From positions 1 to 64,000 of the forward strand of contig JAGQHB010000109.1 of NCBI GenBank assembly GCA_020432045.1: a DNA stretch of 64,000 nucleotides. Reading direction: 5' to 3'. The notes beneath the pieces are model-generated. The model saw nothing but the letters and a program-made list of their open reading frames with translations, was not told the DNA's origin and made no database searches. This DNA comes from Dehalococcoidia bacterium (GTDB taxonomy: Bacteria > Chloroflexota > Dehalococcoidia > Tepidiformales > Tepidiformaceae). Below are positions 1 through 64,000 of the stretch, piece by piece (the stretch's first letter is position 1; the number at the start of each line of letters is the position of its first letter). A program made the position numbers and the translations under genes.

Positions 1-89
1 CCGGAGGGCGGGTCAACGCGCCCGGCATGGTCCGCGAATGCAAGGCGCAGGACATCCAGGACGCGCGGGAGATCTGCGGGGTCCCGTGA
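1..89 (+). CDS. C-terminal end of an unidentified gene (partial)
   Basis: One frame stays open from the window edge to a TGA at 87-89 and reads as about 28 residues ending in EICGVP, with charged and hydrophobic residues in a protein-like pattern. The other two plus frames look less protein-like. It is probably the tail of a gene that begins before the window. Nothing about its function can be told from so short a piece. Confidence 0.35.
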   Translation, partial: GGRVNAPGMVRECKAQDIQDAREICGVP

Positions 90-156
90 CTCGCTGACGT
101 TGGTCACAGAGGGAGCTTATATGCGGTCTCGGCGGCGTGGTATCAGCACAGGCGCG

Positions 157-162
157 TAGAAT
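157..162 (+). promoter_or_regulatory. Putative -10 box TAGAAT for a leaderless start
   Basis: TAGAAT ends 9 nt before the ATG at 172, and no Shine-Dalgarno sequence lies between. A start point about 7-9 nt after the box would fall on the ATG. The same arrangement recurs at nine other genes in the window. Confidence 0.5.
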
Positions 163-171
163 CGGCGGTCT

Positions 172-2580
172 ATGACCGGCCCGTTAGACGGCGTACGCGT
201 GGTGGAGCTGGCGACGGGCGTCGCGGGGCCGTACTGCGGCCGGCTACTGGCCGGACTCGGTGCCGATGTCGTCAAGGTGGAACCGGACGGCGGCGATTGG
301 ACACGGTGCGAAGGGCCCTTTCCCGGGGATGTCGCGGACGGCGAAAAGAGCGGGCTGTTCCTCCACCTGAACGCCCGGAAGCGGGGGGCGCTGCTTCCGG
401 GTTTCGAGCTCGAACACCACCTGGCGGGGGCGGATGTACTGCTACTCAGCCATCAACGGCGGGATCTCGCGGCGCAAGGAATCGATATTGGGGCGGTGAT
501 GGCCGCGAACCCCGCGCTCGTGGTCGTAAATGTGACGCCATTCGGGATGACGGGGCCCTACGCGGACTACGCCGGCAACGAACTCGTGTGCTACGCGCTG
601 AGCGGGTACGCGATGCTGACTGGTGCCCCGGACCGGAAGCCCCTGAAAGCGTACGGGCACCTGGTGAGCTACCAGGCCGGCGGACAGGCTGCACTCGGGA
701 CGCTTGCGGCACTGCGCGCGCGGGACCGGGACGGGCTCGGACAGCTGGTGGACGTGTCGGTCACGGAGGCTGGCACGTTCCTGCTGGGCGGCGTAGAGCA
801 GCAGGCCCACTTTTTCGGCAGGGTGATGCGGAGGAACGGCACGCGGCTGCTGGGCTTTCCGCCGGAACACTCGTATCCGTCGACCATTCGCCCGTGCAAA
901 GACGGATTCGTGCACACGCATTCGAACAACCGGCACCTCGACCTGCTGGGCGTGCTCATCCCGCATCCGCGACTGCGCGACCCGGAGGTAATGGGCGCAA
1001 TGATGCGGAACGCCGACGAAATCGACGCGATCATGGATGCATGGCTGGCGGACAGGACCCGCGTTGAGGCCGTGACCGAAGCACAGGAGATACGACTGCC
1101 ATTCACCGAAGTGCGGACACCGGGGGAGGTGCTGGCAGACCCCCACTACGCAGAGCGCGGCTGCTTCGTGACGATCGACCACCCGGGCGCGGGGCCGACG
1201 GTCCAACCAACGGGGCCGATCCGGTTCGGGCGTTCGCCTTGGGCCGACGGTCCGGCGCCGATGCTCGGGCAGCATGGAGAGGAGCTACGGCAGGTAGCCT
1301 GGCCGTCGAGGGAGGTCCGTGAAGCGGCGCCATCGAATGCCCGGCCGCTTGAAGGCATCCGCGTCGTGGATTTCACGAACGCTGTTGCCGGGCCTGTTGC
1401 CAGCTCGCTTCTGGCGACGTTAGGTGCTGACGTGATCAAGGTTGAGGGCCCCGGCGGGCGGCCACGGAACGCGGCGGGCGTCGCACCACGGAAGGACGGG
1501 AGCAACGCCGAGCCGTGGAACCGGATCCTGCTCTTCAATTCGTACAACCACGCCAAGCGAAGCGTGGTGCTCGATGTGACGCGGGCGGAGGGGCGGGAAA
1601 CGTTCCTCTCGCTGGTGAAGCAGGCAGATATCGTGGTGCAGAACTTTTCGCCGCGGGTGCTGCCTAACCTCGGCCTGGGCTACGAAGCGCTCAGCGAGGC
1701 GAAGGAAGACATCATCCTGCTTTCGATGCCCGCATTCGGGTTGAGCGGCCCCTACCGCGACCGGGGAGCCTACGGTCCGGGCGTCGACGCGATGTCGGGG
1801 CTTTCCCACCTGACCGGCTACGACGACGGCCCACCGATCAAACCGGGCAATTTCTTCTGTGACCAGAATGCGGCCGTGCTGACGGCGATCTCGGCCCTCA
1901 GTGCGCTGCGTCATCGCGAGCGGACGGGCGAGGGCCAGCAGGTTGAGCTGGCGATGATCGAGGGCGAGTTCCAGATCCTCGCGGATGCGTACATGGACTA
2001 CTGGCTGAACGGACGGGAACGACGGCGGAGCGGGAACGACCATCCGTGGATGGCGCCGCATGACACGTTCCCCTGCAGGGGCGAAGACGCATGGGTCGCC
2101 ATCGCGGTGGAGAGCGATGCACAGTTTACGGCGCTCTGCGCATGCATCGGGCGACGGGACCTGGCGATGGATGGCCGTTTCGCAACGTTGCGGGAACGGA
2201 ACGCCAACCGGCGGCTGCTGGACGAACCGATTTCCGCATGGACCAGGAGCATGACGCCGATGGAGGCCCAGGAAGCACTGCAGGCAGCTGGCGTTCCGGC
2301 CGCCGCCGTGATGAACGCCGTGGATCTGCTCAGAGACCAGCATGTCGTCGAGCGCCGGGGATTCCAATACGTGGAGATGGCGGGGTCCGGACCCACACCG
2401 TATCCGCGCCCGGCATTTGTTCTGGAGAGGACGCCGATCCCACTGACGAAGCCACCGTCACGGTTCGGAGACGCAAACGACGCGGTGTTACGAGGACTGC
2501 TCGGGCTTTCGGCCGAACGCGTCCAGGCTTTGTACGATGCCGGCATCACCGCCGACGAGCCAGTCGCCGGGGCGCACTGA
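172..2580 (+). CDS. Fused tandem class III (CaiB/BaiF) CoA-transferase
   Basis: This 802-aa protein consists of two complete class III CoA-transferase domains, residues 1-385 and 393-802. Each begins with the family pattern L-[DE]-G-[IV]-R-V-V-[ED]. Ordinary members are about 400 aa and work as interlocked homodimers, so this looks like a covalently fused dimer that moves CoA between carboxylic acids. The family's catalytic Asp, in the context GDSN, matches Asp564 (CDQNAA) in the second domain. The matching place in the first domain holds Ser166 (VSYQAG). I infer one active and one inactive half. The gene leads a run of acyl-CoA genes and is followed 41 nt later by a crotonase. Substrate unknown. 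Confidence 0.9.
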   Translation: MTGPLDGVRVVELATGVAGPYCGRLLAGLGADVVKVEPDGGDWTRCEGPFPGDVADGEKSGLFLHLNARKRGALLPGFELEHHLAGADVLLLSHQRRDLAAQGIDIGAVMAANPALVVVNVTPFGMTGPYADYAGNELVCYALSGYAMLTGAPDRKPLKAYGHLVSYQAGGQAALGTLAALRARDRDGLGQLVDVSVTEAGTFLLGGVEQQAHFFGRVMRRNGTRLLGFPPEHSYPSTIRPCKDGFVHTHSNNRHLDLLGVLIPHPRLRDPEVMGAMMRNADEIDAIMDAWLADRTRVEAVTEAQEIRLPFTEVRTPGEVLADPHYAERGCFVTIDHPGAGPTVQPTGPIRFGRSPWADGPAPMLGQHGEELRQVAWPSREVREAAPSNARPLEGIRVVDFTNAVAGPVASSLLATLGADVIKVEGPGGRPRNAAGVAPRKDGSNAEPWNRILLFNSYNHAKRSVVLDVTRAEGRETFLSLVKQADIVVQNFSPRVLPNLGLGYEALSEAKEDIILLSMPAFGLSGPYRDRGAYGPGVDAMSGLSHLTGYDDGPPIKPGNFFCDQNAAVLTAISALSALRHRERTGEGQQVELAMIEGEFQILADAYMDYWLNGRERRRSGNDHPWMAPHDTFPCRGEDAWVAIAVESDAQFTALCACIGRRDLAMDGRFATLRERNANRRLLDEPISAWTRSMTPMEAQEALQAAGVPAAAVMNAVDLLRDQHVVERRGFQYVEMAGSGPTPYPRPAFVLERTPIPLTKPPSRFGDANDAVLRGLLGLSAERVQALYDAGITADEPVAGAH

Positions 2581-2621
2581 ACGGCGGCGAACCGCGTCGA
2601 ATTGAGATCCGGAGGACTGTC

Positions 2622-3383
2622 GTGAAAGTTGTGGATATTCGAGAGGACGGCGCTGTCCGGACGGTGACACTGAACCGCCCTGAGAAACGGAATGCGCTGA
2701 GCGGCGAGATGCTCGATCTGCTGGAGGCAGCCTTTCGCAGAGAGCCACCGCAGGACGAGCGCGTGACCGTGATCCGTTCGACCGGACCGGTATTCTGCGC
2801 GGGGCTCGACCTTCGGGAACGGGCAGCGACCCTGGACCGGCCCGGTGCGAGTTCCATCGAGGGAACCCTTGAGGCGATCGAACACTATCCGCTGCCGGTG
2901 CTTGGTGTAGTCCAGGGCGACGCGATCGCCGGGGGAAACGAGTTGGCGCTGCACTGCGACCTTGTAGTCGCATCAACGACGGCGCGGTTCGGCATGTCGC
3001 TGGCGCAGATCGGGCTGGCACCGACGTGGTTTCTCGCAAAGAAGCTGCTGGAGGTTTGCGGGCCGGTGGCGGCGCGAGAGGTCTTGCTGCTCGGCGACCC
3101 GCTACCGGCAGAACGAATGCATGCGCTCGGAGTGATCTCGTTCCTCGCCGCGCCGGAAGACCTTGAGGTGGAGGCTACGCGCATCATCCAGCGACTGGCG
3201 CATAACGCTCCGCTCTCGCTTCGAGCGATGAAGGCGCTACTCGTCAGGGAGATGGCCTTCCGCGACGAGATCGGGCACGAGGACGTCGATGCGCTGATTG
3301 AGACTGCGCGGCGGAGCAACGACGCAAAGGAGGGCATTGCGGCCCGGCTGGAGAAGCGGTTGCCGGAGTTCACGGGCAGGTGA
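2622..3383 (+). CDS. Enoyl-CoA hydratase/isomerase (crotonase) family protein
   Basis: A 253-aa crotonase-fold protein. The GTG at 2622 was chosen because GGAGG sits at 2611-2615 with 6-nt spacing and the sequence then opens with a normal family N-terminus (TLNRPEKRNALS). The oxyanion-hole segments FCAGLDL and AIAGGNEL are present. Of the two glutamates used by classical hydratases, the first is kept (Glu107 in GGNEL) and the second is replaced (Leu127 in FGMSLAQIG). It may therefore be an isomerase, hydrolase or lyase rather than a hydratase. It follows the fused CoA-transferase closely and probably shares its transcript. The frame is open further upstream, but that part overlaps the CoA-transferase and is not gene-like. 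Confidence 0.88.
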   Translation: MKVVDIREDGAVRTVTLNRPEKRNALSGEMLDLLEAAFRREPPQDERVTVIRSTGPVFCAGLDLRERAATLDRPGASSIEGTLEAIEHYPLPVLGVVQGDAIAGGNELALHCDLVVASTTARFGMSLAQIGLAPTWFLAKKLLEVCGPVAAREVLLLGDPLPAERMHALGVISFLAAPEDLEVEATRIIQRLAHNAPLSLRAMKALLVREMAFRDEIGHEDVDALIETARRSNDAKEGIAARLEKRLPEFTGR

Positions 3384-3406
3384 GGCGCCGTGCGTCGCGC
3401 GGCCGC

Positions 3407-3412
3407 TACAAT
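3407..3412 (+). promoter_or_regulatory. Putative -10 box TACAAT for a leaderless start
   Basis: TACAAT ends 7 nt before the ATG at 3420 and no ribosome binding site is visible. It is one of the clearest examples of the window-wide TANNNT-to-start pattern. Confidence 0.55.
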
Positions 3413-3419
3413 CCGCGCC

Positions 3420-3755
3420 ATGGCAATCGAAATGACCAAAGCATGGCGTCCGCTCACTGACGCCGAGGTTGCAAGCCTTCCCGGTCAACTCGGGGTATTC
3501 GAGCTGGCCAACGCAGAGGGCCGTGTACTGTTCGTAGGCTTCGCAGGCGGGAAGTCGGCGTTCGGGCTACGAAGTGAAGTCGCGAAGCATGCCGCTGTTC
3601 CAACCGGCGGCGCAACGCAGTTTCGCTGTGAAGTGAATATGCAGTACCACACACGCTACCGCGAGTTGCTGATGGCCCACCAGGCGCGGACAGGAGCGGT
3701 GCCGCCGGGAAACCGGCTGCAGCACGTCCAACTGGGGCGGCTGTCTCCGGGGTGA
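3420..3755 (+). CDS. Small GIY-YIG-like conserved hypothetical protein
   Basis: A 111-aa protein with the run GVFELANAEGRVLFVG, which resembles the first strands of a GIY-YIG-type fold (G-V-[FY]-E-L followed by V-L-F-V-G). A later conserved-looking block has FRCEVNMQYHTRYRELL. I associate this pattern with DUF7508-like proteins, but the link is tentative and no nuclease residues can be assigned. A GTG at 3390 is also in frame. ATG 3420 is preferred because TACAAT lies 7 nt upstream. The next gene starts 3 nt after its stop, so the two are probably co-transcribed. Confidence 0.65.
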   Translation: MAIEMTKAWRPLTDAEVASLPGQLGVFELANAEGRVLFVGFAGGKSAFGLRSEVAKHAAVPTGGATQFRCEVNMQYHTRYRELLMAHQARTGAVPPGNRLQHVQLGRLSPG

Positions 3756-3758
3756 GCA

Positions 3759-4406
3759 GTGAAGCCTCTAAGCATTGCTCAGCAGATTCAATTACTGAGT
3801 GCCGCAGGGCGCTGGCTCGCAACGGTCGAACGCATATCCGACAATTATCTCTGGACCGTAAACCTGCGCCCTGGGTTTGACGCAACGTCAGAGGGAGCCC
3901 GTATAGCGGCAGAGTCGCATGAGACTACCGAAGACGATCGAAGACGCCGATACGCGTCACTGACACGTGATGAGCGGCTCGCGCTCTATGCGCGCGATTC
4001 CGTTGGCCCGGACGACCTGCATCTTCTCGGCGTAGCGCTCGGTCACCTCGCCCGCATCGCAGAATTGCTAGAGCCAACGGTGGATACGGCGACAGCATTA
4101 CTTCTCCGCCGCTTCCGAGATGCGTGGTACCCGATCCGACAACTGCGGAACTTCCTCGAGCATGAGGAGGATTACATCGCCGGCGTCGGCCGAAACCGAA
4201 CCCTCATCGGCCCGCGCGCACTGCAGGCAACTATCGGGTACTCACGATGGACGGCGGGAACCCGCCGTCAGGGACTCCGAACGGTAGAAGTCCTCGGGCA
4301 CGAATTCGACGTCTCCGAGTCCGTCGGACTGGCTCGCGAGCTGACCAAACCATTCGCGCAGTTGCTGACTACTTTGGTGCAATCGGGCGGCACAAACTCC
4401 GTGTAG
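3759..4406 (+). CDS. Hypothetical protein, lower-GC codon use
   Basis: A 215-aa soluble protein that I do not recognise. It starts at a GTG 3 nt after the stop of the preceding small gene, which suggests coupling. It has mixed helical character and no signal peptide, membrane segment or catalytic motif that I can name. The N-terminal half uses noticeably more A/T-ending codons (ATT, TTA, CAA, ATA, AAT) than its neighbours, a possible sign of recent acquisition. Together with the preceding gene it interrupts an otherwise continuous set of acyl-CoA genes. Confidence 0.6.
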   Translation: MKPLSIAQQIQLLSAAGRWLATVERISDNYLWTVNLRPGFDATSEGARIAAESHETTEDDRRRRYASLTRDERLALYARDSVGPDDLHLLGVALGHLARIAELLEPTVDTATALLLRRFRDAWYPIRQLRNFLEHEEDYIAGVGRNRTLIGPRALQATIGYSRWTAGTRRQGLRTVEVLGHEFDVSESVGLARELTKPFAQLLTTLVQSGGTNSV

Positions 4407-4462
4407 ATTGGCGTTCTTCGGTTAGGGAGAATCTCACGGCGGCTCAAACGGGGGAAAACAAC

Positions 4463-5629
4463 GTGGATCTTGAGCTTTCTGATGAGCAGCAGCTCATCGT
4501 TGATACGACGCGGAAGTTCGTGCGCGAAGAGATCGTGCCGCTGGAGGCGGACCTCGACCCGGACGCGAGTGACCTGGAGCGCGCTGACCACGAGCGGCTC
4601 GTGGGCATGACCCGGCAGATGGGCTTCTACGGGCTGGACATCCCGCCCGAGTTCGGCGGCCCCGAGATCGACATCGTGATGCGGACGCTGATGGCCATCG
4701 AGATGGCACAGCATCGGGCTGGTCTGTACGCGCCGTGTTATGGAGTGTTCGGGGGCGCCGGCCTGGCGCAACTGTACGAGGCAAACGAGGACCAGAAAGA
4801 GGAGTACCTGTTCCCGACATTACGAGGTGAAAAGCGAGGGTTCTTCGGACTGACCGAACCGGGCGGCGGCAGCGACCCGGCGCGAGCCATCCAGACGCGA
4901 GCCGTAAAGGACGGGGACGAGTGGGTCATCAACGGTGCCAAGATCTTCATCAGCGGGGCGGACCGTGCGGACTACGGCATCGTGTTTGCGCGGACCGACC
5001 CAGAGAAGGGCCGCGCGGGCATCACCTGCTTCATCGTCGACACTAATACTCCAGGCTTCCACGTTCGCCGCATCGTCCACACCTTGCGGTCGACCAGCTA
5101 CGCGACGGAGTTGCAGTTCGAAGACATGAGGGTGCCCGCGCACAACGTGCTGGGTGAGGTGAACAAGGGGTTCGCAATTGCGAACGACCGCCTGAGCCGG
5201 CAGAGGATCCCGTACGCCGCGGGGTGCATCGGTGTCGCGGTGAAGGCGCAGGAGATGGCGATCGCCTACGCCAACCAGCGCGTCACGTTCGGCGACCTGC
5301 TGGCGACACGGCAGGCCATCCAGTGGATGATCGTCGACAACGAGATCGATCTGCGGACGAGCCGCTGGCTCACGCTCGCAGCGGCGGACAAGGCGCGGCG
5401 GGGCGAACCGTTCCGTACGGAAGCTGCCATGGCCAAGCTGGTGGCCTCTGAAGGTGGTGGGCGCGTGGTCGACCGGGCCATCCAGATCCACGGCGGTTAT
5501 GGCGTGACCAAGGACCTGCCGCTGGAACGCTGGTACCGCGAGCTGCGGATCCGGCGCATCGGCGAAGGGCCGAGCGAGGTGCAGAGGCTGATCATGGCGC
5601 GCGACCTGCTGGGCGGGAACTTCCACTAA
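4463..5629 (+). CDS. Acyl-CoA dehydrogenase
   Basis: A 388-aa flavoprotein of normal family length that oxidises acyl-CoA thioesters to enoyl-CoA. The start is the GTG at 4463, with GGGGGAAA about 6 nt upstream; the longer open frame has no family similarity. Visible family blocks are the N-terminal helix LSDEQQLIVDTTRKFVREE, the flavin/substrate segment GLTEPGGGSDPA, the middle block EWVINGAKIFISGAD, and the C-terminal QIHGGYGVTKD and RIGEGPSEVQ. The Glu of IGEG is in the position of the catalytic base of medium-chain-type enzymes. It lies upstream of the SDR gene with a 33-nt gap and fits a beta-oxidation-like pathway. Confidence 0.95.
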   Translation: MDLELSDEQQLIVDTTRKFVREEIVPLEADLDPDASDLERADHERLVGMTRQMGFYGLDIPPEFGGPEIDIVMRTLMAIEMAQHRAGLYAPCYGVFGGAGLAQLYEANEDQKEEYLFPTLRGEKRGFFGLTEPGGGSDPARAIQTRAVKDGDEWVINGAKIFISGADRADYGIVFARTDPEKGRAGITCFIVDTNTPGFHVRRIVHTLRSTSYATELQFEDMRVPAHNVLGEVNKGFAIANDRLSRQRIPYAAGCIGVAVKAQEMAIAYANQRVTFGDLLATRQAIQWMIVDNEIDLRTSRWLTLAAADKARRGEPFRTEAAMAKLVASEGGGRVVDRAIQIHGGYGVTKDLPLERWYRELRIRRIGEGPSEVQRLIMARDLLGGNFH

Positions 5630-5662
5630 GCCCATGCGGGCGCTGACAGGTGGGGACTGAAC

Positions 5663-6451
5663 ATGGATCTTGGAATCAGAGGCAAAGTCGCAATCGTTAC
5701 CGGCGCGAGCCGCGGTATCGGGCGGGCCTGCGCGATCGAGCTGGCGCGGGAAGGCGCGGATGTGTGCCTCGTGGCGCGGGACGAACGCCTGCTGAACAAA
5801 GTCGCAGCGGAAGTGCGCGCTCTTGGTTCACGGGCCGCGACGGTGAGCGCGGACCTCTCGACCATCGAGGGCTGCACGGCGGCCGTGGAAGCGTGCGTGG
5901 CACAGCTCGGGGCACCCACGATCCTCGTAAACAACGCGGGCGCGGCAACGATGGGGCCGATCCTGTCGCTGCCGGAGTCGGCGATCGAGGACGCGCTGCA
6001 ACTCAAGGCGTGGGGCTATCTACGGATGTCGCGGCTGTGCATCCCGCACATGCAGGCGAATGGCTGGGGGCGGATTGTGAACATCGCGGGCGGCGCGGGG
6101 ACAAGCCCATCCGCCGGGAACATGCCAACGAGCCTGGCGAACATCTTCGTGTTGAACGTCACGCGGGCACTCTCGGACGCCGTCTCGAAGGATGGGATCC
6201 TGGTGAACACGATCTGCCCGGGGATGACCAACACCGACCGGGCGCGGGACCTTGGCATGGCGCGCGCACAGCGCGAAGGCCGGGGCGTGGAGGAAGTGGT
6301 CGCGGAGATGGGGAAAGCGACCCCTGCAGGCCGCATCGCGGAGCCGGAGGAGGTGGCGAGAGTGGCGACGTTCCTCGCCTCAGATGCGTGCAGTTACGTG
6401 CATGGGAGTTCGGTCTACATGGACGGAGGGTCGCGGCGGGCGACGCCGTGA
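5663..6451 (+). CDS. SDR-fold protein lacking the usual Tyr-Lys pair
   Basis: A 262-aa short-chain dehydrogenase/reductase-fold protein with an intact cofactor motif (TGASRGIG, residues 13-20), the NNAG segment (90-93) and the C-terminal PGMTNT and HGSSVYMDGG blocks. In the active-site region the usual Y-x-x-x-K is replaced. Aligning VLNVTRAL with the normal helix puts Thr156 where Tyr should be and Asn160 where Lys should be, and the usual active-site Ser is Ala/Gly (NIAGGAG). Cofactor binding may remain while classical hydride-transfer chemistry is doubtful. ATG 5663 has AGGTGGGG upstream. Its stop and that of the convergent thioesterase are 1 nt apart. Confidence 0.88.
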   Translation: MDLGIRGKVAIVTGASRGIGRACAIELAREGADVCLVARDERLLNKVAAEVRALGSRAATVSADLSTIEGCTAAVEACVAQLGAPTILVNNAGAATMGPILSLPESAIEDALQLKAWGYLRMSRLCIPHMQANGWGRIVNIAGGAGTSPSAGNMPTSLANIFVLNVTRALSDAVSKDGILVNTICPGMTNTDRARDLGMARAQREGRGVEEVVAEMGKATPAGRIAEPEEVARVATFLASDACSYVHGSSVYMDGGSRRATP

Positions 6452-6452
6452 G

Positions 6453-6881
6453 TCAGGCGCTGGCGCCTTCGGGCGGGAGGATGACGTATGTGGCGCTGCC
6501 CTGACCAATCTCGCGGCCTTCGCTGTCGAAGAGGCTGACAGCTGCGTGGCTGACGGAGCGGCCACGGCGAATGACGCGACCACGCGCACGGATTTGACTG
6601 CCCGACAGGCCACGAAGCCATCGGAAGTCCAGCTGGGTCGTGATGATGCGTTCGGCGGGGTCGCAGACTGTGCCGAGCGCACCGCCCATCGCTGAATCTG
6701 CGAGGAAGAGCCATACACCCCCATGGACGATGCCATAGAGGTTATTGGCCACCGGAGCGGCAGCGAAGCTGATCTCTGCCCAGCCTTCATCCGCGTCACT
6801 GAAATGGAAGCCGAGCCTGTCAAAGATGGGAGCGGCCTGCATGGCGGCGAGAGCGGGGAAGCGTTCACCGTCAAAGCTCAT
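6453..6881 (-). CDS. PaaI-type hotdog thioesterase
   Basis: A 142-aa single hotdog-domain protein, normal length for PaaI/YdiI-type acyl-CoA thioesterases, which hydrolyse small or aromatic acyl-CoAs. The diagnostic segment NNLYGIVHGGVWLFLADSAMG matches the family N-x-x-G-x-x-H-G-G pattern with an acidic residue in the following helix. It is the second gene of a minus-strand pair: the MaoC-like gene ends 9 nt before its start. Substrate cannot be told. Confidence 0.9.
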   Translation of the reverse strand: MSFDGERFPALAAMQAAPIFDRLGFHFSDADEGWAEISFAAAPVANNLYGIVHGGVWLFLADSAMGGALGTVCDPAERIITTQLDFRWLRGLSGSQIRARGRVIRRGRSVSHAAVSLFDSEGREIGQGSATYVILPPEGASA

Positions 6882-6890
6882 CGATTGGGC

Positions 6891-7706
6891 TCACTGCTTC
6901 GCTGGGCGCGGGCGAAAGATGGTCGTGTGGCGGATTCGAGCCAGCTCGACGCCCGTCTCAGACAGGACGGCGCCGTCGTACTCCGCAAAGTGGTGGCCGT
7001 TGTCTTCGTAGGCGCGAAGGAAATGGCCCGCGACGGTGACGCCGGACCCGACACGTGCCGGGGCGAGGTGCTGGATGCGGCTGCGAGCGTGGATCGAGGG
7101 CCCGTACCGGTAGGAGTGCTTGATGAATGGTGTCATTCGCGCGGCGATCCAACCGGGGTGGATGAGGGCGTCCGGACCGGTCCAGCGCTCGCTGTTGTCA
7201 CGCTGCTTTTCGAGCGCGTAGGCAGTGGCATCCGCAAGGGTGAACGGGACCCACATTGGGCGGAGGTCCTGATCCGTCGGCGCAGACTCGAGCGTCAATT
7301 CCGGCTTCGACGCGGGTTCGGGCTCGGCGGTGGTGCGGCTCGATCTCTGGAGATCGTCGAACCAGGAAGCACGGCCGAGCCCAACGGAACCGCGGATGCA
7401 GGCTGCGCCAGCACCGTTCGTCATCTCGAGGCTCCAACCTTCGGGGATTTCGGCAACCGTGGCCGTCATCTCGTCGCCCGGGTAGACGGGGCGGCGGAAC
7501 GCGATGTCAGCCCAGCCATCTTCGAGCCAACGCTCGCCAAGTGCGTCAAGGATTGCAGGCGCGCACCAGCCATATACGGTGACGCCGCCGACAAGCGCAG
7601 CTTTGAAGCCGAACTGCTGGGCAACATCCGTCGAGTGGATGGGATTGGAAATGTCCGGGCTATCCGGTCCATCGAGGAAGGCGGTGATCGTCCGGGTTGA
7701 AGTCAT
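6891..7706 (-). CDS. MaoC-like double-hotdog acyl dehydratase
   Basis: A 271-aa protein with two hotdog halves. The first (about residues 1-110) carries DISNPIH followed by GFKAALVGGVTVYGW, close to the hydratase-2 signature with its Asn-Pro-x-His. The second half (about 155-271) has HPGWIAARMTPF and a normal hotdog ending. Such proteins hydrate enoyl-CoAs or dehydrate 3-hydroxyacyl-CoAs. The frame runs back to 7751, but ATG 7706 has GGCGGAG just upstream and TACAAT at 7738-7733, so a short leader of about 20 nt is likely. It is probably co-transcribed with the thioesterase. Confidence 0.85.
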   Translation of the reverse strand: MTSTRTITAFLDGPDSPDISNPIHSTDVAQQFGFKAALVGGVTVYGWCAPAILDALGERWLEDGWADIAFRRPVYPGDEMTATVAEIPEGWSLEMTNGAGAACIRGSVGLGRASWFDDLQRSSRTTAEPEPASKPELTLESAPTDQDLRPMWVPFTLADATAYALEKQRDNSERWTGPDALIHPGWIAARMTPFIKHSYRYGPSIHARSRIQHLAPARVGSGVTVAGHFLRAYEDNGHHFAEYDGAVLSETGVELARIRHTTIFRPRPAKQ

Positions 7707-7732
7707 GGCGTTCTCCGCCGGGTAATGCGCGG

Positions 7733-7738
7733 ATTGTA
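7733..7738 (-). promoter_or_regulatory. -10 box TACAAT upstream of the MaoC-like gene
   Basis: TACAAT on the minus strand lies 26 nt before ATG 7706, and a GGCGGAG ribosome binding site lies between. This marks a normal leadered transcript for the MaoC-thioesterase pair. Confidence 0.45.
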
Positions 7739-7772
7739 ACGGGCGTGGCAAGACGCCGGGAACGCGGCAGGT

Positions 7773-9188
7773 TCAGGCGCGCAGAAAGAGGCGGTGTTCG
7801 TCGCCATCAACCTCGATGCGGTCGACAACCTCGCGCAGGGCTGCCTGCAGCTCTTCGAAGTTCATCGATTCCCAGTCGTTGGCGAGGCGTTCACGCTGCT
7901 CCTGGACGCCGCGGCGGCGTTCAGCTTCGGATTCGGCGCTAGCGACTCGCTGACGTGCGGCAGCCAGCACCGATTGGTTCTGTTGATAATCCTCGGCGAG
8001 CCCAGCGCCAAGGGATTTCATGCGCTCGACGGAGAGGTGGCCATGGGCAGCATCGGCCATTAACTCTTCGACCTGGCGGCGATTCTTGCGGGCCTTCGCC
8101 TCGGAGCGGTCCACGTGGGTCTCGAGGTCGTGGATGTAGGAATCGACGTTGCCGGCGCGGTGGACGCGCGTGTTCGCGGGAGCGTCTTCCTGGAGCATTT
8201 CCCGAACGCGCTGTTCAAGCTCCGCAGCTCGCTGCGTGTTGTAGCTGCACGCGTTCTGGTTCGTGCGGCTCTCGCACTGGTAGTAGCGATAGCTTGCGAC
8301 GCGGTCCTCGCCATCTTTGGTCTGCCACTTCTGGCGCCGGCTGACGCCGATGAGCCGGTTGCCGCACTTGCCGCAGTGCACGAGGCCGCTGAGCAGGAAG
8401 GGCTGTACCGAACGGGTGCGCTCGGTGCCGGCGCGAGATTGAAGCAACTCCTGCACGCGGCGAAAGTCGTCGGGGGTAACGAGAGCGGGGTGGCTGCCCG
8501 GGATCTTCACGCCGAACCGCGCATAGGTGCCGAGGTAGACACGGTTTCGGAGGATGTCGCGGACGGTGACCATGCTCCAGCGGCCGCCTCGGCGGGTGGG
8601 AATTTCCTCAGTATTGAGCTGGCCGGCGATGCGGCGAATACCAAGTCCATCCTGCAGGTAGAGGCGGAAGATGTAGCGGACGACAACTGCTTCCTGGGGC
8701 ACGAGGTCGAGGCGACGGCGCGGGCCAACCTGGTACCCGTAGGGTGGGCGGCCCAGGACCTCGCCCCGGACAGCCTTACGGCGCATCGCTGCCCGGACGC
8801 GGTCGGAGACGGTGGCTTCGTCGGGCCGTTGTGCCCAGAGTTCGACCAGTTCCCGCGCGGCCTCGCGGCCGGTTTCGGCGCTCATCACAGTGATGCCCGT
8901 CGCTTCAACCTGCAGGAGGCGCAGCGCGGCCGCCGTCAGATCAGTGCCAAGGGCCGCCGTGCTGTCGATAACAACGACCATGAAGCCGCGTTCGGCACGG
9001 TGGAGGAATTCGATCATCTGGTTGAAGCCGGCTGCAGGGTCGCCGCCCGTGGCGGTATCGAGGAACGTGGCGGCGACCTCGAATCCCTGACGGCTGCAGA
9101 AGTCGAGGAATCCGCGGTTCTGGTCACCGATCGAGCGGCGTTCACCGTCGCGCTTTGCGCCTTCGACGAAGTAACCGACCGCATTCAC
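7773..9188 (-). CDS. Serine-recombinase homologue with lost catalytic residues
   Basis: About 471 aa from the GTG at 9188, which lies 4 nt after the stop of the upstream zinc-ribbon gene, so translation is probably coupled. Domains in order are: a resolvase-like N-terminal domain (1-125); a Recombinase domain (about 130-240, including GRPPYGYQVG and RGGRWSMVTVRDILRNRVYLG); a zinc-beta-ribbon (HCGKCGNRLIG then YYQCES and ACSYN); and a C-terminal coiled coil ending in DRIEVDGDEHRLFLRA. Active large serine recombinases start Y-x-R-V-S and later have D-R-L-x-R. Here the first motif reads YFVEG, with Val8 and Gly10 for Arg and Ser, and the second reads DSTAALGTD. The catalytic residues are gone while the DNA-binding parts remain. 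A non-recombining DNA-binding role is likely. Confidence 0.85.
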   Translation of the reverse strand: MNAVGYFVEGAKRDGERRSIGDQNRGFLDFCSRQGFEVAATFLDTATGGDPAAGFNQMIEFLHRAERGFMVVVIDSTAALGTDLTAAALRLLQVEATGITVMSAETGREAARELVELWAQRPDEATVSDRVRAAMRRKAVRGEVLGRPPYGYQVGPRRRLDLVPQEAVVVRYIFRLYLQDGLGIRRIAGQLNTEEIPTRRGGRWSMVTVRDILRNRVYLGTYARFGVKIPGSHPALVTPDDFRRVQELLQSRAGTERTRSVQPFLLSGLVHCGKCGNRLIGVSRRQKWQTKDGEDRVASYRYYQCESRTNQNACSYNTQRAAELEQRVREMLQEDAPANTRVHRAGNVDSYIHDLETHVDRSEAKARKNRRQVEELMADAAHGHLSVERMKSLGAGLAEDYQQNQSVLAAARQRVASAESEAERRRGVQEQRERLANDWESMNFEELQAALREVVDRIEVDGDEHRLFLRA

Positions 9189-9192
9189 GCTG

Positions 9193-9894
9193 CTAGCCCG
9201 GCGCCAGGATGCGCTCGCAGTGCGGGCACTGGACAAGAGTCGGGGAATTAATGACACGGCGCCGCACGGGTTCGGGAATGGCGACGCGGCATCCAGCACA
9301 GGAGTTCCCGCCGGCGCGTACCACGACCTTCGACCCTTTGCGCTTACGGAGGCCGTCGTAGAGGCGGACGTTTCCGGGCGTAATTCTCCCCACCTGTGCT
9401 TCGCGCTCGGCTTCCTGGGCCACAATCTTCGTGTTAACCGCGACGACCTCTGCTTTCAGACGCGTAGCAGTCGCTTTCCACGCCTTTTCAAGCGTAGCGA
9501 CCGAAGCACTCGCAGCTTCGAGCCGCTGCGACAGTTCTTCAGCGCGCGCAATAACTTCGAGTGCTTCATCTTCGGCCTGTGAGCGGCTGGCGCGGATATT
9601 GTCGACCTCGTGTTGCAGCGCCTCAAGGTCGCGGGGCGTCTTGATTGACCCGTCGTACATTCGGCCTTCGTCGCGGACGATCTTTGCATCGAGGTCCTGG
9701 ATCGTCGCTTCAAGCGTTCGCTGGGACTTGCGGATGGATTCCAGCTCGGCCGCAATGGACTCTCGTTCTTCGCGAGCAGCGGCGAGTTCGGGGTCTCCCT
9801 CGAGTTGCTCCTGGGCAGCGGCCAACGTGGTGCGAAGCGCATCGAGCGCGTCGTCTATCTCCTGCAAGGTCATGATCGCGAGCAGTTCACTCAT
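9193..9894 (-). CDS. Coiled-coil protein with C4 zinc ribbon (CdsZ/DUF164-like)
   Basis: A 233-aa protein: residues 1-170 are a long charged coiled coil and the end is a C4 zinc ribbon, with CAGC and CPHC about 20 residues apart. This is the layout of the CdsZ/DUF164 family (HP0958-like), small RNA- or protein-binding regulators conserved in many bacteria. Start ATG 9894. Four nt after its stop begins the degenerate recombinase, so the two form a coupled pair. The partner genes usually found with this family (Nif3-like) are not beside it here. The molecular role is not certain. Confidence 0.85.
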   Translation of the reverse strand: MSELLAIMTLQEIDDALDALRTTLAAAQEQLEGDPELAAAREERESIAAELESIRKSQRTLEATIQDLDAKIVRDEGRMYDGSIKTPRDLEALQHEVDNIRASRSQAEDEALEVIARAEELSQRLEAASASVATLEKAWKATATRLKAEVVAVNTKIVAQEAEREAQVGRITPGNVRLYDGLRKRKGSKVVVRAGGNSCAGCRVAIPEPVRRRVINSPTLVQCPHCERILAPG

Positions 9895-10043
9895 AGGGGC
9901 GTTGGGGCTCCATCCAGAAGGCTAACCGCAACGCTAAGATTACGCGGACGGCAGCATGGGGGTAAACGGCGTCAACAGTTGGACGAGCAAAAGGCACGGT
10001 TTGGTCCGGCTTTATGGCAACGAGCCGGGGAAACGGGCTCCCC

Positions 10044-10049
10044 TATACT
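10044..10049 (+). promoter_or_regulatory. -10 box TATACT for the yceD-rpmF-fab operon
   Basis: TATACT lies 18 nt before the ATG at 10068, followed by the ribosome binding site GGGAGGGG. It is preceded by a small GC-rich inverted repeat (GAGCC...GGCTC). No good -35 hexamer was seen. Confidence 0.45.
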
Positions 10050-10067
10050 TGATAGCGGGAGGGGCCA

Positions 10068-10571
10068 ATGTTTTTCAGCGTCTCTGGTCTTTTGCAAGAG
10101 CCGGTCGGGTCAAAGCGGAAGCACGAACTGGGACCACAGGCGCCACTACTGCACGGCACCGTCGAACTGGTGCGGCTCACCCACGCGGTGCTTGTGTGCC
10201 TTAGCGGGGAGGCAGCGGTCGATACGGCGTGCAGCCGGTGCCTGGCGCCGTTCAGCTACGTGGCGCCGTTGCAGTTCGAGGAGATTTTCATCCAGCAGGT
10301 TGAAGTCGCGACAGGTGCGAAGGTGGAGTCAGAGGAGGGGGACGAGGAGTCCTTCACTATCGGGCTCGACCATACGATCGACATTACGGAGGCCGTCCGT
10401 CAATATACCGAGATGGCCGCTGCGATGCAGCCGTTGTGCCAACCCGAGTGTCCTGGGTTGTGCGCCGAATGCGGCCAAGATCTTACTCTCGGGGCGTGTG
10501 CCTGCGACAGGACACCGCTCGACAGCCGTTGGGCCGCGCTCGCCGAGCTAAGGCTGCGTTCGAATGGCTAA
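10068..10571 (+). CDS. yceD: YceD/DUF177 protein (23S rRNA accumulation)
   Basis: A 167-aa DUF177-family protein, needed in other bacteria and plastids for normal 23S rRNA levels. It has a Cys cluster typical of the family (ACSRCLAPF about residues 48-56, and near the end CQPECPGLCAECGQDL), probably binding zinc. It sits directly upstream of rpmF with a 17-nt gap, the classic yceD-rpmF pair that leads many fatty-acid operons. The start has a strong GGGAGGGG site. It is the first gene of the block leading to fabD, fabG and acpP. Confidence 0.92.
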   Translation: MFFSVSGLLQEPVGSKRKHELGPQAPLLHGTVELVRLTHAVLVCLSGEAAVDTACSRCLAPFSYVAPLQFEEIFIQQVEVATGAKVESEEGDEESFTIGLDHTIDITEAVRQYTEMAAAMQPLCQPECPGLCAECGQDLTLGACACDRTPLDSRWAALAELRLRSNG

Positions 10572-10588
10572 TTTGAAGGAGACACCCT

Positions 10589-10786
10589 ATGCCCCCGCTT
10601 CCAAAGCGGAAGTATCCGAAATCGCGACAGGGGAAGCGCCGGAGTCACGACGCTTTGAAACTGCCCCACGTCGTGGACTGCCCCAGGTGCAAGAGCCCAC
10701 GGATGGCGCATCACGCGTGTCCGGTGTGCGGGACGTACCGGGGCCGGGAAGCGATGCAGCTGGAGTCTCCGGAACTCGACAGCTAG
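10589..10786 (+). CDS. rpmF: 50S ribosomal protein bL32
   Basis: A 65-aa protein with the normal bL32 start (PPLPKRKYPKSRQGKRR) and the zinc-binding C-x-x-C pairs CPRC and CPVC. It is a component of the large ribosomal subunit. AAGGAG lies 8 nt before ATG 10589. Its presence between yceD and fabD is the common arrangement linking ribosome and membrane-lipid synthesis. Confidence 0.96.
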   Translation: MPPLPKRKYPKSRQGKRRSHDALKLPHVVDCPRCKSPRMAHHACPVCGTYRGREAMQLESPELDS

Positions 10787-10827
10787 GTTCCGTCGCCGCG
10801 ACCCAGTTCCTCACCTATTCGGATGCA

Positions 10828-11751
10828 ATCGCGAGCGACCGTGCATTCGTCTTTCCAGGCCAGGGCGCTCAGTTCGTCGGCATGGGGAAGGATCTGTACG
10901 AGCAGTTCGCGTCCGCGCGGGAACTGTACGATCGTGCTGACGAGATCCTTGGCTTTGGGCTGAGCAAAGTCTGCTTTGACGGCCCCGAAGAGGTGCTTCA
11001 GCAGACGCGAAACACTCAGCCCGCCATCGCGGTCACGAGCCTCGCGCTCCTAAAAGTCGCCACCGAGGTAACTCCCGCGCTCCTTGACCGCCCGGCATTC
11101 GTGGCAGGGCACTCGCTTGGCGAATACGCGGCGCTGGTGGCGTCCGGCTCCCTCGGATTCGAGACGGCGATTCGGCTGCTTCGTGCCCGCGGCGAACTGA
11201 TGCAGCAGTCCGGCGAACGTAATCCCGGGACGATGGCGGCGATTCTCGGCCTGGACCTGAACGATTGCGAAGAGGTCTGCCGGGAGTCCGGCGCCGAAGT
11301 TTGCAACGTGAACGCTCCGGGCCAGGTGGTCATCGGAGGCCGCCGCGAGGCTGTCGTCCGTGCACTTGACTACGCCAAAGCGCGTGGTGCGGCAAAGGTC
11401 ATCCCGTTGAGCGTCAGTGGCGCCTTCCATAGCTCACTGATGAGGCCAGCTGCGGATGGCATGGTGCACCAGATCGCGACTGCGTCAATCAACATGTCGC
11501 CGATCCCGGTGATCGCCAACTGCAGTGCGTCGCCGATTACCGACGAACTTTCGATTCGCAATGAGCTGGTGGACCAGGTGTGCAGCCCGGTGCGCTGGAG
11601 TTCAACGGTCGATTATCTCGGCGAACAGGGCGTAACGACGTTCATCGAATTCGGTCCAGGACGTGTGCTGACCGGCATCATCAAGCGGATGCTGCGGAAG
11701 TCGAACTGCGCCAATGTGAACGACGCGGCTTCGGTCGCGGTCGCTCTCTAA
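10828..11751 (+). CDS. fabD: Malonyl-CoA:ACP transacylase FabD (start codon unclear)
   Basis: This protein transfers malonyl from CoA to acyl carrier protein to supply fatty-acid elongation. Family motifs are FVFPGQGAQ near the N-terminus, the nucleophile elbow GHSLGEYAAL, and SGAFHSSLM with the catalytic His. From about 10828 the length is about 307 aa, normal for the family. No ATG, GTG or TTG lies in this frame at a sensible place. The nearest in-frame GTG lies inside rpmF, and the ATG at 10823 is one frame off. One extra base after that ATG would give the perfect start MAIASDRAFVFPG. Either a rare start (ATC 10828) is used or one base is missing here. Confidence 0.9.
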   Translation: MASDRAFVFPGQGAQFVGMGKDLYEQFASARELYDRADEILGFGLSKVCFDGPEEVLQQTRNTQPAIAVTSLALLKVATEVTPALLDRPAFVAGHSLGEYAALVASGSLGFETAIRLLRARGELMQQSGERNPGTMAAILGLDLNDCEEVCRESGAEVCNVNAPGQVVIGGRREAVVRALDYAKARGAAKVIPLSVSGAFHSSLMRPAADGMVHQIATASINMSPIPVIANCSASPITDELSIRNELVDQVCSPVRWSSTVDYLGEQGVTTFIEFGPGRVLTGIIKRMLRKSNCANVNDAASVAVAL

Positions 11752-11758
11752 AGCCCGG

Positions 11759-12508
11759 ATGGGTGAACTTGAGGGGAAGTCCGCGCTTATCACGGGTGCG
11801 TCACGAGGTATTGGGCGAGCAATCGCCCTTGCACTGGCCCAACAGGGCGCCCGGGTGGCCATCAACTACGTCGCCTCAGCGACGGCAGCCGAGGCGGTCG
11901 TCGCTGAGGTTGTGGCTGCCGGCGGTGAAGCGGTGCTCGTCCAGGGCGACGTAGCAGTCGTTGAGGATGCGGCCCGGATCGTAAAAGCAACGGTCGACGC
12001 CTTCGGCGGACTGGACATCCTCGTGAACAACGCCGGCATCACTCGTGACGGCCTGCTCATGCGGATGTCGGAGGATGATTGGGACTCGGTCCACAACACG
12101 AACCTTCGAGGTGCGTTCCTGGTCACGCGGGCAGCGATGCGGCCGATGCTTCGGGCGCGGGGCGGCCGGATCATTAACGTCTCCAGCGTTGTAGGCGTGG
12201 TGGGCAACCCTGGCCAGGCTAACTATGCGGCGGCGAAGGCTGGCCTCATCGGCTTCACGCGCTCAGTCGCGCGAGAAGTGGCGTCGCGGGGAATCACCGT
12301 CAACGCGATTGCACCAGGGTTCATCGTCACCGATATCACGAACGCTATGAACGAGGCACAGGTGGCAGCTGTGATGGGACAGGTGCCGCTCGGGCGGATG
12401 GCGCAGCCGGAGGAGGTAGCACCGCTGGTCGTGTTTCTTGCGAGCAGCGGAGCAAGCTACATCACCGGTCAGTGCATCAACGTGGACGGTGGTATGGTCA
12501 TGGGGTGA
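11759..12508 (+). CDS. fabG: 3-oxoacyl-ACP reductase FabG
   Basis: A 249-aa SDR enzyme that reduces 3-oxoacyl-ACP in fatty-acid synthesis. It has the cofactor motif TGASRGIG, NNAG, the active-site Ser in VSSVVG and an intact Y-A-A-A-K. The C-terminal block [16 protein letters not shown] is typical of FabG. It starts 7 nt after fabD and its stop overlaps the GTG of nusB. Position between fabD and acpP supports the FabG call over other SDRs. Confidence 0.95.
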   Translation: MGELEGKSALITGASRGIGRAIALALAQQGARVAINYVASATAAEAVVAEVVAAGGEAVLVQGDVAVVEDAARIVKATVDAFGGLDILVNNAGITRDGLLMRMSEDDWDSVHNTNLRGAFLVTRAAMRPMLRARGGRIINVSSVVGVVGNPGQANYAAAKAGLIGFTRSVAREVASRGITVNAIAPGFIVTDITNAMNEAQVAAVMGQVPLGRMAQPEEVAPLVVFLASSGASYITGQCINVDGGMVMG

Positions 12509-13008
12509 CCGACAGCCCCCTCCGTCGCGTCCGGCAGTTGGTGCTGGAAGCGCTTTACGAATCCGACACCAGCACGCACGGCGCAGAGGGTAGCTTCGTG
12601 CGCCTGATTCACGATGCCGCCACAGAAGACGCTACGATGCGGGCGCCGGCATTGAGCGGATTTGGCGTCGGTGCGATCCGTGGGGTCACCCGGCTTCGGG
12701 ACCAGCTGGATGACTACATCCAGGACGCGGCGACGCTCTATCCGGTGGAGACGATGGCAGTCGTTGACCGGAACATTCTGCGGCTTGCAATATGGGAACT
12801 CGTTACCGACGACTCGGCGCCAGTAGGGGCCGTCGTCAACGAGGCTGTGGAGTTGGCACATCGCTACAGTGGGGAAAGCTCTCCGCCATTCATCAACGGG
12901 GTGCTCCGCACAATCTCTCAGCGAATACGTGGCGCCGCTGCGCCTGCTACCAGCAGCGTTACACCCGAGAATCCATCAGGAGAACTGAACCGTGGCGACC
13001 GTATTTGA
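12505..13008 (+). CDS. nusB: Transcription antitermination factor NusB
   Basis: A 167-aa all-helical NusB-family protein that helps load the antitermination complex on rRNA transcripts. Family features are the N-terminal [15 protein letters not shown], the central [12 protein letters not shown] and the C-terminal [13 protein letters not shown]...FINGVL. The GTG at 12505 overlaps the fabG stop (GTGA), so translation is coupled. The frame extends back to 12472 but that part overlaps fabG. The last 17 nt overlap acpP. Confidence 0.93.
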
Positions 13009-13249
13009 CCGTGTCCGCGCAATCGTCGTGGAGCAACTGGGCGTGGAGGAAGACGAAGTCGTCCTCGGGGCCAGTTTTGTCGATGACCTCAACGCCGATT
13101 CGCTCGACCTTGTTGAGCTGATTATGTCGTTAGAGGAAGAGTTTAACGATGGTGGCGAGCTGGAAATCAGCGATGAAGACGCCGAAAAGATCGCCACGGT
13201 GCAGGACGCCGTAGACTATTTGAAGGATCACGGCGTCGAGGACAAGTAG
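12992..13249 (+). CDS. acpP: Acyl carrier protein
   Basis: An 85-aa acidic acyl carrier protein. The phosphopantetheine attachment motif is [10 protein letters not shown], with the Ser about residue 37. It carries growing acyl chains between Fab enzymes. GTG 12992 is preceded by AGGAGA. It overlaps the end of nusB by 17 nt. Confidence 0.97.
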
Positions 13250-13251
13250 TC

Positions 13252-13275
13252 GCGGCCGGCTGTGAGGCTGGCCGC
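13252..13275 (+). terminator. Hairpin after acpP
   Basis: Nine-bp stem (GCGGCCGGC paired with GCTGGCCGC, one G-U pair) with a 6-nt loop, directly after the acpP stop. No T-run follows, so it may be a processing or pause hairpin rather than a full terminator. Confidence 0.35.
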
Positions 13276-13302
13276 CGCTTCCCGCCGGTAGAGGAGCAAC
13301 GC

Positions 13303-13737
13303 GTGCAGTTCCTGGGCGTTGGCTGGCAGGAGATTATCCTTATTGGGATAGCGGCGTTTTTCATCCTTGGACCGCAGCGGCTGCCGATCGTCGCCTACCA
13401 GGTTGGGAAGGCCGTGCGGACGATGCAGCAGTATGCGCGAGCCGTCCGGGACGAATTCAGCGAAGAGATTGGCTACGTCGAGGACCAGTACCGCACAATC
13501 CGCGGTGAGGTCGATCTCACTCGCGATGAACTCCGGAAAGAGCAGCGAAAACTCGAAACGGAGTTTCGGGCCCAGACTGCGGCGCTTGAGACGGGAGTTG
13601 ACGAGGCGCGTCGCTCTATCGAGGGCGCGACCTCAAACATCGTCGCGTTGCCGGAACGCACGTCGACGCCACCCGGAAGCGAATCCCAGGAGCAAGCGCC
13701 TTCCCGGACGGCGGGCGAGCCGCCGTTGGTGTTCTGA
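13303..13737 (+). CDS. Twin-arginine translocase subunit TatA/TatB
   Basis: A 144-aa protein with one N-terminal membrane helix (residues 1-25; GWQEIILIGIAAFFILGPQRLP) followed by an amphipathic helix and a long acidic/charged tail. The early Glu and the G-P-Q-R-L-P hinge are features of the TatB side of the family, and the length also suits TatB. It would work with TatC to export folded proteins. The start GTG 13303 has GAGGAG upstream. Its stop overlaps the tatC start (TGATG). Confidence 0.88.
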   Translation: MQFLGVGWQEIILIGIAAFFILGPQRLPIVAYQVGKAVRTMQQYARAVRDEFSEEIGYVEDQYRTIRGEVDLTRDELRKEQRKLETEFRAQTAALETGVDEARRSIEGATSNIVALPERTSTPPGSESQEQAPSRTAGEPPLVF

Positions 13738-14540
13738 TGGCGACGCAACCAAGCACCTCACCCGAAACAGGCGAGCCTCAATTGAGTGCAGTGCCGGCAC
13801 CTCCCGGTCCGGGGGAAATGACGCTCCTGGAGCACCTGAAGGAGCTCCGGAACCGGCTCATCGTGACGGCCATCTTCGTGGTCGTCGGGGTGGCCGTGTG
13901 CCTGTACTTCTGGGAGACGATCCTGGGATGGATGCTGGCCCCTGCACGTGAGCAGGACCCGACCTTCCAGGTATCGAGCTTCTCGCCAATCGATCGGATC
14001 GGGATCTGGTTCAAGATCGGCATGTACGGCGGCCTGGCCATGGCCTCGCCGGTGATCATCTACGAAACAATGGCATTTGTGCTGCCGGGCCTCACACCCA
14101 AGGAGAAGCGGCTCCTCCTTCCGGGTATGCTCGGGGTCGTCATGTGCCTCCTCGGAGGGATGGCGTTCGCCTACTGGATCATCCTGCCTGCGTCGCTCGG
14201 CTTCCTGCTGGACCTTGGCAGTGACCAGATTCAGAACGTGATCGGCATCAAGGCGTACGTGGACTTCGTCGTCCGCATCGTGTTCTGGGTAGGCGTGGCA
14301 TTTGAATTGCCCATCGTGCTGGCGTTGCTGGGCAAGCTGAACGTGGTCCGTGCCGGCCAGATGTTGCACTTCTGGCGCTACGCCCTGGTGCTCATCTTTA
14401 TCATCGCGGCGGTTGTGACGCCGACGCCGGACGCGCTAACAATGAGCCTGGTGGTAGCGCCGCTGGTGGCGTTGTACGGAATTGGGATGTTGCTTGCGAA
14501 GTTGCTGCAGCCGCGGCAGCCCGCGAGCGCAACAGAATGA
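13737..14540 (+). CDS. tatC: Sec-independent translocase TatC
   Basis: A 267-aa inner-membrane protein with six predicted membrane segments, the Tat receptor for twin-arginine signal peptides. The N-terminus has the expected MTLLEHLKELRNRL, and later FVLPGLTPKEKRLLLPG matches the conserved periplasmic loop. The start overlaps the stop of the TatA/B gene and the stop overlaps the ATG of a small ORF, so three genes are tightly coupled. Confidence 0.95.
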   Translation: MATQPSTSPETGEPQLSAVPAPPGPGEMTLLEHLKELRNRLIVTAIFVVVGVAVCLYFWETILGWMLAPAREQDPTFQVSSFSPIDRIGIWFKIGMYGGLAMASPVIIYETMAFVLPGLTPKEKRLLLPGMLGVVMCLLGGMAFAYWIILPASLGFLLDLGSDQIQNVIGIKAYVDFVVRIVFWVGVAFELPIVLALLGKLNVVRAGQMLHFWRYALVLIFIIAAVVTPTPDALTMSLVVAPLVALYGIGMLLAKLLQPRQPASATE

Positions 14541-14761
14541 CGGGCAGCGCGCAGCGGCCGGCTCACGAGCCTCTTGTAAGTGCCGGGTATGACGCCGGTT
14601 TCCGGCTCCGTAGCGCGGAACCGGTAGCAAAGGGCGCCGAGCTGCAACGGGTCTTCGAAGTGGGGATCCTTGGCATACAGACGCAGATGGTATTCTCTGC
14701 AACGAGATTGATGACGACGGACCGGGTCAGGGCAGCCGCACGTACCGGGGCGAGGCGATGA
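14537..14761 (+). CDS. Small hypothetical protein between tatC and UDG
   Basis: A 74-aa ORF whose ATG overlaps the tatC stop (ATGA) and whose own stop overlaps the ATG of the uracil-DNA glycosylase gene (ATGA). Overlaps at both ends, together with high GC in third positions, argue that it is translated. It is basic, has no membrane helix or Cys, and I recognise no family. It may be a coupling ORF or a genuine small protein. Confidence 0.5.
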   Translation: MTGSAQRPAHEPLVSAGYDAGFRLRSAEPVAKGAELQRVFEVGILGIQTQMVFSATRLMTTDRVRAAARTGARR

Positions 14762-15432
14762 ACGCCGAACGCCTCTATGACGAGATTCGGAGTTGCACGC
14801 TGTGCGCCCTCTCGCAGACGCGCGGGCTCGCGGTCCCGGGAGAGGGCCCCCTGGATTCGGACGTGATGTTCATCGGCGAAGCGCCGGGGGCCAACGAAGA
14901 TCGCCAGGGCAGGCCGTTCGTGGGTGCTGCCGGCAACTTCCTGGAAGAATTGCTCGGTGCGGCAGGGCTGCGCCGTAGCGAGGTCTACATCTGCAACGTG
15001 CTGAAGTGCCGGCCCCCAGGAAACCGGGATCCACTTCCGGGTGAGATCCAGGCATGTAGCGACTACCTTGACCGCCAGATCGACCTGGTTGACCCGCTCG
15101 TGATCGTGACGCTCGGTCGATTCTCGATGGCGCGATTCTTTCCTGCCCAGACGATCTCGCGAATACACGGGAAGGCCCGACAGACGGCGGGCAGGTACTA
15201 CGTGCCGATGTACCACCCTGCGGCTGCATTGCATCAGCAGAACCTGCGACCGACGATGCTGGAGGACTTCCGCGCGTTGGGTGCCACGCTAGGCTCGGCG
15301 CGAACGGAAGCACGTCGCCCACCGACGGCCCCCGAAAGCGCACCACGGACACCTGACGTTTCAGCCGCGCCCGACGGCGATGGGACGCCAACACATGCGG
15401 AAGAACCCGCGCAAATTCGACTCTTTGACTAA
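14758..15432 (+). CDS. Type 4 (Fe-S) uracil-DNA glycosylase
   Basis: A 224-aa protein that removes uracil from DNA after cytosine deamination. It has the family 4 motifs GEAPGANEDRQGRPFVG (water activation and uracil pocket) and MYHPAA. Cysteines for the [4Fe-4S] cluster are at CTLC near the N-terminus, CNVLKC and EIQAC. The catalytic domain ends about residue 185 and the Pro/Thr-rich tail of about 40 residues looks disordered. The start overlaps the small ORF before it. Confidence 0.93.
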   Translation: MNAERLYDEIRSCTLCALSQTRGLAVPGEGPLDSDVMFIGEAPGANEDRQGRPFVGAAGNFLEELLGAAGLRRSEVYICNVLKCRPPGNRDPLPGEIQACSDYLDRQIDLVDPLVIVTLGRFSMARFFPAQTISRIHGKARQTAGRYYVPMYHPAAALHQQNLRPTMLEDFRALGATLGSARTEARRPPTAPESAPRTPDVSAAPDGDGTPTHAEEPAQIRLFD

Positions 15433-15442
15433 CGATGGAACT

Positions 15443-17104
15443 ATGACACAGACAAACACACTTCGCGTAATCCCACTGGGCGGCCTTGGTGAAATCGGCC
15501 GCAATATGATGCTGCTTGAATTCGGTGATGACATCATCGTGATCGATGTCGGCCTGATGTTTCCGGAAGAAGAGATGCTCGGCGTCGACCTGGTGATCCC
15601 GGACTTTACCTACCTGCGAGGCAAAGAGGATCGGCTTCGGGCCGTGTTCCTGACGCATGGCCACGAAGACCATGTGGGCGCGCTGCCCTATTTTCTGCGC
15701 GAATTCCGCTGCCCGATTTACTCAACAAAGCTCACTGACGGGCTGATCCGCGTGAAGCTCAACGAGCACAAGCTCCTCAAAGACGCGGTCCTGAACGTGG
15801 TTGAGACGGGTGTGCCGATTAAGGCAGGCGAGGCGTTCGAGGTTGAGTTCTTCCCGGTGGCGCACTCCATCCCGGATGCGTGCGGATTGATTGTGCGGAC
15901 GCCGCTGGGGCCGCTGGTTCACACCGGCGACTTCAAGCTGGACCACACGCCCGTGATGGACCAGCACACGGACCTGATCCGGCTGGCGCAGATAGGAGCG
16001 GAGGGTTGCCTGCTGCTCATGGCCGACAGCACGTATGCCGAGATCGAGGGCTATACACCGAGTGAGCAGCTCGTTGGGGAAGCGCTCCGCAACATCGTTG
16101 TGAATGCACCTGGCAGGGTGATCGTAGCGACGTTCGCATCGCTGATTTCCCGCATCCAACAGGTGATCGACGCAGCGCACTTCTGCGACCGAAAGGTATT
16201 CGTCACTGGACGTTCAATGATCGATAACGTGGCGATGGCGCGCCAGCTGGGCTACCTGAACGTGCCGCAAGGGGTGCTGGTGGGCGTGGAAGAGATGCGC
16301 AACACGCCTTCGGACAGGCTCGTGGTGGTGACGACGGGCAGCCAGGGTGAACCGACGAGCGCGCTGACGCGGATGGCTAACGGCGACCACCGGCACATCG
16401 GGATCCAGGCGGGCGACACAGTCGTGCTTTCCGCCAACCCCATCCCCGGCAACGAGCAGGCCGTCTACCGGAACGTGGACAACCTGTTCCGCCTCGGTGC
16501 CGAGGTCCTGTACAACCGGATTTCAAATATCCATGTCCGTGGGCACGCGAGCCGCGAGGAGCTGAAGATCATCCAGGGGCTACTGCAGCCCGAGTACTTC
16601 GTGCCAATTCACGGCGAGTACCGTCACCTGGTGGTGCATTCCAAGCTCGCCGAGTCGGTTGGTGTGCCCGCCGGGAACGCGTTCGTCCTGACTGACGGCG
16701 ATATCTTAGAGATCGACGAGGAGACGGCACGGATGGCGGGCCGGGCCCCCGCAAGCTATGTGTATGTGGATGGATCGGGCATCGGAGACGTCGACCAGTA
16801 TATCCTCCGTGACCGCGCGCATCTTTCGACGGACGGTGTGGTGGTCGTGATCGCTACGGTCGACAAACAGTCAGGGGCGTTGATCCAGCCACCGGAGATG
16901 CTGAGCCGCGGCTTCGTGGACACGGAAGAGCGCGAGGACCTCCTTGAAAAGAGCAAAGAGGTCGCTGCGAAGGCGCTGGCGGGTGACGCACACATCGCGG
17001 AGTTCGGGGACATTAACGTCCGCGTGAAGGACGCCGTGAGCAAGTTCCTGTACGATGAAACCCGCCGTCGGCCGATGGTGCTAACGGTGACTGTCGAGGT
17101 TTGA
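15443..17104 (+). CDS. rnj: Ribonuclease J
   Basis: A 553-aa metallo-beta-lactamase/beta-CASP ribonuclease involved in mRNA turnover and RNA maturation. Motifs in order are LGGLGEIGRNM, the metal motif HGHEDHVGALPY, HTGDFK, ADSTYAE, the beta-CASP region with VVVTTGSQGEP, and FVPIHGEYRHL. A C-terminal domain follows to the end. ATG 15443 gives the family N-terminus, and the longer frame overlaps the UDG gene. RNase J instead of RNase E supports a Chloroflexota- or Gram-positive-like lineage. Confidence 0.96.
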   Translation: MTQTNTLRVIPLGGLGEIGRNMMLLEFGDDIIVIDVGLMFPEEEMLGVDLVIPDFTYLRGKEDRLRAVFLTHGHEDHVGALPYFLREFRCPIYSTKLTDGLIRVKLNEHKLLKDAVLNVVETGVPIKAGEAFEVEFFPVAHSIPDACGLIVRTPLGPLVHTGDFKLDHTPVMDQHTDLIRLAQIGAEGCLLLMADSTYAEIEGYTPSEQLVGEALRNIVVNAPGRVIVATFASLISRIQQVIDAAHFCDRKVFVTGRSMIDNVAMARQLGYLNVPQGVLVGVEEMRNTPSDRLVVVTTGSQGEPTSALTRMANGDHRHIGIQAGDTVVLSANPIPGNEQAVYRNVDNLFRLGAEVLYNRISNIHVRGHASREELKIIQGLLQPEYFVPIHGEYRHLVVHSKLAESVGVPAGNAFVLTDGDILEIDEETARMAGRAPASYVYVDGSGIGDVDQYILRDRAHLSTDGVVVVIATVDKQSGALIQPPEMLSRGFVDTEEREDLLEKSKEVAAKALAGDAHIAEFGDINVRVKDAVSKFLYDETRRRPMVLTVTVEV

Positions 17105-17111
17105 AACCCGT

Positions 17112-17139
17112 CCCGGATGTTCTGCGGGGTGCATCCGGG
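17112..17139 (+). terminator. Inverted repeat between rnj and ftsK
   Basis: Eight-bp perfect arms CCCGGATG and CATCCGGG with a 12-nt loop, 7 nt after the rnj stop and 20 nt before the ftsK start. No T-run follows. It could be an operator, a weak terminator or an RNA hairpin covering the ftsK leader. Confidence 0.35.
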
Positions 17140-17159
17140 GAGTTGGAGAAAGTGCGCCG

Positions 17160-19541
17160 ATGGTAGCACGGACACGTCCCCGCGCCGCCGGCGTCGGCTC
17201 GCCCCGGCGTCAGCAATCTTCCTGGAAACGATCCCTCCGCAAACGCTTTCGAAAGATCAGCACGACGCGATTGGCGATCGGTGCCGCGCTGCTTGTTGGT
17301 CTGCTCGTCGCGTCCTTGCTGATCAACCCCGTGACAGCGTTTCGCGATACTCGAGACTGGCTGCTTCAGACGTTTGGGCTCGGACTGGCAATCATCGGGG
17401 CGCTGGCGAGTGCCGGAGCAGTCGCGCGGTGGCGCAAGGTGCAGAGCAAGCTACCGGCGGCACTACTTGTCCGCCGCATAGCCGGTACGATTGCGGCCGG
17501 ACTGTTCGCCTGGGGCCTGCTTGGGTTCAACCGGGCTGACTGGTCTCTTTGGGGCACCGACTTCCGGTTGGTGACGCTCGGCGGCGACATCGGCGCGTGG
17601 CTGGTTGGTGGCTTCTTCGGGACCGTAACATGGCTGGCACTGGGCCTGATCGCGGCGCTGTTGCTCCAACCGCGCGGCACAATCGCGGCGGGTAAGGGCG
17701 TTGGAGCCGGAGTGGCGTACTCACTGGAGCATCGCTGGCCACAGCGAGCAGCCGGTACAACCTGGCGAATCGTCGCCGGTGTGTTCGACCGGCCTCCGGT
17801 GGTCCCGCCGAATGACGATGAGGATGTGATCGGCTTCGACGCACCTTCGGAATCGCCGAGCCCGTTTGTGACGCGTCCGCCGGTGACGGTATTTGGAACC
17901 GGGTCAACTTCGCCACCGGCGGCCGACGAAGATGAAGATGAAACGGCCGAAGAGGAGGCACCTGGCGAACCGGCACAACTCGGTCTGGACCTTGAGCAAG
18001 CGTCCGGGCACTGGCACTACCCGGCCCTGGACCTGTTAAACACACCGCAGCCCAGCACGCACCGCAAGTACGACAACCAGGCCCGCGCACAGCTGATCGT
18101 CGACACCCTGGCGAGCTTTGGCGTGGACGCGTCTGTTGTCGAAGTAAACGAAGGGCCGACGGTCACTCAGTTCGGCGTTGAGCCAGGCTGGGAGGTACGC
18201 ACGCGGGATCTCACCATGAAGGACGCGGCCGGTAAGACGATTATCGGGCGGGACGGCCGGCCGCAGATGGAGCGCGTCGAGACATCGCGTACACGTGTCC
18301 GCGTCAACAGGATCACTGCGCTGCAGAACGATCTTGCCCTGGCCCTTGCTGCTCCCTCGCTGCGAATTGAGGCACCGGTACCCGGCCGCGCTATCGTCGG
18401 CATCGAAGTGCCGAACGACACGGCAACGGTCGTGACGATGCGGAGCGTGATGGAGACGAAAGAGTTCTCCGACATGTTGCGGAAGTCGAAGCTGGCCGTC
18501 GCCCTGGGAAGAGGCGTGTCGGGAATACCGGTGGTCGCTGACCTATCGAAGATGCCCCATCTCCTAATCGCAGGCGCAACGGGGAGCGGCAAGAGCGTCT
18601 GCGTGAACACGATCATCTCCGGGATCATGATGAATGCATCGCCCGACGACGTGCGTTTCGTGCTCGTGGACCCGAAGCGAGTGGAATTGACCGGGTACGG
18701 GAAGATTCCCCACCTGGCGTTCAGCGAAGTCATCGTGGACGTCGACAAAGTTGTGGGCGTCCTGCAGGCAGTCGTCGCGGAGATGGAGTCCCGGTACAAG
18801 AAATTTGCCGCCGTTGCGGCGCGCAATATCGAAAGCTACAACAAGCACCCGCGCGTCCTGAAGAAGTTGCCGTACTGGGTGGTGGTCATCGATGAACTGG
18901 CAGACCTGATGATGGTGGCGCCGTTCGAAGTTGAGAAACTCATTTGCCGGCTCGCACAGTTGGCCCGGGCGACGGGTATTCACCTCGTGGTGGCAACGCA
19001 GCGACCCTCGGTCGACGTTGTCACGGGCCTGATCAAAGCGAACTTCCCAACGCGTATCGCGTTTGCTGTGACGTCGATGACGGACTCGCGAACGATCATC
19101 GACATGGGCGGTGCAGAGAAACTGCTCGGGCGTGGCGACATGCTTTTCATGCCGACGGACGCGGCGAAGCCCATCCGCATCCAGGGCGTCTACCTGTCGG
19201 ACGCGGAGGTTGAGCGCATTGTCGAGTTCTGGGCGGACGAGCGGTTTGCGGACTTCATCCCGGAAAAGGCGGACAACCTGCTGGAAGAGGCGCTCGTAGA
19301 ACGGAACGGCGACCCCGACATCGACCTCAACGAAGACGAAGACCCGCTGGTCGAACAGGCGCGGGAACTGGCCGCGCAACATTCGCGGATCTCGCCCTCG
19401 CTGGTCCAGCGGCGCTTGCGGGTGGGTTACGTAAAAGCCTGTCGTATCATCGAGGCATTGGAGAACGAAGGCATCGTCAGCGGACCCGACGAAGGGGAAT
19501 CGCGACGCGTGTTGACGGCGGCAGGCTCAGGCGAGTTTTGA
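17160..19541 (+). CDS. ftsK: DNA translocase FtsK/SpoIIIE
   Basis: A 793-aa septal DNA pump that clears chromosomes during division. The N-terminal 180 residues hold about four membrane helices after a basic start. A linker rich in Pro, Asp and Glu follows (about 215-275). The motor has Walker A GATGSGKSV, DPKRVELTGYGKIPHL, Walker B WVVVIDELADLMM and ATQRPSVDVVTGLIKANFPTRIAF. The C-terminal gamma winged helix (ISPSLVQRRLRVGYVKACRIIEALE) recognises chromosome-orienting sequences in other bacteria. It starts 55 nt after rnj. Confidence 0.96.
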   Translation: MVARTRPRAAGVGSPRRQQSSWKRSLRKRFRKISTTRLAIGAALLVGLLVASLLINPVTAFRDTRDWLLQTFGLGLAIIGALASAGAVARWRKVQSKLPAALLVRRIAGTIAAGLFAWGLLGFNRADWSLWGTDFRLVTLGGDIGAWLVGGFFGTVTWLALGLIAALLLQPRGTIAAGKGVGAGVAYSLEHRWPQRAAGTTWRIVAGVFDRPPVVPPNDDEDVIGFDAPSESPSPFVTRPPVTVFGTGSTSPPAADEDEDETAEEEAPGEPAQLGLDLEQASGHWHYPALDLLNTPQPSTHRKYDNQARAQLIVDTLASFGVDASVVEVNEGPTVTQFGVEPGWEVRTRDLTMKDAAGKTIIGRDGRPQMERVETSRTRVRVNRITALQNDLALALAAPSLRIEAPVPGRAIVGIEVPNDTATVVTMRSVMETKEFSDMLRKSKLAVALGRGVSGIPVVADLSKMPHLLIAGATGSGKSVCVNTIISGIMMNASPDDVRFVLVDPKRVELTGYGKIPHLAFSEVIVDVDKVVGVLQAVVAEMESRYKKFAAVAARNIESYNKHPRVLKKLPYWVVVIDELADLMMVAPFEVEKLICRLAQLARATGIHLVVATQRPSVDVVTGLIKANFPTRIAFAVTSMTDSRTIIDMGGAEKLLGRGDMLFMPTDAAKPIRIQGVYLSDAEVERIVEFWADERFADFIPEKADNLLEEALVERNGDPDIDLNEDEDPLVEQARELAAQHSRISPSLVQRRLRVGYVKACRIIEALENEGIVSGPDEGESRRVLTAAGSGEF

Positions 19542-19551
19542 GGACGGCGCA

Positions 19552-21357
19552 GTGAAGAACCTTCGAGACCTTTTGCGACGAGATGCCGGCGAGCCCGAGG
19601 AAGAACCTGTCCCGGACCGGGAACTGTGCCTCGCGTGCGGAGCCGATCTTGAAGGCTCGCGGTCGTATCAGCGGTACCGCGTGTGCCATTCGTGTGGTTT
19701 CCACTTCCACCTCTCTGCCCGAGAGCGGGTGGCGCTGATGCTGGACCCGGCGTCCTTCCGCGAGACAGACCGTGGTGTAACGAACATCGATCCGATCTCC
19801 TTTTCAACAGCCAAGCAGCCGTATCGATCGCGGGTAATCAACGCGCAACGGCGCACTGGACTTTCCGAAGCTGCACTCACTGGCACCGGTTCGCTGTTTG
19901 GACGCGAAGTCGTAGTCGCGGCCCTGGATTTTTCCTTCCTGGGGGGCTCGATCGGCGTGGCCGCGGGCGAACGGCTGGCCCGTGCGTTCGAAAAAGCGGC
20001 AGCACGCCGCGTGCCGCTCGTGACGATCTGTTCGACCTCCGGGACCCGGATCCAGGAGGGCATCCTCGCCTTGATGCAGGTTCCTCGAGTCGCGGTTGCC
20101 GCGATGAAGCTCGGGCAGGAGGGGCTGCCGCACATCGCGGTGGTCACCGACCCGACCACGGGCTCGGCATATACGGGTTTTGTGAACCTCGCGGACTACA
20201 TCGTCGCGGAGCCAAACGCGCTGATGGGCTATGCGGCAATGCGGGTAGTGGAAGAGCAATCCCAACAGGACCTGCCACCCGACGCACACACCTCGGAACG
20301 GCACCTCCAACACGGCCTTATCGATGCCGTGGTGCCCCGCGAACAGCTGCGCGATTCGATCGCGCTGCTCCTCGACATGCTTCTCACAGACGTGCGGTTG
20401 AGCTCAGGGGCGCGGGGGCGCGCGCGCGAGGTAACACATTCAACACTCCCAGCGTTGCAGCAGGTGGAGCTTTCTCGCCACATTGGACGGCCATCCGCAG
20501 CAGAATTGATTGGCCGGATGACGCCACTGTTTCTCCCGTTGCGGGGTGACCGCACCGGCCGTGACGACGTAGCGATCGTAACGGGACTTGCCGCGCCGGG
20601 AGGTGAACCGGTGATGTTCATCGGGGAAGAACGCTCGCGAGACGTGAGGGGAAGTGGTTGGATAACGGCGGCCGGGTTCCGGAAGGCCACCCGTGCGATG
20701 CGGATTGCGGCGAAATTCAATCTGCCAATCGTCACCCTCATCGACACGGCGGGGGCGCGGCCAGCACTGGAGAGCGAGGACGCAGGTCTCGGGGCAGCCA
20801 TGGCGGAGTGCATGACAACACTGCTGGCAATGCCGACGCCGACCCTGGCTGTGATCACGGGCGAAGGGAGTTCCGAAGCGGCCGTGGCGCTCGCGACCGC
20901 GGACCGTGTACTCATGCTCGACAACGCAGTCTACGAAGTGGTGAAGCCTGAGGACGCCGCCCGGATCTACCATGACCCCGAGAGCGCTGAGGAGCTGGCA
21001 GAGCGGTTGAGACTCACATCGCACGACTGCCTGCGGCTGGGAATCGTCGACACGGTGGTACCGGAACCGGGTGACGGCGCGCACAGCAATCCCGAGGAAG
21101 CAGCTGCCATTCTCCGGCGGGCAATCCTCCGCGAGCTCGTCCGGGCAGGCGAAATGAGCCCGAAGCGCCGTCTGCGGATTCGCCACGAGCGCTATCGCCA
21201 TACCGGGTCTACCCGGGCGAGGCTGCGCGGCACGCTGGAGCGCCGCATCGCGCATGTAACCGACCGGCTTGGGAGTATGTTTGGTAAGGCGAGGGAACGG
21301 CGACTGAGCCGGAACCGCCGCCACGAACCTGGGGCCGGCGGAGACATCCCGGTCTAA
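19552..21357 (+). CDS. accDA: Acetyl-CoA carboxylase carboxyltransferase, fused beta-alpha (AccD-AccA)
   Basis: A 601-aa fusion: residues 1-290 are the AccD (beta) half with its N-terminal zinc ribbon (CLAC...CHSC), and about 300-601 are the AccA (alpha) half. Oxyanion-type glycine pairs are seen in both (FLGGSIGVAAGE, GEGSSEAAVALA). It transfers the carboxyl group from biotin to acetyl-CoA to make malonyl-CoA for fatty-acid synthesis. The two halves are separate genes in E. coli. The GTG at 19552 lies 10 nt after the ftsK stop. Biotin carboxylase and the biotin carrier are not in this window. Confidence 0.93.
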   Translation: MKNLRDLLRRDAGEPEEEPVPDRELCLACGADLEGSRSYQRYRVCHSCGFHFHLSARERVALMLDPASFRETDRGVTNIDPISFSTAKQPYRSRVINAQRRTGLSEAALTGTGSLFGREVVVAALDFSFLGGSIGVAAGERLARAFEKAAARRVPLVTICSTSGTRIQEGILALMQVPRVAVAAMKLGQEGLPHIAVVTDPTTGSAYTGFVNLADYIVAEPNALMGYAAMRVVEEQSQQDLPPDAHTSERHLQHGLIDAVVPREQLRDSIALLLDMLLTDVRLSSGARGRAREVTHSTLPALQQVELSRHIGRPSAAELIGRMTPLFLPLRGDRTGRDDVAIVTGLAAPGGEPVMFIGEERSRDVRGSGWITAAGFRKATRAMRIAAKFNLPIVTLIDTAGARPALESEDAGLGAAMAECMTTLLAMPTPTLAVITGEGSSEAAVALATADRVLMLDNAVYEVVKPEDAARIYHDPESAEELAERLRLTSHDCLRLGIVDTVVPEPGDGAHSNPEEAAAILRRAILRELVRAGEMSPKRRLRIRHERYRHTGSTRARLRGTLERRIAHVTDRLGSMFGKARERRLSRNRRHEPGAGGDIPV

Positions 21358-21399
21358 CCCCAGGGGTCCGGTGCGCATTGCGTGCCATAGGAGGGTCCG

Positions 21400-22230
21400 C
21401 TGCATCCGCTGGACTTGTTGCTGGTACTCCTGGGCATGACCGTGGGCGGCTTTGGCACACTTGTCGGAGCGGGGGGCGGGTTCATCCTTGTGCCAGTCCT
21501 GCTACTGATCTACCCGAACCGCGAACCGGACCAAATCGTAGCAATTAGCCTGATGGTGGTGTTTGCGAACTCGGTTTCCGGCACCTTGGCGTATACCCGC
21601 CAGGGCCGGGTCGACTGGCGAAGCGCGGCATGGTTCGCACTGGCAACGTTTCCTGGCGCCCTCGGGGGAGCACTCGTGACGAGCTTCATCCCGCGAAGGG
21701 TGTTTGATGCGGGCTTCGGTGTCCTCCTGATGTCCCTGGGGCTGTACCTCGCTATTCGGAAGATGCGGCAGGACATCGTCCCGCCGGTAACAGGCTGGAG
21801 CGTCGTCCAGCGGGACATCCGCGACCGCGAAGGACTGCGGTACATCTATTCGTACCACATGTGGAAGGGCATGCTCGCCAGCGCCGCAATCGGATTTCTG
21901 AGCAGCCTGCTCGGTATTGGCGGCGGAGTGATTCATGTGCCCGTGATGGCAACGACGCTGCATTTCCCCGTGCACATCGCGGCGGCAACCTCTCATGCTG
22001 TCCTCGCTTTTATGTCAGGAGAAGGGACCATCGTCCACTTTGCGACGGGCACCCTCACGTGGGACCGTTCGTTGTTCCAGGCATCGATGCTGGCCATCGG
22101 CGCGGTCGTTGGCGCACAGATCGGCGCGCGCGCGGCCCGGAAGCTACACGGCAGCCTGATCCTGCGGGCACTTGCCTTTGCCCTGATGCTGCTGGGACTG
22201 CGGCTGCTGCTGAAAGCTGCTGGTATCTAA
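21400..22230 (+). CDS. TauE/SafE-family membrane permease (probable CTG start)
   Basis: A roughly 276-aa integral membrane protein with about eight helices in two similar halves. Each half begins with the family Gly-rich pattern (GTLVGAGGGFILVPVLL and SSLLGIGGGVIHVPVMA). The family exports or imports sulfite, sulfonates or other small anions, and the substrate here is unknown. AGGAGG at 21389-21394 points to a CTG at 21400 with 5-nt spacing. The nearest TTG (21415) would be 20 nt away, which is too far. It faces the sortase gene tail to tail. Confidence 0.85.
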   Translation: MHPLDLLLVLLGMTVGGFGTLVGAGGGFILVPVLLLIYPNREPDQIVAISLMVVFANSVSGTLAYTRQGRVDWRSAAWFALATFPGALGGALVTSFIPRRVFDAGFGVLLMSLGLYLAIRKMRQDIVPPVTGWSVVQRDIRDREGLRYIYSYHMWKGMLASAAIGFLSSLLGIGGGVIHVPVMATTLHFPVHIAAATSHAVLAFMSGEGTIVHFATGTLTWDRSLFQASMLAIGAVVGAQIGARAARKLHGSLILRALAFALMLLGLRLLLKAAGI

Positions 22231-22240
22231 CGGCGGCGGC

Positions 22241-22981
22241 CTACGGGACGCGTTGAGCGAGCACGAGGGTTCGGAGCGGATAGCGGCCACCATCGCCCGG
22301 ACCACTACAGGTCATGAGTGCGAGACTCTCCCGGCCTTCGAGGCCACGCAGAATGGCGCCCGTGTCGATCGCGTCGAGCGGGTAATCGACTGCTGACTGC
22401 ACCACGTAACGCGCAACGGCGCCGTCCGTGCGCGTGACGAGCACATCCTCACCAGGATGCATCGTCGCAAGCCGAAAGAACACGCCAGGCGTACCCGCGT
22501 ACTCGTAGTGGGCAGCGAGGAACGTAGCCTGGCCTGTGCCCGGGAGAGAAGTGAAGCCCGGATTCCAACCGACGGTCACGGCGTCCTGCGGGACATCGAG
22601 ACGGCCAGCACGGTCAAGTCCGAGCCGCATCACCTTTGCCTCCACTCCGAGCGATGGGATCGCGAGCGTTGCAATGTCGATCCCGGTAGAGGGCGGAGGT
22701 GGGATAGCCTCGCCGTCTTCGACGTAATACGAATCAAAGGAGCGCTGGACCTCAGCGATGTAACGATCGCTGATGGCGTTGGGGAGTCCTGTCGATCCGT
22801 CACGGCCCGTGTAGCGAAGCTGATCAGCAAGGCTGCTGGCCGGGAAGGGGGCCGGACCAGGGGCCCCAAGAGCGTGATGGTAGCTCGCTTCCGGCGCGAA
22901 GAGACTGGCAGCAAGGGAAGCTACCACAACAACAAGGGCGGCTAATCGGACTTTCACAGGAATAGGGGAAACACTACACAT
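22241..22981 (-). CDS. Sortase family transpeptidase (class F/E-like)
   Basis: Up to 246 aa with an N-terminal signal anchor (VRLAALVVVVASLAASLF), a linker, and a sortase beta-barrel. The catalytic His is in TFLAAHYEY and the catalytic Cys in LMTCSGP, followed by the Arg in YPLRTLVL. Sortases join proteins bearing a C-terminal sorting signal to an envelope acceptor. A GTG at 22957 would give a cleaner start (MKVRLAAL) and may be the true one. No LPXTG-type substrate was found in the window. It diverges from the small-ORF region at 23.0 kb. Confidence 0.85.
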   Translation of the reverse strand: MCSVSPIPVKVRLAALVVVVASLAASLFAPEASYHHALGAPGPAPFPASSLADQLRYTGRDGSTGLPNAISDRYIAEVQRSFDSYYVEDGEAIPPPPSTGIDIATLAIPSLGVEAKVMRLGLDRAGRLDVPQDAVTVGWNPGFTSLPGTGQATFLAAHYEYAGTPGVFFRLATMHPGEDVLVTRTDGAVARYVVQSAVDYPLDAIDTGAILRGLEGRESLALMTCSGPGDGGRYPLRTLVLAQRVP

Positions 22982-23026
22982 CTGTGAGTGACATCACGGT
23001 AAAGATCACAGTCCACGGGCGATCAG

Positions 23027-23055
23027 TTGCACCTGAACCACCAGGACAATATAGT
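23027..23055 (+). promoter_or_regulatory. Promoter: TTGCAC, 17-bp spacer, TATAGT
   Basis: A -35-like TTGCAC (23027-23032) and a -10-like TATAGT (23050-23055) are separated by exactly 17 bp. A transcript would begin about 23062, pass through a 15-codon ORF and reach the intrinsic terminator at 23170-23198. It lies in the divergent region beside the sortase gene. Confidence 0.5.
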
Positions 23056-23094
23056 GCCTTTCATTCGACGGCGCACGCCGGAAAGGAGCAGGCC

Positions 23095-23142
23095 ATGGTC
23101 CATGCAATTTTCGACTGCTCCGCGTGTGGAGTTCTCTGCTAA
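23095..23142 (+). CDS. Fifteen-residue Cys-containing micro-ORF
   Basis: ATG to TAA encoding MVHAIFDCSACGVLC. GGAG at 23085-23088 sits 6 nt before the ATG, an ideal ribosome binding site. There are three Cys codons within eight codons, two of them in a C-x-x-C pair. The terminator stem begins 27 nt after the stop. That layout suits either a Cys-sensing leader peptide or a tiny peptide made for its own sake. No known peptide family is recognised. The next gene-like ORF lies beyond the terminator. Confidence 0.4.
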   Translation: MVHAIFDCSACGVLC

Positions 23143-23169
23143 CAACAGCCCTGCAGAATGTACGGCGTA

Positions 23170-23198
23170 CGCCGTGCCCTCCAGGGTACGGCGTTTTT
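23170..23198 (+). terminator. Intrinsic terminator
   Basis: Eleven-bp stem (CGCCGTGCCCT with AGGGTACGGCG, one G-U pair), a very short loop and TTTTTCTTT after it. It is the strongest intrinsic terminator in the window and reads on the plus strand. Confidence 0.8.
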
Positions 23199-23230
23199 CT
23201 TTGCCATGCAGCGTCATTGCTTAACCAGTC

Positions 23231-23404
23231 GTGATGCTCGCTCCCCGGCTCAAGCGGCTGCCGGAAGACGTGTTACCGGTTTGGTCTTCCCAGGCTATTG
23301 CGATCGTTTTGGTCTCAGTAGTGGCTGCTGCATTTCCTGCCCCTCGTGGTATTTCCAGCCGTTTTTGGCTCCTCTCTTCCTGTCCATTGTGCAAGGAGCA
23401 CTGA
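23231..23404 (+). CDS. Small membrane protein with C-terminal CPLC
   Basis: A 57-aa ORF (GTG 23231; ATG 23234 is also possible) with a basic start, one hydrophobic helix (AIAIVLVSVVAAAFP, about residues 22-36) and a C-terminal CPLCKEH that could bind metal or form a disulfide. No family is recognised and no clear ribosome site precedes it. The AAGGAG of the next ORF is embedded in its last codons, and the next start follows its stop by 1 nt, which supports the pair being translated together. Confidence 0.4.
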   Translation: MMLAPRLKRLPEDVLPVWSSQAIAIVLVSVVAAAFPAPRGISSRFWLLSSCPLCKEH

Positions 23405-23405
23405 C

Positions 23406-23615
23406 GTGTATTTTCACCAGATCCGCAACCTCGAGGATCTGCAGCGTTGGTCCCACCCAACACTCATCCTCCCCGGCGACCGCGAACCCGAACACCTCTA
23501 CCGGACGGCGGCGGCAAGAGCCGGGCTACAAACCATCCCGTCCGTTGGCCGCGGTTCGCAGCGCACCAGTGCAGGCTGGCGGCGCGCACTGCCGGGCTGG
23601 CGGCCCGGCGCCTGA
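23406..23615 (+). CDS. Small hypothetical protein coupled to the preceding ORF
   Basis: A 69-aa ORF starting at GTG 23406, 1 nt after the previous stop, with AAGGAG spaced 7 nt upstream. The first half (YFHQIRNLEDLQRWSHP) looks like a folded small protein. The second half is rich in Gly, Arg and Trp. Third codon positions are strongly GC-rich, as in true genes of this window. A 7-bp GC hairpin (GCCGGGC...GCCCGGC, 23591-23609) lies at its end. Function unknown. Confidence 0.45.
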   Translation: MYFHQIRNLEDLQRWSHPTLILPGDREPEHLYRTAAARAGLQTIPSVGRGSQRTSAGWRRALPGWRPGA

Positions 23616-23691
23616 GCCCGATACCGGTGCTTAGTCCCTGTTGCGCGCACAACGACCGCCGAACATGAAAAAGGGTCAGGAGGTTTCAAGT

Positions 23692-23895
23692 ATGGAGACG
23701 AATCGTGGATGCCCGTACACCGCAACACATCGCGCGGCCCGCTGCGCACCGTGCTGCGAGTCCAACGAAGGCCTGCCGCCATGCGTAGCTTCTTATGTAG
23801 GCTGGCCGTGTGCGACTCCGGCGCCACTGAGTGTGCCACCGATCTCTCTGCAGTGGTGGCGCGAACGCCGCGACGCAGTCCGCAAGGCAGCCTAG
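23692..23895 (+). CDS. Cys-rich small protein upstream of a DtxR-type regulator
   Basis: A 67-aa ORF with a strong AGGAGG (23678-23683) spaced 8 nt before ATG 23692. It has seven cysteines in the first 45 residues (GCPY, RCAPCCES, PPCVA, WPCAT), a Pro-rich middle and a basic helix at the end (WWRERRDAVRKAA). No family is recognised. The Cys spacing could bind metal ions or form disulfides; no signal peptide is seen. An in-frame ATG at 23665 exists but lacks a ribosome site. The next gene on this strand, 53 nt on, is a metal-dependent regulator, so a link to metal sensing or storage is plausible but only inferred. Confidence 0.5.
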   Translation: METNRGCPYTATHRAARCAPCCESNEGLPPCVASYVGWPCATPAPLSVPPISLQWWRERRDAVRKAA

Positions 23896-23897
23896 CA

Positions 23898-23930
23898 CCG
23901 GGGGCCACAAGGTGACGCTGATGGCCCCGG
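23898..23930 (+). terminator. GC-rich hairpin between the Cys-rich ORF and the dtxR-like gene
   Basis: CCGGGGGCCA (23898-23907) pairs with TGGCCCCGG (23922-23930) with one bulged G and a 14-nt loop. There is no T-run. It could be a terminator-like end of the Cys-rich gene or an operator in front of the regulator at 23949. Confidence 0.4.
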
Positions 23931-23948
23931 CATGGCACCATCGCTCCT

Positions 23949-24626
23949 ATGCCGAAGCAGGTCTCCAACGTTGCCACGGATGATTACCTCACGACGATTT
24001 ACCGGCTGCACCACGACGAAGGGCAGCCTGTCATAGCCGTGCGGCTGGCGGACCGGCTTGACGTGACACCACCTTCCGTTGCGGGGATGCTGAAACGCCT
24101 GCTTCGTGACGGGCTGGTCACCGTGGATGCGAGGAAGAACATCCTGCTAACGCCCGAAGGGCTGAGCCGCGCAGAGCAGATGGTGCGGCGTCACAGGCTC
24201 GCTGAGTGCCTCCTGACTGAGGTCCTGAAGGTGGAATGGTGGCGTGCCTATGAAGAGGCCCACCTGCTCGAGCACGGCGTTTCTGACATCACGGAGGAGC
24301 GACTGTTCGAGGCGTTGGGCCGGCCGGAACGGAGCCCGTTCGGCTATCCCATTCCGGGACCGGGCGCACCGAAGCACCTGAGCACGACCACGCTTGCCGA
24401 CTTGAAGGAAGGCGAAATCGTGACGGTTGACCGGGTGTTTGAGGAGGACGAGCGACTCCTTCAGTTCTTCGATACCGAAGGAATCCGGCCAGGAGTTAGC
24501 GTACAGGTTGAGCAGTTGGAGCCCTACCGCGGTACGCTGACCGTCACGATCGCCAGCCGCTCAATCGTGATCGGGACTCAGGTCGCACGCCAAATCTGGG
24601 TCCGGCGAGCGGCACCCGTCCGCTAA
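23949..24626 (+). CDS. DtxR/MntR-family metal-dependent transcription regulator
   Basis: A 225-aa regulator with three parts: an N-terminal winged helix (residues 1-70; LADRLDVTPPSVAGMLKRL is the recognition unit), a helical metal-binding dimerisation domain (71-140; the RRHRLAECLLTEVL and EEAHLLEH segments hold the usual His/Glu/Cys ligands), and a C-terminal FeoA/SH3-like domain (about 150-225). The full three-domain layout matches DtxR/IdeR and SirR-type sensors of Fe or Mn. It may control the Zn/Mn-type ABC importer at 30.8-33.6 kb, which has a palindromic operator candidate, but that is inference. Confidence 0.92.
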   Translation: MPKQVSNVATDDYLTTIYRLHHDEGQPVIAVRLADRLDVTPPSVAGMLKRLLRDGLVTVDARKNILLTPEGLSRAEQMVRRHRLAECLLTEVLKVEWWRAYEEAHLLEHGVSDITEERLFEALGRPERSPFGYPIPGPGAPKHLSTTTLADLKEGEIVTVDRVFEEDERLLQFFDTEGIRPGVSVQVEQLEPYRGTLTVTIASRSIVIGTQVARQIWVRRAAPVR

Positions 24627-24651
24627 CACTCCGATTGCGTCCAGTGTCCCG

Positions 24652-25305
24652 CTACCAATGCAATTGACCTCGCCGCGACTTCCTGAAACGCCTGCGAAGC
24701 GCGGCTCCAGTCCCGAGCAGTGCCAGCAGACCGGCCGAAATCGCGAACGGAAGCAGCCAGGCAGGGCCGCCAGATGGCCGGTCCTGCTGTACCGACGGGA
24801 CGGTCTCAACCGGGGCAGCTTCCGGCGATGGCTGCTCTGGCCCAAGCTCCAGAGCGGAGACGACTGGCACGCCCTTTGAGACGAGGTAGTCCAGCATCGG
24901 CGGCGTAAGACCGCCATCACGCCGCGGCCCAATGCCGGGGACGGCGCCAAGTTCGAACACGGCTTCATACGTACCAACAGCAGGGTAGAAACGGCCGACC
25001 GCCTGTGTTTCATCTGGCCGAAGGGAAGCTGGGTTGCGGCCAGCAAGATCAGGGACGATGAAGAAGATCGCCAGTTCGTAGACGGGGCGGTCTTCAACAC
25101 GCGGGACGCCGGCGAGCGGAAGTATGTCTGGGGATGAGACGAGCAGTTCATTCCCTGCTGCATCGTCAAGCAAGAGGGCCTCGGGCAGGCCGCCCCCATG
25201 GACGAGAATGTAACGCGGCCCGGCCAGCCCGGAGGCAGGCACCGTCGCGGCGAGAGTCAGCACCGCCGCAAGTGCGGCCGTGGCGAGGGAACGAGAAATC
25301 ACCAC
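24652..25305 (-). CDS. Secreted, C-terminally membrane-anchored hypothetical protein
   Basis: About 217 aa from GTG 25305 with a signal peptide (SLATAALAAVLTLAATVPASG), an extracytoplasmic domain of about 140 residues, a Pro/Glu-rich stalk and a C-terminal membrane helix followed by RRRFRKSRR. The extracytoplasmic part (YILVHGGGLPEALLLDD...) is not recognised. The anchor-plus-basic tail resembles a sortase substrate's end, but no LPXTG-like motif precedes it. The frame runs back to 25383. GTG 25305 gives a proper signal peptide and leaves selB undisturbed. It follows selB by about 43 nt on the same strand. Confidence 0.7.
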   Translation of the reverse strand: MVISRSLATAALAAVLTLAATVPASGLAGPRYILVHGGGLPEALLLDDAAGNELLVSSPDILPLAGVPRVEDRPVYELAIFFIVPDLAGRNPASLRPDETQAVGRFYPAVGTYEAVFELGAVPGIGPRRDGGLTPPMLDYLVSKGVPVVSALELGPEQPSPEAAPVETVPSVQQDRPSGGPAWLLPFAISAGLLALLGTGAALRRRFRKSRRGQLHW

Positions 25306-25348
25306 CCTCAGGAGTGTACGTGCTGCACGTTTCGAAGCGAGACTCGAG

Positions 25349-27202
25349 TCAGGGCACTTCGCTGCCGCGAAAGATCCGAGCATCGCCGACCCGGCGCGTT
25401 ATCCGTAGCACGTCGAGATATTCGAGAAAGGCTTGCGCATATTTCCGGCTGGTACCGAAGAGGTCGCGGACCTGCGCAAGGGTGACCGTGCCTTCGTACC
25501 CGACCTCGGCGCGGAGGGCAGCAACCATCCCGGTAAAGACGTTGGCATCAAAGACGACGCCGGCGCCCGTGTCCACGACCTGGCCCGACTCAACGAGGTA
25601 GGCGAGGAGCGAAGCCTCGGGACGGTTCTCGGTCGGAGGGCTGAACCTGCCCGCCCGGAGCCCGGCACAGTAACGTTCGATAGCGGCCGACTGTGCCGGG
25701 GTCACGCGTACTTCGTGGCCGGGAGGGGCAAGGCCCGCCACTCTCTCTTCGAGCAGGCCCTCCACGGCCGCGGCGCGGAGGACCGTTTCGAATGCTGCGG
25801 GCTCGAGCCCGCTGGGGCTGCGGACATGCTCCCGCGGAGCAGCAAAACGAAGCGGGTTGTCCGCGAGATAGGTCTGGACCGCGTCCGTAAGCCGCCCCAC
25901 CGCCGCCTGCAACCACTGGGACGAGTAGATCCGAGTGCCAGCAATGAGCAGTTGGCCGGAGCGTCCCATTGCCGCGATGAGCGCTTCCGCCTCGGCATGT
26001 TCGAGCCCGAGGCTCTGGCTGACGGAACGGGATTCGGCAGGGCCGGAGGCGAGGACATCGAGAAGGCGTTCCTCGGGGGCGCCAACAAGCAGGCGTTCGA
26101 GGGCGAGGAGCACAGGAAGATGATTGCGCCGGTGGCGTCGGGGGTTCACGGCGACGATGATGCCGCCTCCAGCAGTCTCGTTCGGCGTGCGAACGACGCA
26201 GCGGTCGCCACGGGCAACGGCAACCTCTTCAGCGAACACCAGCTGCGCCCAGGCCTCGGCGCCTGCGACAACGCTGTCGCGGTCGAGGAAGCGGATACGC
26301 GCTTCGGTCTCGGAGGTGGCGCTGAGGAACGTGACGCCGGCATCGTGGGCGAGCGGGTGTTCAAGCATGGTGGTAGCGCGGAAACGAACATCGACGGCTC
26401 GGACAGGAGCGACAACTCCGGGCCCGGCGAGGACCATTCCACGCGTCACATCGTCGGTGTGGACGCCTGAGATGTTGACGGCCGCGCGCGTACCCGGTTC
26501 CAGGCGCTGTACCTTCGTCCTATGCCGCTGGAGTCCGCGGATGCGGGCGCGGAGACCGCCGGGCTGTAGTTCGACCTCCTGGCCAACGCTGAGGGCACCG
26601 TCGACAAGGGTGCCGGTGACAACCGTGCCGAACCCTTGCACTGTGAACGCACGGTCGATTGGGAGGCGCGGCCGCCCGAGGTCCCGTTTTGAGGGGCGGG
26701 CTTCGAGCGCTTTGTCGATGGCTGCGAGGAGGGCAGGAAGGCCGGTGCCCGTCGCGGCAGACACCCGAATAACGGGGGAACTCGCAAGCATCGTTCCGGC
26801 GAGCGTCTCTTCGAGTTCCGCCTCGACGAGGTCCGCGTATTCATCTTCAACGAGATCGCACTTCGTCAGCACGACGAGGCCGGCCGGGACATCGAGGAGG
26901 TCGAGAATGGCAAGGTGTTCCCGTGTTTGAGGCATCGGGCCTTCGTCTGCAGCAACGACGAGGAGCGCGAGGTCGACGCCTCCTGCTCCGGCGAGCATGT
27001 TCTTGATGAATCGTTCGTGGCCGGGGACATCAACAATCGAGACTTCCCGGCCTGATGGAAGCGTGAGCCACGCGAACCCAAGATCGATCGTAAGCCCGCG
27101 CTCTTTTTCTTCACGAAGGCGGTCGGGGTCAATGCCGGTGAGCGCCCGCACGAGCGTGCTCTTCCCGTGGTCAACGTGTCCGGCGGTGCCGAGGACGTAC
27201 AT
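25349..27202 (-). CDS. selB: Selenocysteine-specific elongation factor SelB
   Basis: A 617-aa GTPase that delivers selenocysteyl-tRNA to UGA codons marked by a SECIS hairpin. The EF-Tu-like N-terminal part has [12 protein letters not shown] (G1), [10 protein letters not shown] (effector region), DVPGHERF (G3) and TKCD (G4), then domains 2-3. The C-terminal third (about 380-617) is the chain of winged helices that binds the mRNA hairpin. It implies the organism makes selenoproteins, but selA, selD and tRNA-Sec are not in the window. It follows hemW by 39 nt. Confidence 0.94.
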
Positions 27203-27241
27203 CAGGCGGAGCGTTTCTGCGAGGCAACTTGCATAGGGTGT

Positions 27242-28426
27242 CTATTCTAGCGGCCGGCGGGCGCTGTCCTGTGACTGCAGGTGAGCGAGGACACGTGCGC
27301 AGACTTCGGAGTGAAGCAGTCTGCCGCGTGGCGTCAGACGAAGTTGGTGACCGTCGCGGGCGAGCAGGCCGTACCCCACGCACTGATCCAGCGCGGCGCC
27401 AATGACGGTGTCGATTGTGCTGCGAAACTCTACCTCGAAGGAGCGGATGTCGACACCTTCGACGAGGCGAAGACGTGTTTCGAACCAGTCCGAAATGGCA
27501 GTGGCACGCGCGGGTACGTAGGAGTTCGCGACGAACGGCCTCGCTGTTCCTTCGCCGCTACCCGCCGCGGCGATGTAGGTACGGGGATGGGCAATGTTTT
27601 CGAACCGCTCGCCGCCGATGAAGCCGTGAGCACCGGCCCCGATCCCGGCGTAGTCGCCGCCGTCCCAGTACGTTCGATTATGTCTGCTCTCGTGCCCGGG
27701 AAGTGCCCAGTTAGATATCTCGTAGTGCCGATACCCTGCTGCATTCAGGAATTCCTCCGTCGCTTCGTACATCGTCGCAGCGGAATCGGGATCTGGATCG
27801 GGAATGCGCCCACGTTGGACGGCCAGGCCGAGGGGTGTGCCTTCTTCCACGGTGAGCGCGTAACAGGAGAGGTGTTCGGGCCGAAGCGCGACAGCGCTGC
27901 GGAGCGATCGGAGCCATGCGTCGAGAGATTGGCCCGGGAGGCCGTAGATGAGGTCGAGTCCCACACTGCCGAATCCGGCCGCCCTGGCGTTCGCGACGGA
28001 CGCAGTGATGGCCCCTGGCGAATGGACTCGATCGAGGAACCGCAACTCGAGGGGATCGAAAGACTGAGCGCCGAATGAGACGCGATTGAAACCGCCGGCG
28101 GCGAGTTGCCGGAGTCCGGCCTCGCCGGTCGTTCCGGGATTCGCCTCCAGGCTGATCTCCGCTTCCGATGTCACAGCGGCGAGCCGCCGGGCTGCCTGGA
28201 CAGTGCGAACGAGATCGTGTGCGGGAAATTCGCCGGGGGTGCCCCCGCCGAAACTGATTGAATGGACATCCGCGGCGCCAAGCACATCGCTCCAGCTTTC
28301 AAGGTCCGCGATAAGCGCCGATGCGTACGGCAGCTTGAGACTTTCGAGGTTGGCGTAGGTGTTGAAGTCGCAATAGCCACACTTCAGCACGCAGAAGGGG
28401 ATGTGGATGTAGACGCCGAGGCTCAC
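27242..28426 (-). CDS. hemW: Radical SAM heme chaperone HemW
   Basis: A 394-aa radical SAM protein of the coproporphyrinogen III oxidase-like family. It has the cluster motif CVLKCGYC near the N-terminus, the SAM-binding GGGTPGEF, and the family C-terminal winged-helix part (RLTPRGRLLHSEV). Family members of this size with this N-terminus are heme chaperones rather than true oxidases. The GTG start overlaps the stop of the upstream glycerophosphodiesterase (GTGA), so the two are translationally coupled. Confidence 0.93.
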   Translation of the reverse strand: MSLGVYIHIPFCVLKCGYCDFNTYANLESLKLPYASALIADLESWSDVLGAADVHSISFGGGTPGEFPAHDLVRTVQAARRLAAVTSEAEISLEANPGTTGEAGLRQLAAGGFNRVSFGAQSFDPLELRFLDRVHSPGAITASVANARAAGFGSVGLDLIYGLPGQSLDAWLRSLRSAVALRPEHLSCYALTVEEGTPLGLAVQRGRIPDPDPDSAATMYEATEEFLNAAGYRHYEISNWALPGHESRHNRTYWDGGDYAGIGAGAHGFIGGERFENIAHPRTYIAAAGSGEGTARPFVANSYVPARATAISDWFETRLRLVEGVDIRSFEVEFRSTIDTVIGAALDQCVGYGLLARDGHQLRLTPRGRLLHSEVCARVLAHLQSQDSARRPLE

Positions 28427-29121
28427 CTGGAGGGCAGTCCGAGCTCCGCACGAAGTACGGCAATGGCGTGCGTAGTAATTGCATCGACGCCCATCGCGAC
28501 AAGTTCCAGCGCGCGGGACGGCTCATCTACCGTCCACGCGACGACTGCGACGCCTTCTTCGTGGCAGCGTTCGACGACCGCCTGGTCAAGCAGCTCGTGG
28601 CGGCAGGAGATACCGACCGGAATCGGGTCGCGACGCATCACGGAGAGGAAGAGGTCAAGCTTGGCGAGCACGTCGATCGAATAGAACGGGGCGATTTGGT
28701 GCAGGCGACGGCCAACCTCGCGAAGGACGGGCCAGTGCTGGGCAGAGGCTGCCACGGGCAGCGGGAGTGCGCTCCCTCCGAGCTGGTCACGAAGCAGATC
28801 GACTACCGCATCGCCACCACCTTTGAGGTCGAGAAAGATCCCGGAACGCCCCTTGCAGATGTCGATCAGTTCGGGGAGCGTCATCGCGTCGCGGCGCGGA
28901 CGTGACAGGTACCACTGTTCGTAGAGGACCGGAGCGCGCAGTGGAAGGCGGCGCTCATGCCGGGCTTCGAACTGGCGGCGATGGACCCAGAGATCGACCT
29001 CGATCAAATCGGCACCGAGGCCCACAGCAGTGAGGGCTGCCTCTCGCGTGTTACCAGCACCATGCGCGATCAGCATGGGCCGCTGCTGTCCGGGCTCCGG
29101 GACGCCTGCCGGGGCACCCAT
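28423..29121 (-). CDS. Glycerophosphodiester phosphodiesterase family protein
   Basis: A 232-aa TIM-barrel GDPD-family protein that would release glycerol-3-phosphate from lipid head-group diesters. It has IAHGAGNTREAAL, where the usual H-R-G is H-G-A, and LIEVDLWVHRRQFEARHE holding the metal-binding Glu, Asp and His. IFLDLKGGG and WTVDEP are later family blocks. The changed H-R-G leaves some doubt on activity. It starts 3 nt from the end of the Crp-type gene and is in the same minus-strand run. Confidence 0.85.
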   Translation of the reverse strand: MGAPAGVPEPGQQRPMLIAHGAGNTREAALTAVGLGADLIEVDLWVHRRQFEARHERRLPLRAPVLYEQWYLSRPRRDAMTLPELIDICKGRSGIFLDLKGGGDAVVDLLRDQLGGSALPLPVAASAQHWPVLREVGRRLHQIAPFYSIDVLAKLDLFLSVMRRDPIPVGISCRHELLDQAVVERCHEEGVAVVAWTVDEPSRALELVAMGVDAITTHAIAVLRAELGLPSR

Positions 29122-29123
29122 AT

Positions 29124-29882
29124 TCAGCCCGCCGCTGGTGCAGACGCCGTGACCGGATGACGCGGAGAGACTGCAACCTCGCCACTGGCGATGCCAGCGA
29201 GCAGGCCGGGATCGGCAATGCGGTAGCCGCCTTGCTGACTGGCAAGCGCCCCGAGCGTGACGAAGCGGCTGAGAAGAGCCGTAACGGTCTCGCGGCTTGT
29301 GCCGATGGATTGTGCAAGCTCGGCGTGGGTGAGGCCGAGCGCAACGGTGCCATCTTCTTCGCGTGCGATCAGGAAATCAGCGAGGCGGGCAGACACGGGC
29401 TTGGAGACGAGACTCATCATCGTGCGCTGCATGCCCGCGAGGCGGCGGGCCATCAGCTCGACCATGGCGAAGCCAAGCCGAGGTGACTGCTGGACGAAGT
29501 AGGTAAAGTCTTCCCACGAGATAGTGACGGCCACGGTGTCGTCAATGGCCTGGGCGCAGGCGGTGCGCTCGCCGTTTTCGACGATCGCCCAGTCGCCAAC
29601 GATGCCTCCTCGGGAAACAACATCGAGGATGACCTCTTTGCCGTTCTCAGCGACCTGGTAGACCTTCACACGTCCCTTCAGGATGAGGTAAACGCGCTCG
29701 GGTGGCTCACCGGTTGAAAAGAGCTGAAACCGGGAGCGGAACGAGCGTTCGGAGAGGAGCGGGATCAGCCGTTCGAGCTCCTCGTCCGTGAGGACGTTGA
29801 GTATGCGGCTCCACTGACGGAGGTACCATGCGATCGAACGCTTGAACGCCGTCTTGCCACGCTGACTAACGTTCGCGGTCAT
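29124..29882 (-). CDS. Crp/Fnr-family transcription regulator
   Basis: A 252-aa regulator with a cyclic-nucleotide-type beta-roll (about 30-150; GRVKVYQVAENGKEVILDVVSRGGIVGDWAI) and a C-terminal HTH (about 170-230; LTHAELAQSIGTSRETVTALLSRF). No Cys cluster for an Fe-S centre is present, so it is not an Fnr-type oxygen sensor. The family Arg/Ser that contacts cAMP phosphate is not clear, so the ligand is unknown. Its ATG overlaps the stop of the SirB1-like gene upstream (ATGA). Confidence 0.92.
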   Translation of the reverse strand: MTANVSQRGKTAFKRSIAWYLRQWSRILNVLTDEELERLIPLLSERSFRSRFQLFSTGEPPERVYLILKGRVKVYQVAENGKEVILDVVSRGGIVGDWAIVENGERTACAQAIDDTVAVTISWEDFTYFVQQSPRLGFAMVELMARRLAGMQRTMMSLVSKPVSARLADFLIAREEDGTVALGLTHAELAQSIGTSRETVTALLSRFVTLGALASQQGGYRIADPGLLAGIASGEVAVSPRHPVTASAPAAG

Positions 29883-30718
29883 TCGATGGCCTCGCTTTCA
29901 CCGCCGCGCAGACGAAGGTGTTCCAGCAGCCGCCGCGCGGGCGCGCTCACGCTTTCGGGTGACACCGCACCGACGTACCGCTGGAGGTCGTCGAGTGCAC
30001 GCCCGGGTTCGCCGAGCCTGTAGTAAAGCATACCGCGTTCCCCGACGAGCGTTGCATTCCATGGCTCCAGCCGGAGCGAGAGTTCGACCACATCGAGGCG
30101 GCGGCCAACGTCCTGCTTTTCGCGGAACATCAGGTGGAGGTTTCGCAGCATGCGCTGGAGCCACTGGCGACGCGTGACCGCGGCGAGAAAGGACTCCGGT
30201 TTGGCGCCGCCAAGCGGCTGATGGCGCAGCTGCGCCAGGAGTTCTTCGCGGTCGAGACGGATGCCCTGGTGGAACGGGTCGACATACACGGGCGATTCCG
30301 GGTCGCCACAACGGACAATGAAATGGCCGGGGAAGCCGACACCATCGCAACGCAACCCGATGCGCTGGGCAATCTCCATGTAGACGAGCGAGAGGGTGAT
30401 GGGGATCCCGGTCCGCCGTTCGACGACGCGATCGAAATAGCTGTTTTCGGGATCGTAGTAGGCACCGGGGTTGCCGCGGAAGCCTCGAACAACGAAGAGT
30501 TCGTGGTCAATCGCCTGTGCGAGGGACTGCGTGTCGGTGGAATCGCCCGCGCGTTCGTGCGCAGCCTCAGCGATGACGTCGAGTTTGCGCGCGATATCGT
30601 GCTGGTCGATGGGCTCACCACGGAGACGGGCGATAACCATTACCGCACCGAACAGGTCGACATCGGTGTCGCGCCCGGCGATGGCTTCCTCAAAATCGCG
30701 GTAATCGCGTTCGTGCAC
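29879..30718 (-). CDS. SirB1 family protein (transglutaminase-like plus TPR-like)
   Basis: A 279-aa protein of the SirB1/YchA family. The N-terminal half has the core RTGIPITLSLVYMEIAQRIGL and GFPGHFIVR, typical of this transglutaminase-like fold. The C-terminal 90 residues look like tetratricopeptide helices. The exact function is not known for the family. The start is GTG 30718, with TATACT 6 nt upstream and no ribosome site. Confidence 0.88.
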   Translation of the reverse strand: MHERDYRDFEEAIAGRDTDVDLFGAVMVIARLRGEPIDQHDIARKLDVIAEAAHERAGDSTDTQSLAQAIDHELFVVRGFRGNPGAYYDPENSYFDRVVERRTGIPITLSLVYMEIAQRIGLRCDGVGFPGHFIVRCGDPESPVYVDPFHQGIRLDREELLAQLRHQPLGGAKPESFLAAVTRRQWLQRMLRNLHLMFREKQDVGRRLDVVELSLRLEPWNATLVGERGMLYYRLGEPGRALDDLQRYVGAVSPESVSAPARRLLEHLRLRGGESEAIE

Positions 30719-30724
30719 AGAGCC

Positions 30725-30730
30725 AGTATA
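30725..30730 (-). promoter_or_regulatory. Putative -10 box TATACT for a leaderless start
   Basis: On the minus strand TATACT ends 6 nt before GTG 30718 and no ribosome site is present. It probably drives the SirB1-Crp-GDPD-hemW-selB run. Confidence 0.55.
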
Positions 30731-30760
30731 GGGAAGCAGCGGTCACGTTCGAAAAAGGCG

Positions 30761-31645
30761 TCAGTCGAGCATCGCTTCACGTTCAGCTGAACCGATGCTG
30801 CGATTGCCGATCGACAGCCGTCCGGTGCGTGTCCATTCGCGGATGAGCACAACGGCCAGCACCGCTGCAAAGGCAGCAGCGGAGAGCAGCACGATGCTCG
30901 CGCCCGAGGCGATGTCGAACTCATAGCTCATGAACAGGCCGAAGAATCCGAGCAGCGCTCCCAATCCTGTAGAAACGAACAGCATGTACGCGAACCGGTC
31001 AGTCACGAGGCGGGCTATGACGGGCGGGATGACAAGAGAGGCGGCGATGAGCGTCACGCCCATAATCCGTATCGAAGCAATGATCGTGGCCGCAAGGACG
31101 AGGGCGAACAGAGAATCGAGCCAACCGGCACGGACGCCGTAGACCGGCGCAACGTCCGGGTCGAATGTCAGGAAGAGGAGCTGCTTGTAGGAGAAGAAGA
31201 CCACGATGATCGTGAAGGTGAAGACAGCGGCGATCACCAGCAGGTCCGTTTCCGTTACGGCGAGAAGATTACCGAACAGCGCCGCGTCGAAGTTCTGCGT
31301 AATACTGCGAGCACGGCTAATGATTGCTACGCCCACGGCAAAGCTGGCTGTCGTTACGATCCCGATGGCGGCGTCCGCCGCAATCTGCTGGCGCCGGGTG
31401 GTCTGGTTAATCAGCAGAGCGGAGATGAAGCCCCAGATTCCGGCTGCCACGTAGAAGTTAATGCCGGCGACATAGCCAACAACGGCGCCACCGAACACCG
31501 CGTGCGACATGCCATGGCCGATATAGCTCATCCGCCGAAGCACGACGAACACGCCGACAAGGCCCGTAAGACCGCCAACCAGGGTGGCTGCGAGGAGGGC
31601 CCGTCGAAAGAATTCGAACGCGAGGGGTTCGGTGAAGAAGCTCAT
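30761..31645 (-). CDS. Zn/Mn-type ABC transporter permease
   Basis: A 294-aa membrane protein with about eight helices of the ABC-3 (ZnuB/MntB/TroC) family. The family loop YIGHGMSHAVFGGAVVGY and the central ATIIASIRIMGVTLIAASLVIPP are clear. It forms the channel of the importer with the ATPase and binding lipoprotein upstream. Its ATG overlaps the ATPase stop by 4 nt. Confidence 0.93.
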   Translation of the reverse strand: MSFFTEPLAFEFFRRALLAATLVGGLTGLVGVFVVLRRMSYIGHGMSHAVFGGAVVGYVAGINFYVAAGIWGFISALLINQTTRRQQIAADAAIGIVTTASFAVGVAIISRARSITQNFDAALFGNLLAVTETDLLVIAAVFTFTIIVVFFSYKQLLFLTFDPDVAPVYGVRAGWLDSLFALVLAATIIASIRIMGVTLIAASLVIPPVIARLVTDRFAYMLFVSTGLGALLGFFGLFMSYEFDIASGASIVLLSAAAFAAVLAVVLIREWTRTGRLSIGNRSIGSAEREAMLD

Positions 31646-32469
31646 CGGACAGCAGCGTCCTCGCTAACGTGGCGGTGCTCAAGGACGCGGCCCTCGAGAT
31701 CGAATATGTGTGGCGTGTCGGCGACAAGCGTGAGGCCGTTTTGATGGACGACGACCATGTCGCCGCCATAGGTCCGCTTGAGCGTCTCAGGAGTGAACAC
31801 ATCGCGCGGGGGGCCATCCGCGATGACGCCGTGGTTGATGCAGAGGACACGCGGAAGGTGGGCTGCGACGGCATTGATCTCGTGCGTGGACAGGAGAACG
31901 GTGACGCCGTCCCGGTTGAGGTCCACGAGGAGATGGAGGACATCGTCGCGCGTTTTGATGTCCACTCCGCTGGTTGGTTCGTCGAGCAGCAAGAGCCTCG
32001 GGCTGCGGATGAGCGCCCTGGCGAGAAAAACGCGCTGTTGCTGACCGCCGGAAAGGTTCCGGATATGCGTGTGGCGGAAGGCGGCGATGCCCAGGCGTTC
32101 GAGCAGTTCCATCATCTGGCGCCGGTCGGCTTTTCGTGGCCATGGCCAGATGCCGGAATCCATCGCTCTGCCCATGAGGACAACTTCTTCGACCGTGACC
32201 GGGAAGTTCCAGTCGATGGTTTCGAGCTGAGGGACGTATCCGACCGACGGCCGGCTGCCACGGCCGACGACTTTGCCGTCGACATGGGCAGATCCGCCCA
32301 TGATGCGGACCGCACCAAGAAGCGTTCGCAGGAGTGTGGTTTTACCGGAGCCGGAAGGCCCGACGATACCAACGAACTCACCCGGCTGCACTCGGAAGTC
32401 GACGCCGCTGATCACCGGAGTAGCACCATATCCGGCGGCGAGTCCACGGAGTTCAATGATGTCGTCCAT
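31642..32469 (-). CDS. Zn/Mn-type ABC transporter ATP-binding protein
   Basis: A 275-aa ABC ATPase. It has Walker A GPSGSGKTT, a Q-loop in YVPQLETIDWNFPV typical of the Mn/Zn subfamily, the signature LSGGQQQR, Walker B LLLLDEP and the switch His in LLSTHEINAV. It powers the importer. It lies 37 nt after the binding-protein gene and overlaps the permease gene. Confidence 0.94.
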   Translation of the reverse strand: MDDIIELRGLAAGYGATPVISGVDFRVQPGEFVGIVGPSGSGKTTLLRTLLGAVRIMGGSAHVDGKVVGRGSRPSVGYVPQLETIDWNFPVTVEEVVLMGRAMDSGIWPWPRKADRRQMMELLERLGIAAFRHTHIRNLSGGQQQRVFLARALIRSPRLLLLDEPTSGVDIKTRDDVLHLLVDLNRDGVTVLLSTHEINAVAAHLPRVLCINHGVIADGPPRDVFTPETLKRTYGGDMVVVHQNGLTLVADTPHIFDLEGRVLEHRHVSEDAAVR

Positions 32470-32506
32470 GCGCTACGAGCCTAGCGGCTTCCACCGCGAG
32501 GCGCTG

Positions 32507-33559
32507 CTATTTTCCGAAGGTGTTGCCAACGGGCACGGTTGCAACAGTATCGGCATTCCCACCAAGGCGGGTGAGCATGATGCGCATGTTTTCGACCAGC
32601 ATGCCAACGTAGGTGTGGTTCCCGGCATCAACTTCGCCGGGCGGCTCGTCGTCACTGAGTTTCTCCTCGAACGCCGCCCCGCTTTCCTTTGCGATCGTCT
32701 CCAATACGCCTGAAGGGAAGACCTCGCTGCCGAAGACGACGGGAACCTTCTCGTCGCGAACCTGTTGGATGAGGTCGGCAACCTCCTTGGCGCTCGGCTC
32801 TTTGAAGTCAGAAGGCTGGGCGGCGCCAATCACGGTGTAGCCGTAGAGCCGGGCCCAGTAGGCCCAACTGTCGTGATAGGTGAGCAGCTTCCGGCTTTCT
32901 GGCGGCACCGTCTGGCTGTCCTTTTCGATGGCGGCATTGAGCTGGTCGATCACCGCTTTGAAGGCATCATAGTTGGCGGCGTAGTAGCTGGCGTTGGGCG
33001 CATCGTTCTCGCTGAGCCAGTCGCGGATGAGTTCGGCGTATCGCAGCGCGTAGAGCGGATTCATCCAGAGGTGTGGGTTTGGCTTGCCTTCGGCCCGCGG
33101 AAAACTGAAGTCATAGAGGAAACCGGTGGCCGGGTCATCACCGGACAGGGTGTTGTCCGCGAGCTTGTAGATCTTCGAAGGGTCTTTGAGGTTGGTGCGG
33201 GCGATGGCCTCGGTGGACCCCTCAAGGCTTGCACCGTTCATGATGAAGATATCGGCACGGCCGAGGATAACGGCGTCGGATGGCTTTGGCTCATACGTGT
33301 GGGAGTCGATGCCCGGCGGGATGAGGCCGTGGAGATAGATCCGGTCGCCGCCGATCTGCAACAAGATGCTGGTAATCGGCGCGACGGTGGTTGCAACGCG
33401 CAACCGATCGTCGGATTTCAGGTCGTTGCGAGTACCAGCGAGGCCTGAGCCAACCGGCCCAGATTCAACGTCGCTGGTTGAATCGCCGCCACAGGCGCCC
33501 AGGACGAGCGCTACCGCCACCACCGCGATGGCCGTGAGGCTCGCATATCGGACACGCAT
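32507..33559 (-). CDS. Zn/Mn-type ABC transporter substrate-binding lipoprotein
   Basis: A 350-aa cluster A-I binding protein. The N-terminal lipoprotein signal ends LVLGACGG with the lipid-bearing Cys23. Likely metal ligands are the His residues of DSHTYEPKPSD, NPHLWMNP and TYHDSWAYW plus a downstream acidic residue. Three His ligands lean towards zinc over manganese, and no His-rich loop is present. ATG 33559 is chosen over the longer frame because GGAGTG precedes it and the lipobox spacing is right. It is first in the operon, next to the palindrome at 33604-33627. Confidence 0.93.
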   Translation of the reverse strand: MRVRYASLTAIAVVAVALVLGACGGDSTSDVESGPVGSGLAGTRNDLKSDDRLRVATTVAPITSILLQIGGDRIYLHGLIPPGIDSHTYEPKPSDAVILGRADIFIMNGASLEGSTEAIARTNLKDPSKIYKLADNTLSGDDPATGFLYDFSFPRAEGKPNPHLWMNPLYALRYAELIRDWLSENDAPNASYYAANYDAFKAVIDQLNAAIEKDSQTVPPESRKLLTYHDSWAYWARLYGYTVIGAAQPSDFKEPSAKEVADLIQQVRDEKVPVVFGSEVFPSGVLETIAKESGAAFEEKLSDDEPPGEVDAGNHTYVGMLVENMRIMLTRLGGNADTVATVPVGNTFGK

Positions 33560-33580
33560 GAAGACACTCCGATGAAGGTG

Positions 33581-33607
33581 ATAATAGGATCTTGCCTTAG
33601 AACGCAA
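33581..33607 (-). promoter_or_regulatory. Promoter of the metal ABC operon (TTGCGT...TATTAT)
   Basis: On the minus strand TTGCGT (33607-33602) and TATTAT (33586-33581) are 15 bp apart. The -35 side overlaps the edge of the palindromic operator candidate, so a bound repressor would block the polymerase. Confidence 0.4.
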
Positions 33608-33627
33608 TTGCAATCAATTGCAATTGC
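33604..33627. promoter_or_regulatory. Perfect palindrome: operator candidate for the metal importer
   Basis: Arms of 11 bp (GCAATTGCAAT and its exact reverse complement) flank a 2-bp centre. It is AT-rich in a GC-rich genome and lies between the divergent importer operon and the MBL-fold gene. It overlaps the -35 side of the importer promoter. This layout is that of a Zur- or DtxR/MntR-type binding site; which protein binds is not known. Confidence 0.65.
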
Positions 33628-33670
33628 CAGACGTCACAGGTCGCCGTTGGCGCGGGCGGAGGTGCGTCCG

Positions 33671-33676
33671 TATCGT
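33671..33676 (+). promoter_or_regulatory. Putative -10 box TATCGT for a leaderless start
   Basis: TATCGT ends 7 nt before ATG 33684, with no ribosome site between. Confidence 0.5.
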
Positions 33677-33683
33677 TGTCTTG

Positions 33684-34544
33684 ATGGCTCGACCGGTGAC
33701 ATTTCGGATTGGCGACTTCGATCTCGCTGTCGTCTCGGACGGCTTCATGCGGCTGGACGGTGGGGCCGTGATGGGACTGGTGCCACGCGTGCTCTGGGAG
33801 CCGATCGTGGGCAAGGACAACATCGACGCAGAGCACAGGATCCCGCTGGCATTGAACTGTGTCGTGGCGCGACGGGGAGACATGGTCCTGCTCCTGGACA
33901 CCGGGCTGGGGAACAAGCTCACCGGAGCGGCCAGGGAACGGATGTTCCCCGGAGACAATGGTCACCTATTAGCGGAGTTGGCCGCGCTTGGCATTGAACC
34001 CTCAGATGTCACCCACGTGGCGAACACGCACCTGCACGCAGATCATTGCGGCTGGAACACGATCCGGGACGGTGAGCAGCTCACGCCCACGTTTCCGAAC
34101 GCGCGTTACTTCATGGAACGCGGCGAGTTCGAGGCGGCGATACACCCGAACGAACGGACGCGAGGCACCTACTTCGCCGAAAACTTCGAGCCGTTGGCGG
34201 GGACAGGCCAACTCGAACTGATCGATGGGGAACGAGAAATCTTGCCGGGCGTGACGTTTGTGCCGTCTCCCGGGCACACGGCGGACCACGCGATCGTCGC
34301 ATTGGTCTCGGGCGGCGAGACAGCACTGTACACGGGCGACCTCGCTCATCACGCCGTGCAGTTCGAACGTCCCGCGTGGATCCCTGCGTTCGACGTGCTG
34401 CCCCTGGTGAGCCTGGAGACGAAGAAACATGTCGTGGAGCGTGCGATTGCGGCGAACGCACTGATTGTGTCGACTCACAGCGAGTACCCCGGCACTGGCC
34501 GGATGCGCACGGTCAATGGACGCTACCGGTTCGAGCCGGCATGA
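33684..34544 (+). CDS. MBL-fold metallo-hydrolase
   Basis: A 286-aa metallo-beta-lactamase-fold hydrolase with the metal motif HLHADHCGWN, a following His in SPGHTADH, and the Asp in LYTGDLAHH. It resembles the AHL-lactonase/quorum-quenching-like branch, but substrate cannot be set. ATG 33684 is chosen because TATCGT lies 7 nt upstream; the longer frame would run into the palindrome. Its stop overlaps the start of the GcvT-like gene (ATGA). Confidence 0.9.
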   Translation: MARPVTFRIGDFDLAVVSDGFMRLDGGAVMGLVPRVLWEPIVGKDNIDAEHRIPLALNCVVARRGDMVLLLDTGLGNKLTGAARERMFPGDNGHLLAELAALGIEPSDVTHVANTHLHADHCGWNTIRDGEQLTPTFPNARYFMERGEFEAAIHPNERTRGTYFAENFEPLAGTGQLELIDGEREILPGVTFVPSPGHTADHAIVALVSGGETALYTGDLAHHAVQFERPAWIPAFDVLPLVSLETKKHVVERAIAANALIVSTHSEYPGTGRMRTVNGRYRFEPA

Positions 34545-35590
34545 CGACACCGGGCGACGTTGTCTACCATTTGGCACTGCGTGACGTGCACAGGGAGATG
34601 GGGGCCACCTTCGGGCTAGCCTCCGGATGGTCGACTCCCATTCACTATGGCGACTGGCAGGCAGAACACCGCGCGTTGCGAAGCGACGTGGCCATTACAG
34701 ACCGCTCGGCAGGCAGCCGGACGATGGTGACGGGGACAGACGCTCTGGACACCCTTCGTGCGACCTTTGCCGGGCACCTTGAGGAGATCGAAGAAGGGCG
34801 TTCGATGCGGTCAGTCCGGCTGGACGCCCACGGGATGATCCGCGACGTGGTGCTCGTGACGAGGACCGGCGGTATTGCCTACCTGGTAATCGGCGAGCCG
34901 GGACAAAGGACGGAAACGGTGGCGGCACTCAAACGCGCCATCCAGCCTGACTTCGATGCCCGCGTCGAGGACCGGACCGAGAGCACGTGCCTGGTGGCAA
35001 TCGCCGGGCCGGGGGCGGGCACGTTCATCCAGGAACACCTGACGGATGCTCTGCCGGCGCGGCTGCAGACGCTTCAGGCAGTCACTTTTGAGTTCCACGG
35101 CTTCCGTGCGCTGGCGATTCGGGCGAGCAATTCCGGGGAGGACGGCTTCGAACTGATGACGGCGCCCGCAGTCGCGCAGCATCTCCTGGAAACGGTACGA
35201 GCGGCAGGGAAACAGATGGCGGGGACCATGGCGTGGGAGACGGCGCGGGTGGAATCGTGCATTCCTGCCTATGAGCCGGACCTGGGTGGCGGCCTGAGCC
35301 CGGGAGAGGCGGATCTCGATGGCTTACTGGATATCAACGCCGGACGGTCTCGCTGGTTGCTAAGCGCCGTGCTGTTTGATGGGGACGCTGCACCCGCGCC
35401 GGGCACGCCGATCGTGATCGAGGGGGCAGCCGCCGGGGAAACGCGTTCCGCGGTACGATCGCCGCTCCTCGGCGCAAGTATCGGACTGGCCATCGTCCAG
35501 ACCTCGCTCGCGACACCGGGAACTCGTCTTGACGCCGGCGGCGTGGGCGCGACGATCACTGCCAAACCTTTTTACCGCCGGAGGAGCTGA
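34541..35590 (+). CDS. GcvT-like folate-dependent aminomethyltransferase family protein
   Basis: A 349-aa protein with the GcvT layout: the N-terminal folate-binding domain (LRDVHREMGATFGLASGWSTPIHYGDWQAEHRALRSDVAITDRS is spread over the first 55 residues) and a C-terminal barrel (about 265-349). The family moves one-carbon units using tetrahydrofolate. Without gcvH or gcvP nearby this is probably a specialised demethylase or a repair protein of the YgfZ type rather than the glycine cleavage T-protein. The start overlaps the MBL gene stop (ATGA), so the pair is coupled. Confidence 0.85.
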   Translation: MTTPGDVVYHLALRDVHREMGATFGLASGWSTPIHYGDWQAEHRALRSDVAITDRSAGSRTMVTGTDALDTLRATFAGHLEEIEEGRSMRSVRLDAHGMIRDVVLVTRTGGIAYLVIGEPGQRTETVAALKRAIQPDFDARVEDRTESTCLVAIAGPGAGTFIQEHLTDALPARLQTLQAVTFEFHGFRALAIRASNSGEDGFELMTAPAVAQHLLETVRAAGKQMAGTMAWETARVESCIPAYEPDLGGGLSPGEADLDGLLDINAGRSRWLLSAVLFDGDAAPAPGTPIVIEGAAAGETRSAVRSPLLGASIGLAIVQTSLATPGTRLDAGGVGATITAKPFYRRRS

Positions 35591-35595
35591 CCGAC

Positions 35596-36165
35596 ATGGG
35601 CATTCCAGGGATGAACTCAACCGACAACTTTCACTTTGAGCCGAGGTGGGTGGGCACACGTGAGCTCAACATCGGCAACGCCTGGAGAGCGATGTGGGTC
35701 GATGATGAACCCATTCCGGCCGAGGCGCCGGTGCTCTACGGCTACGTCGTAGTGGTGAGTGACGGCAAGGGCTATGCAACGCGGCGAGCTGGACAGACAG
35801 CGTGGCGGACCGTTGAGGGCGCCGCCCAGGCCAACGAGAAGCCCGAGGCGTTTGCGAAGCGGGTCGCTCACGAGCAGACCGGAGCGGCCACCGGCAAAGC
35901 CGAACTCATCGGCTACTTCGAATGCAAGGCAACGTCCTACAACCCGGACTTCCCGGTTGGTACCGCAACCGTTCGGCCCGTGTACCTGTTCGTTGCGACG
36001 AAGATGCAGGAGATCGGGAAGGAATCGGGGTTCGAGCGCCGGCGGCTCCCGATCAACGAATACGTGCGAGTCCTGCGTGCCGGCTACCCGGAACTACAGG
36101 ATTCGCTGACCACTGCGCTCGACCGGTACATCGTGCAGCAGGCAAAGGGCGCTGGTTCGAAGTAG
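35596..36165 (+). CDS. Hypothetical protein, weak Nudix-like pattern
   Basis: A 189-aa protein starting 5 nt after the GcvT-like gene; ATG 35596 or 35611 are both possible. A central segment (VLYGYVVVVSDGKGYATRR...KPEAFAKRVAHEQTG) has the strand-then-helix order of a Nudix domain, but the Nudix box with its R-E-x-x-E-E is not intact. I therefore do not assign hydrolase activity. It is probably part of the MBL-GcvT transcript. Confidence 0.65.
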   Translation: MGIPGMNSTDNFHFEPRWVGTRELNIGNAWRAMWVDDEPIPAEAPVLYGYVVVVSDGKGYATRRAGQTAWRTVEGAAQANEKPEAFAKRVAHEQTGAATGKAELIGYFECKATSYNPDFPVGTATVRPVYLFVATKMQEIGKESGFERRRLPINEYVRVLRAGYPELQDSLTTALDRYIVQQAKGAGSK

Positions 36166-36180
36166 CCCCGGCGCACCCGG

Positions 36181-36846
36181 CTAGTACTTGGATACGTTGA
36201 TCTCGACCAACTCGCCCGTGACCAGGTAGATGACCCTTTCTGCGATGTTCGTGCAGCGGTCAGCGATGCGTTCGAGGTTGTGCGAGGTCCAGGACAGGTA
36301 CGTGTTGCGCTGTATGGTGCCCGGGTCCGCGATCATCGCCTTGATGGTTTCCGCGTGGACGCTGTCGTAGAGGCGATCTACCTCGTCGTCGGCATCGCAG
36401 ACGCGGCGAGCGAGGGCGGCGTCGTGCTCGAGGTACGCACGAAGCGCGTCGCGAAGCATTTGGACGGCACGGTCGGCCATCGAGGGGATGTAGCCGAGAC
36501 GGCGAGGGAGGGACTCCGGCTCCATGAGGGTGTTGATGCGGGCGACACCCTCGGCATGGTCGGCGATACGTTCCAGCTCCTGGGTTATGAACAGCATGCT
36601 GACGAGCGCCCGGAGGTCGGATGCCATCGGCTGCTGTGAGCCGATCACGAAAATGCAGCGCTCCTCGATCTCATACCGCTTTGCGTTGACCTGGTGGTCA
36701 GCTTCAATGATTTTTTGGGACCACTGCACGTCGCCATCTCGCAGTGACTCCATGGCATCGAGTACCGCTTTTTCGGCCATAGAGCCAAGAACGAGGACAT
36801 CGTCCTGAAGCTGGGCCAGGTCGCGATGGAACATCTCACGGGTCAC
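36181..36846 (-). CDS. phoU: Phosphate signalling protein PhoU
   Basis: A 221-aa all-helical protein with two PhoU repeats, each with the metal-binding E/D-x-x-x-D pattern (ELERIADHAEGVARI and NLERIADRCTNIAERV). It links the Pst transporter to the PhoR kinase so that the regulon is off when phosphate is plentiful. It is the last gene of pstSCAB-phoU and starts 20 nt after pstB. Confidence 0.95.
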   Translation of the reverse strand: MTREMFHRDLAQLQDDVLVLGSMAEKAVLDAMESLRDGDVQWSQKIIEADHQVNAKRYEIEERCIFVIGSQQPMASDLRALVSMLFITQELERIADHAEGVARINTLMEPESLPRRLGYIPSMADRAVQMLRDALRAYLEHDAALARRVCDADDEVDRLYDSVHAETIKAMIADPGTIQRNTYLSWTSHNLERIADRCTNIAERVIYLVTGELVEINVSKY

Positions 36847-36866
36847 GGGGCACCTCGGGGCAAAGC

Positions 36867-37742
36867 TTAACCAAACCGTCCGCTGATGTAATCCTCAGTT
36901 CTCGAGTCCTTTGGGTTGGTGAAGATATCGCTCGTCGGGCCGTATTCAACCAGGTGACCGGCGAGGTCGCCCGGGTCCATGAGCATAAACGCCGTCTGGT
37001 CGGAGACACGTGCTGCCTGCTGCATGTTGTGGGTGACCGTGACGATGGTGTAGTCGCGAGCCAGCTCACGCATGAGGTCTTCGATCTTTAGCGTGGCGAT
37101 AGGGTCGAGCGCGGAGCAGGGCTCGTCCATCAGAACAATGTCTGGTTCGACAGCAATGGCTCGAGCAATACAGAGGCGTTGTTGCTGGCCGCCTGAGATG
37201 GCGATGCCGGGCTTCTTGAGGTCGTTCTTAACCTCGTCCCACAGGGCTGCACGCTTCAGCGCGGATTCGACACGGTCCCGGAGTTCGGATTTCGAGCGGA
37301 TACCCATGAACCGCAGTCCGGCTGCAACGTTGTCGGCGATCGACATGGTAGGGAACGGATTTGGCTTCTGAAAAACCATGCCGATGCGCTGACGGACACG
37401 CGCCGGGTCAATGCCGGGCCCATAGATATTGACCCCATCGACGATGATGGACCCTTCGACGCGTGCGCCGGGTGCAAACTCATGCATGCGGTTGATCGTG
37501 CGGATCAGGGTCGACTTTCCACAGCCCGACGGCCCAATAAGTGCCGTGACAGAGTGGGCACGGATACTCATCGAGACACCGGACACGGCCAGCTTCTTGC
37601 CATAGAAGGCGCTGACGTCGCGGAGTTCGATCGTGATAGGCGGTGCTTCCTTCGCAACCGGGACGGTGGCGCCCAACGCTGCCCGCACCACCGGGGGCGG
37701 CGGCACCTGCATCGTTGACGGCGTTGTCTGGGTTTCAGTCAT
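36867..37742 (-). CDS. pstB: Phosphate ABC transporter ATP-binding protein PstB
   Basis: A 291-aa ATPase. It has Walker [10 protein letters not shown], the signature [14 protein letters not shown], Walker [14 protein letters not shown] and the PstB-typical [19 protein letters not shown]. An N-terminal extension of about 40 Pro-rich residues precedes the domain. It energises high-affinity phosphate uptake. It starts 12 nt after pstA. Confidence 0.97.
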
Positions 37743-37754
37743 GCGCAGTTTCCC

Positions 37755-38660
37755 TTACGAACGAACAGTGACGCGGCTCCCGAAGAGGGCACGCACCACC
37801 AGGCTGATGATGAGGATCGTCGCGACGAGGATGAGGCTCATCGCCCAAGCCTGCTCGTGCCAGTAGTCATACGGGCCGAGGGCGTAGACGTAAATGCGCC
37901 GGGGGATGGAGTCCATCGGCGCGTTGATGTCTGTAGAGAAGAACTGGTTCCCGAGAGCGGTGAAGAGCAGCGCGGCGGCTTCACCGGCGATGCGGGAGAG
38001 ACCAAGCATAATGCCGGTGATGATGCCCGGCAGCGCCGTGGGGAGCACGATGCGAAGCACCGTCCGCCATCGTGGGGCTCCGAGCGCGTAGCTCGCCTCA
38101 CGTAACGACCTCGGGACCAGCAACAACATCTCCTCTGTGATCCGGGCGACGATCGGTACGAGAAGGATGGCCAGCGCAAGGGCACCGGCGAAGGCTGTGA
38201 AATGCCCCATCACCGGGAGCAGGCCGCTTTGATTCGCGACGATGAGGCTGTAGACGAAGAGCCCAATCGTTATCGATGGGATACCGGCCATAACTTCGAT
38301 GAAGAAGCGAATGAACGAACCGGCGCGGTTCTGGCCGTACTCGGAGAGGAAGATGCCCGTGCCGACCGCGATGGGGACGCCGATAAGGAGGGCGAGGCCG
38401 ACCATGATGCCGCTGCCCACCAAAGCATTATGTACGCCGCCGCCCTCCTTACCGGGCCGGTTCGGTTCCTGGGTGAAGAGGTCCAGGCTAAGGCCCGGGA
38501 TGCCCTCTTTGAGGAGGTAAAAGAGGATGAAAAATAGCGGTACGACCGCGACTATCACGGCGACGACCATGACTCCCGTCATTAACCGGTCGACAAGCCT
38601 GCGCCGTCGATAGAGTGCCGCAGTTTGCTGCAGGATCGCCGAGTTACCGGGACTGGTCAT
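37755..38660 (-). CDS. pstA: Phosphate ABC transporter permease PstA
   Basis: A 301-aa permease with six membrane helices. The family segments GTGIFLSEYGQNR and SLREASYALGAPRWRTVLRIVLPTALPGI (the EAA loop contacting PstB) are clear. Its start overlaps the pstC stop by 4 nt. Confidence 0.96.
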   Translation of the reverse strand: MTSPGNSAILQQTAALYRRRRLVDRLMTGVMVVAVIVAVVPLFFILFYLLKEGIPGLSLDLFTQEPNRPGKEGGGVHNALVGSGIMVGLALLIGVPIAVGTGIFLSEYGQNRAGSFIRFFIEVMAGIPSITIGLFVYSLIVANQSGLLPVMGHFTAFAGALALAILLVPIVARITEEMLLLVPRSLREASYALGAPRWRTVLRIVLPTALPGIITGIMLGLSRIAGEAAALLFTALGNQFFSTDINAPMDSIPRRIYVYALGPYDYWHEQAWAMSLILVATILIISLVVRALFGSRVTVRS

Positions 38661-39628
38661 TCTTGCACCACCGCCCGATGACCTCCTGTGACCTTCCAGA
38701 CCAGGAGCCGCGCGACAATGTTAATGATGAAGGTGATAGCCAGGAGGATGAGCGCGACCTCGATCAATGCGGATTGATGGAGGCCGGTTGCCTCCGGGAA
38801 TTGGTTCGCGATGACACTTGCCATGGTGTATGCGGGCGAAAAGATGTTGTCGGGGATGCGGACACTGTTCCCAATCACCAGTGTGACGGCGAGCGTTTCG
38901 CCGACGGCGCGGGCGAGGCCGAGGATGGCCGCACCCATGACGCCGGAGCGTGCGTAGGGCAGCACAGTGAGGCGGATCATCTCCCAACGGGTGGCGCCGA
39001 GGGCCATCAGGCCTTCGCGCTGACTCCTCGGGACCGCGGCGATAACGTCTCGTGAGACGGCCATCACGGTCGGGAGAATCATGACCGTTAGGATGACGCA
39101 CGCCGAGAACAGCCCGGTAATCAGCGGCGTGCCATCGAAGATTGGTATCCAACCGAAGGTGGACACGACAACGGGGCCGAAGTGGTCCCGAACAAAGACG
39201 CCCATTACGAAAATACCCCAGAGCCCGTACACCACGGAAGGAATGGCTGCGAGCAGTTCAATGAGGTACGAAACCGGCCGGGAAATGTACCCTGGTGCGA
39301 CCTCCACGAGGAACAAGGAAACCAGGACCGCGATGATGGTCGCGGCGACCAGGGCAAACATGGACGTGATCAGCGTGCCGATAACAAAGACACCGACGCC
39401 GAACTCCTGCCGGCCGGGATTCCAGCTGGTGTCCCAGAGCACCGAAATGCCGCCGTGCTTGATGGCGGGCCAGGCCTGGCTCCCAAGTTCGTAGAACGCG
39501 CCGACGATGACGGCCATGGCGACAAGCCCGGCGAGGCCGGTGAGCGTCCGGAATGTCCAATCGCCAAGCTGTAGCCTGTTCTGGAGGCTACTGGGCCGGC
39601 GAGGCCTCGAAAGGTCCCTGGTTGTCAT
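38657..39628 (-). CDS. pstC: Phosphate ABC transporter permease PstC
   Basis: A 323-aa permease with six membrane helices and a cytoplasmic start. It has the family EAA loop (SQREGLMALGATRWEMIRLTVLPYARSG) and the central ELLAAIPSVVYGLWG. It pairs with PstA. A 119-nt gap with a stable hairpin separates it from pstS. Confidence 0.96.
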   Translation of the reverse strand: MTTRDLSRPRRPSSLQNRLQLGDWTFRTLTGLAGLVAMAVIVGAFYELGSQAWPAIKHGGISVLWDTSWNPGRQEFGVGVFVIGTLITSMFALVAATIIAVLVSLFLVEVAPGYISRPVSYLIELLAAIPSVVYGLWGIFVMGVFVRDHFGPVVVSTFGWIPIFDGTPLITGLFSACVILTVMILPTVMAVSRDVIAAVPRSQREGLMALGATRWEMIRLTVLPYARSGVMGAAILGLARAVGETLAVTLVIGNSVRIPDNIFSPAYTMASVIANQFPEATGLHQSALIEVALILLAITFIINIVARLLVWKVTGGHRAVVQE

Positions 39629-39677
39629 GTCGTAAGCCTTTCGCGACTCAGACTCTGATAGTCGAGATACGACACGA

Positions 39678-39712
39678 CGGAGTCCCCCACAGGCGGCCTG
39701 AGGAGGACTCCG
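39678..39712 (-). terminator. Intercistronic hairpin between pstS and pstC
   Basis: Arms of 11 bp (CGGAGTCC plus 3 bp, one G-U pair) and a 13-nt loop lie in the pstS-pstC gap, without a T-run. Such hairpins usually lower expression of downstream genes relative to the binding protein or protect the upstream mRNA. Confidence 0.5.
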
Positions 39713-39747
39713 CCCTTTGTCACTTCACGCCTCTCGGCGTCCGGTTC

Positions 39748-40923
39748 CTAGCCGGCCGCGAGGCTCGATTTAGAACCGCCATCGCACTTGAGGCTCTTGA
39801 GCGTAGCCTCGACACGGGGAAGGAGCGACGGGGGCAGCGGAGCATAGTTCTCTTCAGCCGCAGTCTCTTGCGCGGTCGCGTCGTGGTACATCCACCAGAG
39901 CATGTTCACCAGCGGAGTCTGCTGCGAGCAGCTACCGGTGGTCTTGTAGAGGAGGAGGAAGGTGAAGCTTGTAATGGGGTATGAGGCATCGCCGGCCGCA
40001 TTCGTGATGGAGACGCGGTAGTCCTCCGGGATGGTGACGCCGGCCGCGGCGGCGCTCGCCGACGCAATGCTAGGGGCGACGAACTTGCCAGCGGCATTCT
40101 TCACGTCGGCGAAGCTGAGCTTATTGACGATTGCGTAGTTGAGTTCGACATAGCCGATGGAGTTCGGGGTTTGCTTGACGACGTTGGTCACGCCTTCGTT
40201 GCCCTGTCCGCCCTGGCCGACGGGCCACGCGGGGGCCTTGGACGTGCCGGGGCCGGCCTTCCATTCAGGACTCACCTTGGAGAGGTAGTCGGTGAACACG
40301 AACGTGGTGCCGGAGCTGTCGGAGCGGTAGGCGATCTGAATGTCCGCGGACGGGAGATTCACACCGCTGTTGAGGGCCTTGATGGCCGGGTCGTCCCACT
40401 TCTTGATGGTCCCGAGGTAGATGCCGGCAATGGCCGGGCCGTCGAGCTTGAGGCCCGTGACGCCACTGATGTTGTAGGCCAGTGTGACGGCGCCGATGAC
40501 GGTCGGGAGGTGTTGCGCGTCGGGGGCCTTGGTGAGGTCGGAGTCCGACATCGGGGCATCGGAAGCGCCAAAGTCGACGGTGTTCGCGGTGAACTGGCTG
40601 ATGCCGGCGCCGGAGCCAACCGACTGGTAGTTGACCTTCACGCCCTTGGCGATGCCGTTGTAATCGTCGAACCAGGCCTGGTAGATGGGGGCCGGGAACG
40701 TGGCGCCCGTACCGGTGAGGTTGGCACTGTCATTCTTGCCCACATCTACCGGGGGTTGGAGACCGGTCGCTGCTGTGCCAGACGCGGAGGTCGAGGCGGT
40801 GGACGTAGCCGTCGGGGCGCCGTCATCGTCGCCACCGCAGCCAATGAGTGCGACTGCCGAAACGGCGAAGGCAGACAGGCCGAACATCAGCAAGCCGCGA
40901 GAACCAGGTTTGAATGAGCGCAT
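39748..40923 (-). CDS. pstS: Phosphate-binding lipoprotein PstS
   Basis: A 391-aa periplasmic/outer-face binding protein. The lipoprotein signal ends VALIGCGG with Cys29, followed by a Thr/Ser/Ala linker. It has family blocks LTGTGATFPAPIYQAWFDDY, INYQSVGSGAGI-type VGSGAGISQF, FGASDAPM and RSDSSGTTFVFTDYLS, whose Ser/Thr/Asp residues hold phosphate. GGAGGAG lies 12 nt before the ATG. It is first of the operon and faces phoB divergently. Confidence 0.95.
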   Translation of the reverse strand: MRSFKPGSRGLLMFGLSAFAVSAVALIGCGGDDDGAPTATSTASTSASGTAATGLQPPVDVGKNDSANLTGTGATFPAPIYQAWFDDYNGIAKGVKVNYQSVGSGAGISQFTANTVDFGASDAPMSDSDLTKAPDAQHLPTVIGAVTLAYNISGVTGLKLDGPAIAGIYLGTIKKWDDPAIKALNSGVNLPSADIQIAYRSDSSGTTFVFTDYLSKVSPEWKAGPGTSKAPAWPVGQGGQGNEGVTNVVKQTPNSIGYVELNYAIVNKLSFADVKNAAGKFVAPSIASASAAAAGVTIPEDYRVSITNAAGDASYPITSFTFLLLYKTTGSCSQQTPLVNMLWWMYHDATAQETAAEENYAPLPPSLLPRVEATLKSLKCDGGSKSSLAAG

Positions 40924-40982
40924 ATGTGGTCCGTTCTCCTCCTCACAGGTCCATGTGACTGATAGCGAAGCTATGGCCGGGC

Positions 40983-41001
40983 GTTTAACAGGGGTTTAAC
41001 G
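40983..41001. promoter_or_regulatory. Pho-box-like repeat 1
   Basis: GTTTAAC at 40983-40989 repeats at 40994-41000, an 11-bp period, about 60-80 nt upstream of the pstS start. Direct repeats of TT[ACT]ACA-like hexamers at 11-bp spacing are the PhoP/PhoB binding pattern in other bacteria. Confidence 0.6.
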
Positions 41002-41048
41002 GCGTGGACACCATGGCGACACGCAAATGACTACCGCTCATCCCGGGT

Positions 41049-41066
41049 TTTACAGACGCTTTGCAG
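41049..41066. promoter_or_regulatory. Pho-box-like repeat 2
   Basis: TTTACAG at 41049-41055 and TTTGCAG at 41060-41066 again have an 11-bp period. The site lies nearer the phoB-like gene and could serve its autoregulation. Confidence 0.45.
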
Positions 41067-41272
41067 GATGGGAATAAGGGCGTTACGGGCGCGCCGCAGG
41101 ATACATCTCGAACGGTGAGTGATACGGCCTCATTCACCGGACACCCCTCTTGCCTGCCGTGGGCTCCGTGTCCTGCCTCCCCGACCTGGTGCTGAAAGGC
41201 TTCAGGTGGCAGGGCCGGGGCCCTCGGCGCATACTTGATTGGCGGCGGACATGCCGCGAGAGCAGCGAGGGA

Positions 41273-41953
41273 ATGGCGCAAAAGATCCTCGTCGTCGACG
41301 ACGAAGCCAACATCCGCGACCTCGCCGCTTTGTACCTCGAAAAGGAAGGCTTCAGCGTGGAGACGGCCATAGACGGCCGTGACGCGTTGGCGCGGTTTTC
41401 GCAGGTGCAGCCCGCGCTGGTGATCCTGGACTTGATGATGCCGGGGATCGATGGATTCGAGGTCTGCCGGGAACTGCGGCGGGACTACACGGTGCCGATC
41501 CTGATGCTGACCGCACGAAACGATGACGTCGACAAGATTGTCGGCCTGGAACTCGGCGCCGACGATTACATGACGAAGCCCTTCAATCCCCGCGAACTCG
41601 TGGCACGGGTGAAGGCGATCCTTCGGCGTTCGGAAGGCGGAAGGCGACCGCAGGACGCGATCGTGGTCGGGAACCTGGCCGTGGACCGGCCCCGCCGTGA
41701 AGCCAAAGTCGCCGGAAAGTCGCTGGAGCTTCGCACCAAGGAGTTCGACCTGCTCGTGGCGTTCAGCGAGAACGCCGGCATTGTACTGACGCGCGAACAG
41801 CTGCTCGAATCGGTGTGGGGTTACGAATACGCCGGAGAAACGCGGACGGTTGACGTGCACGTGCAGCACTTACGGTCGAAGTTGAATGGTGCGACGGTAT
41901 CGATAGAGACGCTCCGCGGCGTGGGGTACAAGCTCATCGAGAGCCCCGGCTGA
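41273..41953 (+). CDS. PhoB/PhoP-type response regulator
   Basis: A 226-aa OmpR/PhoB-family regulator: a receiver domain (1-120; phosphorylation Asp in LVILDLMMPG, Thr in LMLTARN, Lys in YMTKPF) and a winged-helix DNA-binding domain (about 130-226; RTVDVHVQHLRSKL, GVGYKL). Its place opposite pstS and next to a histidine kinase supports a phosphate-starvation role. ATG 41273 has GCGAGGGA upstream. Confidence 0.93.
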   Translation: MAQKILVVDDEANIRDLAALYLEKEGFSVETAIDGRDALARFSQVQPALVILDLMMPGIDGFEVCRELRRDYTVPILMLTARNDDVDKIVGLELGADDYMTKPFNPRELVARVKAILRRSEGGRRPQDAIVVGNLAVDRPRREAKVAGKSLELRTKEFDLLVAFSENAGIVLTREQLLESVWGYEYAGETRTVDVHVQHLRSKLNGATVSIETLRGVGYKLIESPG

Positions 41954-41975
41954 GGTCCGGAGAGGGGGTCCGGCG

Positions 41976-43517
41976 ATGGGTTCGCTGCAGGTCCGGCTGT
42001 TTCTCAGCTACCTGGTCATTATCGCTGTAACGCTCGGGCTAACGGCTCTGGGATTGTTTCTGCTGCTTGGCGGGTACCGGGATTCCATTTCTTATGGCAA
42101 CCTGGAAGATGTCGGCGTGCTTATCAACGAACAGGCAAACGCGGAGATCCGGAGTATCCGGGAAGCCAACGTGTCCGGTTCGGAGCAGCTGAGCGGGCAG
42201 GATCTGCTCCTTCTCCTGCGCAGTTTCCTGGAACGGCCGGCGAACGGGCGCGGCGAGACCTCGGTCGTCGTCGTCGACACCTCGGGGGCCGTAATCGCTG
42301 CGGCCTCCGATACGTTGCGTGAAGGAGTTGTATTCAATGGGCTGACACTATCGGCCAACGCTTCGGCGACGAACCCGGAACGTTGCAGAATCGCGACGGA
42401 GCAGAGCGGTGAATTGCTTTGCGTGTCTATGCCGCTTTCGAGCGAAGCGGCGGCCACCTTTGGAGATGCTCACGCTGCGGCCATCGTTGTGGCACGCCCG
42501 GCTGCCACGCTCGGCGAAGTGTTCGGCGACCTGGCGCCGCGGCTGATGTTTTCCGGCCTGATGGGAGTAGCAGCGGCGCTGGGGCTCGGGTTCCTGCTCT
42601 CCCAGAGCGTCGCGTCACCGCTCCGCAAGATCGGACGTGCTGCGCGAAGCGTCGCGCGCGGGAGTTATGGGCAGCGGGTACCGGTGACAGGGCCACGTGA
42701 AGTTCGGGAGGTGGCGACGAACTTCAACCGAATGACGGAAGAGGTGCGGCGCTCTCAGCAGACACTGAGGGACTTCTTGATGAATATCTCGCACGAACTG
42801 AAGACGCCGCTGACCTCGATCCGGGGATTCAGCCAGGCAGTGCTGGACGGGACGATCGAGGACAAGCCCGGTGTCGATCGGTCAGCGAAGATCATCAACG
42901 ATGAGGCGACGCGGGTGTTGCGGCTGGTAGAAGAGCTGCTGGACCTGTCCCGGATGGAAAGTGGGCAGATCTCGATGCGCCAGGAGGACATGGACCTGGC
43001 CGAGCTGCTGGAGCACGTGTCCGAGGTGTTCGCATTGCGGAGCGAGGAAACCGGTGTGGCGCTCACGGTACAGCAGCCGGGGCCACTCCTTCTCCGGGGA
43101 GACTTCGACCGGTTGGAACAGGTGCTGAACAACCTGCTCGACAACGCGTTCCGGCATACGCCGGAGGGCGGCGCAGTCCGCGTGACGGCGCGTCCAGTGC
43201 AACATGGCTTCGTACAGGTCACGGTGAGCGATTCGGGGAAGGGTATCCCGCCCGAGGACCTGCCCCACCTGTTCGAGCGCTTCTACCGCGCCGCGAACGG
43301 ACGGAACGTGCGGGGATACGGCCTGGGGCTGGCGATTACGCGAGAGATCGTGCGCTCGCACGGTGGAGACATCTGGGCGACGAGCGAACGAGGTCGTGGG
43401 ACTTCGTTCGTCTTCACGCTGCCGGCCGGCGGGGGGGCCGTCACCACATCCGGTGCCGCGCGCCCTGCCCGGTTGGCACGCCAGGCTGGTGCTCAGAGCT
43501 CGACGAGCGCCAGCTGA
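41976..43517 (+). CDS. Membrane sensor histidine kinase (PhoR-type)
   Basis: A 513-aa kinase: a membrane helix at about 8-34, an extracytoplasmic sensor to about 180, a second helix (about 190-210), a HAMP domain, then the HisKA domain with NISHELKTPLTSIRG and the ATPase domain (NLLDNAFRHTPEGG, DSGKGIPPEDLPHLFERFYR, GYGLGLAI). It would phosphorylate the regulator before it (22-nt gap). The last 25 nt overlap the convergent APH-like gene. Confidence 0.93.
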   Translation: MGSLQVRLFLSYLVIIAVTLGLTALGLFLLLGGYRDSISYGNLEDVGVLINEQANAEIRSIREANVSGSEQLSGQDLLLLLRSFLERPANGRGETSVVVVDTSGAVIAAASDTLREGVVFNGLTLSANASATNPERCRIATEQSGELLCVSMPLSSEAAATFGDAHAAAIVVARPAATLGEVFGDLAPRLMFSGLMGVAAALGLGFLLSQSVASPLRKIGRAARSVARGSYGQRVPVTGPREVREVATNFNRMTEEVRRSQQTLRDFLMNISHELKTPLTSIRGFSQAVLDGTIEDKPGVDRSAKIINDEATRVLRLVEELLDLSRMESGQISMRQEDMDLAELLEHVSEVFALRSEETGVALTVQQPGPLLLRGDFDRLEQVLNNLLDNAFRHTPEGGAVRVTARPVQHGFVQVTVSDSGKGIPPEDLPHLFERFYRAANGRNVRGYGLGLAITREIVRSHGGDIWATSERGRGTSFVFTLPAGGGAVTTSGAARPARLARQAGAQSSTSAS

Positions 43518-44434
43518 AGCAATTCGACGAGGTGTTCCCAGCTATACCAGGGTGAGGAGCCGTTAAAGGTCACCCAGCCGTGGTAGATGACTCCCAACTC
43601 CCAGAGCCAGCGCGCCCGGAACCAGGCGAGATTTGCGAGTGCTTCGCCACCAGCTGCCATGTAGGCACGGGCAAATGGTGCTGCGTCGGCGGGAGCGAAC
43701 GGCGCACCTTTAAGGTTGGAGAGTGCGATGAGCTGGCCGATGTCCGACCGAAGATCACTAATCCGCGCCTGCTCCCAATCAACCACCGCGGCGACGCGGC
43801 CGGCGCGGAAAAGGTAGTTGAAGACATTGATATCGCCCTGGCAGAGTGCCAGGTGCCCGTCTTTCGGCACGGCGGCACGCAATCGTTGCTCCGAAGCTAT
43901 CAGCAGAGGCTCGGTGTCACCAACGAACTTGCGAAGGCGCGCCTGAACAACATCGAGCTCGGCGTGGAGGGCGGCGGTGGGCGAATGTGGCACGCCAAGA
44001 AATGCAAAGGCGCCGGCGGCCCAATTGACCTGGTGAACCGTGGCGACCATCGCGGCGAACGCCTCGTAGCTCGCTTCGCGGCCAGCGACGCCCATATGGG
44101 GAGCGTCGATGTATTCGAGCAGCAAGAAGGGCGCACCGAGCACCGACGGTTCAGCCTCACGGCCGAGGACCCGTGGGACGGGGACGGCGGTGCCAGCAAG
44201 GGCTTCAAGGACGCGGCCTTCGCGAAGCACATCGTAGGGCTCGAAGATGCCGTGCAGTCGTTGGAGCCGGAGGACGGCCTCGGGCCAGGGCCCACCGGAG
44301 ATTTTGATACGGCAAGTGATGTTCGACGCGCCGCCTTCGAGCTGCTCGATTGCTGTGACAGTTGCGGTGGTGTGTCCTCGCCGGGCTTGGAGCCAGTGGG
44401 AGACGACGGCAGGGTCTGGTAGCAGTTCAGGCAT
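43493..44434 (-). CDS. Aminoglycoside phosphotransferase (APH)-family kinase-like protein
   Basis: A 313-aa protein kinase-like fold enzyme of the APH family. ATP site segments (GGASNITCRI, AVLRLQR), the catalytic loop LCQGDINVFNYLF, where the usual H-G-D is Q-G-D, and the metal-binding DWEQA are visible. Such proteins phosphorylate small molecules, and some are acyl-CoA dehydrogenase partners. The first catalytic-loop residue being Gln is unusual but does not exclude activity. ATG 44434 is chosen; the longer frame overlaps the sigma-factor gene on the other strand. Confidence 0.82.
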   Translation of the reverse strand: MPELLPDPAVVSHWLQARRGHTTATVTAIEQLEGGASNITCRIKISGGPWPEAVLRLQRLHGIFEPYDVLREGRVLEALAGTAVPVPRVLGREAEPSVLGAPFLLLEYIDAPHMGVAGREASYEAFAAMVATVHQVNWAAGAFAFLGVPHSPTAALHAELDVVQARLRKFVGDTEPLLIASEQRLRAAVPKDGHLALCQGDINVFNYLFRAGRVAAVVDWEQARISDLRSDIGQLIALSNLKGAPFAPADAAPFARAYMAAGGEALANLAWFRARWLWELGVIYHGWVTFNGSSPWYSWEHLVELLQLALVEL

Positions 44435-44495
44435 CGACACGACGAGCAATGGTAAGGAATGATCATTCCGCGCGCTCCGAACGTAGGTGTAGCTG

Positions 44496-45071
44496 ATGCA
44501 GGACTTCGGGCGACTCGACGACACTGAACTCCTCCGTACCGTTGCAGGCGGCGACGAGGGCGCACTCGGCGAGCTGTACGACCGGTTCCACCGGCCCTGT
44601 TACGCCTTCGCTCTGCGGATGCTTGGGGCGGAGGCGGATGCCGAAGAGGCTGTCCAGGAAGCATTCGTCCGGGCATGGCGGAACGCCCACCTGTACGACA
44701 ATGCGAAGGCGGGGGGGCAGACCTGGCTGATCTCGATCACGCGCAACCTCTGCATCGACGAGCTGCGGCGAAGGCGGCGGCGGGCGGCGGAGGCTACTAC
44801 GCTGGACGACGTTGCGGAGCCCCCCGACCCCGGCCGCACGGACGTAGAGGCCGAGCGAGCTATGCTGCGAACCCAGGTGCGGCGGGCGTTGGAGTTGCTC
44901 CCCGGGGAGCAGAGAAGTGCGATCGAGCTCGTTTATTTTCATGGGCTGACGAGCCAGGAGGTGGGCAACGTCTTGAAAGTTCCGGCACCAACGGTGCGGA
45001 GCCGGCTACGTCTCGGGCTCTTGAAGCTGGGCGGGACGCTTCGTGAGCAAGGAGTAACGAGCCTTGGTTGA
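44496..45071 (+). CDS. ECF-type RNA polymerase sigma factor
   Basis: A 191-aa sigma-70-family factor with region 2 (ELYDRFHRPCYAFALRMLGAEADAEEAVQEAFVRAWRN) and region 4 (ALELLPGEQRSAIELVYFHGLTSQEVGNVL). No region 1 or 3 is present, which fits the extracytoplasmic-function group. It overlaps the anti-sigma gene by 8 nt, and the two probably respond to an envelope signal. The target promoters are not visible. Confidence 0.93.
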   Translation: MQDFGRLDDTELLRTVAGGDEGALGELYDRFHRPCYAFALRMLGAEADAEEAVQEAFVRAWRNAHLYDNAKAGGQTWLISITRNLCIDELRRRRRRAAEATTLDDVAEPPDPGRTDVEAERAMLRTQVRRALELLPGEQRSAIELVYFHGLTSQEVGNVLKVPAPTVRSRLRLGLLKLGGTLREQGVTSLG

Positions 45072-45804
45072 CGAACACGGTCATCCTGAAAGCCTGCTGG
45101 CCGAGCTGGCCCTGGGTGTCCTCGCGGAAGACGAGGCTGTTGCCGTGCGGCACCATGTAGCTGCCTGTTTGAGCTGCCGAGCCGAATACGAAGAGATGGA
45201 ACGCGTAGCGACGCTGCTACCGTTCGGGATAGAGGAAGCAGCACCGCCAGACGGGCTCCGGCAATCTATCCTGAAACAGGTTGCGAGCGACGCGCATCAG
45301 CTGCGAAGCACGCCCGTTGTCCTGAAGCGGAGGCCCGTGTTCTGGTGGGCGGCAGCTGCCGCTTCCGCTCTCATCGTCGCATCCGTGGCGGCGTTCGTTG
45401 GTTACGCGGCGAGTGCAGGGCCGGACAAGGGCAACGACCGTGCCGAACAGGTCGTTGAAGCCGCAGCACGGGGAGACCTGGAACTGGCCAGGGCCGCCGA
45501 TGGGGATGTGTCGATGACGTTCGTTCACGCTCCAGGGGCGCGAGAAGGGTTCCTGTGGGTGCATGACCTTCCGCCCCTGCCATCAGGAAAGGCCTATCAG
45601 GCGTGGTTTACGCCCGACCTGTCCACGTTCGAACCGAGCACCGTGTTCACCCTGGCTTCCGGTGGGGCATGGCTCAAGGCAACAGGCCCTCTTGATGGGT
45701 TCGTGGCGATGGGGCTCACGATTGAAGACAAGGATGGCGCGGACGCGCCGTCCTCCGCACCGTTCATCGTGGTGATGCTGGAGGGATCTGCACAGCGGCG
45801 CTAG
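45064..45804 (+). CDS. Membrane anti-sigma factor (RskA-type, zinc-binding)
   Basis: A 246-aa protein with an N-terminal ZAS domain (HHVAACLSC, the H-x3-C-x2-C zinc motif), one membrane helix (about 98-121; VFWWAAAAASALIVASVAAF) and an extracytoplasmic RskA-like domain (about 140-246; LPPLPSGKAYQAWFTP). It would hold the sigma factor until a signal releases it. The start is TTG 45064, with AAGGAG about 10 nt upstream, 8 nt inside the sigma gene. Confidence 0.9.
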   Translation: MVDEHGHPESLLAELALGVLAEDEAVAVRHHVAACLSCRAEYEEMERVATLLPFGIEEAAPPDGLRQSILKQVASDAHQLRSTPVVLKRRPVFWWAAAAASALIVASVAAFVGYAASAGPDKGNDRAEQVVEAAARGDLELARAADGDVSMTFVHAPGAREGFLWVHDLPPLPSGKAYQAWFTPDLSTFEPSTVFTLASGGAWLKATGPLDGFVAMGLTIEDKDGADAPSSAPFIVVMLEGSAQRR

Positions 45805-46604
45805 CCGCCGGAAAGCACGCGCGTAACCGGCTCCACGGTGGCGTCTGATTCGGCGAGGGCGATTGCGCCTGTCTGCTTCAGCTCCTGGAGCTGGGCGCGG
45901 AAGTCGGCGAAGTGGCGAAGCATGACGCCGAGGTGGATGTAGACCGCGAATCCAAGGTCACGGGCTTCCTGGGGCGTCACGAGCCACGTATTCAGCAGCT
46001 GCGGGATGCCGGCAAGGTCGGAGGCGGCACGGATGATGACTTCCCGGGATTTGAGGCCGTCGACAAACACCATGTCTGCGCCGGCAGCACGATAGCGGCG
46101 GGCGCGAGCCATCGCGTCGTCCCACCCGTTGGGCTGGAGGGCATCCGTGCGGGCAATAATGACGAGTGACGGATCCGTTCGGGCCGCAACGGCAGCGCGA
46201 ACTTTCAACTCCATGTCCTCGGCCGGAATCACGCGCTTGCCTTCGAGGAAGCCGCAGCGCTTGGGCCATTCCTGGTCCTCGATGTGAAGTGCGGCAACAC
46301 CTGCGCGTTCGTAGACGCCGATCGTGCGGGCGACGTTAGCTTCGTTTCCGTAGCCAGTGTCGGCGTCAGCGATAACGGGGACGGACACGGACGAAGCGAT
46401 GCGCGCGGCGTTCGCGGACATCTCGCCGAGGCCGATCATGCCCATGTCCGGCAGGCCATGGGAAGCGGCCGTGCCAAAGCCCGTCATGTAAACGGCGTCG
46501 AATCCCACGTCCTCGCTCAGTCTTGCCTGGACACCATCGAAGACGAACGGAGCAACCACCGTGCCACGGCTCATGAGATCTCGGAGGCGCGCGCCGGGTG
46601 TCAT
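45801..46604 (-). CDS. Isocitrate lyase/PEP mutase-family enzyme
   Basis: A 267-aa TIM-barrel lyase or mutase of the PEP-mutase/methylisocitrate lyase superfamily. It has the metal site DADTGYGNEANV, a family signature with Cys (KRCGFLEGK; the usual His is Phe), and IARTDA. Candidates are oxaloacetate decarboxylase, 2-methylisocitrate lyase-like or carboxyvinyl-type activities; I cannot choose. Its ATG overlaps the stop of the SnoaL-like gene upstream, and its end overlaps the anti-sigma gene tail to tail by 4 nt. Confidence 0.88.
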   Translation of the reverse strand: MTPGARLRDLMSRGTVVAPFVFDGVQARLSEDVGFDAVYMTGFGTAASHGLPDMGMIGLGEMSANAARIASSVSVPVIADADTGYGNEANVARTIGVYERAGVAALHIEDQEWPKRCGFLEGKRVIPAEDMELKVRAAVAARTDPSLVIIARTDALQPNGWDDAMARARRYRAAGADMVFVDGLKSREVIIRAASDLAGIPQLLNTWLVTPQEARDLGFAVYIHLGVMLRHFADFRAQLQELKQTGAIALAESDATVEPVTRVLSGG

Positions 46605-46996
46605 CTGCTTGTCTCCACGAGAGCGGCAGTGGCCGCGGAATCGAGGTACTCCTCGACGCGAGTTACAAGGCCTGCGGAGTCAACCGTGAAGACGATCGCT
46701 GCGGGTATTTCCACGGCCGTGCCGGAAGGGCCGATGCCCCGAAGGACGTGCTGCTGGAGGACGCGCCCGTCACCGGTGAGGGTACGCCGGATGTCGCCGT
46801 ACTTAAGCCCCCGGACGTTCCGGCCCACCCATCGGGGGACACGGAGGTTGGCGGTAACATCCTGCTCAAGATTGCCGGTGTTGTGCCAAACCAGAGCTCC
46901 CGGGTGATAGAGGCGTTGGAGCGTATCCGTGTCTCCGGCCTCTATGGCCGCGAAGAAGCGGGCCACGACGGCTTCCGGGGCTGTATTCGAATCCAT
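46601..46996 (-). CDS. SnoaL/NTF2-like protein
   Basis: A 131-aa cone-fold protein with the family start (VVARFFAAIEAGDTDTLQRLYHPGALVWHN) and end (GLVTRVEEYLDSAA). Members are isomerases, cyclases or binding proteins with various small molecules. It is coupled by ATGA to the PEP-mutase-like gene, so the two may act on one substrate. TAAGCT lies 6 nt before the ATG, without a ribosome site. Confidence 0.85.
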   Translation of the reverse strand: MDSNTAPEAVVARFFAAIEAGDTDTLQRLYHPGALVWHNTGNLEQDVTANLRVPRWVGRNVRGLKYGDIRRTLTGDGRVLQQHVLRGIGPSGTAVEIPAAIVFTVDSAGLVTRVEEYLDSAATAALVETSR

Positions 46997-47002
46997 CGGG
47001 CG

Positions 47003-47008
47003 AGCTTA
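47003..47008 (-). promoter_or_regulatory. Putative -10 box TAAGCT for a leaderless start
   Basis: TAAGCT on the minus strand ends 6 nt before ATG 46996. Confidence 0.5.
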
Positions 47009-47043
47009 GGGCGGTTATCCCGAGCACTCAACGGGGACTCACG

Positions 47044-47529
47044 TCAGAGACGTACAGCGAGCCGCTCATGGGCCCAGTGGGTAATGGCGATTGCGAGGGC
47101 GTCCGCTGCATCAGAGGGAGTGGGCGCCCGCTGCAGGGCGAGCTGCAACCGCACCATCTCGGCCACCTGGGCCTTATCCCCGTGGCCATAGCCCGCGACG
47201 GTCTGCTTCACCAGGTTTGGGGCGTATTCATGCACGGCGAGCCCCGCTTCGGCGAGGCCAAGGATGGCTGCTGCTCGTGCGTGACCGAGAGCGAGGGCGG
47301 AGCGGGCGTTAACGGATACGAATGATGATTCGATAGCACCGGTCTCCGCCTGCCATTCGACGACGGCGGCCCGTACGGCGTCCTTTAGGGCCATGAGCCG
47401 CGCAGCGATCGAGGCGTCGGGGCGCGTGCGGGCGACGCCGTGGTGCACATGACGGCAGCGGTCGCCATCCACTTCGATGACGCCGATACCGGTGGTGTTG
47501 AGGCCGGGGTCAATTCCGATGATTCGCAC
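47044..47529 (-). CDS. ruvC: Holliday junction resolvase RuvC
   Basis: A 161-aa nuclease that cuts Holliday junctions in recombination. The catalytic acids are in GIDPGLNTTG, AIESSFV and the C-terminal DAADALAIAITH. The GTG at 47529 gives the usual start (RIIGIDPG) and has TACCCT 6 nt upstream. It follows yebC, a common pairing. ruvA and ruvB are not in the window. Confidence 0.95.
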   Translation of the reverse strand: MRIIGIDPGLNTTGIGVIEVDGDRCRHVHHGVARTRPDASIAARLMALKDAVRAAVVEWQAETGAIESSFVSVNARSALALGHARAAAILGLAEAGLAVHEYAPNLVKQTVAGYGHGDKAQVAEMVRLQLALQRAPTPSDAADALAIAITHWAHERLAVRL

Positions 47530-47535
47530 TCCGAC

Positions 47536-47541
47536 AGGGTA
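47536..47541 (-). promoter_or_regulatory. Putative -10 box TACCCT for a leaderless start
   Basis: On the minus strand TACCCT ends 6 nt before the ruvC GTG at 47529, with no ribosome site. Confidence 0.5.
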
Positions 47542-47573
47542 CGCCGCGGGCGGCAATGCTCGCAGCGCCGATG

Positions 47574-48323
47574 TCAGCCGGAATACGAGGCCATCACCTC
47601 GTCGGTGAAGTCGACATTGGAGTAAACACGCTGGACGTCTTCCAGGTCCTCCAGGGCCTCCAGGAGGCGCATCGCCTGGTGGGCAGCCTTGGTATCCAAC
47701 TCGATGAGGTTCGTCGGCACCATGGCGAAGTCGGCGTTCTCGATGGTGAAGCCGGTTTCTTCGAGCTTCTTCCTCACCTGTTCCAGGTCGGTCGGGGCCG
47801 TCTGCACTTCGACAAGGTCCGTCTGCGGGTCGACATCTTCAGCACCCGCATCAATCGCCGCCAGGGCTACATCGTCTGCATCGGCGTCGACGAGCGGAAT
47901 GGTAATGACGCCCTTTGGTTCGAACTGCCAGGCGACGGACCCGGTTTCGCCAAGGTTCCCGCCAGCGCGTGTGAACTGATGGCGCACCTCTGACACGGTG
48001 CGATTACGGTTGTCGGTGAGGACTGCAACGAGGACGGCGGTCCCGCCGGGGCCGTACCCCTCGTAGGTAATCTCTTCGAGCGCTTCATCGCCGGCACCGC
48101 CGATAGCCTTCGCGATCGCGCGCTCGATGTTGTCGTTGGGGACATTGTTCTGCTTGGCGCGTTGAATCGCCAGGCGAAGCTTGAAGTTCGCGGTGGGATC
48201 AGGGCCGCCTTGCTTCGCGGCGAGGATGATTTCACGCGAGAGACGAGTAAAGATGGCGCCGCGCTTGGCGTCGTTGACGCCCTTGGCGCGCTTGATCGTG
48301 GCCCACTTGGAATGTCCTGACAT
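47574..48323 (-). CDS. yebC: YebC/PmpR-family regulatory protein
   Basis: A 249-aa DUF28/TACO1-family protein with the signature start MSGHSKWATIKRAKGVNDAKRG and the middle block EITYEGYGPGGTAVLVAVLTDNRNRT. Family members act in transcription control or help ribosomes through difficult stretches. ATG 48323 is the conserved family start; the frame extends further without similarity. It is upstream of ruvC with a 44-nt gap. Confidence 0.95.
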   Translation of the reverse strand: MSGHSKWATIKRAKGVNDAKRGAIFTRLSREIILAAKQGGPDPTANFKLRLAIQRAKQNNVPNDNIERAIAKAIGGAGDEALEEITYEGYGPGGTAVLVAVLTDNRNRTVSEVRHQFTRAGGNLGETGSVAWQFEPKGVITIPLVDADADDVALAAIDAGAEDVDPQTDLVEVQTAPTDLEQVRKKLEETGFTIENADFAMVPTNLIELDTKAAHQAMRLLEALEDLEDVQRVYSNVDFTDEVMASYSG

Positions 48324-48415
48324 TGCGCGTACCAACCCATCACGATGTACAACTTGTCCCCGGAGTGTACGAAACGGCCTGCCGCAGAGGCGAGTGCCGG
48401 CAGGGTGGAACATGC

Positions 48416-48453
48416 GAAAGCCCCCGGTCGCGGAACCGGGGGCTTTCTTGTTT
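48416..48453 (+). terminator. Thirteen-bp perfect terminator stem
   Basis: GAAAGCCCCCGGT (48416-48428) and its exact complement (48435-48447) form a stem with a 6-nt loop, followed on the plus strand by TTGTTT. The A-run/T-run symmetry could let it work in both directions. No plus-strand gene ends here, so it may end a small RNA starting near 48350. Confidence 0.65.
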
Positions 48454-48554
48454 CGGCTTCCAAGGGGATGGGAAGAGGTAGGAGAAGGGATTGGGAGCCG
48501 TATGAACCTGAGATAGGTTTTGCGAGTCCGCGACCAACGGATTCGCCGGAGCAG

Positions 48555-48614
48555 GGGTTGTCACGGAGATGCCGCTTGCGCGGCGTGGCGGGGAAGGGAT
48601 TTCCGTGACAACCC
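48555..48614. repeat. Long-loop inverted repeat with nested hairpin
   Basis: Arms GGGTTGTCACGGA (48555-48567) and their exact reverse complement (48602-48614) flank 34 nt that hold a smaller GCCGC-TTGC-GCGGC hairpin. It resembles a REP-like extragenic palindrome or a structured RNA. Only one copy was noticed in the window. Confidence 0.55.
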
Positions 48615-48697
48615 TAACTCCGTGTCCAAAAGGTAGCCCGGCCGTGTGAAGCGGGAATGGGCGGACCGTAAACGCTCTGCAAAATCCACCGGAATGC

Positions 48698-50167
48698 TCA
48701 GCCGGTGGCCCGGCCGTAGCGGTCCAGGAGTGACCGCAGGTGGCCGGTCAAGCCCTCGGGCAGCTGGTCCCACGAGAAGCGCCAGCCCCAGTTCCCCTCG
48801 CCGGTGCCGGGAACATTCATTCGCGCTTCCGTGCCGAGTCCGAGCAGATCCTGCATCGGGACCACCGCCAGGCGGGCAACGGACATGAACGCAGCCCTGA
48901 CCAGGGCCGCTACGGGGTCCGAGGGCTCGTAGCCGATATAGGAGGCGAGGTTCTCGCGGACATGAGCGGGTTGCTCGTCCCACCAACCTAGCGTCGTGTT
49001 GTTGTCGTGCGTACCGGTGTAGACGACGGCACCGGGTGCATGGTTGTGCGGCAGATAGAGGTTCGTCGCATCAGAATCGAACGCGAACTGGAGCACCAGC
49101 ATCCCGGGAAAGCGAAGTCCATCACGAAGTTCAACGACGTCCGGCGTAATCAGCCCGAGATCCTCGGCCACGATCGAACCGGGTGGCAACTGGTGAGCGA
49201 CCGCGTCGAAGAATGCCCTGCCGGGCCCGGTCACCCACTGGCCGTGGATGGCGGTTGGTTCGTCAGCCGGGATCTCCCAGGCCGCGGCAAAACCGCGAAA
49301 GTGGTCGATGCGTAGTGTGTCGTAGAGCTGGAACATGCGGCGCAGGCGGGCGCGCCAATAGGGGAAGCCGGCGGCCGCCTCGACATCCCAGCGATACAGT
49401 GGCGTACCCCAGCGCTGGCCCGTGGTGGAGAAGTAGTCAGGGGGAACGCCGCCGACCACAGCCGGGTTGCCGGACGCATCGAGTTTGAACGCCTGTTGGT
49501 GGGCCCAGACGTCCGACGAATGGAGCGCAGGAAAGATGGGGAGATCGCCGAGGACGGCAACGCGCGATTCCGCGGCGTAGGTCCGGACAGCACCCCACTG
49601 GCGCGCGAAGCAGAACTGGACGAACTGGTGGAAGCGAATTTCGGGGGCAAACTCGCGGCGCGCGGAAGTCAGCGTTGTTGGGTCGCGCGATGCCAGTCCT
49701 CGAGGCCATGACTGCCAGGGTGCCCCGAACTGCCCTTCGAGCGTCGCGAAGAGGGCCCAGTCATCGAGCCACCACGCTTCCTCTGCGGCGAACCGGTCCA
49801 GATCCGCTCCGGACCGGCCATCGAGCGCAGAGAATGCTTCTCGCAGGGCCTGATCCCTGATCTGTTGGGCGGCAGCGAAGTCGGCGCGATGCGTCGCGCC
49901 CGTCACCACGGCGGGTGGCGTTTCCGGCCCGAGCACTTCGACGGAGACGAGCGCAGGGTTTCCCGCGAACGACGAAAGGGCGAAATAGGGTGACGAGCCT
50001 GAGCCGGGCGGGTTGAGCGGCAGTACCTGCCACGTGCGTATGCCTGCAGCCGCAAGGAAGTCGATAAACCGGAGGGCTTCGGCGCCAAGGTCGCCGGCGC
50101 CGTGTGGGCCCGGAAGGGATGTGACGTGGAGCAGCACACCGGCTGAGCGGGATTCAAGAAGTGACAC
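48698..50167 (-). CDS. malQ: 4-alpha-glucanotransferase MalQ
   Basis: About 489 aa, a GH77 amylomaltase that rearranges alpha-1,4-glucans. It has the family start RSAGVLLHVTSLPGPHGAGDLG, the nucleophile/acid region YDTLRIDHFRGFAAAWEIP, the catalytic Glu in IVAEDLGLITPDV, and YTGTHDNNTTLGWW. GTG 50167 is preferred over GTG 50185 because TACATT lies 8 nt upstream of it and no ribosome site is seen for either. It is a single-gene unit. Confidence 0.95.
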   Translation of the reverse strand: MSLLESRSAGVLLHVTSLPGPHGAGDLGAEALRFIDFLAAAGIRTWQVLPLNPPGSGSSPYFALSSFAGNPALVSVEVLGPETPPAVVTGATHRADFAAAQQIRDQALREAFSALDGRSGADLDRFAAEEAWWLDDWALFATLEGQFGAPWQSWPRGLASRDPTTLTSARREFAPEIRFHQFVQFCFARQWGAVRTYAAESRVAVLGDLPIFPALHSSDVWAHQQAFKLDASGNPAVVGGVPPDYFSTTGQRWGTPLYRWDVEAAAGFPYWRARLRRMFQLYDTLRIDHFRGFAAAWEIPADEPTAIHGQWVTGPGRAFFDAVAHQLPPGSIVAEDLGLITPDVVELRDGLRFPGMLVLQFAFDSDATNLYLPHNHAPGAVVYTGTHDNNTTLGWWDEQPAHVRENLASYIGYEPSDPVAALVRAAFMSVARLAVVPMQDLLGLGTEARMNVPGTGEGNWGWRFSWDQLPEGLTGHLRSLLDRYGRATG

Positions 50168-50175
50168 GGGTAGCC

Positions 50176-50181
50176 AATGTA
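50176..50181 (-). promoter_or_regulatory. Putative -10 box TACATT for a leaderless start
   Basis: On the minus strand TACATT ends 8 nt before the malQ GTG at 50167. Confidence 0.45.
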
Positions 50182-50203
50182 TCACGCGTCCCCACGAGGG
50201 AGG

Positions 50204-53200
50204 CTACTCGATGGCAAGTGTTCCACCGAGGCTCACCCACGGACCCCAGCCAGAACCGTCCCAACGGCGGAACCATGGTTTCCCGCCGGTCGCCATAGAG
50301 AAGACCCACACATTCGTACCGGCAGCGGCCGCTTCGGCATCGGACGCGAGGGTACCGGCGCCAAACGTCCATGCCGCCCAGGCAACGCCGTCGTACTGCC
50401 TGGTCCACAGTTGACGTGCGGCGTTGATGGCTGCAAGAACGACAACATCTGGCCCAGCGGCAAGAGCAGGCGGCGTGGCGACTCTCCCGGTGAGCAACTT
50501 CCATGGGCCCCAACCCGCAGCGGAGCGTTCCCGCGACCATGGCTGGCCGCTGCCGTTGACCGCGACATAGAGGAGCGTGCCGGCGGGCGTCTCCGCGGCG
50601 GCGATGCCGGGGAGTACTGTGCCCCCTAGCGACTCCCAGGCGAGCCAACTATCGCTTGCGCTATCCCAACCGCGCGCCCAGGTCTGCCCAGAATTCCCAA
50701 GGCCGAAAAGGTAGACACCCGGACCGAAGCGGGCCATCGAGAGCGACCCAGCGAGCGCTCCGTCAATGCGGAACCATGGTAGCCACGCCCCTGCCGTAAA
50801 TCGTCGTATCCAGAGCTGATTGCCGGCGTTGCGGACGGTCACGATGATGTCACCGTCGGAATCGACCGCTGCAGCGGGGTCGCCGGCGAAAGTGCCGCCA
50901 AGATTACCGAGCACCCACGCTCCTTCGTCAGTGCGCGTGACAAACCCGAGGCCGTCGGACTTATTCCTGAAGAAGATGAAATCAGAAGTTCCGGAGCGGA
51001 CGGCTTCGGGCCGCGAGGCGGCGCCGGAGCCGACCAGCGTCCACGGACCAAATTCACCCGATACAGTCTCTCGTGACCAGAGTTGGCCAGCACTATTGCG
51101 GCCGACGAGCAGCATTTCGTCCCCGATGCCCAGCGCCGTCAGCTGATGCCTTCCGAGCGGAGCGAGCACCACCTGCATTGCCACCGGCGTCGCTGTCCAC
51201 CCCGTCGAGCCATCCATAGCGGTCGCCCGAATGGTCCGTGCGCCAGCCGACGTGAACGTGTGCACCACGCTGGTGATGCTCCCGGCCACATGCTGCGGGG
51301 CAGAGCCATCACCCCAGTCGATGGTCCAGTCACTGATTGCATCGGTCCCGGGGTCGGTCCAGCCGAGCGTGAGCGCGTATGGCTGCGAGATGACCGCCGA
51401 TGAAGCGCCCGTCACGACGAGGGCCGGAGCTACATCGTTGACCGTCAACGAAACGGTGTTTGCAGGCCATGAGGCATAGCTGTCGGTGCCTTGCACCTCG
51501 ATGGTGTGACTGGCAGGGCCGTCGGCGTAGACGTGTTCAGCCTGGGAAGCTTCCGCAGGAACAAGGGTCACCGGCGAGCCATCGCCCCAGTCGATAATCC
51601 AGCCGGTGATATCCGGCGGCGGCGGCGTCAGGGTGAGCTGGTAGGGAGCGCCTTCGTCGACCTGCGCTGGGCCGCTGACGGAGAGCGACGGCGGGCCGAG
51701 GACCTCCACCTGCCTGGTCGCGACCCACGGCCCGTCCTCATCGGTGACGGTGACGGTGATGGTCCGGATGACGCCGCCCGTTGTATAGACGTGTTCAGAC
51801 GAGCCCGCCTCCGCAGGCAGCGACTCAGGCGACGAGCCATCGCCCCAGTCGACGTTCCAGCCAGTTACCGTGTCGTCGCCGGGGTCGGTGAAGGTTACGC
51901 CCAGGACGTATGGATGTTGTTCACGCAGGCTCGAAGGACCATCGAGGGTGATGACCGGTGCTGCGTTCGTCACGACGACGTTGACGGCCTCGGCAGCGAA
52001 CTCGTCTGCCCCCTGGAAGGCACTTGCTGCAACGACGACGTTCGCCGGGCCATCTGCATACACGTGGGTAGCGGAAGACGGATTGCCGGTCAGCGTATCG
52101 GTCTCACCATCGCCCCAGTCGATCTGCCATGAAGTGACATCGTCTGCGCCCGGGTCGATGGCGGAGAGGATGAGCGTGTAGGTGTCACCTTCAACAACGG
52201 TACCGGGGCCACTGGCGGAGACCGTGGGGGCAACGTCGGCAACAGATACGGCGTGGGGATCAGCAGCGAAGCTGTCGGGTCCCTGGAGTACCGTGACAAC
52301 GATGTTGTGGACTTCCGGACCGTCGGCGTAGACATGCTGCGCGGACGTGGCGGTGGAAGGCAGCACGGAGGGCGGAGAACCGTCGCCCCAGTCAACGCTC
52401 CACCCCGTCACCGGATCGTTGCCGGGGTCGGTCGCCCCGAAGCTGACCGTGTACGCACTGCCCTCGTCCACGCTGCCGCTGCCTGACACGCTGATCGTCG
52501 GGCTCACGTCGGCGACGGTCACATTGATGCTGTTTGATGGCCAGGTGTCGACACCGTCGGTGGCGGTGGCCGAAATCGTCCAACTGGCGGGGCCATCGGC
52601 GAAGATGTGCGTCGCACTTGCCGGGTCGCCGGTGATGAGGTCCGGTCCGGAGCCATCGCCCCAGTCGATCGTCCAGGAGGTGACGAACGGGGCGCCAGAC
52701 TCGAGGGACAGCGTGTAGGTCGCGCCCTCGTCAACGGTCGCGGGACCATCGATCGTGAGCGGCGGGGCGACGTTATAAACGTTCACAGTCAGCGCGTTGC
52801 TGGCGAAGGCGCCGTCTTCGTCGATGGCTGTCGCGGAGACCTGGAGAGTCGCCGGGGCGCTCGTGTAGACATGCGTGACTGAAGCCGGGTTCCCGGTGAC
52901 GTTCTCGGGCGGACCATCGCCCCAGCTGATCTGCCAGGACGCGACAGTGTCGACGCCGGGATCCGCGGTTGCCAGCGTTAGCGTATAGGACGCACCCGTG
53001 ACGACGGTCGATGCTCCACTGATGGTCACGGACGGCGCGACGTTGGACACCGTGATTGGCTTGGGCGCAGCCAGGTGCGTGCCATCTTCATCGGTGACCG
53101 CGACCTGGATCACCGGCGTCGCTGGTCCGTCCGCGTAGATGTGGCTTGCGCCGGTAGCGGTGGCCGGTAGCAGGCTGGGAGCCGCGCCATCGCCCCAATC

Positions 53201-55711
53201 GACGCTCCACGATTGGACGGTTTCCGTACCAGGATCGGTACGGCTGAAGGTCAGTGCGTAGTTCTGGCCCTCAGCGATGGACGAGGCCCCGGTCACTGTG
53301 ATCGCCGGAGCGACGTTGAGGACGGAGACGATCACCGGCGCCGCGGCAGGGTAGTCCGCGCCGTCGTCACGAACTTCCGCCGAAATCGCGCGGGTTACGG
53401 GGCCGTCGGCGTAGACGTGCGTGGTGGACGACGGGTTGCCGTCAACGTTGGTTTCCTGGCCGTCTCCCCAGTTAATGCGCCAGCGCTGGATGTCTTCGCT
53501 TCCCGGGTAGGCCGCGGAGAGGTTGAGCGTGTAGGTGGCGCCTTCATCGACCGAAGCGGCGCCGCTGACCGTGATGACGCGCGGGGCGACGCTGAACGGC
53601 GTCGAGTCGTTGCCGCCACCTGGTGCTGGCGTGTTTACCCCGATGGTGTGGTCACCCGCGACGAGCAGATCGGAAGCGGCAAGCCTGATGCGGAGTTCAG
53701 AAGCGGAAACGACAGTCGTTGCACGAGGAACGCCATCCCAGCTGACGACCGAATCCCAGTTGAAGCCGTAGCCGAGCAACCGCATCTCTTGCTGCGGCGA
53801 ACCCTCAACGATCGACGCCGGGACGAACGACGTGATCCCGGGTTCGAGCGCTCCAGCAGCCTGGCGAGGAGAGAAGCCGGGAAGACGCCCGCTCGCGCCA
53901 GGGCTAAGCGCTTCGGCGAGAAGGCGTGCTGGCGGAAGTCCGGTAAGCAGGACCTGGGCGCCACCGCTCCCGTCCGTGAAGCCAGACCGGGCAAACCAGG
54001 GTGGCTCAATGGGGATGCGGAAGCGGTCGATCTCCCGGCTCCAGTCCCACTTCACGAAGATGACGGTGAAGTAGCCGCTTCCCACGGAGCGGGGGTCGAC
54101 CTTCGCCTGAAACGTCGCACGGAAGTACCAGCCCGGCGTCAGCGGCGAGTTGTTGGTCCCGCTGCGCGTCTGACCGGAGTTGGTCATCGCGGGTTCGGCA
54201 GACGGCGCATCAACGCGGAGATGCGGAGGATCAAGCGCAGTCCCGGCCGCAAACGTGGCAGCACCAGCGGTGATCCAGGGAGCAGCCCCGGCACTGAAAG
54301 CAGGGTTGGGGATAAGTTCGGGCGCAGCATCGAGACCGGCCAGGGTGGAGGCCTGCCTGAACGAACCGCCGAAGAAGGAGAAGTAGCTGTCGCTGAAGCC
54401 GCAGTTGCACTCCTGGTTGACCCGGAAGCCGACGACTGCGTGGCCACGGTTCTGCGCGGGGACGCTGTCAAACTGGGGGATTACGCCCTCGATCGTGTAG
54501 GTCGCCGCAGTGCCCGGACCGTCGGCTGGCGCATACCGCACTTCGACAGGGACAGAGGTCAACGGTCCTCCGGCTGCTGCCGCGGTCACGTCCGCCGTGC
54601 GCGATCCGCCGGACGATGCGCCAAAGCTCAGCGTCATGTCCGTCCGCAACGACGCATACTGACTGACAATCGAGGTCATGGCATTGGGGTCGGTATCCGG
54701 GAACAGCTGGTTCGGGTAGCGGTGCCAGGACTGGAAGTCGACGTGTTGCGGGGACCCGCCAACCTGGCCCTCGTACTGGGCTGCGTGGGCAAGGGCGTTA
54801 GCGATCCAGGCACCGCTGGATGGGTCGGTGTGGAGGCCGTTATAGATGATGCCGAACGGGATAAGCGCTGCACCCGTCAGCTGTTCGACCTGGAGCGCGC
54901 GCTCGGGCCAGTCGGAGCGGAAAGACCAGTCGACATCGAGGTGCAGATAGGCGAGCGGCACTCCCGTCGCAGTCTCGTAGGCCTGCGCCCAGGCGGCGAG
55001 CTCGGCGGGACTGGCGTGGTCACTCTCGACATCTCCGAACCGTACGTCCGGGTACTCGGCGTGCACGGCGGCGACATAGTTAGCCACGTGCGCCGCTATT
55101 TGCGCCATGCTCCAGTTGCACTGGGCGGGATAAGGCGCCGCGGTCGTCGGCGAGGCCGATGTGTACGGCTCCTGCATCGTGAGGTAATCGACCGTGACGC
55201 CGGCGGCATCGATGCGATCGAGCACCTCCAGGGCTATGGCAACGTGATCTTCGACCCAACCTTCGCCGGTGACGCCGCACACCGGGCCGGCGGTCTGCCA
55301 CTGCAGTGCGGGGACTTCCACAGCGACCTGGATGCCGGCGGCTTCGAGAAACTGGACAGCCTCAACAACGTCCGCAGGCGGGACTTTGGTGACCCATTCC
55401 CAGTACAGCTGAAAGACATCAACCTGGCCGCGGGCGATGTCCCACTGCCCAACGCCATTGAAAAGGTCCTGGAAGTCGGGGTGGCCAAACCCGACCTGGA
55501 CGCCGGGGCCCGTGCCCTGCGGATACGGTGCGAACCAGACCTCCGGCGACGCCAGCTGGGCCACTGCAGCCGGGTCAGACCGTCCGTCCTGCTCCCATGC
55601 TGCACGCGCGGGTGCGAGACTCAGGACCGCCAGGCAAGCTACCGCGAACGCGGCCAGCCAGGCCCGCCGCAATGCGTGGGGTGCGCGTCTGGGGGCGCGT
55701 GACGCGCGCAC
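50204..55711 (-). CDS. Giant secreted protein: TIM-barrel-like domain, TIG, nine PKD repeats, propeller-like tail
   Basis: A 1,835-aa protein with a signal peptide (about residues 15-38). Residues 40-360 look like a glycoside-hydrolase TIM barrel (DYLTMQEPYT could hold an acid Glu; DFQSWHRYPN lies in the later strand region). A beta-sandwich with GWYFRATFQAK (about 480-590) resembles a carbohydrate-binding module, and a TIG/IPT-like domain (about 625-710) follows. Then come nine PKD repeats of about 90 aa, each with a W-x-[IV]-x-W-G-D-G core, and a C-terminal six-fold-like array with G-P-W and G-x-x-W-x-R units (about 1,515-1,835) similar to PLL/DUF346 propeller lectins. No C-terminal anchor or LPXTG motif is present. 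It is probably exported to bind and perhaps cut a polysaccharide. Confidence 0.88.
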   Translation of the reverse strand: MRASRAPRRAPHALRRAWLAAFAVACLAVLSLAPARAAWEQDGRSDPAAVAQLASPEVWFAPYPQGTGPGVQVGFGHPDFQDLFNGVGQWDIARGQVDVFQLYWEWVTKVPPADVVEAVQFLEAAGIQVAVEVPALQWQTAGPVCGVTGEGWVEDHVAIALEVLDRIDAAGVTVDYLTMQEPYTSASPTTAAPYPAQCNWSMAQIAAHVANYVAAVHAEYPDVRFGDVESDHASPAELAAWAQAYETATGVPLAYLHLDVDWSFRSDWPERALQVEQLTGAALIPFGIIYNGLHTDPSSGAWIANALAHAAQYEGQVGGSPQHVDFQSWHRYPNQLFPDTDPNAMTSIVSQYASLRTDMTLSFGASSGGSRTADVTAAAAGGPLTSVPVEVRYAPADGPGTAATYTIEGVIPQFDSVPAQNRGHAVVGFRVNQECNCGFSDSYFSFFGGSFRQASTLAGLDAAPELIPNPAFSAGAAPWITAGAATFAAGTALDPPHLRVDAPSAEPAMTNSGQTRSGTNNSPLTPGWYFRATFQAKVDPRSVGSGYFTVIFVKWDWSREIDRFRIPIEPPWFARSGFTDGSGGAQVLLTGLPPARLLAEALSPGASGRLPGFSPRQAAGALEPGITSFVPASIVEGSPQQEMRLLGYGFNWDSVVSWDGVPRATTVVSASELRIRLAASDLLVAGDHTIGVNTPAPGGGNDSTPFSVAPRVITVSGAASVDEGATYTLNLSAAYPGSEDIQRWRINWGDGQETNVDGNPSSTTHVYADGPVTRAISAEVRDDGADYPAAAPVIVSVLNVAPAITVTGASSIAEGQNYALTFSRTDPGTETVQSWSVDWGDGAAPSLLPATATGASHIYADGPATPVIQVAVTDEDGTHLAAPKPITVSNVAPSVTISGASTVVTGASYTLTLATADPGVDTVASWQISWGDGPPENVTGNPASVTHVYTSAPATLQVSATAIDEDGAFASNALTVNVYNVAPPLTIDGPATVDEGATYTLSLESGAPFVTSWTIDWGDGSGPDLITGDPASATHIFADGPASWTISATATDGVDTWPSNSINVTVADVSPTISVSGSGSVDEGSAYTVSFGATDPGNDPVTGWSVDWGDGSPPSVLPSTATSAQHVYADGPEVHNIVVTVLQGPDSFAADPHAVSVADVAPTVSASGPGTVVEGDTYTLILSAIDPGADDVTSWQIDWGDGETDTLTGNPSSATHVYADGPANVVVAASAFQGADEFAAEAVNVVVTNAAPVITLDGPSSLREQHPYVLGVTFTDPGDDTVTGWNVDWGDGSSPESLPAEAGSSEHVYTTGGVIRTITVTVTDEDGPWVATRQVEVLGPPSLSVSGPAQVDEGAPYQLTLTPPPPDITGWIIDWGDGSPVTLVPAEASQAEHVYADGPASHTIEVQGTDSYASWPANTVSLTVNDVAPALVVTGASSAVISQPYALTLGWTDPGTDAISDWTIDWGDGSAPQHVAGSITSVVHTFTSAGARTIRATAMDGSTGWTATPVAMQVVLAPLGRHQLTALGIGDEMLLVGRNSAGQLWSRETVSGEFGPWTLVGSGAASRPEAVRSGTSDFIFFRNKSDGLGFVTRTDEGAWVLGNLGGTFAGDPAAAVDSDGDIIVTVRNAGNQLWIRRFTAGAWLPWFRIDGALAGSLSMARFGPGVYLFGLGNSGQTWARGWDSASDSWLAWESLGGTVLPGIAAAETPAGTLLYVAVNGSGQPWSRERSAAGWGPWKLLTGRVATPPALAAGPDVVVLAAINAARQLWTRQYDGVAWAAWTFGAGTLASDAEAAAAGTNVWVFSMATGGKPWFRRWDGSGWGPWVSLGGTLAIE
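51170..53600 (-). repeat. Nine tandem PKD-domain-coding repeats
   Basis: Within the giant gene the WGDG-coding block recurs nine times with a period of about 270 bp (near 53,465, 53,187, 52,915, 52,657, 52,380, 52,108, 51,838, 51,580 and 51,307). The copies are clearly related but diverged at DNA level, so the array is old rather than a fresh tandem duplication. Confidence 0.85.
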
Positions 55712-55811
55712 GTATGCCTGCCTTTGCTACCGGTCATGCACCGGCGGATGCCGCATCGTGGCGGACTGAAGTTGCGGATGCAAGAAGCAGACTCGTGCCC
55801 ACGCGAGGTGC

Positions 55812-55817
55812 TAGCCT
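55812..55817 (+). promoter_or_regulatory. Putative -10 box TAGCCT for a leaderless start
   Basis: TAGCCT ends 6 nt before ATG 55824, with no ribosome site. Confidence 0.5.
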
Positions 55818-55823
55818 CCGCGC

Positions 55824-56840
55824 ATGCCAGTGCTCTTGCTTTCACGCGCCATTGCAGAACGCCATTCGGAAGCGCTTGCAGCGCTTCGCGATGCGAGTCC
55901 AGGAGACCCGCTCGAAGTCCTACAACTGCCGGACGAGGCGGATAGACGCCTTGATGAGGTGTCGCTTGCGCAGATCCAGGCAGGGTACTTCTCCACTGAC
56001 ATGACCGGGGCCGATGGGGCCGGCGAACGCGCTCTGTCGCGGAAGTTCCTTGGAAGCATCCGGCGCGCCCCCAACGTCCGCTGGCTCCATCTGGGCCACG
56101 CGGGGACCGATGACCCGATCTTCCAGGAGCTGATGGGGCGCGGAGTGGCCGTGTCGAATTCGTCGGGCGTGACAGCCGAACCTATCGCGCTGAGCGTGAT
56201 CGGGGGCTTGCTGGCACTGCACCGTGGCTTCCCGCGCTGGTACGACGCTCAACGGCACCGGGCATGGGAGCAGCTGCCGCGCAACGAGGCCCCGCCCGAC
56301 CTGCGAGGGCAGACGATTGTCGTCGTCGGACTGGGGGCGATTGGCGGGCACATTGCGCGGCTATCCCAGGCGCTCGGGCTGTACGTCATCGGCGTGCGGC
56401 GGCGGGAGGCAACCGCCGGCGACCACGTGGATCGCTGGGTGCATCCGGGCCAACTGAAGGACGTGCTCCCGGCGGCGAACTGGCTGGCACTAACCGTGCC
56501 ACTGACGGCGGCGACCCGGCACCTGATCGATCGCGAGTCCCTGGCGCTGTTGCCAGAGGGTGCGCACATCCTGAACGTGGCACGCGGCGCGGTGATCGAC
56601 GAGGCTGCGATGATCGAGGAACTGCGAAGCCGCCGGCTCGGAGGGGCGTATCTCGACGTTTTCGAGACAGAGCCGCTGCCGCCAGAATCCCCGATCTGGG
56701 ACCTACCAAACGTGATCGTCAGTCCGCACGATTCGTCACCATCGGCTGGAAACCCCGGGCGTGCCGACGCTGTATTCCTGGAGGAGCTTGGGCGGTGGCT
56801 GCGTGGCGAACCGCTCCAGCGGCTCGTGCAGGAACGTTAG
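55824..56840 (+). CDS. D-2-hydroxyacid dehydrogenase family protein
   Basis: A 338-aa NAD(P)-dependent 2-hydroxyacid dehydrogenase. It has the cofactor motif VVGLGAIGGHIA, the catalytic Arg in LNVARGAVIDE, the Glu in DVFETEPLP and the His in IVSPHDSS. Glyoxylate/hydroxypyruvate reductase-like members have this layout; substrate unknown. The gene is alone on its strand and its end overlaps the crotonase gene by 4 nt tail to tail. Confidence 0.92.
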   Translation: MPVLLLSRAIAERHSEALAALRDASPGDPLEVLQLPDEADRRLDEVSLAQIQAGYFSTDMTGADGAGERALSRKFLGSIRRAPNVRWLHLGHAGTDDPIFQELMGRGVAVSNSSGVTAEPIALSVIGGLLALHRGFPRWYDAQRHRAWEQLPRNEAPPDLRGQTIVVVGLGAIGGHIARLSQALGLYVIGVRRREATAGDHVDRWVHPGQLKDVLPAANWLALTVPLTAATRHLIDRESLALLPEGAHILNVARGAVIDEAAMIEELRSRRLGGAYLDVFETEPLPPESPIWDLPNVIVSPHDSSPSAGNPGRADAVFLEELGRWLRGEPLQRLVQER

Positions 56841-57625
56841 CGCCCGGTGAACTGCGGCGGGCGCTTCTCTTTGAAAGCTGTGACGCCTTCCTTCGTGTCC
56901 TCGGAATCACGGAGGATGAGGTTGAGCCAGCGCTCGTGGTCGGTGTAGGCATCGAGTTCCAACAGCGGCGACCGGTTGACGCTGAGCTTCCAGGCGGCAT
57001 AAGTGCGCGTCGGGCCTTCGGCAAGCTCTGCTACGAAGGCAGCAAGGCCGGACTCAAACGACTCAGGCGTCCAGAGGCGGTTGAGGATTCCGTAGCGCTC
57101 GGCCTCAGCAGCGTCGATCACGCGGCCGGTGAGAAGCAGGTCCATTGCCCGGGACTTGCCGATAAGATGGGGAAGCAGCAGGCCGACACCCTGGTTGGCG
57201 AAGATCGCCTTCCCGGAACGGATGTCGCCGATGAGGATGTCGGATCGGGCGACCCGGAAGTCGCAGGAGAGCGCGATCACCCACCCGGCACCGTGGCAAC
57301 GTCCGTTGAGCGCGGCGATTACCGGTTTCGGAGCGCTGAGGATGGCCTTCACCATCTCATAATGCGGGCCACGCTCGTTGCTCAGGTCGATACGGGTGGG
57401 CCGGTCGCCCATGCCGCCGACGATATCGTCGCCGGACGAAAAGGCGCGCCCGGCGCCGGTGATGACGATCGCACGAACGCTATCGTCGCGGCCACCTTCG
57501 GACACGGCAGCAGTCAGCCCCTGCACCATCTGCCAGGTGATGGCGTTGAGCTTTTCGGGGCGGTTGAGCGTGATGGTGAGGACGCCACCATCCTTCATGA
57601 GGGCAAGACCGGGCACTTCGTTCAT
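56837..57625 (-). CDS. Crotonase-family protein lacking both hydratase glutamates
   Basis: A 262-aa crotonase-fold protein with the usual TLNRPEKLNAIT start and an oxyanion-hole segment AFSSGDDI. In the second block GRCHGAGWVIALSCDF the first glutamate position holds Val, and the second (IGDIRSGKAIF) is also not Glu. Hydratase chemistry is therefore unlikely; isomerase, decarboxylase, hydrolase or aldolase-like reactions occur in the fold. It lies just downstream of the DUF35/thiolase-like pair but after a strong hairpin, so it may be a separate transcript. Confidence 0.88.
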   Translation of the reverse strand: MNEVPGLALMKDGGVLTITLNRPEKLNAITWQMVQGLTAAVSEGGRDDSVRAIVITGAGRAFSSGDDIVGGMGDRPTRIDLSNERGPHYEMVKAILSAPKPVIAALNGRCHGAGWVIALSCDFRVARSDILIGDIRSGKAIFANQGVGLLLPHLIGKSRAMDLLLTGRVIDAAEAERYGILNRLWTPESFESGLAAFVAELAEGPTRTYAAWKLSVNRSPLLELDAYTDHERWLNLILRDSEDTKEGVTAFKEKRPPQFTGR

Positions 57626-57655
57626 TTCACGTCCCGTGGCATAGCGGTATGAAAG

Positions 57656-57685
57656 GGCCGCCCGCGCAGGTCTGCGCGGGCGGCC
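57656..57685 (-). terminator. Terminator after the thiolase-like/DUF35 pair
   Basis: A perfect 13-bp GC stem (GGCCGCCCGCGCA and complement) with a 4-nt loop lies 15 nt after the DUF35 gene and is followed on the minus strand by CTTTC. Confidence 0.65.
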
Positions 57686-57700
57686 GGGCTCATCTTTGGG

Positions 57701-58117
57701 CTAGACGGGGCGGAAGACGGGAATCGGGTAGTCGCCCGAATCCTGCTTCTCGAACTCAACGCGGACGCGCTGGCCGATCTTGACCTCTTTGGTCGGGTCA
57801 CCCTCGACGACGACGTTGGTCAGCATTCGGAAGCCTTCATCAACATCGACATAGGCAACGGCGTAGGCACCGAGCTCCTGGAAGCCCGGGATGCGGTTCT
57901 GGCGAACCACCGAATATGTGTAGACGACGCCGTCGCCCTTGGAGACATTCCACTTCAGGTTTGGGCTTCCGCATGTCTGGCAGTGGGCCGTGGGGACGAA
58001 GTTGACCTTGCCGCCGCAATCGGTGCAGGTCTGATAACGAAGTTCGCCCACCTTTGCGCCATCCCAGTAGTGCTGGGTGTCGGCTTCAGGGAACGATGGT
58101 TGGGGCCTGTTTGGCAT
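57701..58117 (-). CDS. DUF35 OB-fold protein with N-terminal zinc ribbon
   Basis: A 138-aa protein: a zinc ribbon (CTDCGGKV...HCQTCGS, about residues 30-57) and an OB-fold (about 60-138; VYTYSVVRQNRIPGFQ, IGQRVRVEFEK). In known systems DUF35 proteins bind acyl-CoA and pair with a thiolase-fold enzyme, for instance ChsH2-DUF35 with Ltp2 in steroid side-chain breakdown. It follows the thiolase-like gene by 28 nt. The start is ATG 58117; the longer frame overlaps the thiolase-like gene. Confidence 0.92.
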   Translation of the reverse strand: MPNRPQPSFPEADTQHYWDGAKVGELRYQTCTDCGGKVNFVPTAHCQTCGSPNLKWNVSKGDGVVYTYSVVRQNRIPGFQELGAYAVAYVDVDEGFRMLTNVVVEGDPTKEVKIGQRVRVEFEKQDSGDYPIPVFRPV

Positions 58118-58145
58118 GAAGTTGTTCCTTTCGCGCTTTCGAGAA

Positions 58146-59330
58146 TCAGTCGGCGGCGAGGATGACGGTGCCGCCCGTGTGCGTAGCGCCGAGGAGGCCG
58201 CCGTTGCCATGCGCAACCGCGAGCCTGGCGCCGGGGACCTGCGACGTGGACTCGCCACGGAGCTGGCGCGTCGCTTCGAGGAGGAGGAAGAGGCCACGCA
58301 TACCCGGGTGATTGGAAGAGAGTCCGCCACCGTCGGTGTTGAGCGTCAGGCCCGGGCGGTCGAAGGCGAGGTGACCGTCAGCGATAAACTGGCCGACTTC
58401 GCCCTTCTTGCAGAAGCCGAGGTCTTCGAGGCAAACACCAACCGTGATCGTGAAGGAGTCGTAAATCATGGCGATGTCGATCTCGCCGGGCGTGACACCG
58501 GCCTGGCCGAAGGCTGCGGGGCCGCTCTGGGCGCCGGCGCTGGTCGTGATATCGCCACCATTTTCGCGGTACTTGGTGGCTTCGCCGGAACCAATGATCC
58601 AGACGGGCTTCTTCTTGATATCGCGTGCGATTTCGGGTGCGACGAAGACAGCAGCGCCGCCGCCATCGGAAACCATACAGCACTCCAGGAGGTGCAGCGG
58701 GTCGGCGATAATGCGGGAGTCGAGCACGTCCTGGACGGAGATCTCGTCGACTTTGACGAATTGCAGGTCCGTCATTGCCTTCACGGCTTCGGGGTTGCGC
58801 ATCGCATGCTTGCGCGTGGCAACAGAGATCTGCGCGAGCTGCTCGGTCGTGGTGCCGTACTCGTGCATGTGGCGATGGGCGACCATGGCATAGTTGGCGA
58901 TGAGAGTGGAGCCGTAGGGGGTCTCCATGTTGCTCTGCCAGCTAGCGGGGCCACGGCCAAGGAGGCCCGTGCCGATCGGCGTACGAAGCGATGCCGCGGT
59001 GGAGCCATAGGTGGTGACGGCCACCTTTACGCGGCCGGCCGCGATGTCGCGGAGGGCGTGCGCGGCGTGGAACTCGTAGGACGAGCCGCCCACCTGGGTG
59101 GTGTCGATAACCTTCGGCTTCAAGCCAAGGTAGGCGCTCAGGCCAAGGCCACCCCCTCCTTCGCCGTCACCAGCGTCGTATAGGCCGTCGACATCGGACC
59201 ACTTGAGGCCCGCGTCATCGAGCGCGGCTTTGAGCGAAGCCGCTTTGATCTGCATGGCGGACACGCCGGGGGCTACCCGCAAAGGGTATTCGTGGATCCC
59301 GGCGACCGCGGCTTTCCGGTCGTTGTTCAA
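58146..59330 (-). CDS. Thiolase-fold protein without catalytic cysteines (Ltp2-like)
   Basis: A 394-aa thiolase-superfamily protein in the SCP-x/Ltp group. AGGAGGA ends about 7 nt before the TTG at 59330, which sets the start. In true thiolases the nucleophilic Cys lies in the helix matching GGSSYEF (residues 81-87), and here it is Gly/Ser. The C-terminal Cys motif is replaced by AHGNGGLLGATHTGGT. The His motif is kept (LSSNHPGMRG). A partner DUF35 gene follows, as with Ltp2 retro-aldolase. Carbon-carbon cleavage of a CoA-linked side chain is the best guess, not simple thiolysis. Confidence 0.88.
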   Translation of the reverse strand: MNNDRKAAVAGIHEYPLRVAPGVSAMQIKAASLKAALDDAGLKWSDVDGLYDAGDGEGGGGLGLSAYLGLKPKVIDTTQVGGSSYEFHAAHALRDIAAGRVKVAVTTYGSTAASLRTPIGTGLLGRGPASWQSNMETPYGSTLIANYAMVAHRHMHEYGTTTEQLAQISVATRKHAMRNPEAVKAMTDLQFVKVDEISVQDVLDSRIIADPLHLLECCMVSDGGGAAVFVAPEIARDIKKKPVWIIGSGEATKYRENGGDITTSAGAQSGPAAFGQAGVTPGEIDIAMIYDSFTITVGVCLEDLGFCKKGEVGQFIADGHLAFDRPGLTLNTDGGGLSSNHPGMRGLFLLLEATRQLRGESTSQVPGARLAVAHGNGGLLGATHTGGTVILAAD

Positions 59331-59420
59331 GCCGATTCCTCCTATGAAATGCGCGCGAACGGTAGCACCCGGAGCGGCGGGACAACAACCGCCGTCGCTT
59401 GCGCACCGGCCAGCGCGTGG

Positions 59421-59426
59421 TAGCGT
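59421..59426 (+). promoter_or_regulatory. Putative -10 box TAGCGT for a leaderless start
   Basis: TAGCGT ends 7 nt before GTG 59434, with no ribosome site. Confidence 0.55.
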
Positions 59427-59433
59427 TCGGCTG

Positions 59434-60078
59434 GTGCGCATCGGCCTGATTACCGACACACACCTTCCCTCCCTGACACGCAGCCTCGACGAACTCGGCT
59501 CGTCTGTTGGGGACGCGATGCGGGGCGTTGACCTGATCCTCCACGCGGGCGATGTGACATCCCCGCGCGTGCTGGACTGGTGCGAGCAGTTTGCGCCTGT
59601 ACTGGTCGCCGAAGGGAACAACGACCTGTTTATGGACCCGCGGATGTCTGCCGTCCAATTCCTTGATGTCGAAGGGTTTCGCGTCGGCATGGCGCACGAG
59701 CTGAGGCCGGAATCCCGGCCCATTCAGCAACTGTTTGCGTCTGCACTTGGCGGGGAACAGGTCGACATCCTGATCGGCGGCGATACGCACGTGGAGCGTC
59801 TCGAATACCGGGAGGGCGTGTTGCTGGTGAACTCCGGAAGCCCAATCCTGCCGCATCACCTCTCGACACGATTGGGGACAATCGGGATCCTGGAGGTCAC
59901 GCCGGGCAGGGTCCGGGCTGAAATCGTTCACCTGGGCCACAGCGATGGGTTGCGGAACCCAACGAAACCAAGGCACATGGTGATCCAGGATCGTCTCGTC
60001 GTGGAGGCGTCGCTGGATGGCAAGCCTCTTTCGCTCGCCGATTTCCCGCCACCGCACAGCCACCGGCCATCGGCGTAG
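59434..60078 (+). CDS. YfcE/MJ0936-type metallophosphoesterase
   Basis: A 214-aa calcineurin-like phosphoesterase, usually a phosphodiesterase with manganese or other metals. Metal motifs are ITDTHLPS, LHAGDVTS, EGNND, MAHE and IGGDTHVERLE with NSGSP near the end. GTG 59434 opens with RIGLITDTH, the normal start. It precedes the P450 gene by 10 nt, but each appears to have its own -10 box. Confidence 0.92.
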   Translation: MRIGLITDTHLPSLTRSLDELGSSVGDAMRGVDLILHAGDVTSPRVLDWCEQFAPVLVAEGNNDLFMDPRMSAVQFLDVEGFRVGMAHELRPESRPIQQLFASALGGEQVDILIGGDTHVERLEYREGVLLVNSGSPILPHHLSTRLGTIGILEVTPGRVRAEIVHLGHSDGLRNPTKPRHMVIQDRLVVEASLDGKPLSLADFPPPHSHRPSA

Positions 60079-60081
60079 CAT
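60076..60081 (+). promoter_or_regulatory. Putative -10 box TAGCAT for a leaderless start
   Basis: TAGCAT ends 7 nt before ATG 60089 and overlaps the stop codon of the phosphoesterase gene. Confidence 0.55.
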
Positions 60082-60088
60082 AGCGGCT

Positions 60089-61288
60089 ATGGACCTCGAT
60101 CTTACCGACCGGGAAGCCATTCATTCCCCTGCGAGCTACTTCGCGCGGGCGCGCGAGAAGAGCGGCGACGTGCAATGGAGCGACCATCACCGTGCATGGG
60201 TACTGCTTTCGCACGCTGAGGTGGAAGCAGCCTTCCGAGAAAGCGAAGTCCTTTCGGCGGACCGCAGCGGGAGCTTCGCGCGCGTGGCACGGAGCCGGGG
60301 CGAGGCATTCCAGGTGGTGGTCGACCTCCTCACGAACTGGATGAACTTCCGCGACCCGCCAGTGCACACGCGCCTGCGTGAGCCGGTGAGAACCGTGTTT
60401 ACGCCGCGAGCAGTGGCAAAGCTCGAATCCGACATCCAGGAAATCGTCGATTCGGTCCTCGACGGCTTTGACGGGGACGCGGTGGACCTCGGAGCGGCAT
60501 TCGCAAGGTCGATCCCGGCACTCGTGATAGCGGCGATCCTCGGAGTTGATGCAGCGGACCGTGGCCGATTCCAGGGCTGGTCGGACGACATTGCAAAGAT
60601 GGTGTTTTCGATGGAGCCGGGAAGCGCGGACGACGCGCCCGTGGTCGCCGCGGCTTCGGAGTTCTGGGCGTTCTTTGGACGGCTGGTTGAGCGGGAACGC
60701 GTCCACCCGACCGGCACGCTACTAACGGCGATTGTGCAGCATCGCAACTCAGACCTGACGGAAGCGGAATTGATCGGGCTCTGCACGCTGATCCTCTTTG
60801 GCGGGCATGAGACCACCACGACGCTCCTGACGAGCTCGTTGGCGTTGCTGCTGGAACAGCCGGAGCGGATGCAGTGGCTGCGAGAGAACCCGGACGGCTA
60901 CGCGACGGCAATCGAGGAGTTCATGCGTGTCGGCGGGCCGGCACGAACGATGCCACGAAAGATTGCCTCGACGCACGAACGTGGGGGCCGGACGCTGGAA
61001 GCCGGGCAGAACGCATTCCTTTGCATTGCCGCTGCGAACCACGATGAGGACGTTTTCACGGACCCCGGGACGGTCGACCTGACACGGGACCCGAACCCCC
61101 AGTTAGGGTTCGGCTGGGGCGTACATTTTTGCCTCGGCGCGAACCTTGCCCGGCTGGAGGCCACGGTGGCGCTGCGCACGCTCCTGGACCGGTTCCCGCG
61201 GATCAGGGCGGCCGGCCCGATTCCAGAAGTCAGAGCGAGCGCGATGGGTTTCGGGCGGCGTCCGATTCACGTTTCGCTGGGTAAATAG
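60089..61288 (+). CDS. Cytochrome P450
   Basis: A 399-aa soluble bacterial P450 (monooxygenase). It has the I-helix GGHETTTT, the ExxR motif in EEFMR, and the heme loop FGWGVHFCLG with the Cys ligand. It needs separate redox partners, which are not in the window. With the Ltp2-like/DUF35 pair nearby, oxidation of a steroid- or isoprenoid-type compound is one possibility. The substrate cannot be told from sequence. Confidence 0.95.
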   Translation: MDLDLTDREAIHSPASYFARAREKSGDVQWSDHHRAWVLLSHAEVEAAFRESEVLSADRSGSFARVARSRGEAFQVVVDLLTNWMNFRDPPVHTRLREPVRTVFTPRAVAKLESDIQEIVDSVLDGFDGDAVDLGAAFARSIPALVIAAILGVDAADRGRFQGWSDDIAKMVFSMEPGSADDAPVVAAASEFWAFFGRLVERERVHPTGTLLTAIVQHRNSDLTEAELIGLCTLILFGGHETTTTLLTSSLALLLEQPERMQWLRENPDGYATAIEEFMRVGGPARTMPRKIASTHERGGRTLEAGQNAFLCIAAANHDEDVFTDPGTVDLTRDPNPQLGFGWGVHFCLGANLARLEATVALRTLLDRFPRIRAAGPIPEVRASAMGFGRRPIHVSLGK

Positions 61289-61334
61289 TCCCCGGTGGCT
61301 GACCGGAGGGAGTTCGTCAGCCGACTCTCCAACT

Positions 61335-62333
61335 GTGGTGGACGACGGGGATAGAGGATTCAGCGATAGAGCTGCCGCAGCGATCGAAGTGCACGACCTG
61401 ACACGGTTGTTCAGTGGGACGACCGCGGTCGACAGGCTTTCGCTTCGGGTGGAGCGCGGTGAGATCTTCGGGTTCCTTGGGCCGAACGGGGCAGGCAAGA
61501 CGACGACCCTGCGAATGCTTTCAACGCTCCTGCGGCCAACCGCCGGCGAGGCATGGGTCGCAGGGTTCGATGTAACAAGAGAGCCGATGGAAGTGCGTCG
61601 ACGGCTGGGAGTCATGACGGAACGGCCGGCACTGTATGAGCGTCTGACAGTGGATGCCAACCTGCGGCTGTGGGCCGAAGCGCATGAGGTCCCGGACGCC
61701 GATGGCGCTATCAGAACGGCACTGGAGGCCGTCGACCTGGGCGATCGCCGCCACCATTCGGTGAGCAGCCTCTCGAAGGGGTTGCGGCAGCGGGCGTCAC
61801 TGGCAAGGGCGATCCTGCACCGGCCGGCGGTATTGTTGCTCGATGAGCCATCATCGGGGTTGGACCCGGCGGCGGCGGTACAGGTCGAGGCAATGATCCG
61901 TGAGCTCGTCCGGGATGGGACGACCGTGTTCCTCAATACGCACCGGTTGGCGGAGGCTCAACGGCTGTGCGATCGCGTCGCGATCCTCAAGACGGGGTTG
62001 GTCGCGCTTGGAAGGCCCGCGGAGCTGCGCGCCCGGATCTTTGGCAACGCAATCTCCGTGCAGCTTGCTGACCCGCTCACGGTCGCCGTCACCGAAGCCG
62101 TCCGCCGGGTACCGGGTGTAGAGCATCTGGCGGCCCAGCGGACATCGTTCGAGTGCCGGCTGAAGGATATCGAAGAGGGGACGCCGTGTGTTGTTGCTGC
62201 TGTCGTTGCAGCCGGCGGCCGTGTGCTGGAGGTGAAGGCGGCTGGCGACCTCGAACAGGCGTATCTCGACCTCGTGAGCGGTGATTCGAGCCAGCCAGGA
62301 GTTCAAGAACCGGGGCTTCGGGAGGCAGCATGA
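61335..62333 (+). CDS. ABC transporter ATP-binding protein (exporter type)
   Basis: About 332 aa with Walker A GPNGAGKTT, the signature SLSKGLRQRASLARA, Walker B LLLDEPSSGLDP and the switch His in LNTHRLAEA. The C-terminal 90 residues are the extension typical of ABC-2 exporters (DrrA/CcmA-like). The start is one of the two adjacent GTGs at 61335/61338; the first is used here and no ribosome site is clear. The gene is coupled to the permease by ATGA. Confidence 0.92.
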   Translation: MVDDGDRGFSDRAAAAIEVHDLTRLFSGTTAVDRLSLRVERGEIFGFLGPNGAGKTTTLRMLSTLLRPTAGEAWVAGFDVTREPMEVRRRLGVMTERPALYERLTVDANLRLWAEAHEVPDADGAIRTALEAVDLGDRRHHSVSSLSKGLRQRASLARAILHRPAVLLLDEPSSGLDPAAAVQVEAMIRELVRDGTTVFLNTHRLAEAQRLCDRVAILKTGLVALGRPAELRARIFGNAISVQLADPLTVAVTEAVRRVPGVEHLAAQRTSFECRLKDIEEGTPCVVAAVVAAGGRVLEVKAAGDLEQAYLDLVSGDSSQPGVQEPGLREAA

Positions 62334-63076
62334 GGACGACGCTGGGCCACTGGTTTCCACCCGCCATGCGGGCACTGATACGAAAAGAGTTTCGCGAGTA
62401 CCGGCACCACCGCGCGATCCTGCTCACGGGGCTCGGGCTGCCACTCGTGTTCATGATGCTGCCGTTTCTGAACCTTGTTGGATTCGACCCCGACGCGCCG
62501 CCCGACAAGGTGAATCTTGCTGTTGGACAATCGATGTTCGTGTTCTTTCTGACGCCAGCAATCGTACCTGCTGCCCTCGCTGCCTATTCGATCATCGGGG
62601 AGAAGGAACAGGGAACGCTCGAAGCTATCCTGACACTCCCACTGACGGACCGGCAGTTTCTGCACGCCAAGATTTTCGCTGTGGCGGCGCCGGCGGTCGT
62701 AGCCTCGTCGCTGGTCTACCTGGGGTTCACGGCGCTGAGCGCGTTGGTGGTCAAGGAGCCCCTCCGATCAGAAGTACTAGACCCGATATGGTCCGTGGGC
62801 GTGCTCGGATTGGGGGTGCCGCTGGCGCTGTTCTCGACATTGACGGGCCTGAGTATCTCGGCCCGGGCGAGGGATCTGCGAGTAGCGGAGCAGCTTGCAG
62901 GGATGGTGATCCTTCCGGCGCTGGCGCCCGTTGCACTGGTCGCGTTCCGCGTTGTGCCGGTGAACCTGGCGACATGGGCGACGTTCTTCGCGGTCGTGAT
63001 GCTGGTCGACCTGCTCTTGCTGGCGGTGGCATACCGGACATTTGAGAGAGAACGCGCGATCGCCCTGGCTGCCTGA
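62330..63076 (+). CDS. ABC-2 type transporter permease
   Basis: A 248-aa membrane protein with about six helices and the N-terminal basic segment RALIRKEFREYRHHRAILLTG typical of ABC-2 permeases; GEKEQGTLEAILTLPLTDRQFLHAK is the family coupling region. It forms an exporter with the ATPase before it. The substrate (drug, lipid or polysaccharide) is unknown. Confidence 0.92.
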   Translation: MRTTLGHWFPPAMRALIRKEFREYRHHRAILLTGLGLPLVFMMLPFLNLVGFDPDAPPDKVNLAVGQSMFVFFLTPAIVPAALAAYSIIGEKEQGTLEAILTLPLTDRQFLHAKIFAVAAPAVVASSLVYLGFTALSALVVKEPLRSEVLDPIWSVGVLGLGVPLALFSTLTGLSISARARDLRVAEQLAGMVILPALAPVALVAFRVVPVNLATWATFFAVVMLVDLLLLAVAYRTFERERAIALAA

Positions 63077-63087
63077 CCGTGATCCTG

Positions 63088-64000
63088 TCAAACGGATTGG
63101 GACGACTCCCGCCGGACAGCCAGGAACGGCACCGCGAGAAAGAGGGCCGCCTGGAGAAGATAGACGCAGGAGTTGGCGAAGGCGGCGCCGTTGATGCCGC
63201 CGAGCTCGGCGCCGGCATACCAGGCGGCGATGCCAACGATGAGGACGGCGCCGGAGATAATGGAGCACGTGCGTCCTTCTCCGCGTGCCATGAGAGGTAA
63301 GAAGACAGAGACCGTAATCGCGCGTGCTACTATCCCCGGTGCTAGCAGGATGGCCACTATTCGAGCACTGGCGAAGTTCTCACCAAACACGGGTCCCACC
63401 AACAACCAGGAGGCAAGTAGCACAGGGACCATCAAGCCAGCCACAGCGACTGCCGAGATCACGGCGATTCGGATCACATCCCGGTCAGGCAACGAGGAGC
63501 GATCCTCCACCACACTGGCACCAATCGCGTTCCCGAGGTACTGCCCAACCTCAGAAACGTTCACAGCGACGCCGTACACTCCAACTGCGGCGGATCCACT
63601 GACGGCCGCAACAATGAACTGGTCGGCGCGAGCCAGCAGCCCTTCTGCCAGCATGCCGCCGTAGTTCCGGGCCGAGAGCGTTCGCAATTCACGCGCTGGT
63701 AGCGGTGCACCGACCCCCCAACGTGGCACAGCGACAACGAGTTGGGCCAACAACGCTGCAAGCGAGCCGGCGGCGAAGAGCCAGAGGGCGCCAGCCACAG
63801 AAGGGTGTTCGATGAGAATGAGCAGCCCGAGACCAGCCGAAAACGTTCCGACACTCAGCAGCCGAGCGGAGTGCATTGCTTTCATCGCTTTGGCTGACAG
63901 CAAGCCTCCGCCAATATCGGCCACGAGCACGTTGATAGGCACAATGCCGAACAAGACGACGGCAAGGAGCGATGGCGAGACCGCGAAAATCGAGGGAATC
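63088..64000 (-). CDS. Oligosaccharide flippase-like membrane protein (partial)
   Basis: A polysaccharide-biosynthesis/MATE-like membrane protein cut by the window end. At least 304 aa are visible, with about nine to ten hydrophobic segments (for example TISVFLPLMARGEGR and SLLAVVLFGIVPIN). The frame stays open to base 64000, so the true start lies beyond it; the TTG at 63954 is not the start because the helix pattern continues upstream. It probably moves lipid-linked sugars across the membrane. It ends convergent to the ABC permease. Confidence 0.85.
   Translation of the reverse strand, partial: IPSIFAVSPSLLAVVLFGIVPINVLVADIGGGLLSAKAMKAMHSARLLSVGTFSAGLGLLILIEHPSVAGALWLFAAGSLAALLAQLVVAVPRWGVGAPLPARELRTLSARNYGGMLAEGLLARADQFIVAAVSGSAAVGVYGVAVNVSEVGQYLGNAIGASVVEDRSSLPDRDVIRIAVISAVAVAGLMVPVLLASWLLVGPVFGENFASARIVAILLAPGIVARAITVSVFLPLMARGEGRTCSIISGAVLIVGIAAWYAGAELGGINGAAFANSCVYLLQAALFLAVPFLAVRRESSQSV

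What the first reader, a model, noticed from the sequence alone, without database searches (positions are those of the whole stretch)
7773..9894. Catalytically dead serine recombinase coupled to a zinc-ribbon coiled-coil gene
The recombinase homologue keeps its Recombinase and zinc-ribbon DNA-binding domains and C-terminal coiled coil, but Y-x-R-V-S is YFVEG and D-R-L-x-R is DSTAALG. It begins 4 nt after a CdsZ-like gene in a housekeeping neighbourhood with no mobile-element ends. This looks like domestication as a DNA-binding or structural protein rather than decay, since the frame is intact.
Basis: partly seen in the sequence, partly recalled or inferred. Interest (0 to 1): 0.65.

Follow-up and report, generated by a model that had tools for sequence, protein, structure and literature searches.

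The report
Domesticated dead phage-type integrase beside CdsZ
A DNA-cutting enzyme of the kind phages use to insert themselves into chromosomes has lost its cutting residues but kept its DNA-binding parts, and has been inherited for a very long time as a single-copy housekeeping gene next to the cdsZ gene across much of one bacterial class (Dehalococcoidia), so it probably now works as a DNA-binding regulator.

Summary
Window 7773-9188(-) encodes a large-serine-recombinase homologue with intact recombinase, zinc-ribbon and coiled-coil domains but none of the four catalytic residues tested. It starts 4 nt after a CdsZ/CT398-type gene (9193-9894).

It is not decay. All 35 Tepidiformaceae genomes in which it was found carry it directly behind cdsZ. 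A profile finds it in 146 of 294 Dehalococcoidia genomes, almost always once. Of 112 distinct cdsZ-linked homologues, none keeps more than two of R8/S10/R68/R71; 12 of 12 ordinary recombinases of the class keep four. The dead group is one side of a strongly supported branch. dN/dS is 0.04-0.29, below cdsZ in every pair.

Genomes without the gene often have cdsZ directly followed by rnhA, while 54 of 113 loci have the dead gene between them. This implies one ancient capture into a cdsZ-rnhA operon. Phage, plasmid and viral collections hold only ordinary recombinases.

Domestication is near certain (about 0.95). Function is inferred: a dimeric DNA-binding protein working with CdsZ, perhaps at its own promoter, where a 13-bp element is conserved and nearly unique per genome. 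Binding is untested. I found no published description.

The parts
7773..9188 (-). catalytically dead large-serine-recombinase homologue (471 aa, GTG start, stop codon included)
8835..9188 (-). degenerate N-terminal resolvase-fold domain (residues 1-118); YFVEG in place of YxRVS, DSTAALG in place of DRLxR
   Evidence: (profile hits 3guv E 2e-5)
8748..8834 (-). connecting helix (alpha-E-like) and linker, residues 119-147; well conserved
8403..8747 (-). recombinase domain (RD, residues 148-262), together with the zinc ribbon the most conserved part
8184..8402 (-). zinc-ribbon domain (residues 263-335) with Cys272/275/305/314
7776..8153 (-). C-terminal coiled-coil hairpin and final beta hairpin (residues 346-471); poorly conserved
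9193..9894 (-). CdsZ/CT398/HP0958-type gene: coiled-coil hairpin plus C4 zinc ribbon (233 aa)
9920..9932 (-). conserved element in the cdsZ upstream region (here GTTGCGGTTAGCC; family consensus GCTA(C/G)GGTTAGCC); operator role inferred
9937..9966 (-). putative cdsZ promoter by family alignment (TTTACC - 18 nt - TAATCT); not found by the strict consensus scan
10068..14540 (+). divergent housekeeping block: DUF177/YceD, rpmF, fabD, fabG, nusB, acpP, tatA, tatC (gene names by reading the sequences)
   Evidence: homologues at the same place in 62-67 of 113 loci

Best explanation
An ancestral mobile-element integrase (large serine recombinase) gene was captured between cdsZ and rnhA of a housekeeping operon in an ancestor of a large part of the Dehalococcoidia. 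It lost its recombinase activity and was then kept by vertical descent as a cellular gene. [Shown or strongly inferred.] The protein most likely acts as a DNA-binding protein: the dimerising connecting helix, recombinase domain and zinc ribbon hold it on a specific site, while the N-terminal domain survives only as a scaffold. [Inferred from selective conservation.] The most likely role is transcriptional: it works together with CdsZ, whose relatives bind sigma factors and RNA polymerase, and it controls at least its own cdsZ operon, perhaps also the divergent rpmF/fatty-acid operon, through the conserved element in the intergenic region. [Hypothesis, about 0.4.]
For: Conserved, single-copy, collinear. 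Active site lost in every cdsZ-linked member, 4/4 present in 12 ordinary recombinases of the same class. Dead group is one side of a branch, SH-aLRT 98 against 10 intact and 100 against 20 intact sequences. Purifying selection, omega 0.04-0.29, lower than cdsZ in all 13 pairs. DNA-binding domains selectively conserved: dead pairs N 20.7, RD 37.3, ZD 41.0 % identity; intact pairs N 30.8, RD 28.5, ZD 28.7; 59 of 72 positions conserved in at least 85% of members lie in RD and ZD, including all four zinc Cys and Tyr300, which aligns with the DNA-contacting Tyr297 of A118 integrase (PMC3783163). Insertion between cdsZ and rnhA. Absent from mobile-element collections. Conserved 13-bp element, 0-2 mismatches in 31 of 33 upstream regions (shuffles: 0.7% at most 2 mismatches), exact match once per genome in 8 of 10, in 7 of them at this promoter. 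CdsZ relatives: Wcw_1456 has 835 ChIP-seq peaks and pulls down RpoD; CT398 binds the RpoN holoenzyme; HP0958 stabilises RpoN (PMC6426960, PMC5947703).
Against: No binding, expression or interaction data exist. Families f2, f7 and f50 have the dead protein without a recognisable cdsZ, so a strict two-protein complex is not universal. The 13-bp element is downstream of a promoter-like sequence and could be a promoter or translation element unrelated to this protein; an extended palindrome expected for an integrase dimer was looked for and not found. An A118-type integrase dimer is expected to cover about 50 bp (PMC3783163), longer than the conserved element.
Confidence: 0.55

Rival explanations
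1. It is a decaying integrase pseudogene left by a lost prophage or island, with a frame that happens to be open.
For: Catalytic residues gone; N-terminal domain evolves fast.
Against: Single-copy and full length at the same place in 35 of 37 family genomes and across much of the class; omega 0.04-0.29; better conserved than the neighbour cdsZ.
Confidence: 0.01
2. It is still a recombinase that uses a different nucleophile or works as the inactive half of a heterodimer with an active partner.
For: Fold of the N-terminal domain is retained; R8 is kept in about half of the class members, and some Tepidiforma have a Ser at the S10 position.
Against: No alternative catalytic set is conserved; only 5 N-domain positions reach 85%; the window genome has no other Recombinase-domain protein; the Ser-bearing Tepidiforma members lack all the arginines.
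Confidence: 0.05
3. Chromosome-structure or R-loop factor: the dead integrase binds or bridges DNA and works with CdsZ and RNase HI at transcription-replication conflicts, not as a classical regulator.
For: Gene order cdsZ - dead integrase - rnhA in 54 of 113 loci; cdsZ-rnhA without it in relatives; coiled coils in both proteins.
Against: rnhA has left the locus in the window and many relatives; gene order can be inherited passively; no evidence for many binding sites.
Confidence: 0.2
4. Local regulator of the divergent rpmF/fatty-acid operon, independent of CdsZ.
For: Genes of that operon are divergent from it in 62-67 of 113 loci, also in f2 genomes where cdsZ is gone and the dead gene lies next to rpmF/yceD.
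Against: About 40% of loci lack this neighbour in the stretch held; the element lies on the cdsZ side of the intergenic region.
Confidence: 0.2
5. Integration decoy: it occupies attachment sites or poisons incoming serine integrases and so protects the chromosome from mobile elements.
For: Dominant-negative design is possible for a protein with intact DNA-binding and dimerisation parts; many relatives carry ordinary integrases.
Against: Vertical inheritance with strong constraint over a class does not fit an arms race; housekeeping operon context; no defence neighbours seen.
Confidence: 0.05

Closest known systems
Large serine recombinases/integrases (A118 and SPbeta integrase, phiC31, Bxb1; XisF, CcrA/B/C)
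   Same: Same domain order and fold: resolvase-like N domain, connecting helix, recombinase domain, zinc ribbon with embedded coiled coil.
   Different: No catalytic Ser or Arg; chromosomal, vertically inherited, operonic with cdsZ; no mobile element around it.
Domesticated mobile-element recombinases with retained activity (Hin, XisF, XerS)
   Same: Host keeps a mobile-element recombinase.
   Different: Those still recombine DNA; the review consulted (PMC8987985) lists active co-opted recombinases and, in the passages found, no inactivated serine integrase.
Transposon-derived transcription factors (TldR, known to me to derive from nuclease-dead TnpB)
   Same: A mobile-element protein acts as a transcription factor (abstract of PMC13418256).
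   Different: Unrelated fold; RNA-guided and phage-encoded; the analogy is of principle only.
CdsZ/CT398/HP0958 (FlgZ)/MSMEG_4306 family
   Same: The upstream partner has the coiled-coil hairpin and C4 zinc ribbon.
   Different: Known members are not described next to an integrase; sigma54/T3SS roles cannot simply be carried over.

Membership tests
Large serine recombinase (functional) | Recombinase domain PF07508 | tested here: met
   78.1 bits against cut-off 21.1
Large serine recombinase (functional) | Zinc-ribbon domain with four zinc cysteines and embedded coiled coil | tested here: met
   PF13408 45.2 bits; Cys272/275/305/314 conserved; helices 348-438 in the model
Large serine recombinase (functional) | Resolvase-fold N-terminal domain | tested here: met
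   Profile hits 3guv (E 2e-5) and 1gdt (0.009); Foldseek hits to resolvase N domains; no Pfam Resolvase hit
Large serine recombinase (functional) | Catalytic Ser10 and Arg8/68/71 | tested here: not met
   0 of 4 in the window; at most 2 of 4 in 112 cdsZ-linked homologues; 4 of 4 in 12 ordinary recombinases
Large serine recombinase (functional) | Part of a mobile element | tested here: not met
   Conserved housekeeping context in relatives; only ordinary recombinases in viral, phage and plasmid collections
CdsZ/CT398 family (partner gene) | Coiled-coil hairpin plus C4 zinc ribbon | tested here: met
   PF24481 67.9 bits; four Cys invariant in 24 homologues; profile hits 5y05, 4ilo, 3na7. NCBIfam CdsZ equivalog cut-off not reached (58.6 of 275)
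CdsZ/CT398 family (partner gene) | Binds sigma factor/RNA polymerase | not testable with these tools
   Known for CT398, HP0958, Wcw_1456 from papers
Domesticated (host-captured) mobile-element protein | Vertical inheritance at a fixed place, single copy, purifying selection | tested here: met
DNA-binding transcription regulator | Sequence-specific binding and effect on transcription | not testable with these tools
   Only indirect: conserved DNA-binding domains and conserved upstream element

The most novel reading that the evidence does not exclude
A phage-type integrase was turned into a class-wide core transcription or genome-maintenance factor of Dehalococcoidia: the dead integrase supplies sequence-specific DNA binding and CdsZ links it to sigma factor or RNA polymerase, with RNase HI as an ancestral third partner. 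That would be a regulator type built on a serine-integrase scaffold, and would give CdsZ proteins a DNA-targeting partner.
Probability: 0.3. Interest if true: 0.85.

Novelty: new variant of a known kind. Interest (0 to 1): 0.7.

Why it matters
Hosts often capture mobile-element recombinases, but usually keep them active. Here a large serine integrase lost catalysis and was retained over the depth of a bacterial class inside a housekeeping operon. By its domains it would be annotated as a 'recombinase', and so it hides in plain sight. It also offers a way into the function of CdsZ, whose homologue Rv2229c is reported as essential in M. tuberculosis (PMC5947703): what does the partner bind, and does it place CdsZ on DNA? 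The family gives a natural set of integrase DNA-binding domains freed from catalysis.

Tried and rejected
Decay or pseudogene: rejected. Long TTG start (550 aa): rejected by start conservation. A Ser set elsewhere in the N domain: not found. A regulon of the 13-bp element: exact search gave one place per genome, so no regulon at that stringency. A 9-3-9 palindrome around the element: not better than other places in the upstream region. Dead homologues on phages or plasmids: only ordinary recombinases at 38% identity or less. Relatives outside the class: two f101 genomes matched weakly and proved to be integrases with the catalytic motifs in place, one with an in-frame stop. Literature searches for a described inactive or domesticated serine integrase gave none. 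A CdsZ-integrase complex could not be modelled because only single chains are offered.

Full report
WHAT IS THERE. On the minus strand, cdsZ (9894-9193, 233 aa) is followed after 4 nt by a 471-aa gene (9188-7773, GTG start). Pfam finds the Recombinase domain and the recombinase zinc ribbon, but no Resolvase domain. The AlphaFold2 model (87 aligned sequences, pLDDT 92.1, pTM 0.77) shows an alpha/beta N domain, a connecting helix, RD, zinc ribbon and a long helical hairpin. Foldseek puts SPbeta, phiC31, Bxb1 and A118 integrases first. Whole-chain TM-scores are low, probably because the domains are arranged differently, so the fold assignment rests on E-values and on separate domains.

CATALYTIC RESIDUES. 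I aligned the family with 12 ordinary recombinases from genomes of the class. All 12 have R8, S10, R68 and R71 (gamma-delta numbering). The window has V, G, A and T at those columns. Among 112 distinct homologues that sit behind cdsZ, 53 keep none, 48 keep one and 11 keep two of the four. The only family-profile hit with all four (L185) is not beside cdsZ, and its genome also has a dead, cdsZ-linked copy (L170). R8 survives in about half (YFREG), and some f20-type members read YFRVT, so the loss looks stepwise. A few Tepidiforma have Ser at position 10 (YFSAS) without any of the arginines. Alignment of the N domain in the most divergent members is uncertain, but not in the window.

CONSERVATION. 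In the family of the window (Tepidiformaceae by record titles), 35 of 37 genomes have the gene, 55-68% identical in most, and one 1.4-Mb genome has a 29% version. In all 35 the cdsZ gene is directly upstream on the same strand. Of the two missing, G002 is 78% complete and G014 has cdsZ cut by a contig end. Across the class the profile finds the gene in 146 of 294 genomes at E up to 1e-60, nearly always once; in an even sample of the phylum only class members and two ordinary integrases match. Over all fetched loci, 112 of 125 dead homologues have cdsZ upstream (median gap 4 nt, 96 within 15 nt); three of the rest are contig ends and ten belong to families f2, f7 and f50, in six sampled genomes of which no cdsZ was found at all. 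Pairwise dN/dS is 0.04-0.29 and below that of cdsZ in all 13 pairs (simple NG86 estimates).

WHERE THE CONSTRAINT LIES. Between distant dead members, N-domain identity is 20.7% while RD and ZD are 37.3 and 41.0%; between ordinary integrases the three are about equal (30.8, 28.5, 28.7%). Of 72 positions conserved in at least 85% of 87 diverse members, 59 are in RD and ZD. The four zinc cysteines are among them, and Tyr300 aligns with Tyr297 of A118 integrase, which contacts thymines in the attP half-site (PMC3783163; numbering anchored on its Cys302). This is the pattern expected if catalysis was dropped and DNA binding kept.

ORIGIN. The dead sequences form one side of a branch against 10 intact (SH-aLRT 98) and 20 intact sequences including viral ones (SH-aLRT 100). 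In genomes without the gene, cdsZ is directly followed by rnhA in several families of the class and in another class of the phylum (L210, L211, L215, L217, L221, L222, L223). In 54 of 113 loci with the gene, rnhA follows it. The simplest history is one capture of an integrase gene between cdsZ and rnhA, with later loss of rnhA from the locus in lineages such as that of the window, and loss of cdsZ in f2. Viral, phage and plasmid collections have only ordinary recombinases.

SURROUNDINGS. Upstream and divergent lies yceD(DUF177)-rpmF-fabD-fabG-nusB-acpP-tatA-tatC; homologues of these are at the same place in 62-67 of 113 loci. In the Tepidiformaceae the intergenic region has a promoter-like TTTAC - 17/18 nt - TA...T facing cdsZ, and just downstream GCTA(C/G)GGTTAGCC, with 0-2 mismatches in 31 of 33 sequences against 0.7% of shuffles. 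In ten genomes the exact element occurs once in each of eight, in seven of them at this promoter. It ends 1-41 nt before the start codon, so it is tied to the promoter more than to the ribosome site. Other families have a different conserved block at the same place. This looks like a dedicated operator, but the strict promoter scan found nothing, a longer palindrome was not supported, and no binding is shown.

HOW IT MAY WORK. An A118-type integrase dimer is expected to cover about 50 bp through its connecting helix, RD and ZD (PMC3783163). The dead protein keeps these. CdsZ relatives bind sigma factors and RNA polymerase: CT398 with the RpoN holoenzyme, HP0958 as RpoN chaperone, Wcw_1456 with 835 ChIP peaks and an RpoD pull-down that its authors could not confirm by co-immunoprecipitation. 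I therefore think the most likely role is a DNA-binding regulator that acts with CdsZ, at least on its own operon. The domestication is about 0.95 likely; this mechanism about 0.4. A structural or R-loop role with RNase HI is the main rival.

KNOWN OR NEW. No paper found in the library describes an inactive serine integrase kept as a cellular gene; the library lacks most subscription papers and all preprints. By fold it belongs with the large serine recombinases; by the catalytic test it is not a functional one. I rate it a new variant of a known kind.

Noticed in passing
window 9920-9932 (-); L003-L036 upstream regions: Conserved element GCTA(C/G)GGTTAGCC at the cdsZ promoter, occurring once per genome in most genomes tested.
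   Followed up: partly
L100-L134 (upstream of cdsZ): Another group of families has its own conserved block AGTCTATAATCC..GC.GCAGGC.TTGTCCA at the same promoter position.
   Followed up: no
L183 (downstream of the dead integrase): Gene order cdsZ - dead integrase - rnhA followed by what looks like an RNase P RNA gene (read by eye, not run through Rfam).
   Followed up: no
L040, L158, L159, L162, L165, L171, L177 (family f2): cdsZ is gone but the dead integrase remains, beside the rpmF/fab block in the loci examined.
   Followed up: partly
L185:4586-6100 (-), G103: Closest intact integrase to the dead family (all four catalytic residues), in a genome that also has a dead cdsZ-linked copy; possible model of the ancestor.
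   Followed up: partly
L042 (G008): Very divergent (29%) copy in a 1.4-Mb genome of the same family, still behind cdsZ.
   Followed up: no
   Followed up: no
L144: Record titled Thermoflexus hugenholtzii carries a family member that groups with Dehalococcoidia MAGs; the label may be wrong.
   Followed up: no
L201 (G324): Ordinary serine integrase interrupted by an in-frame stop, in another class of the phylum.
   Followed up: no
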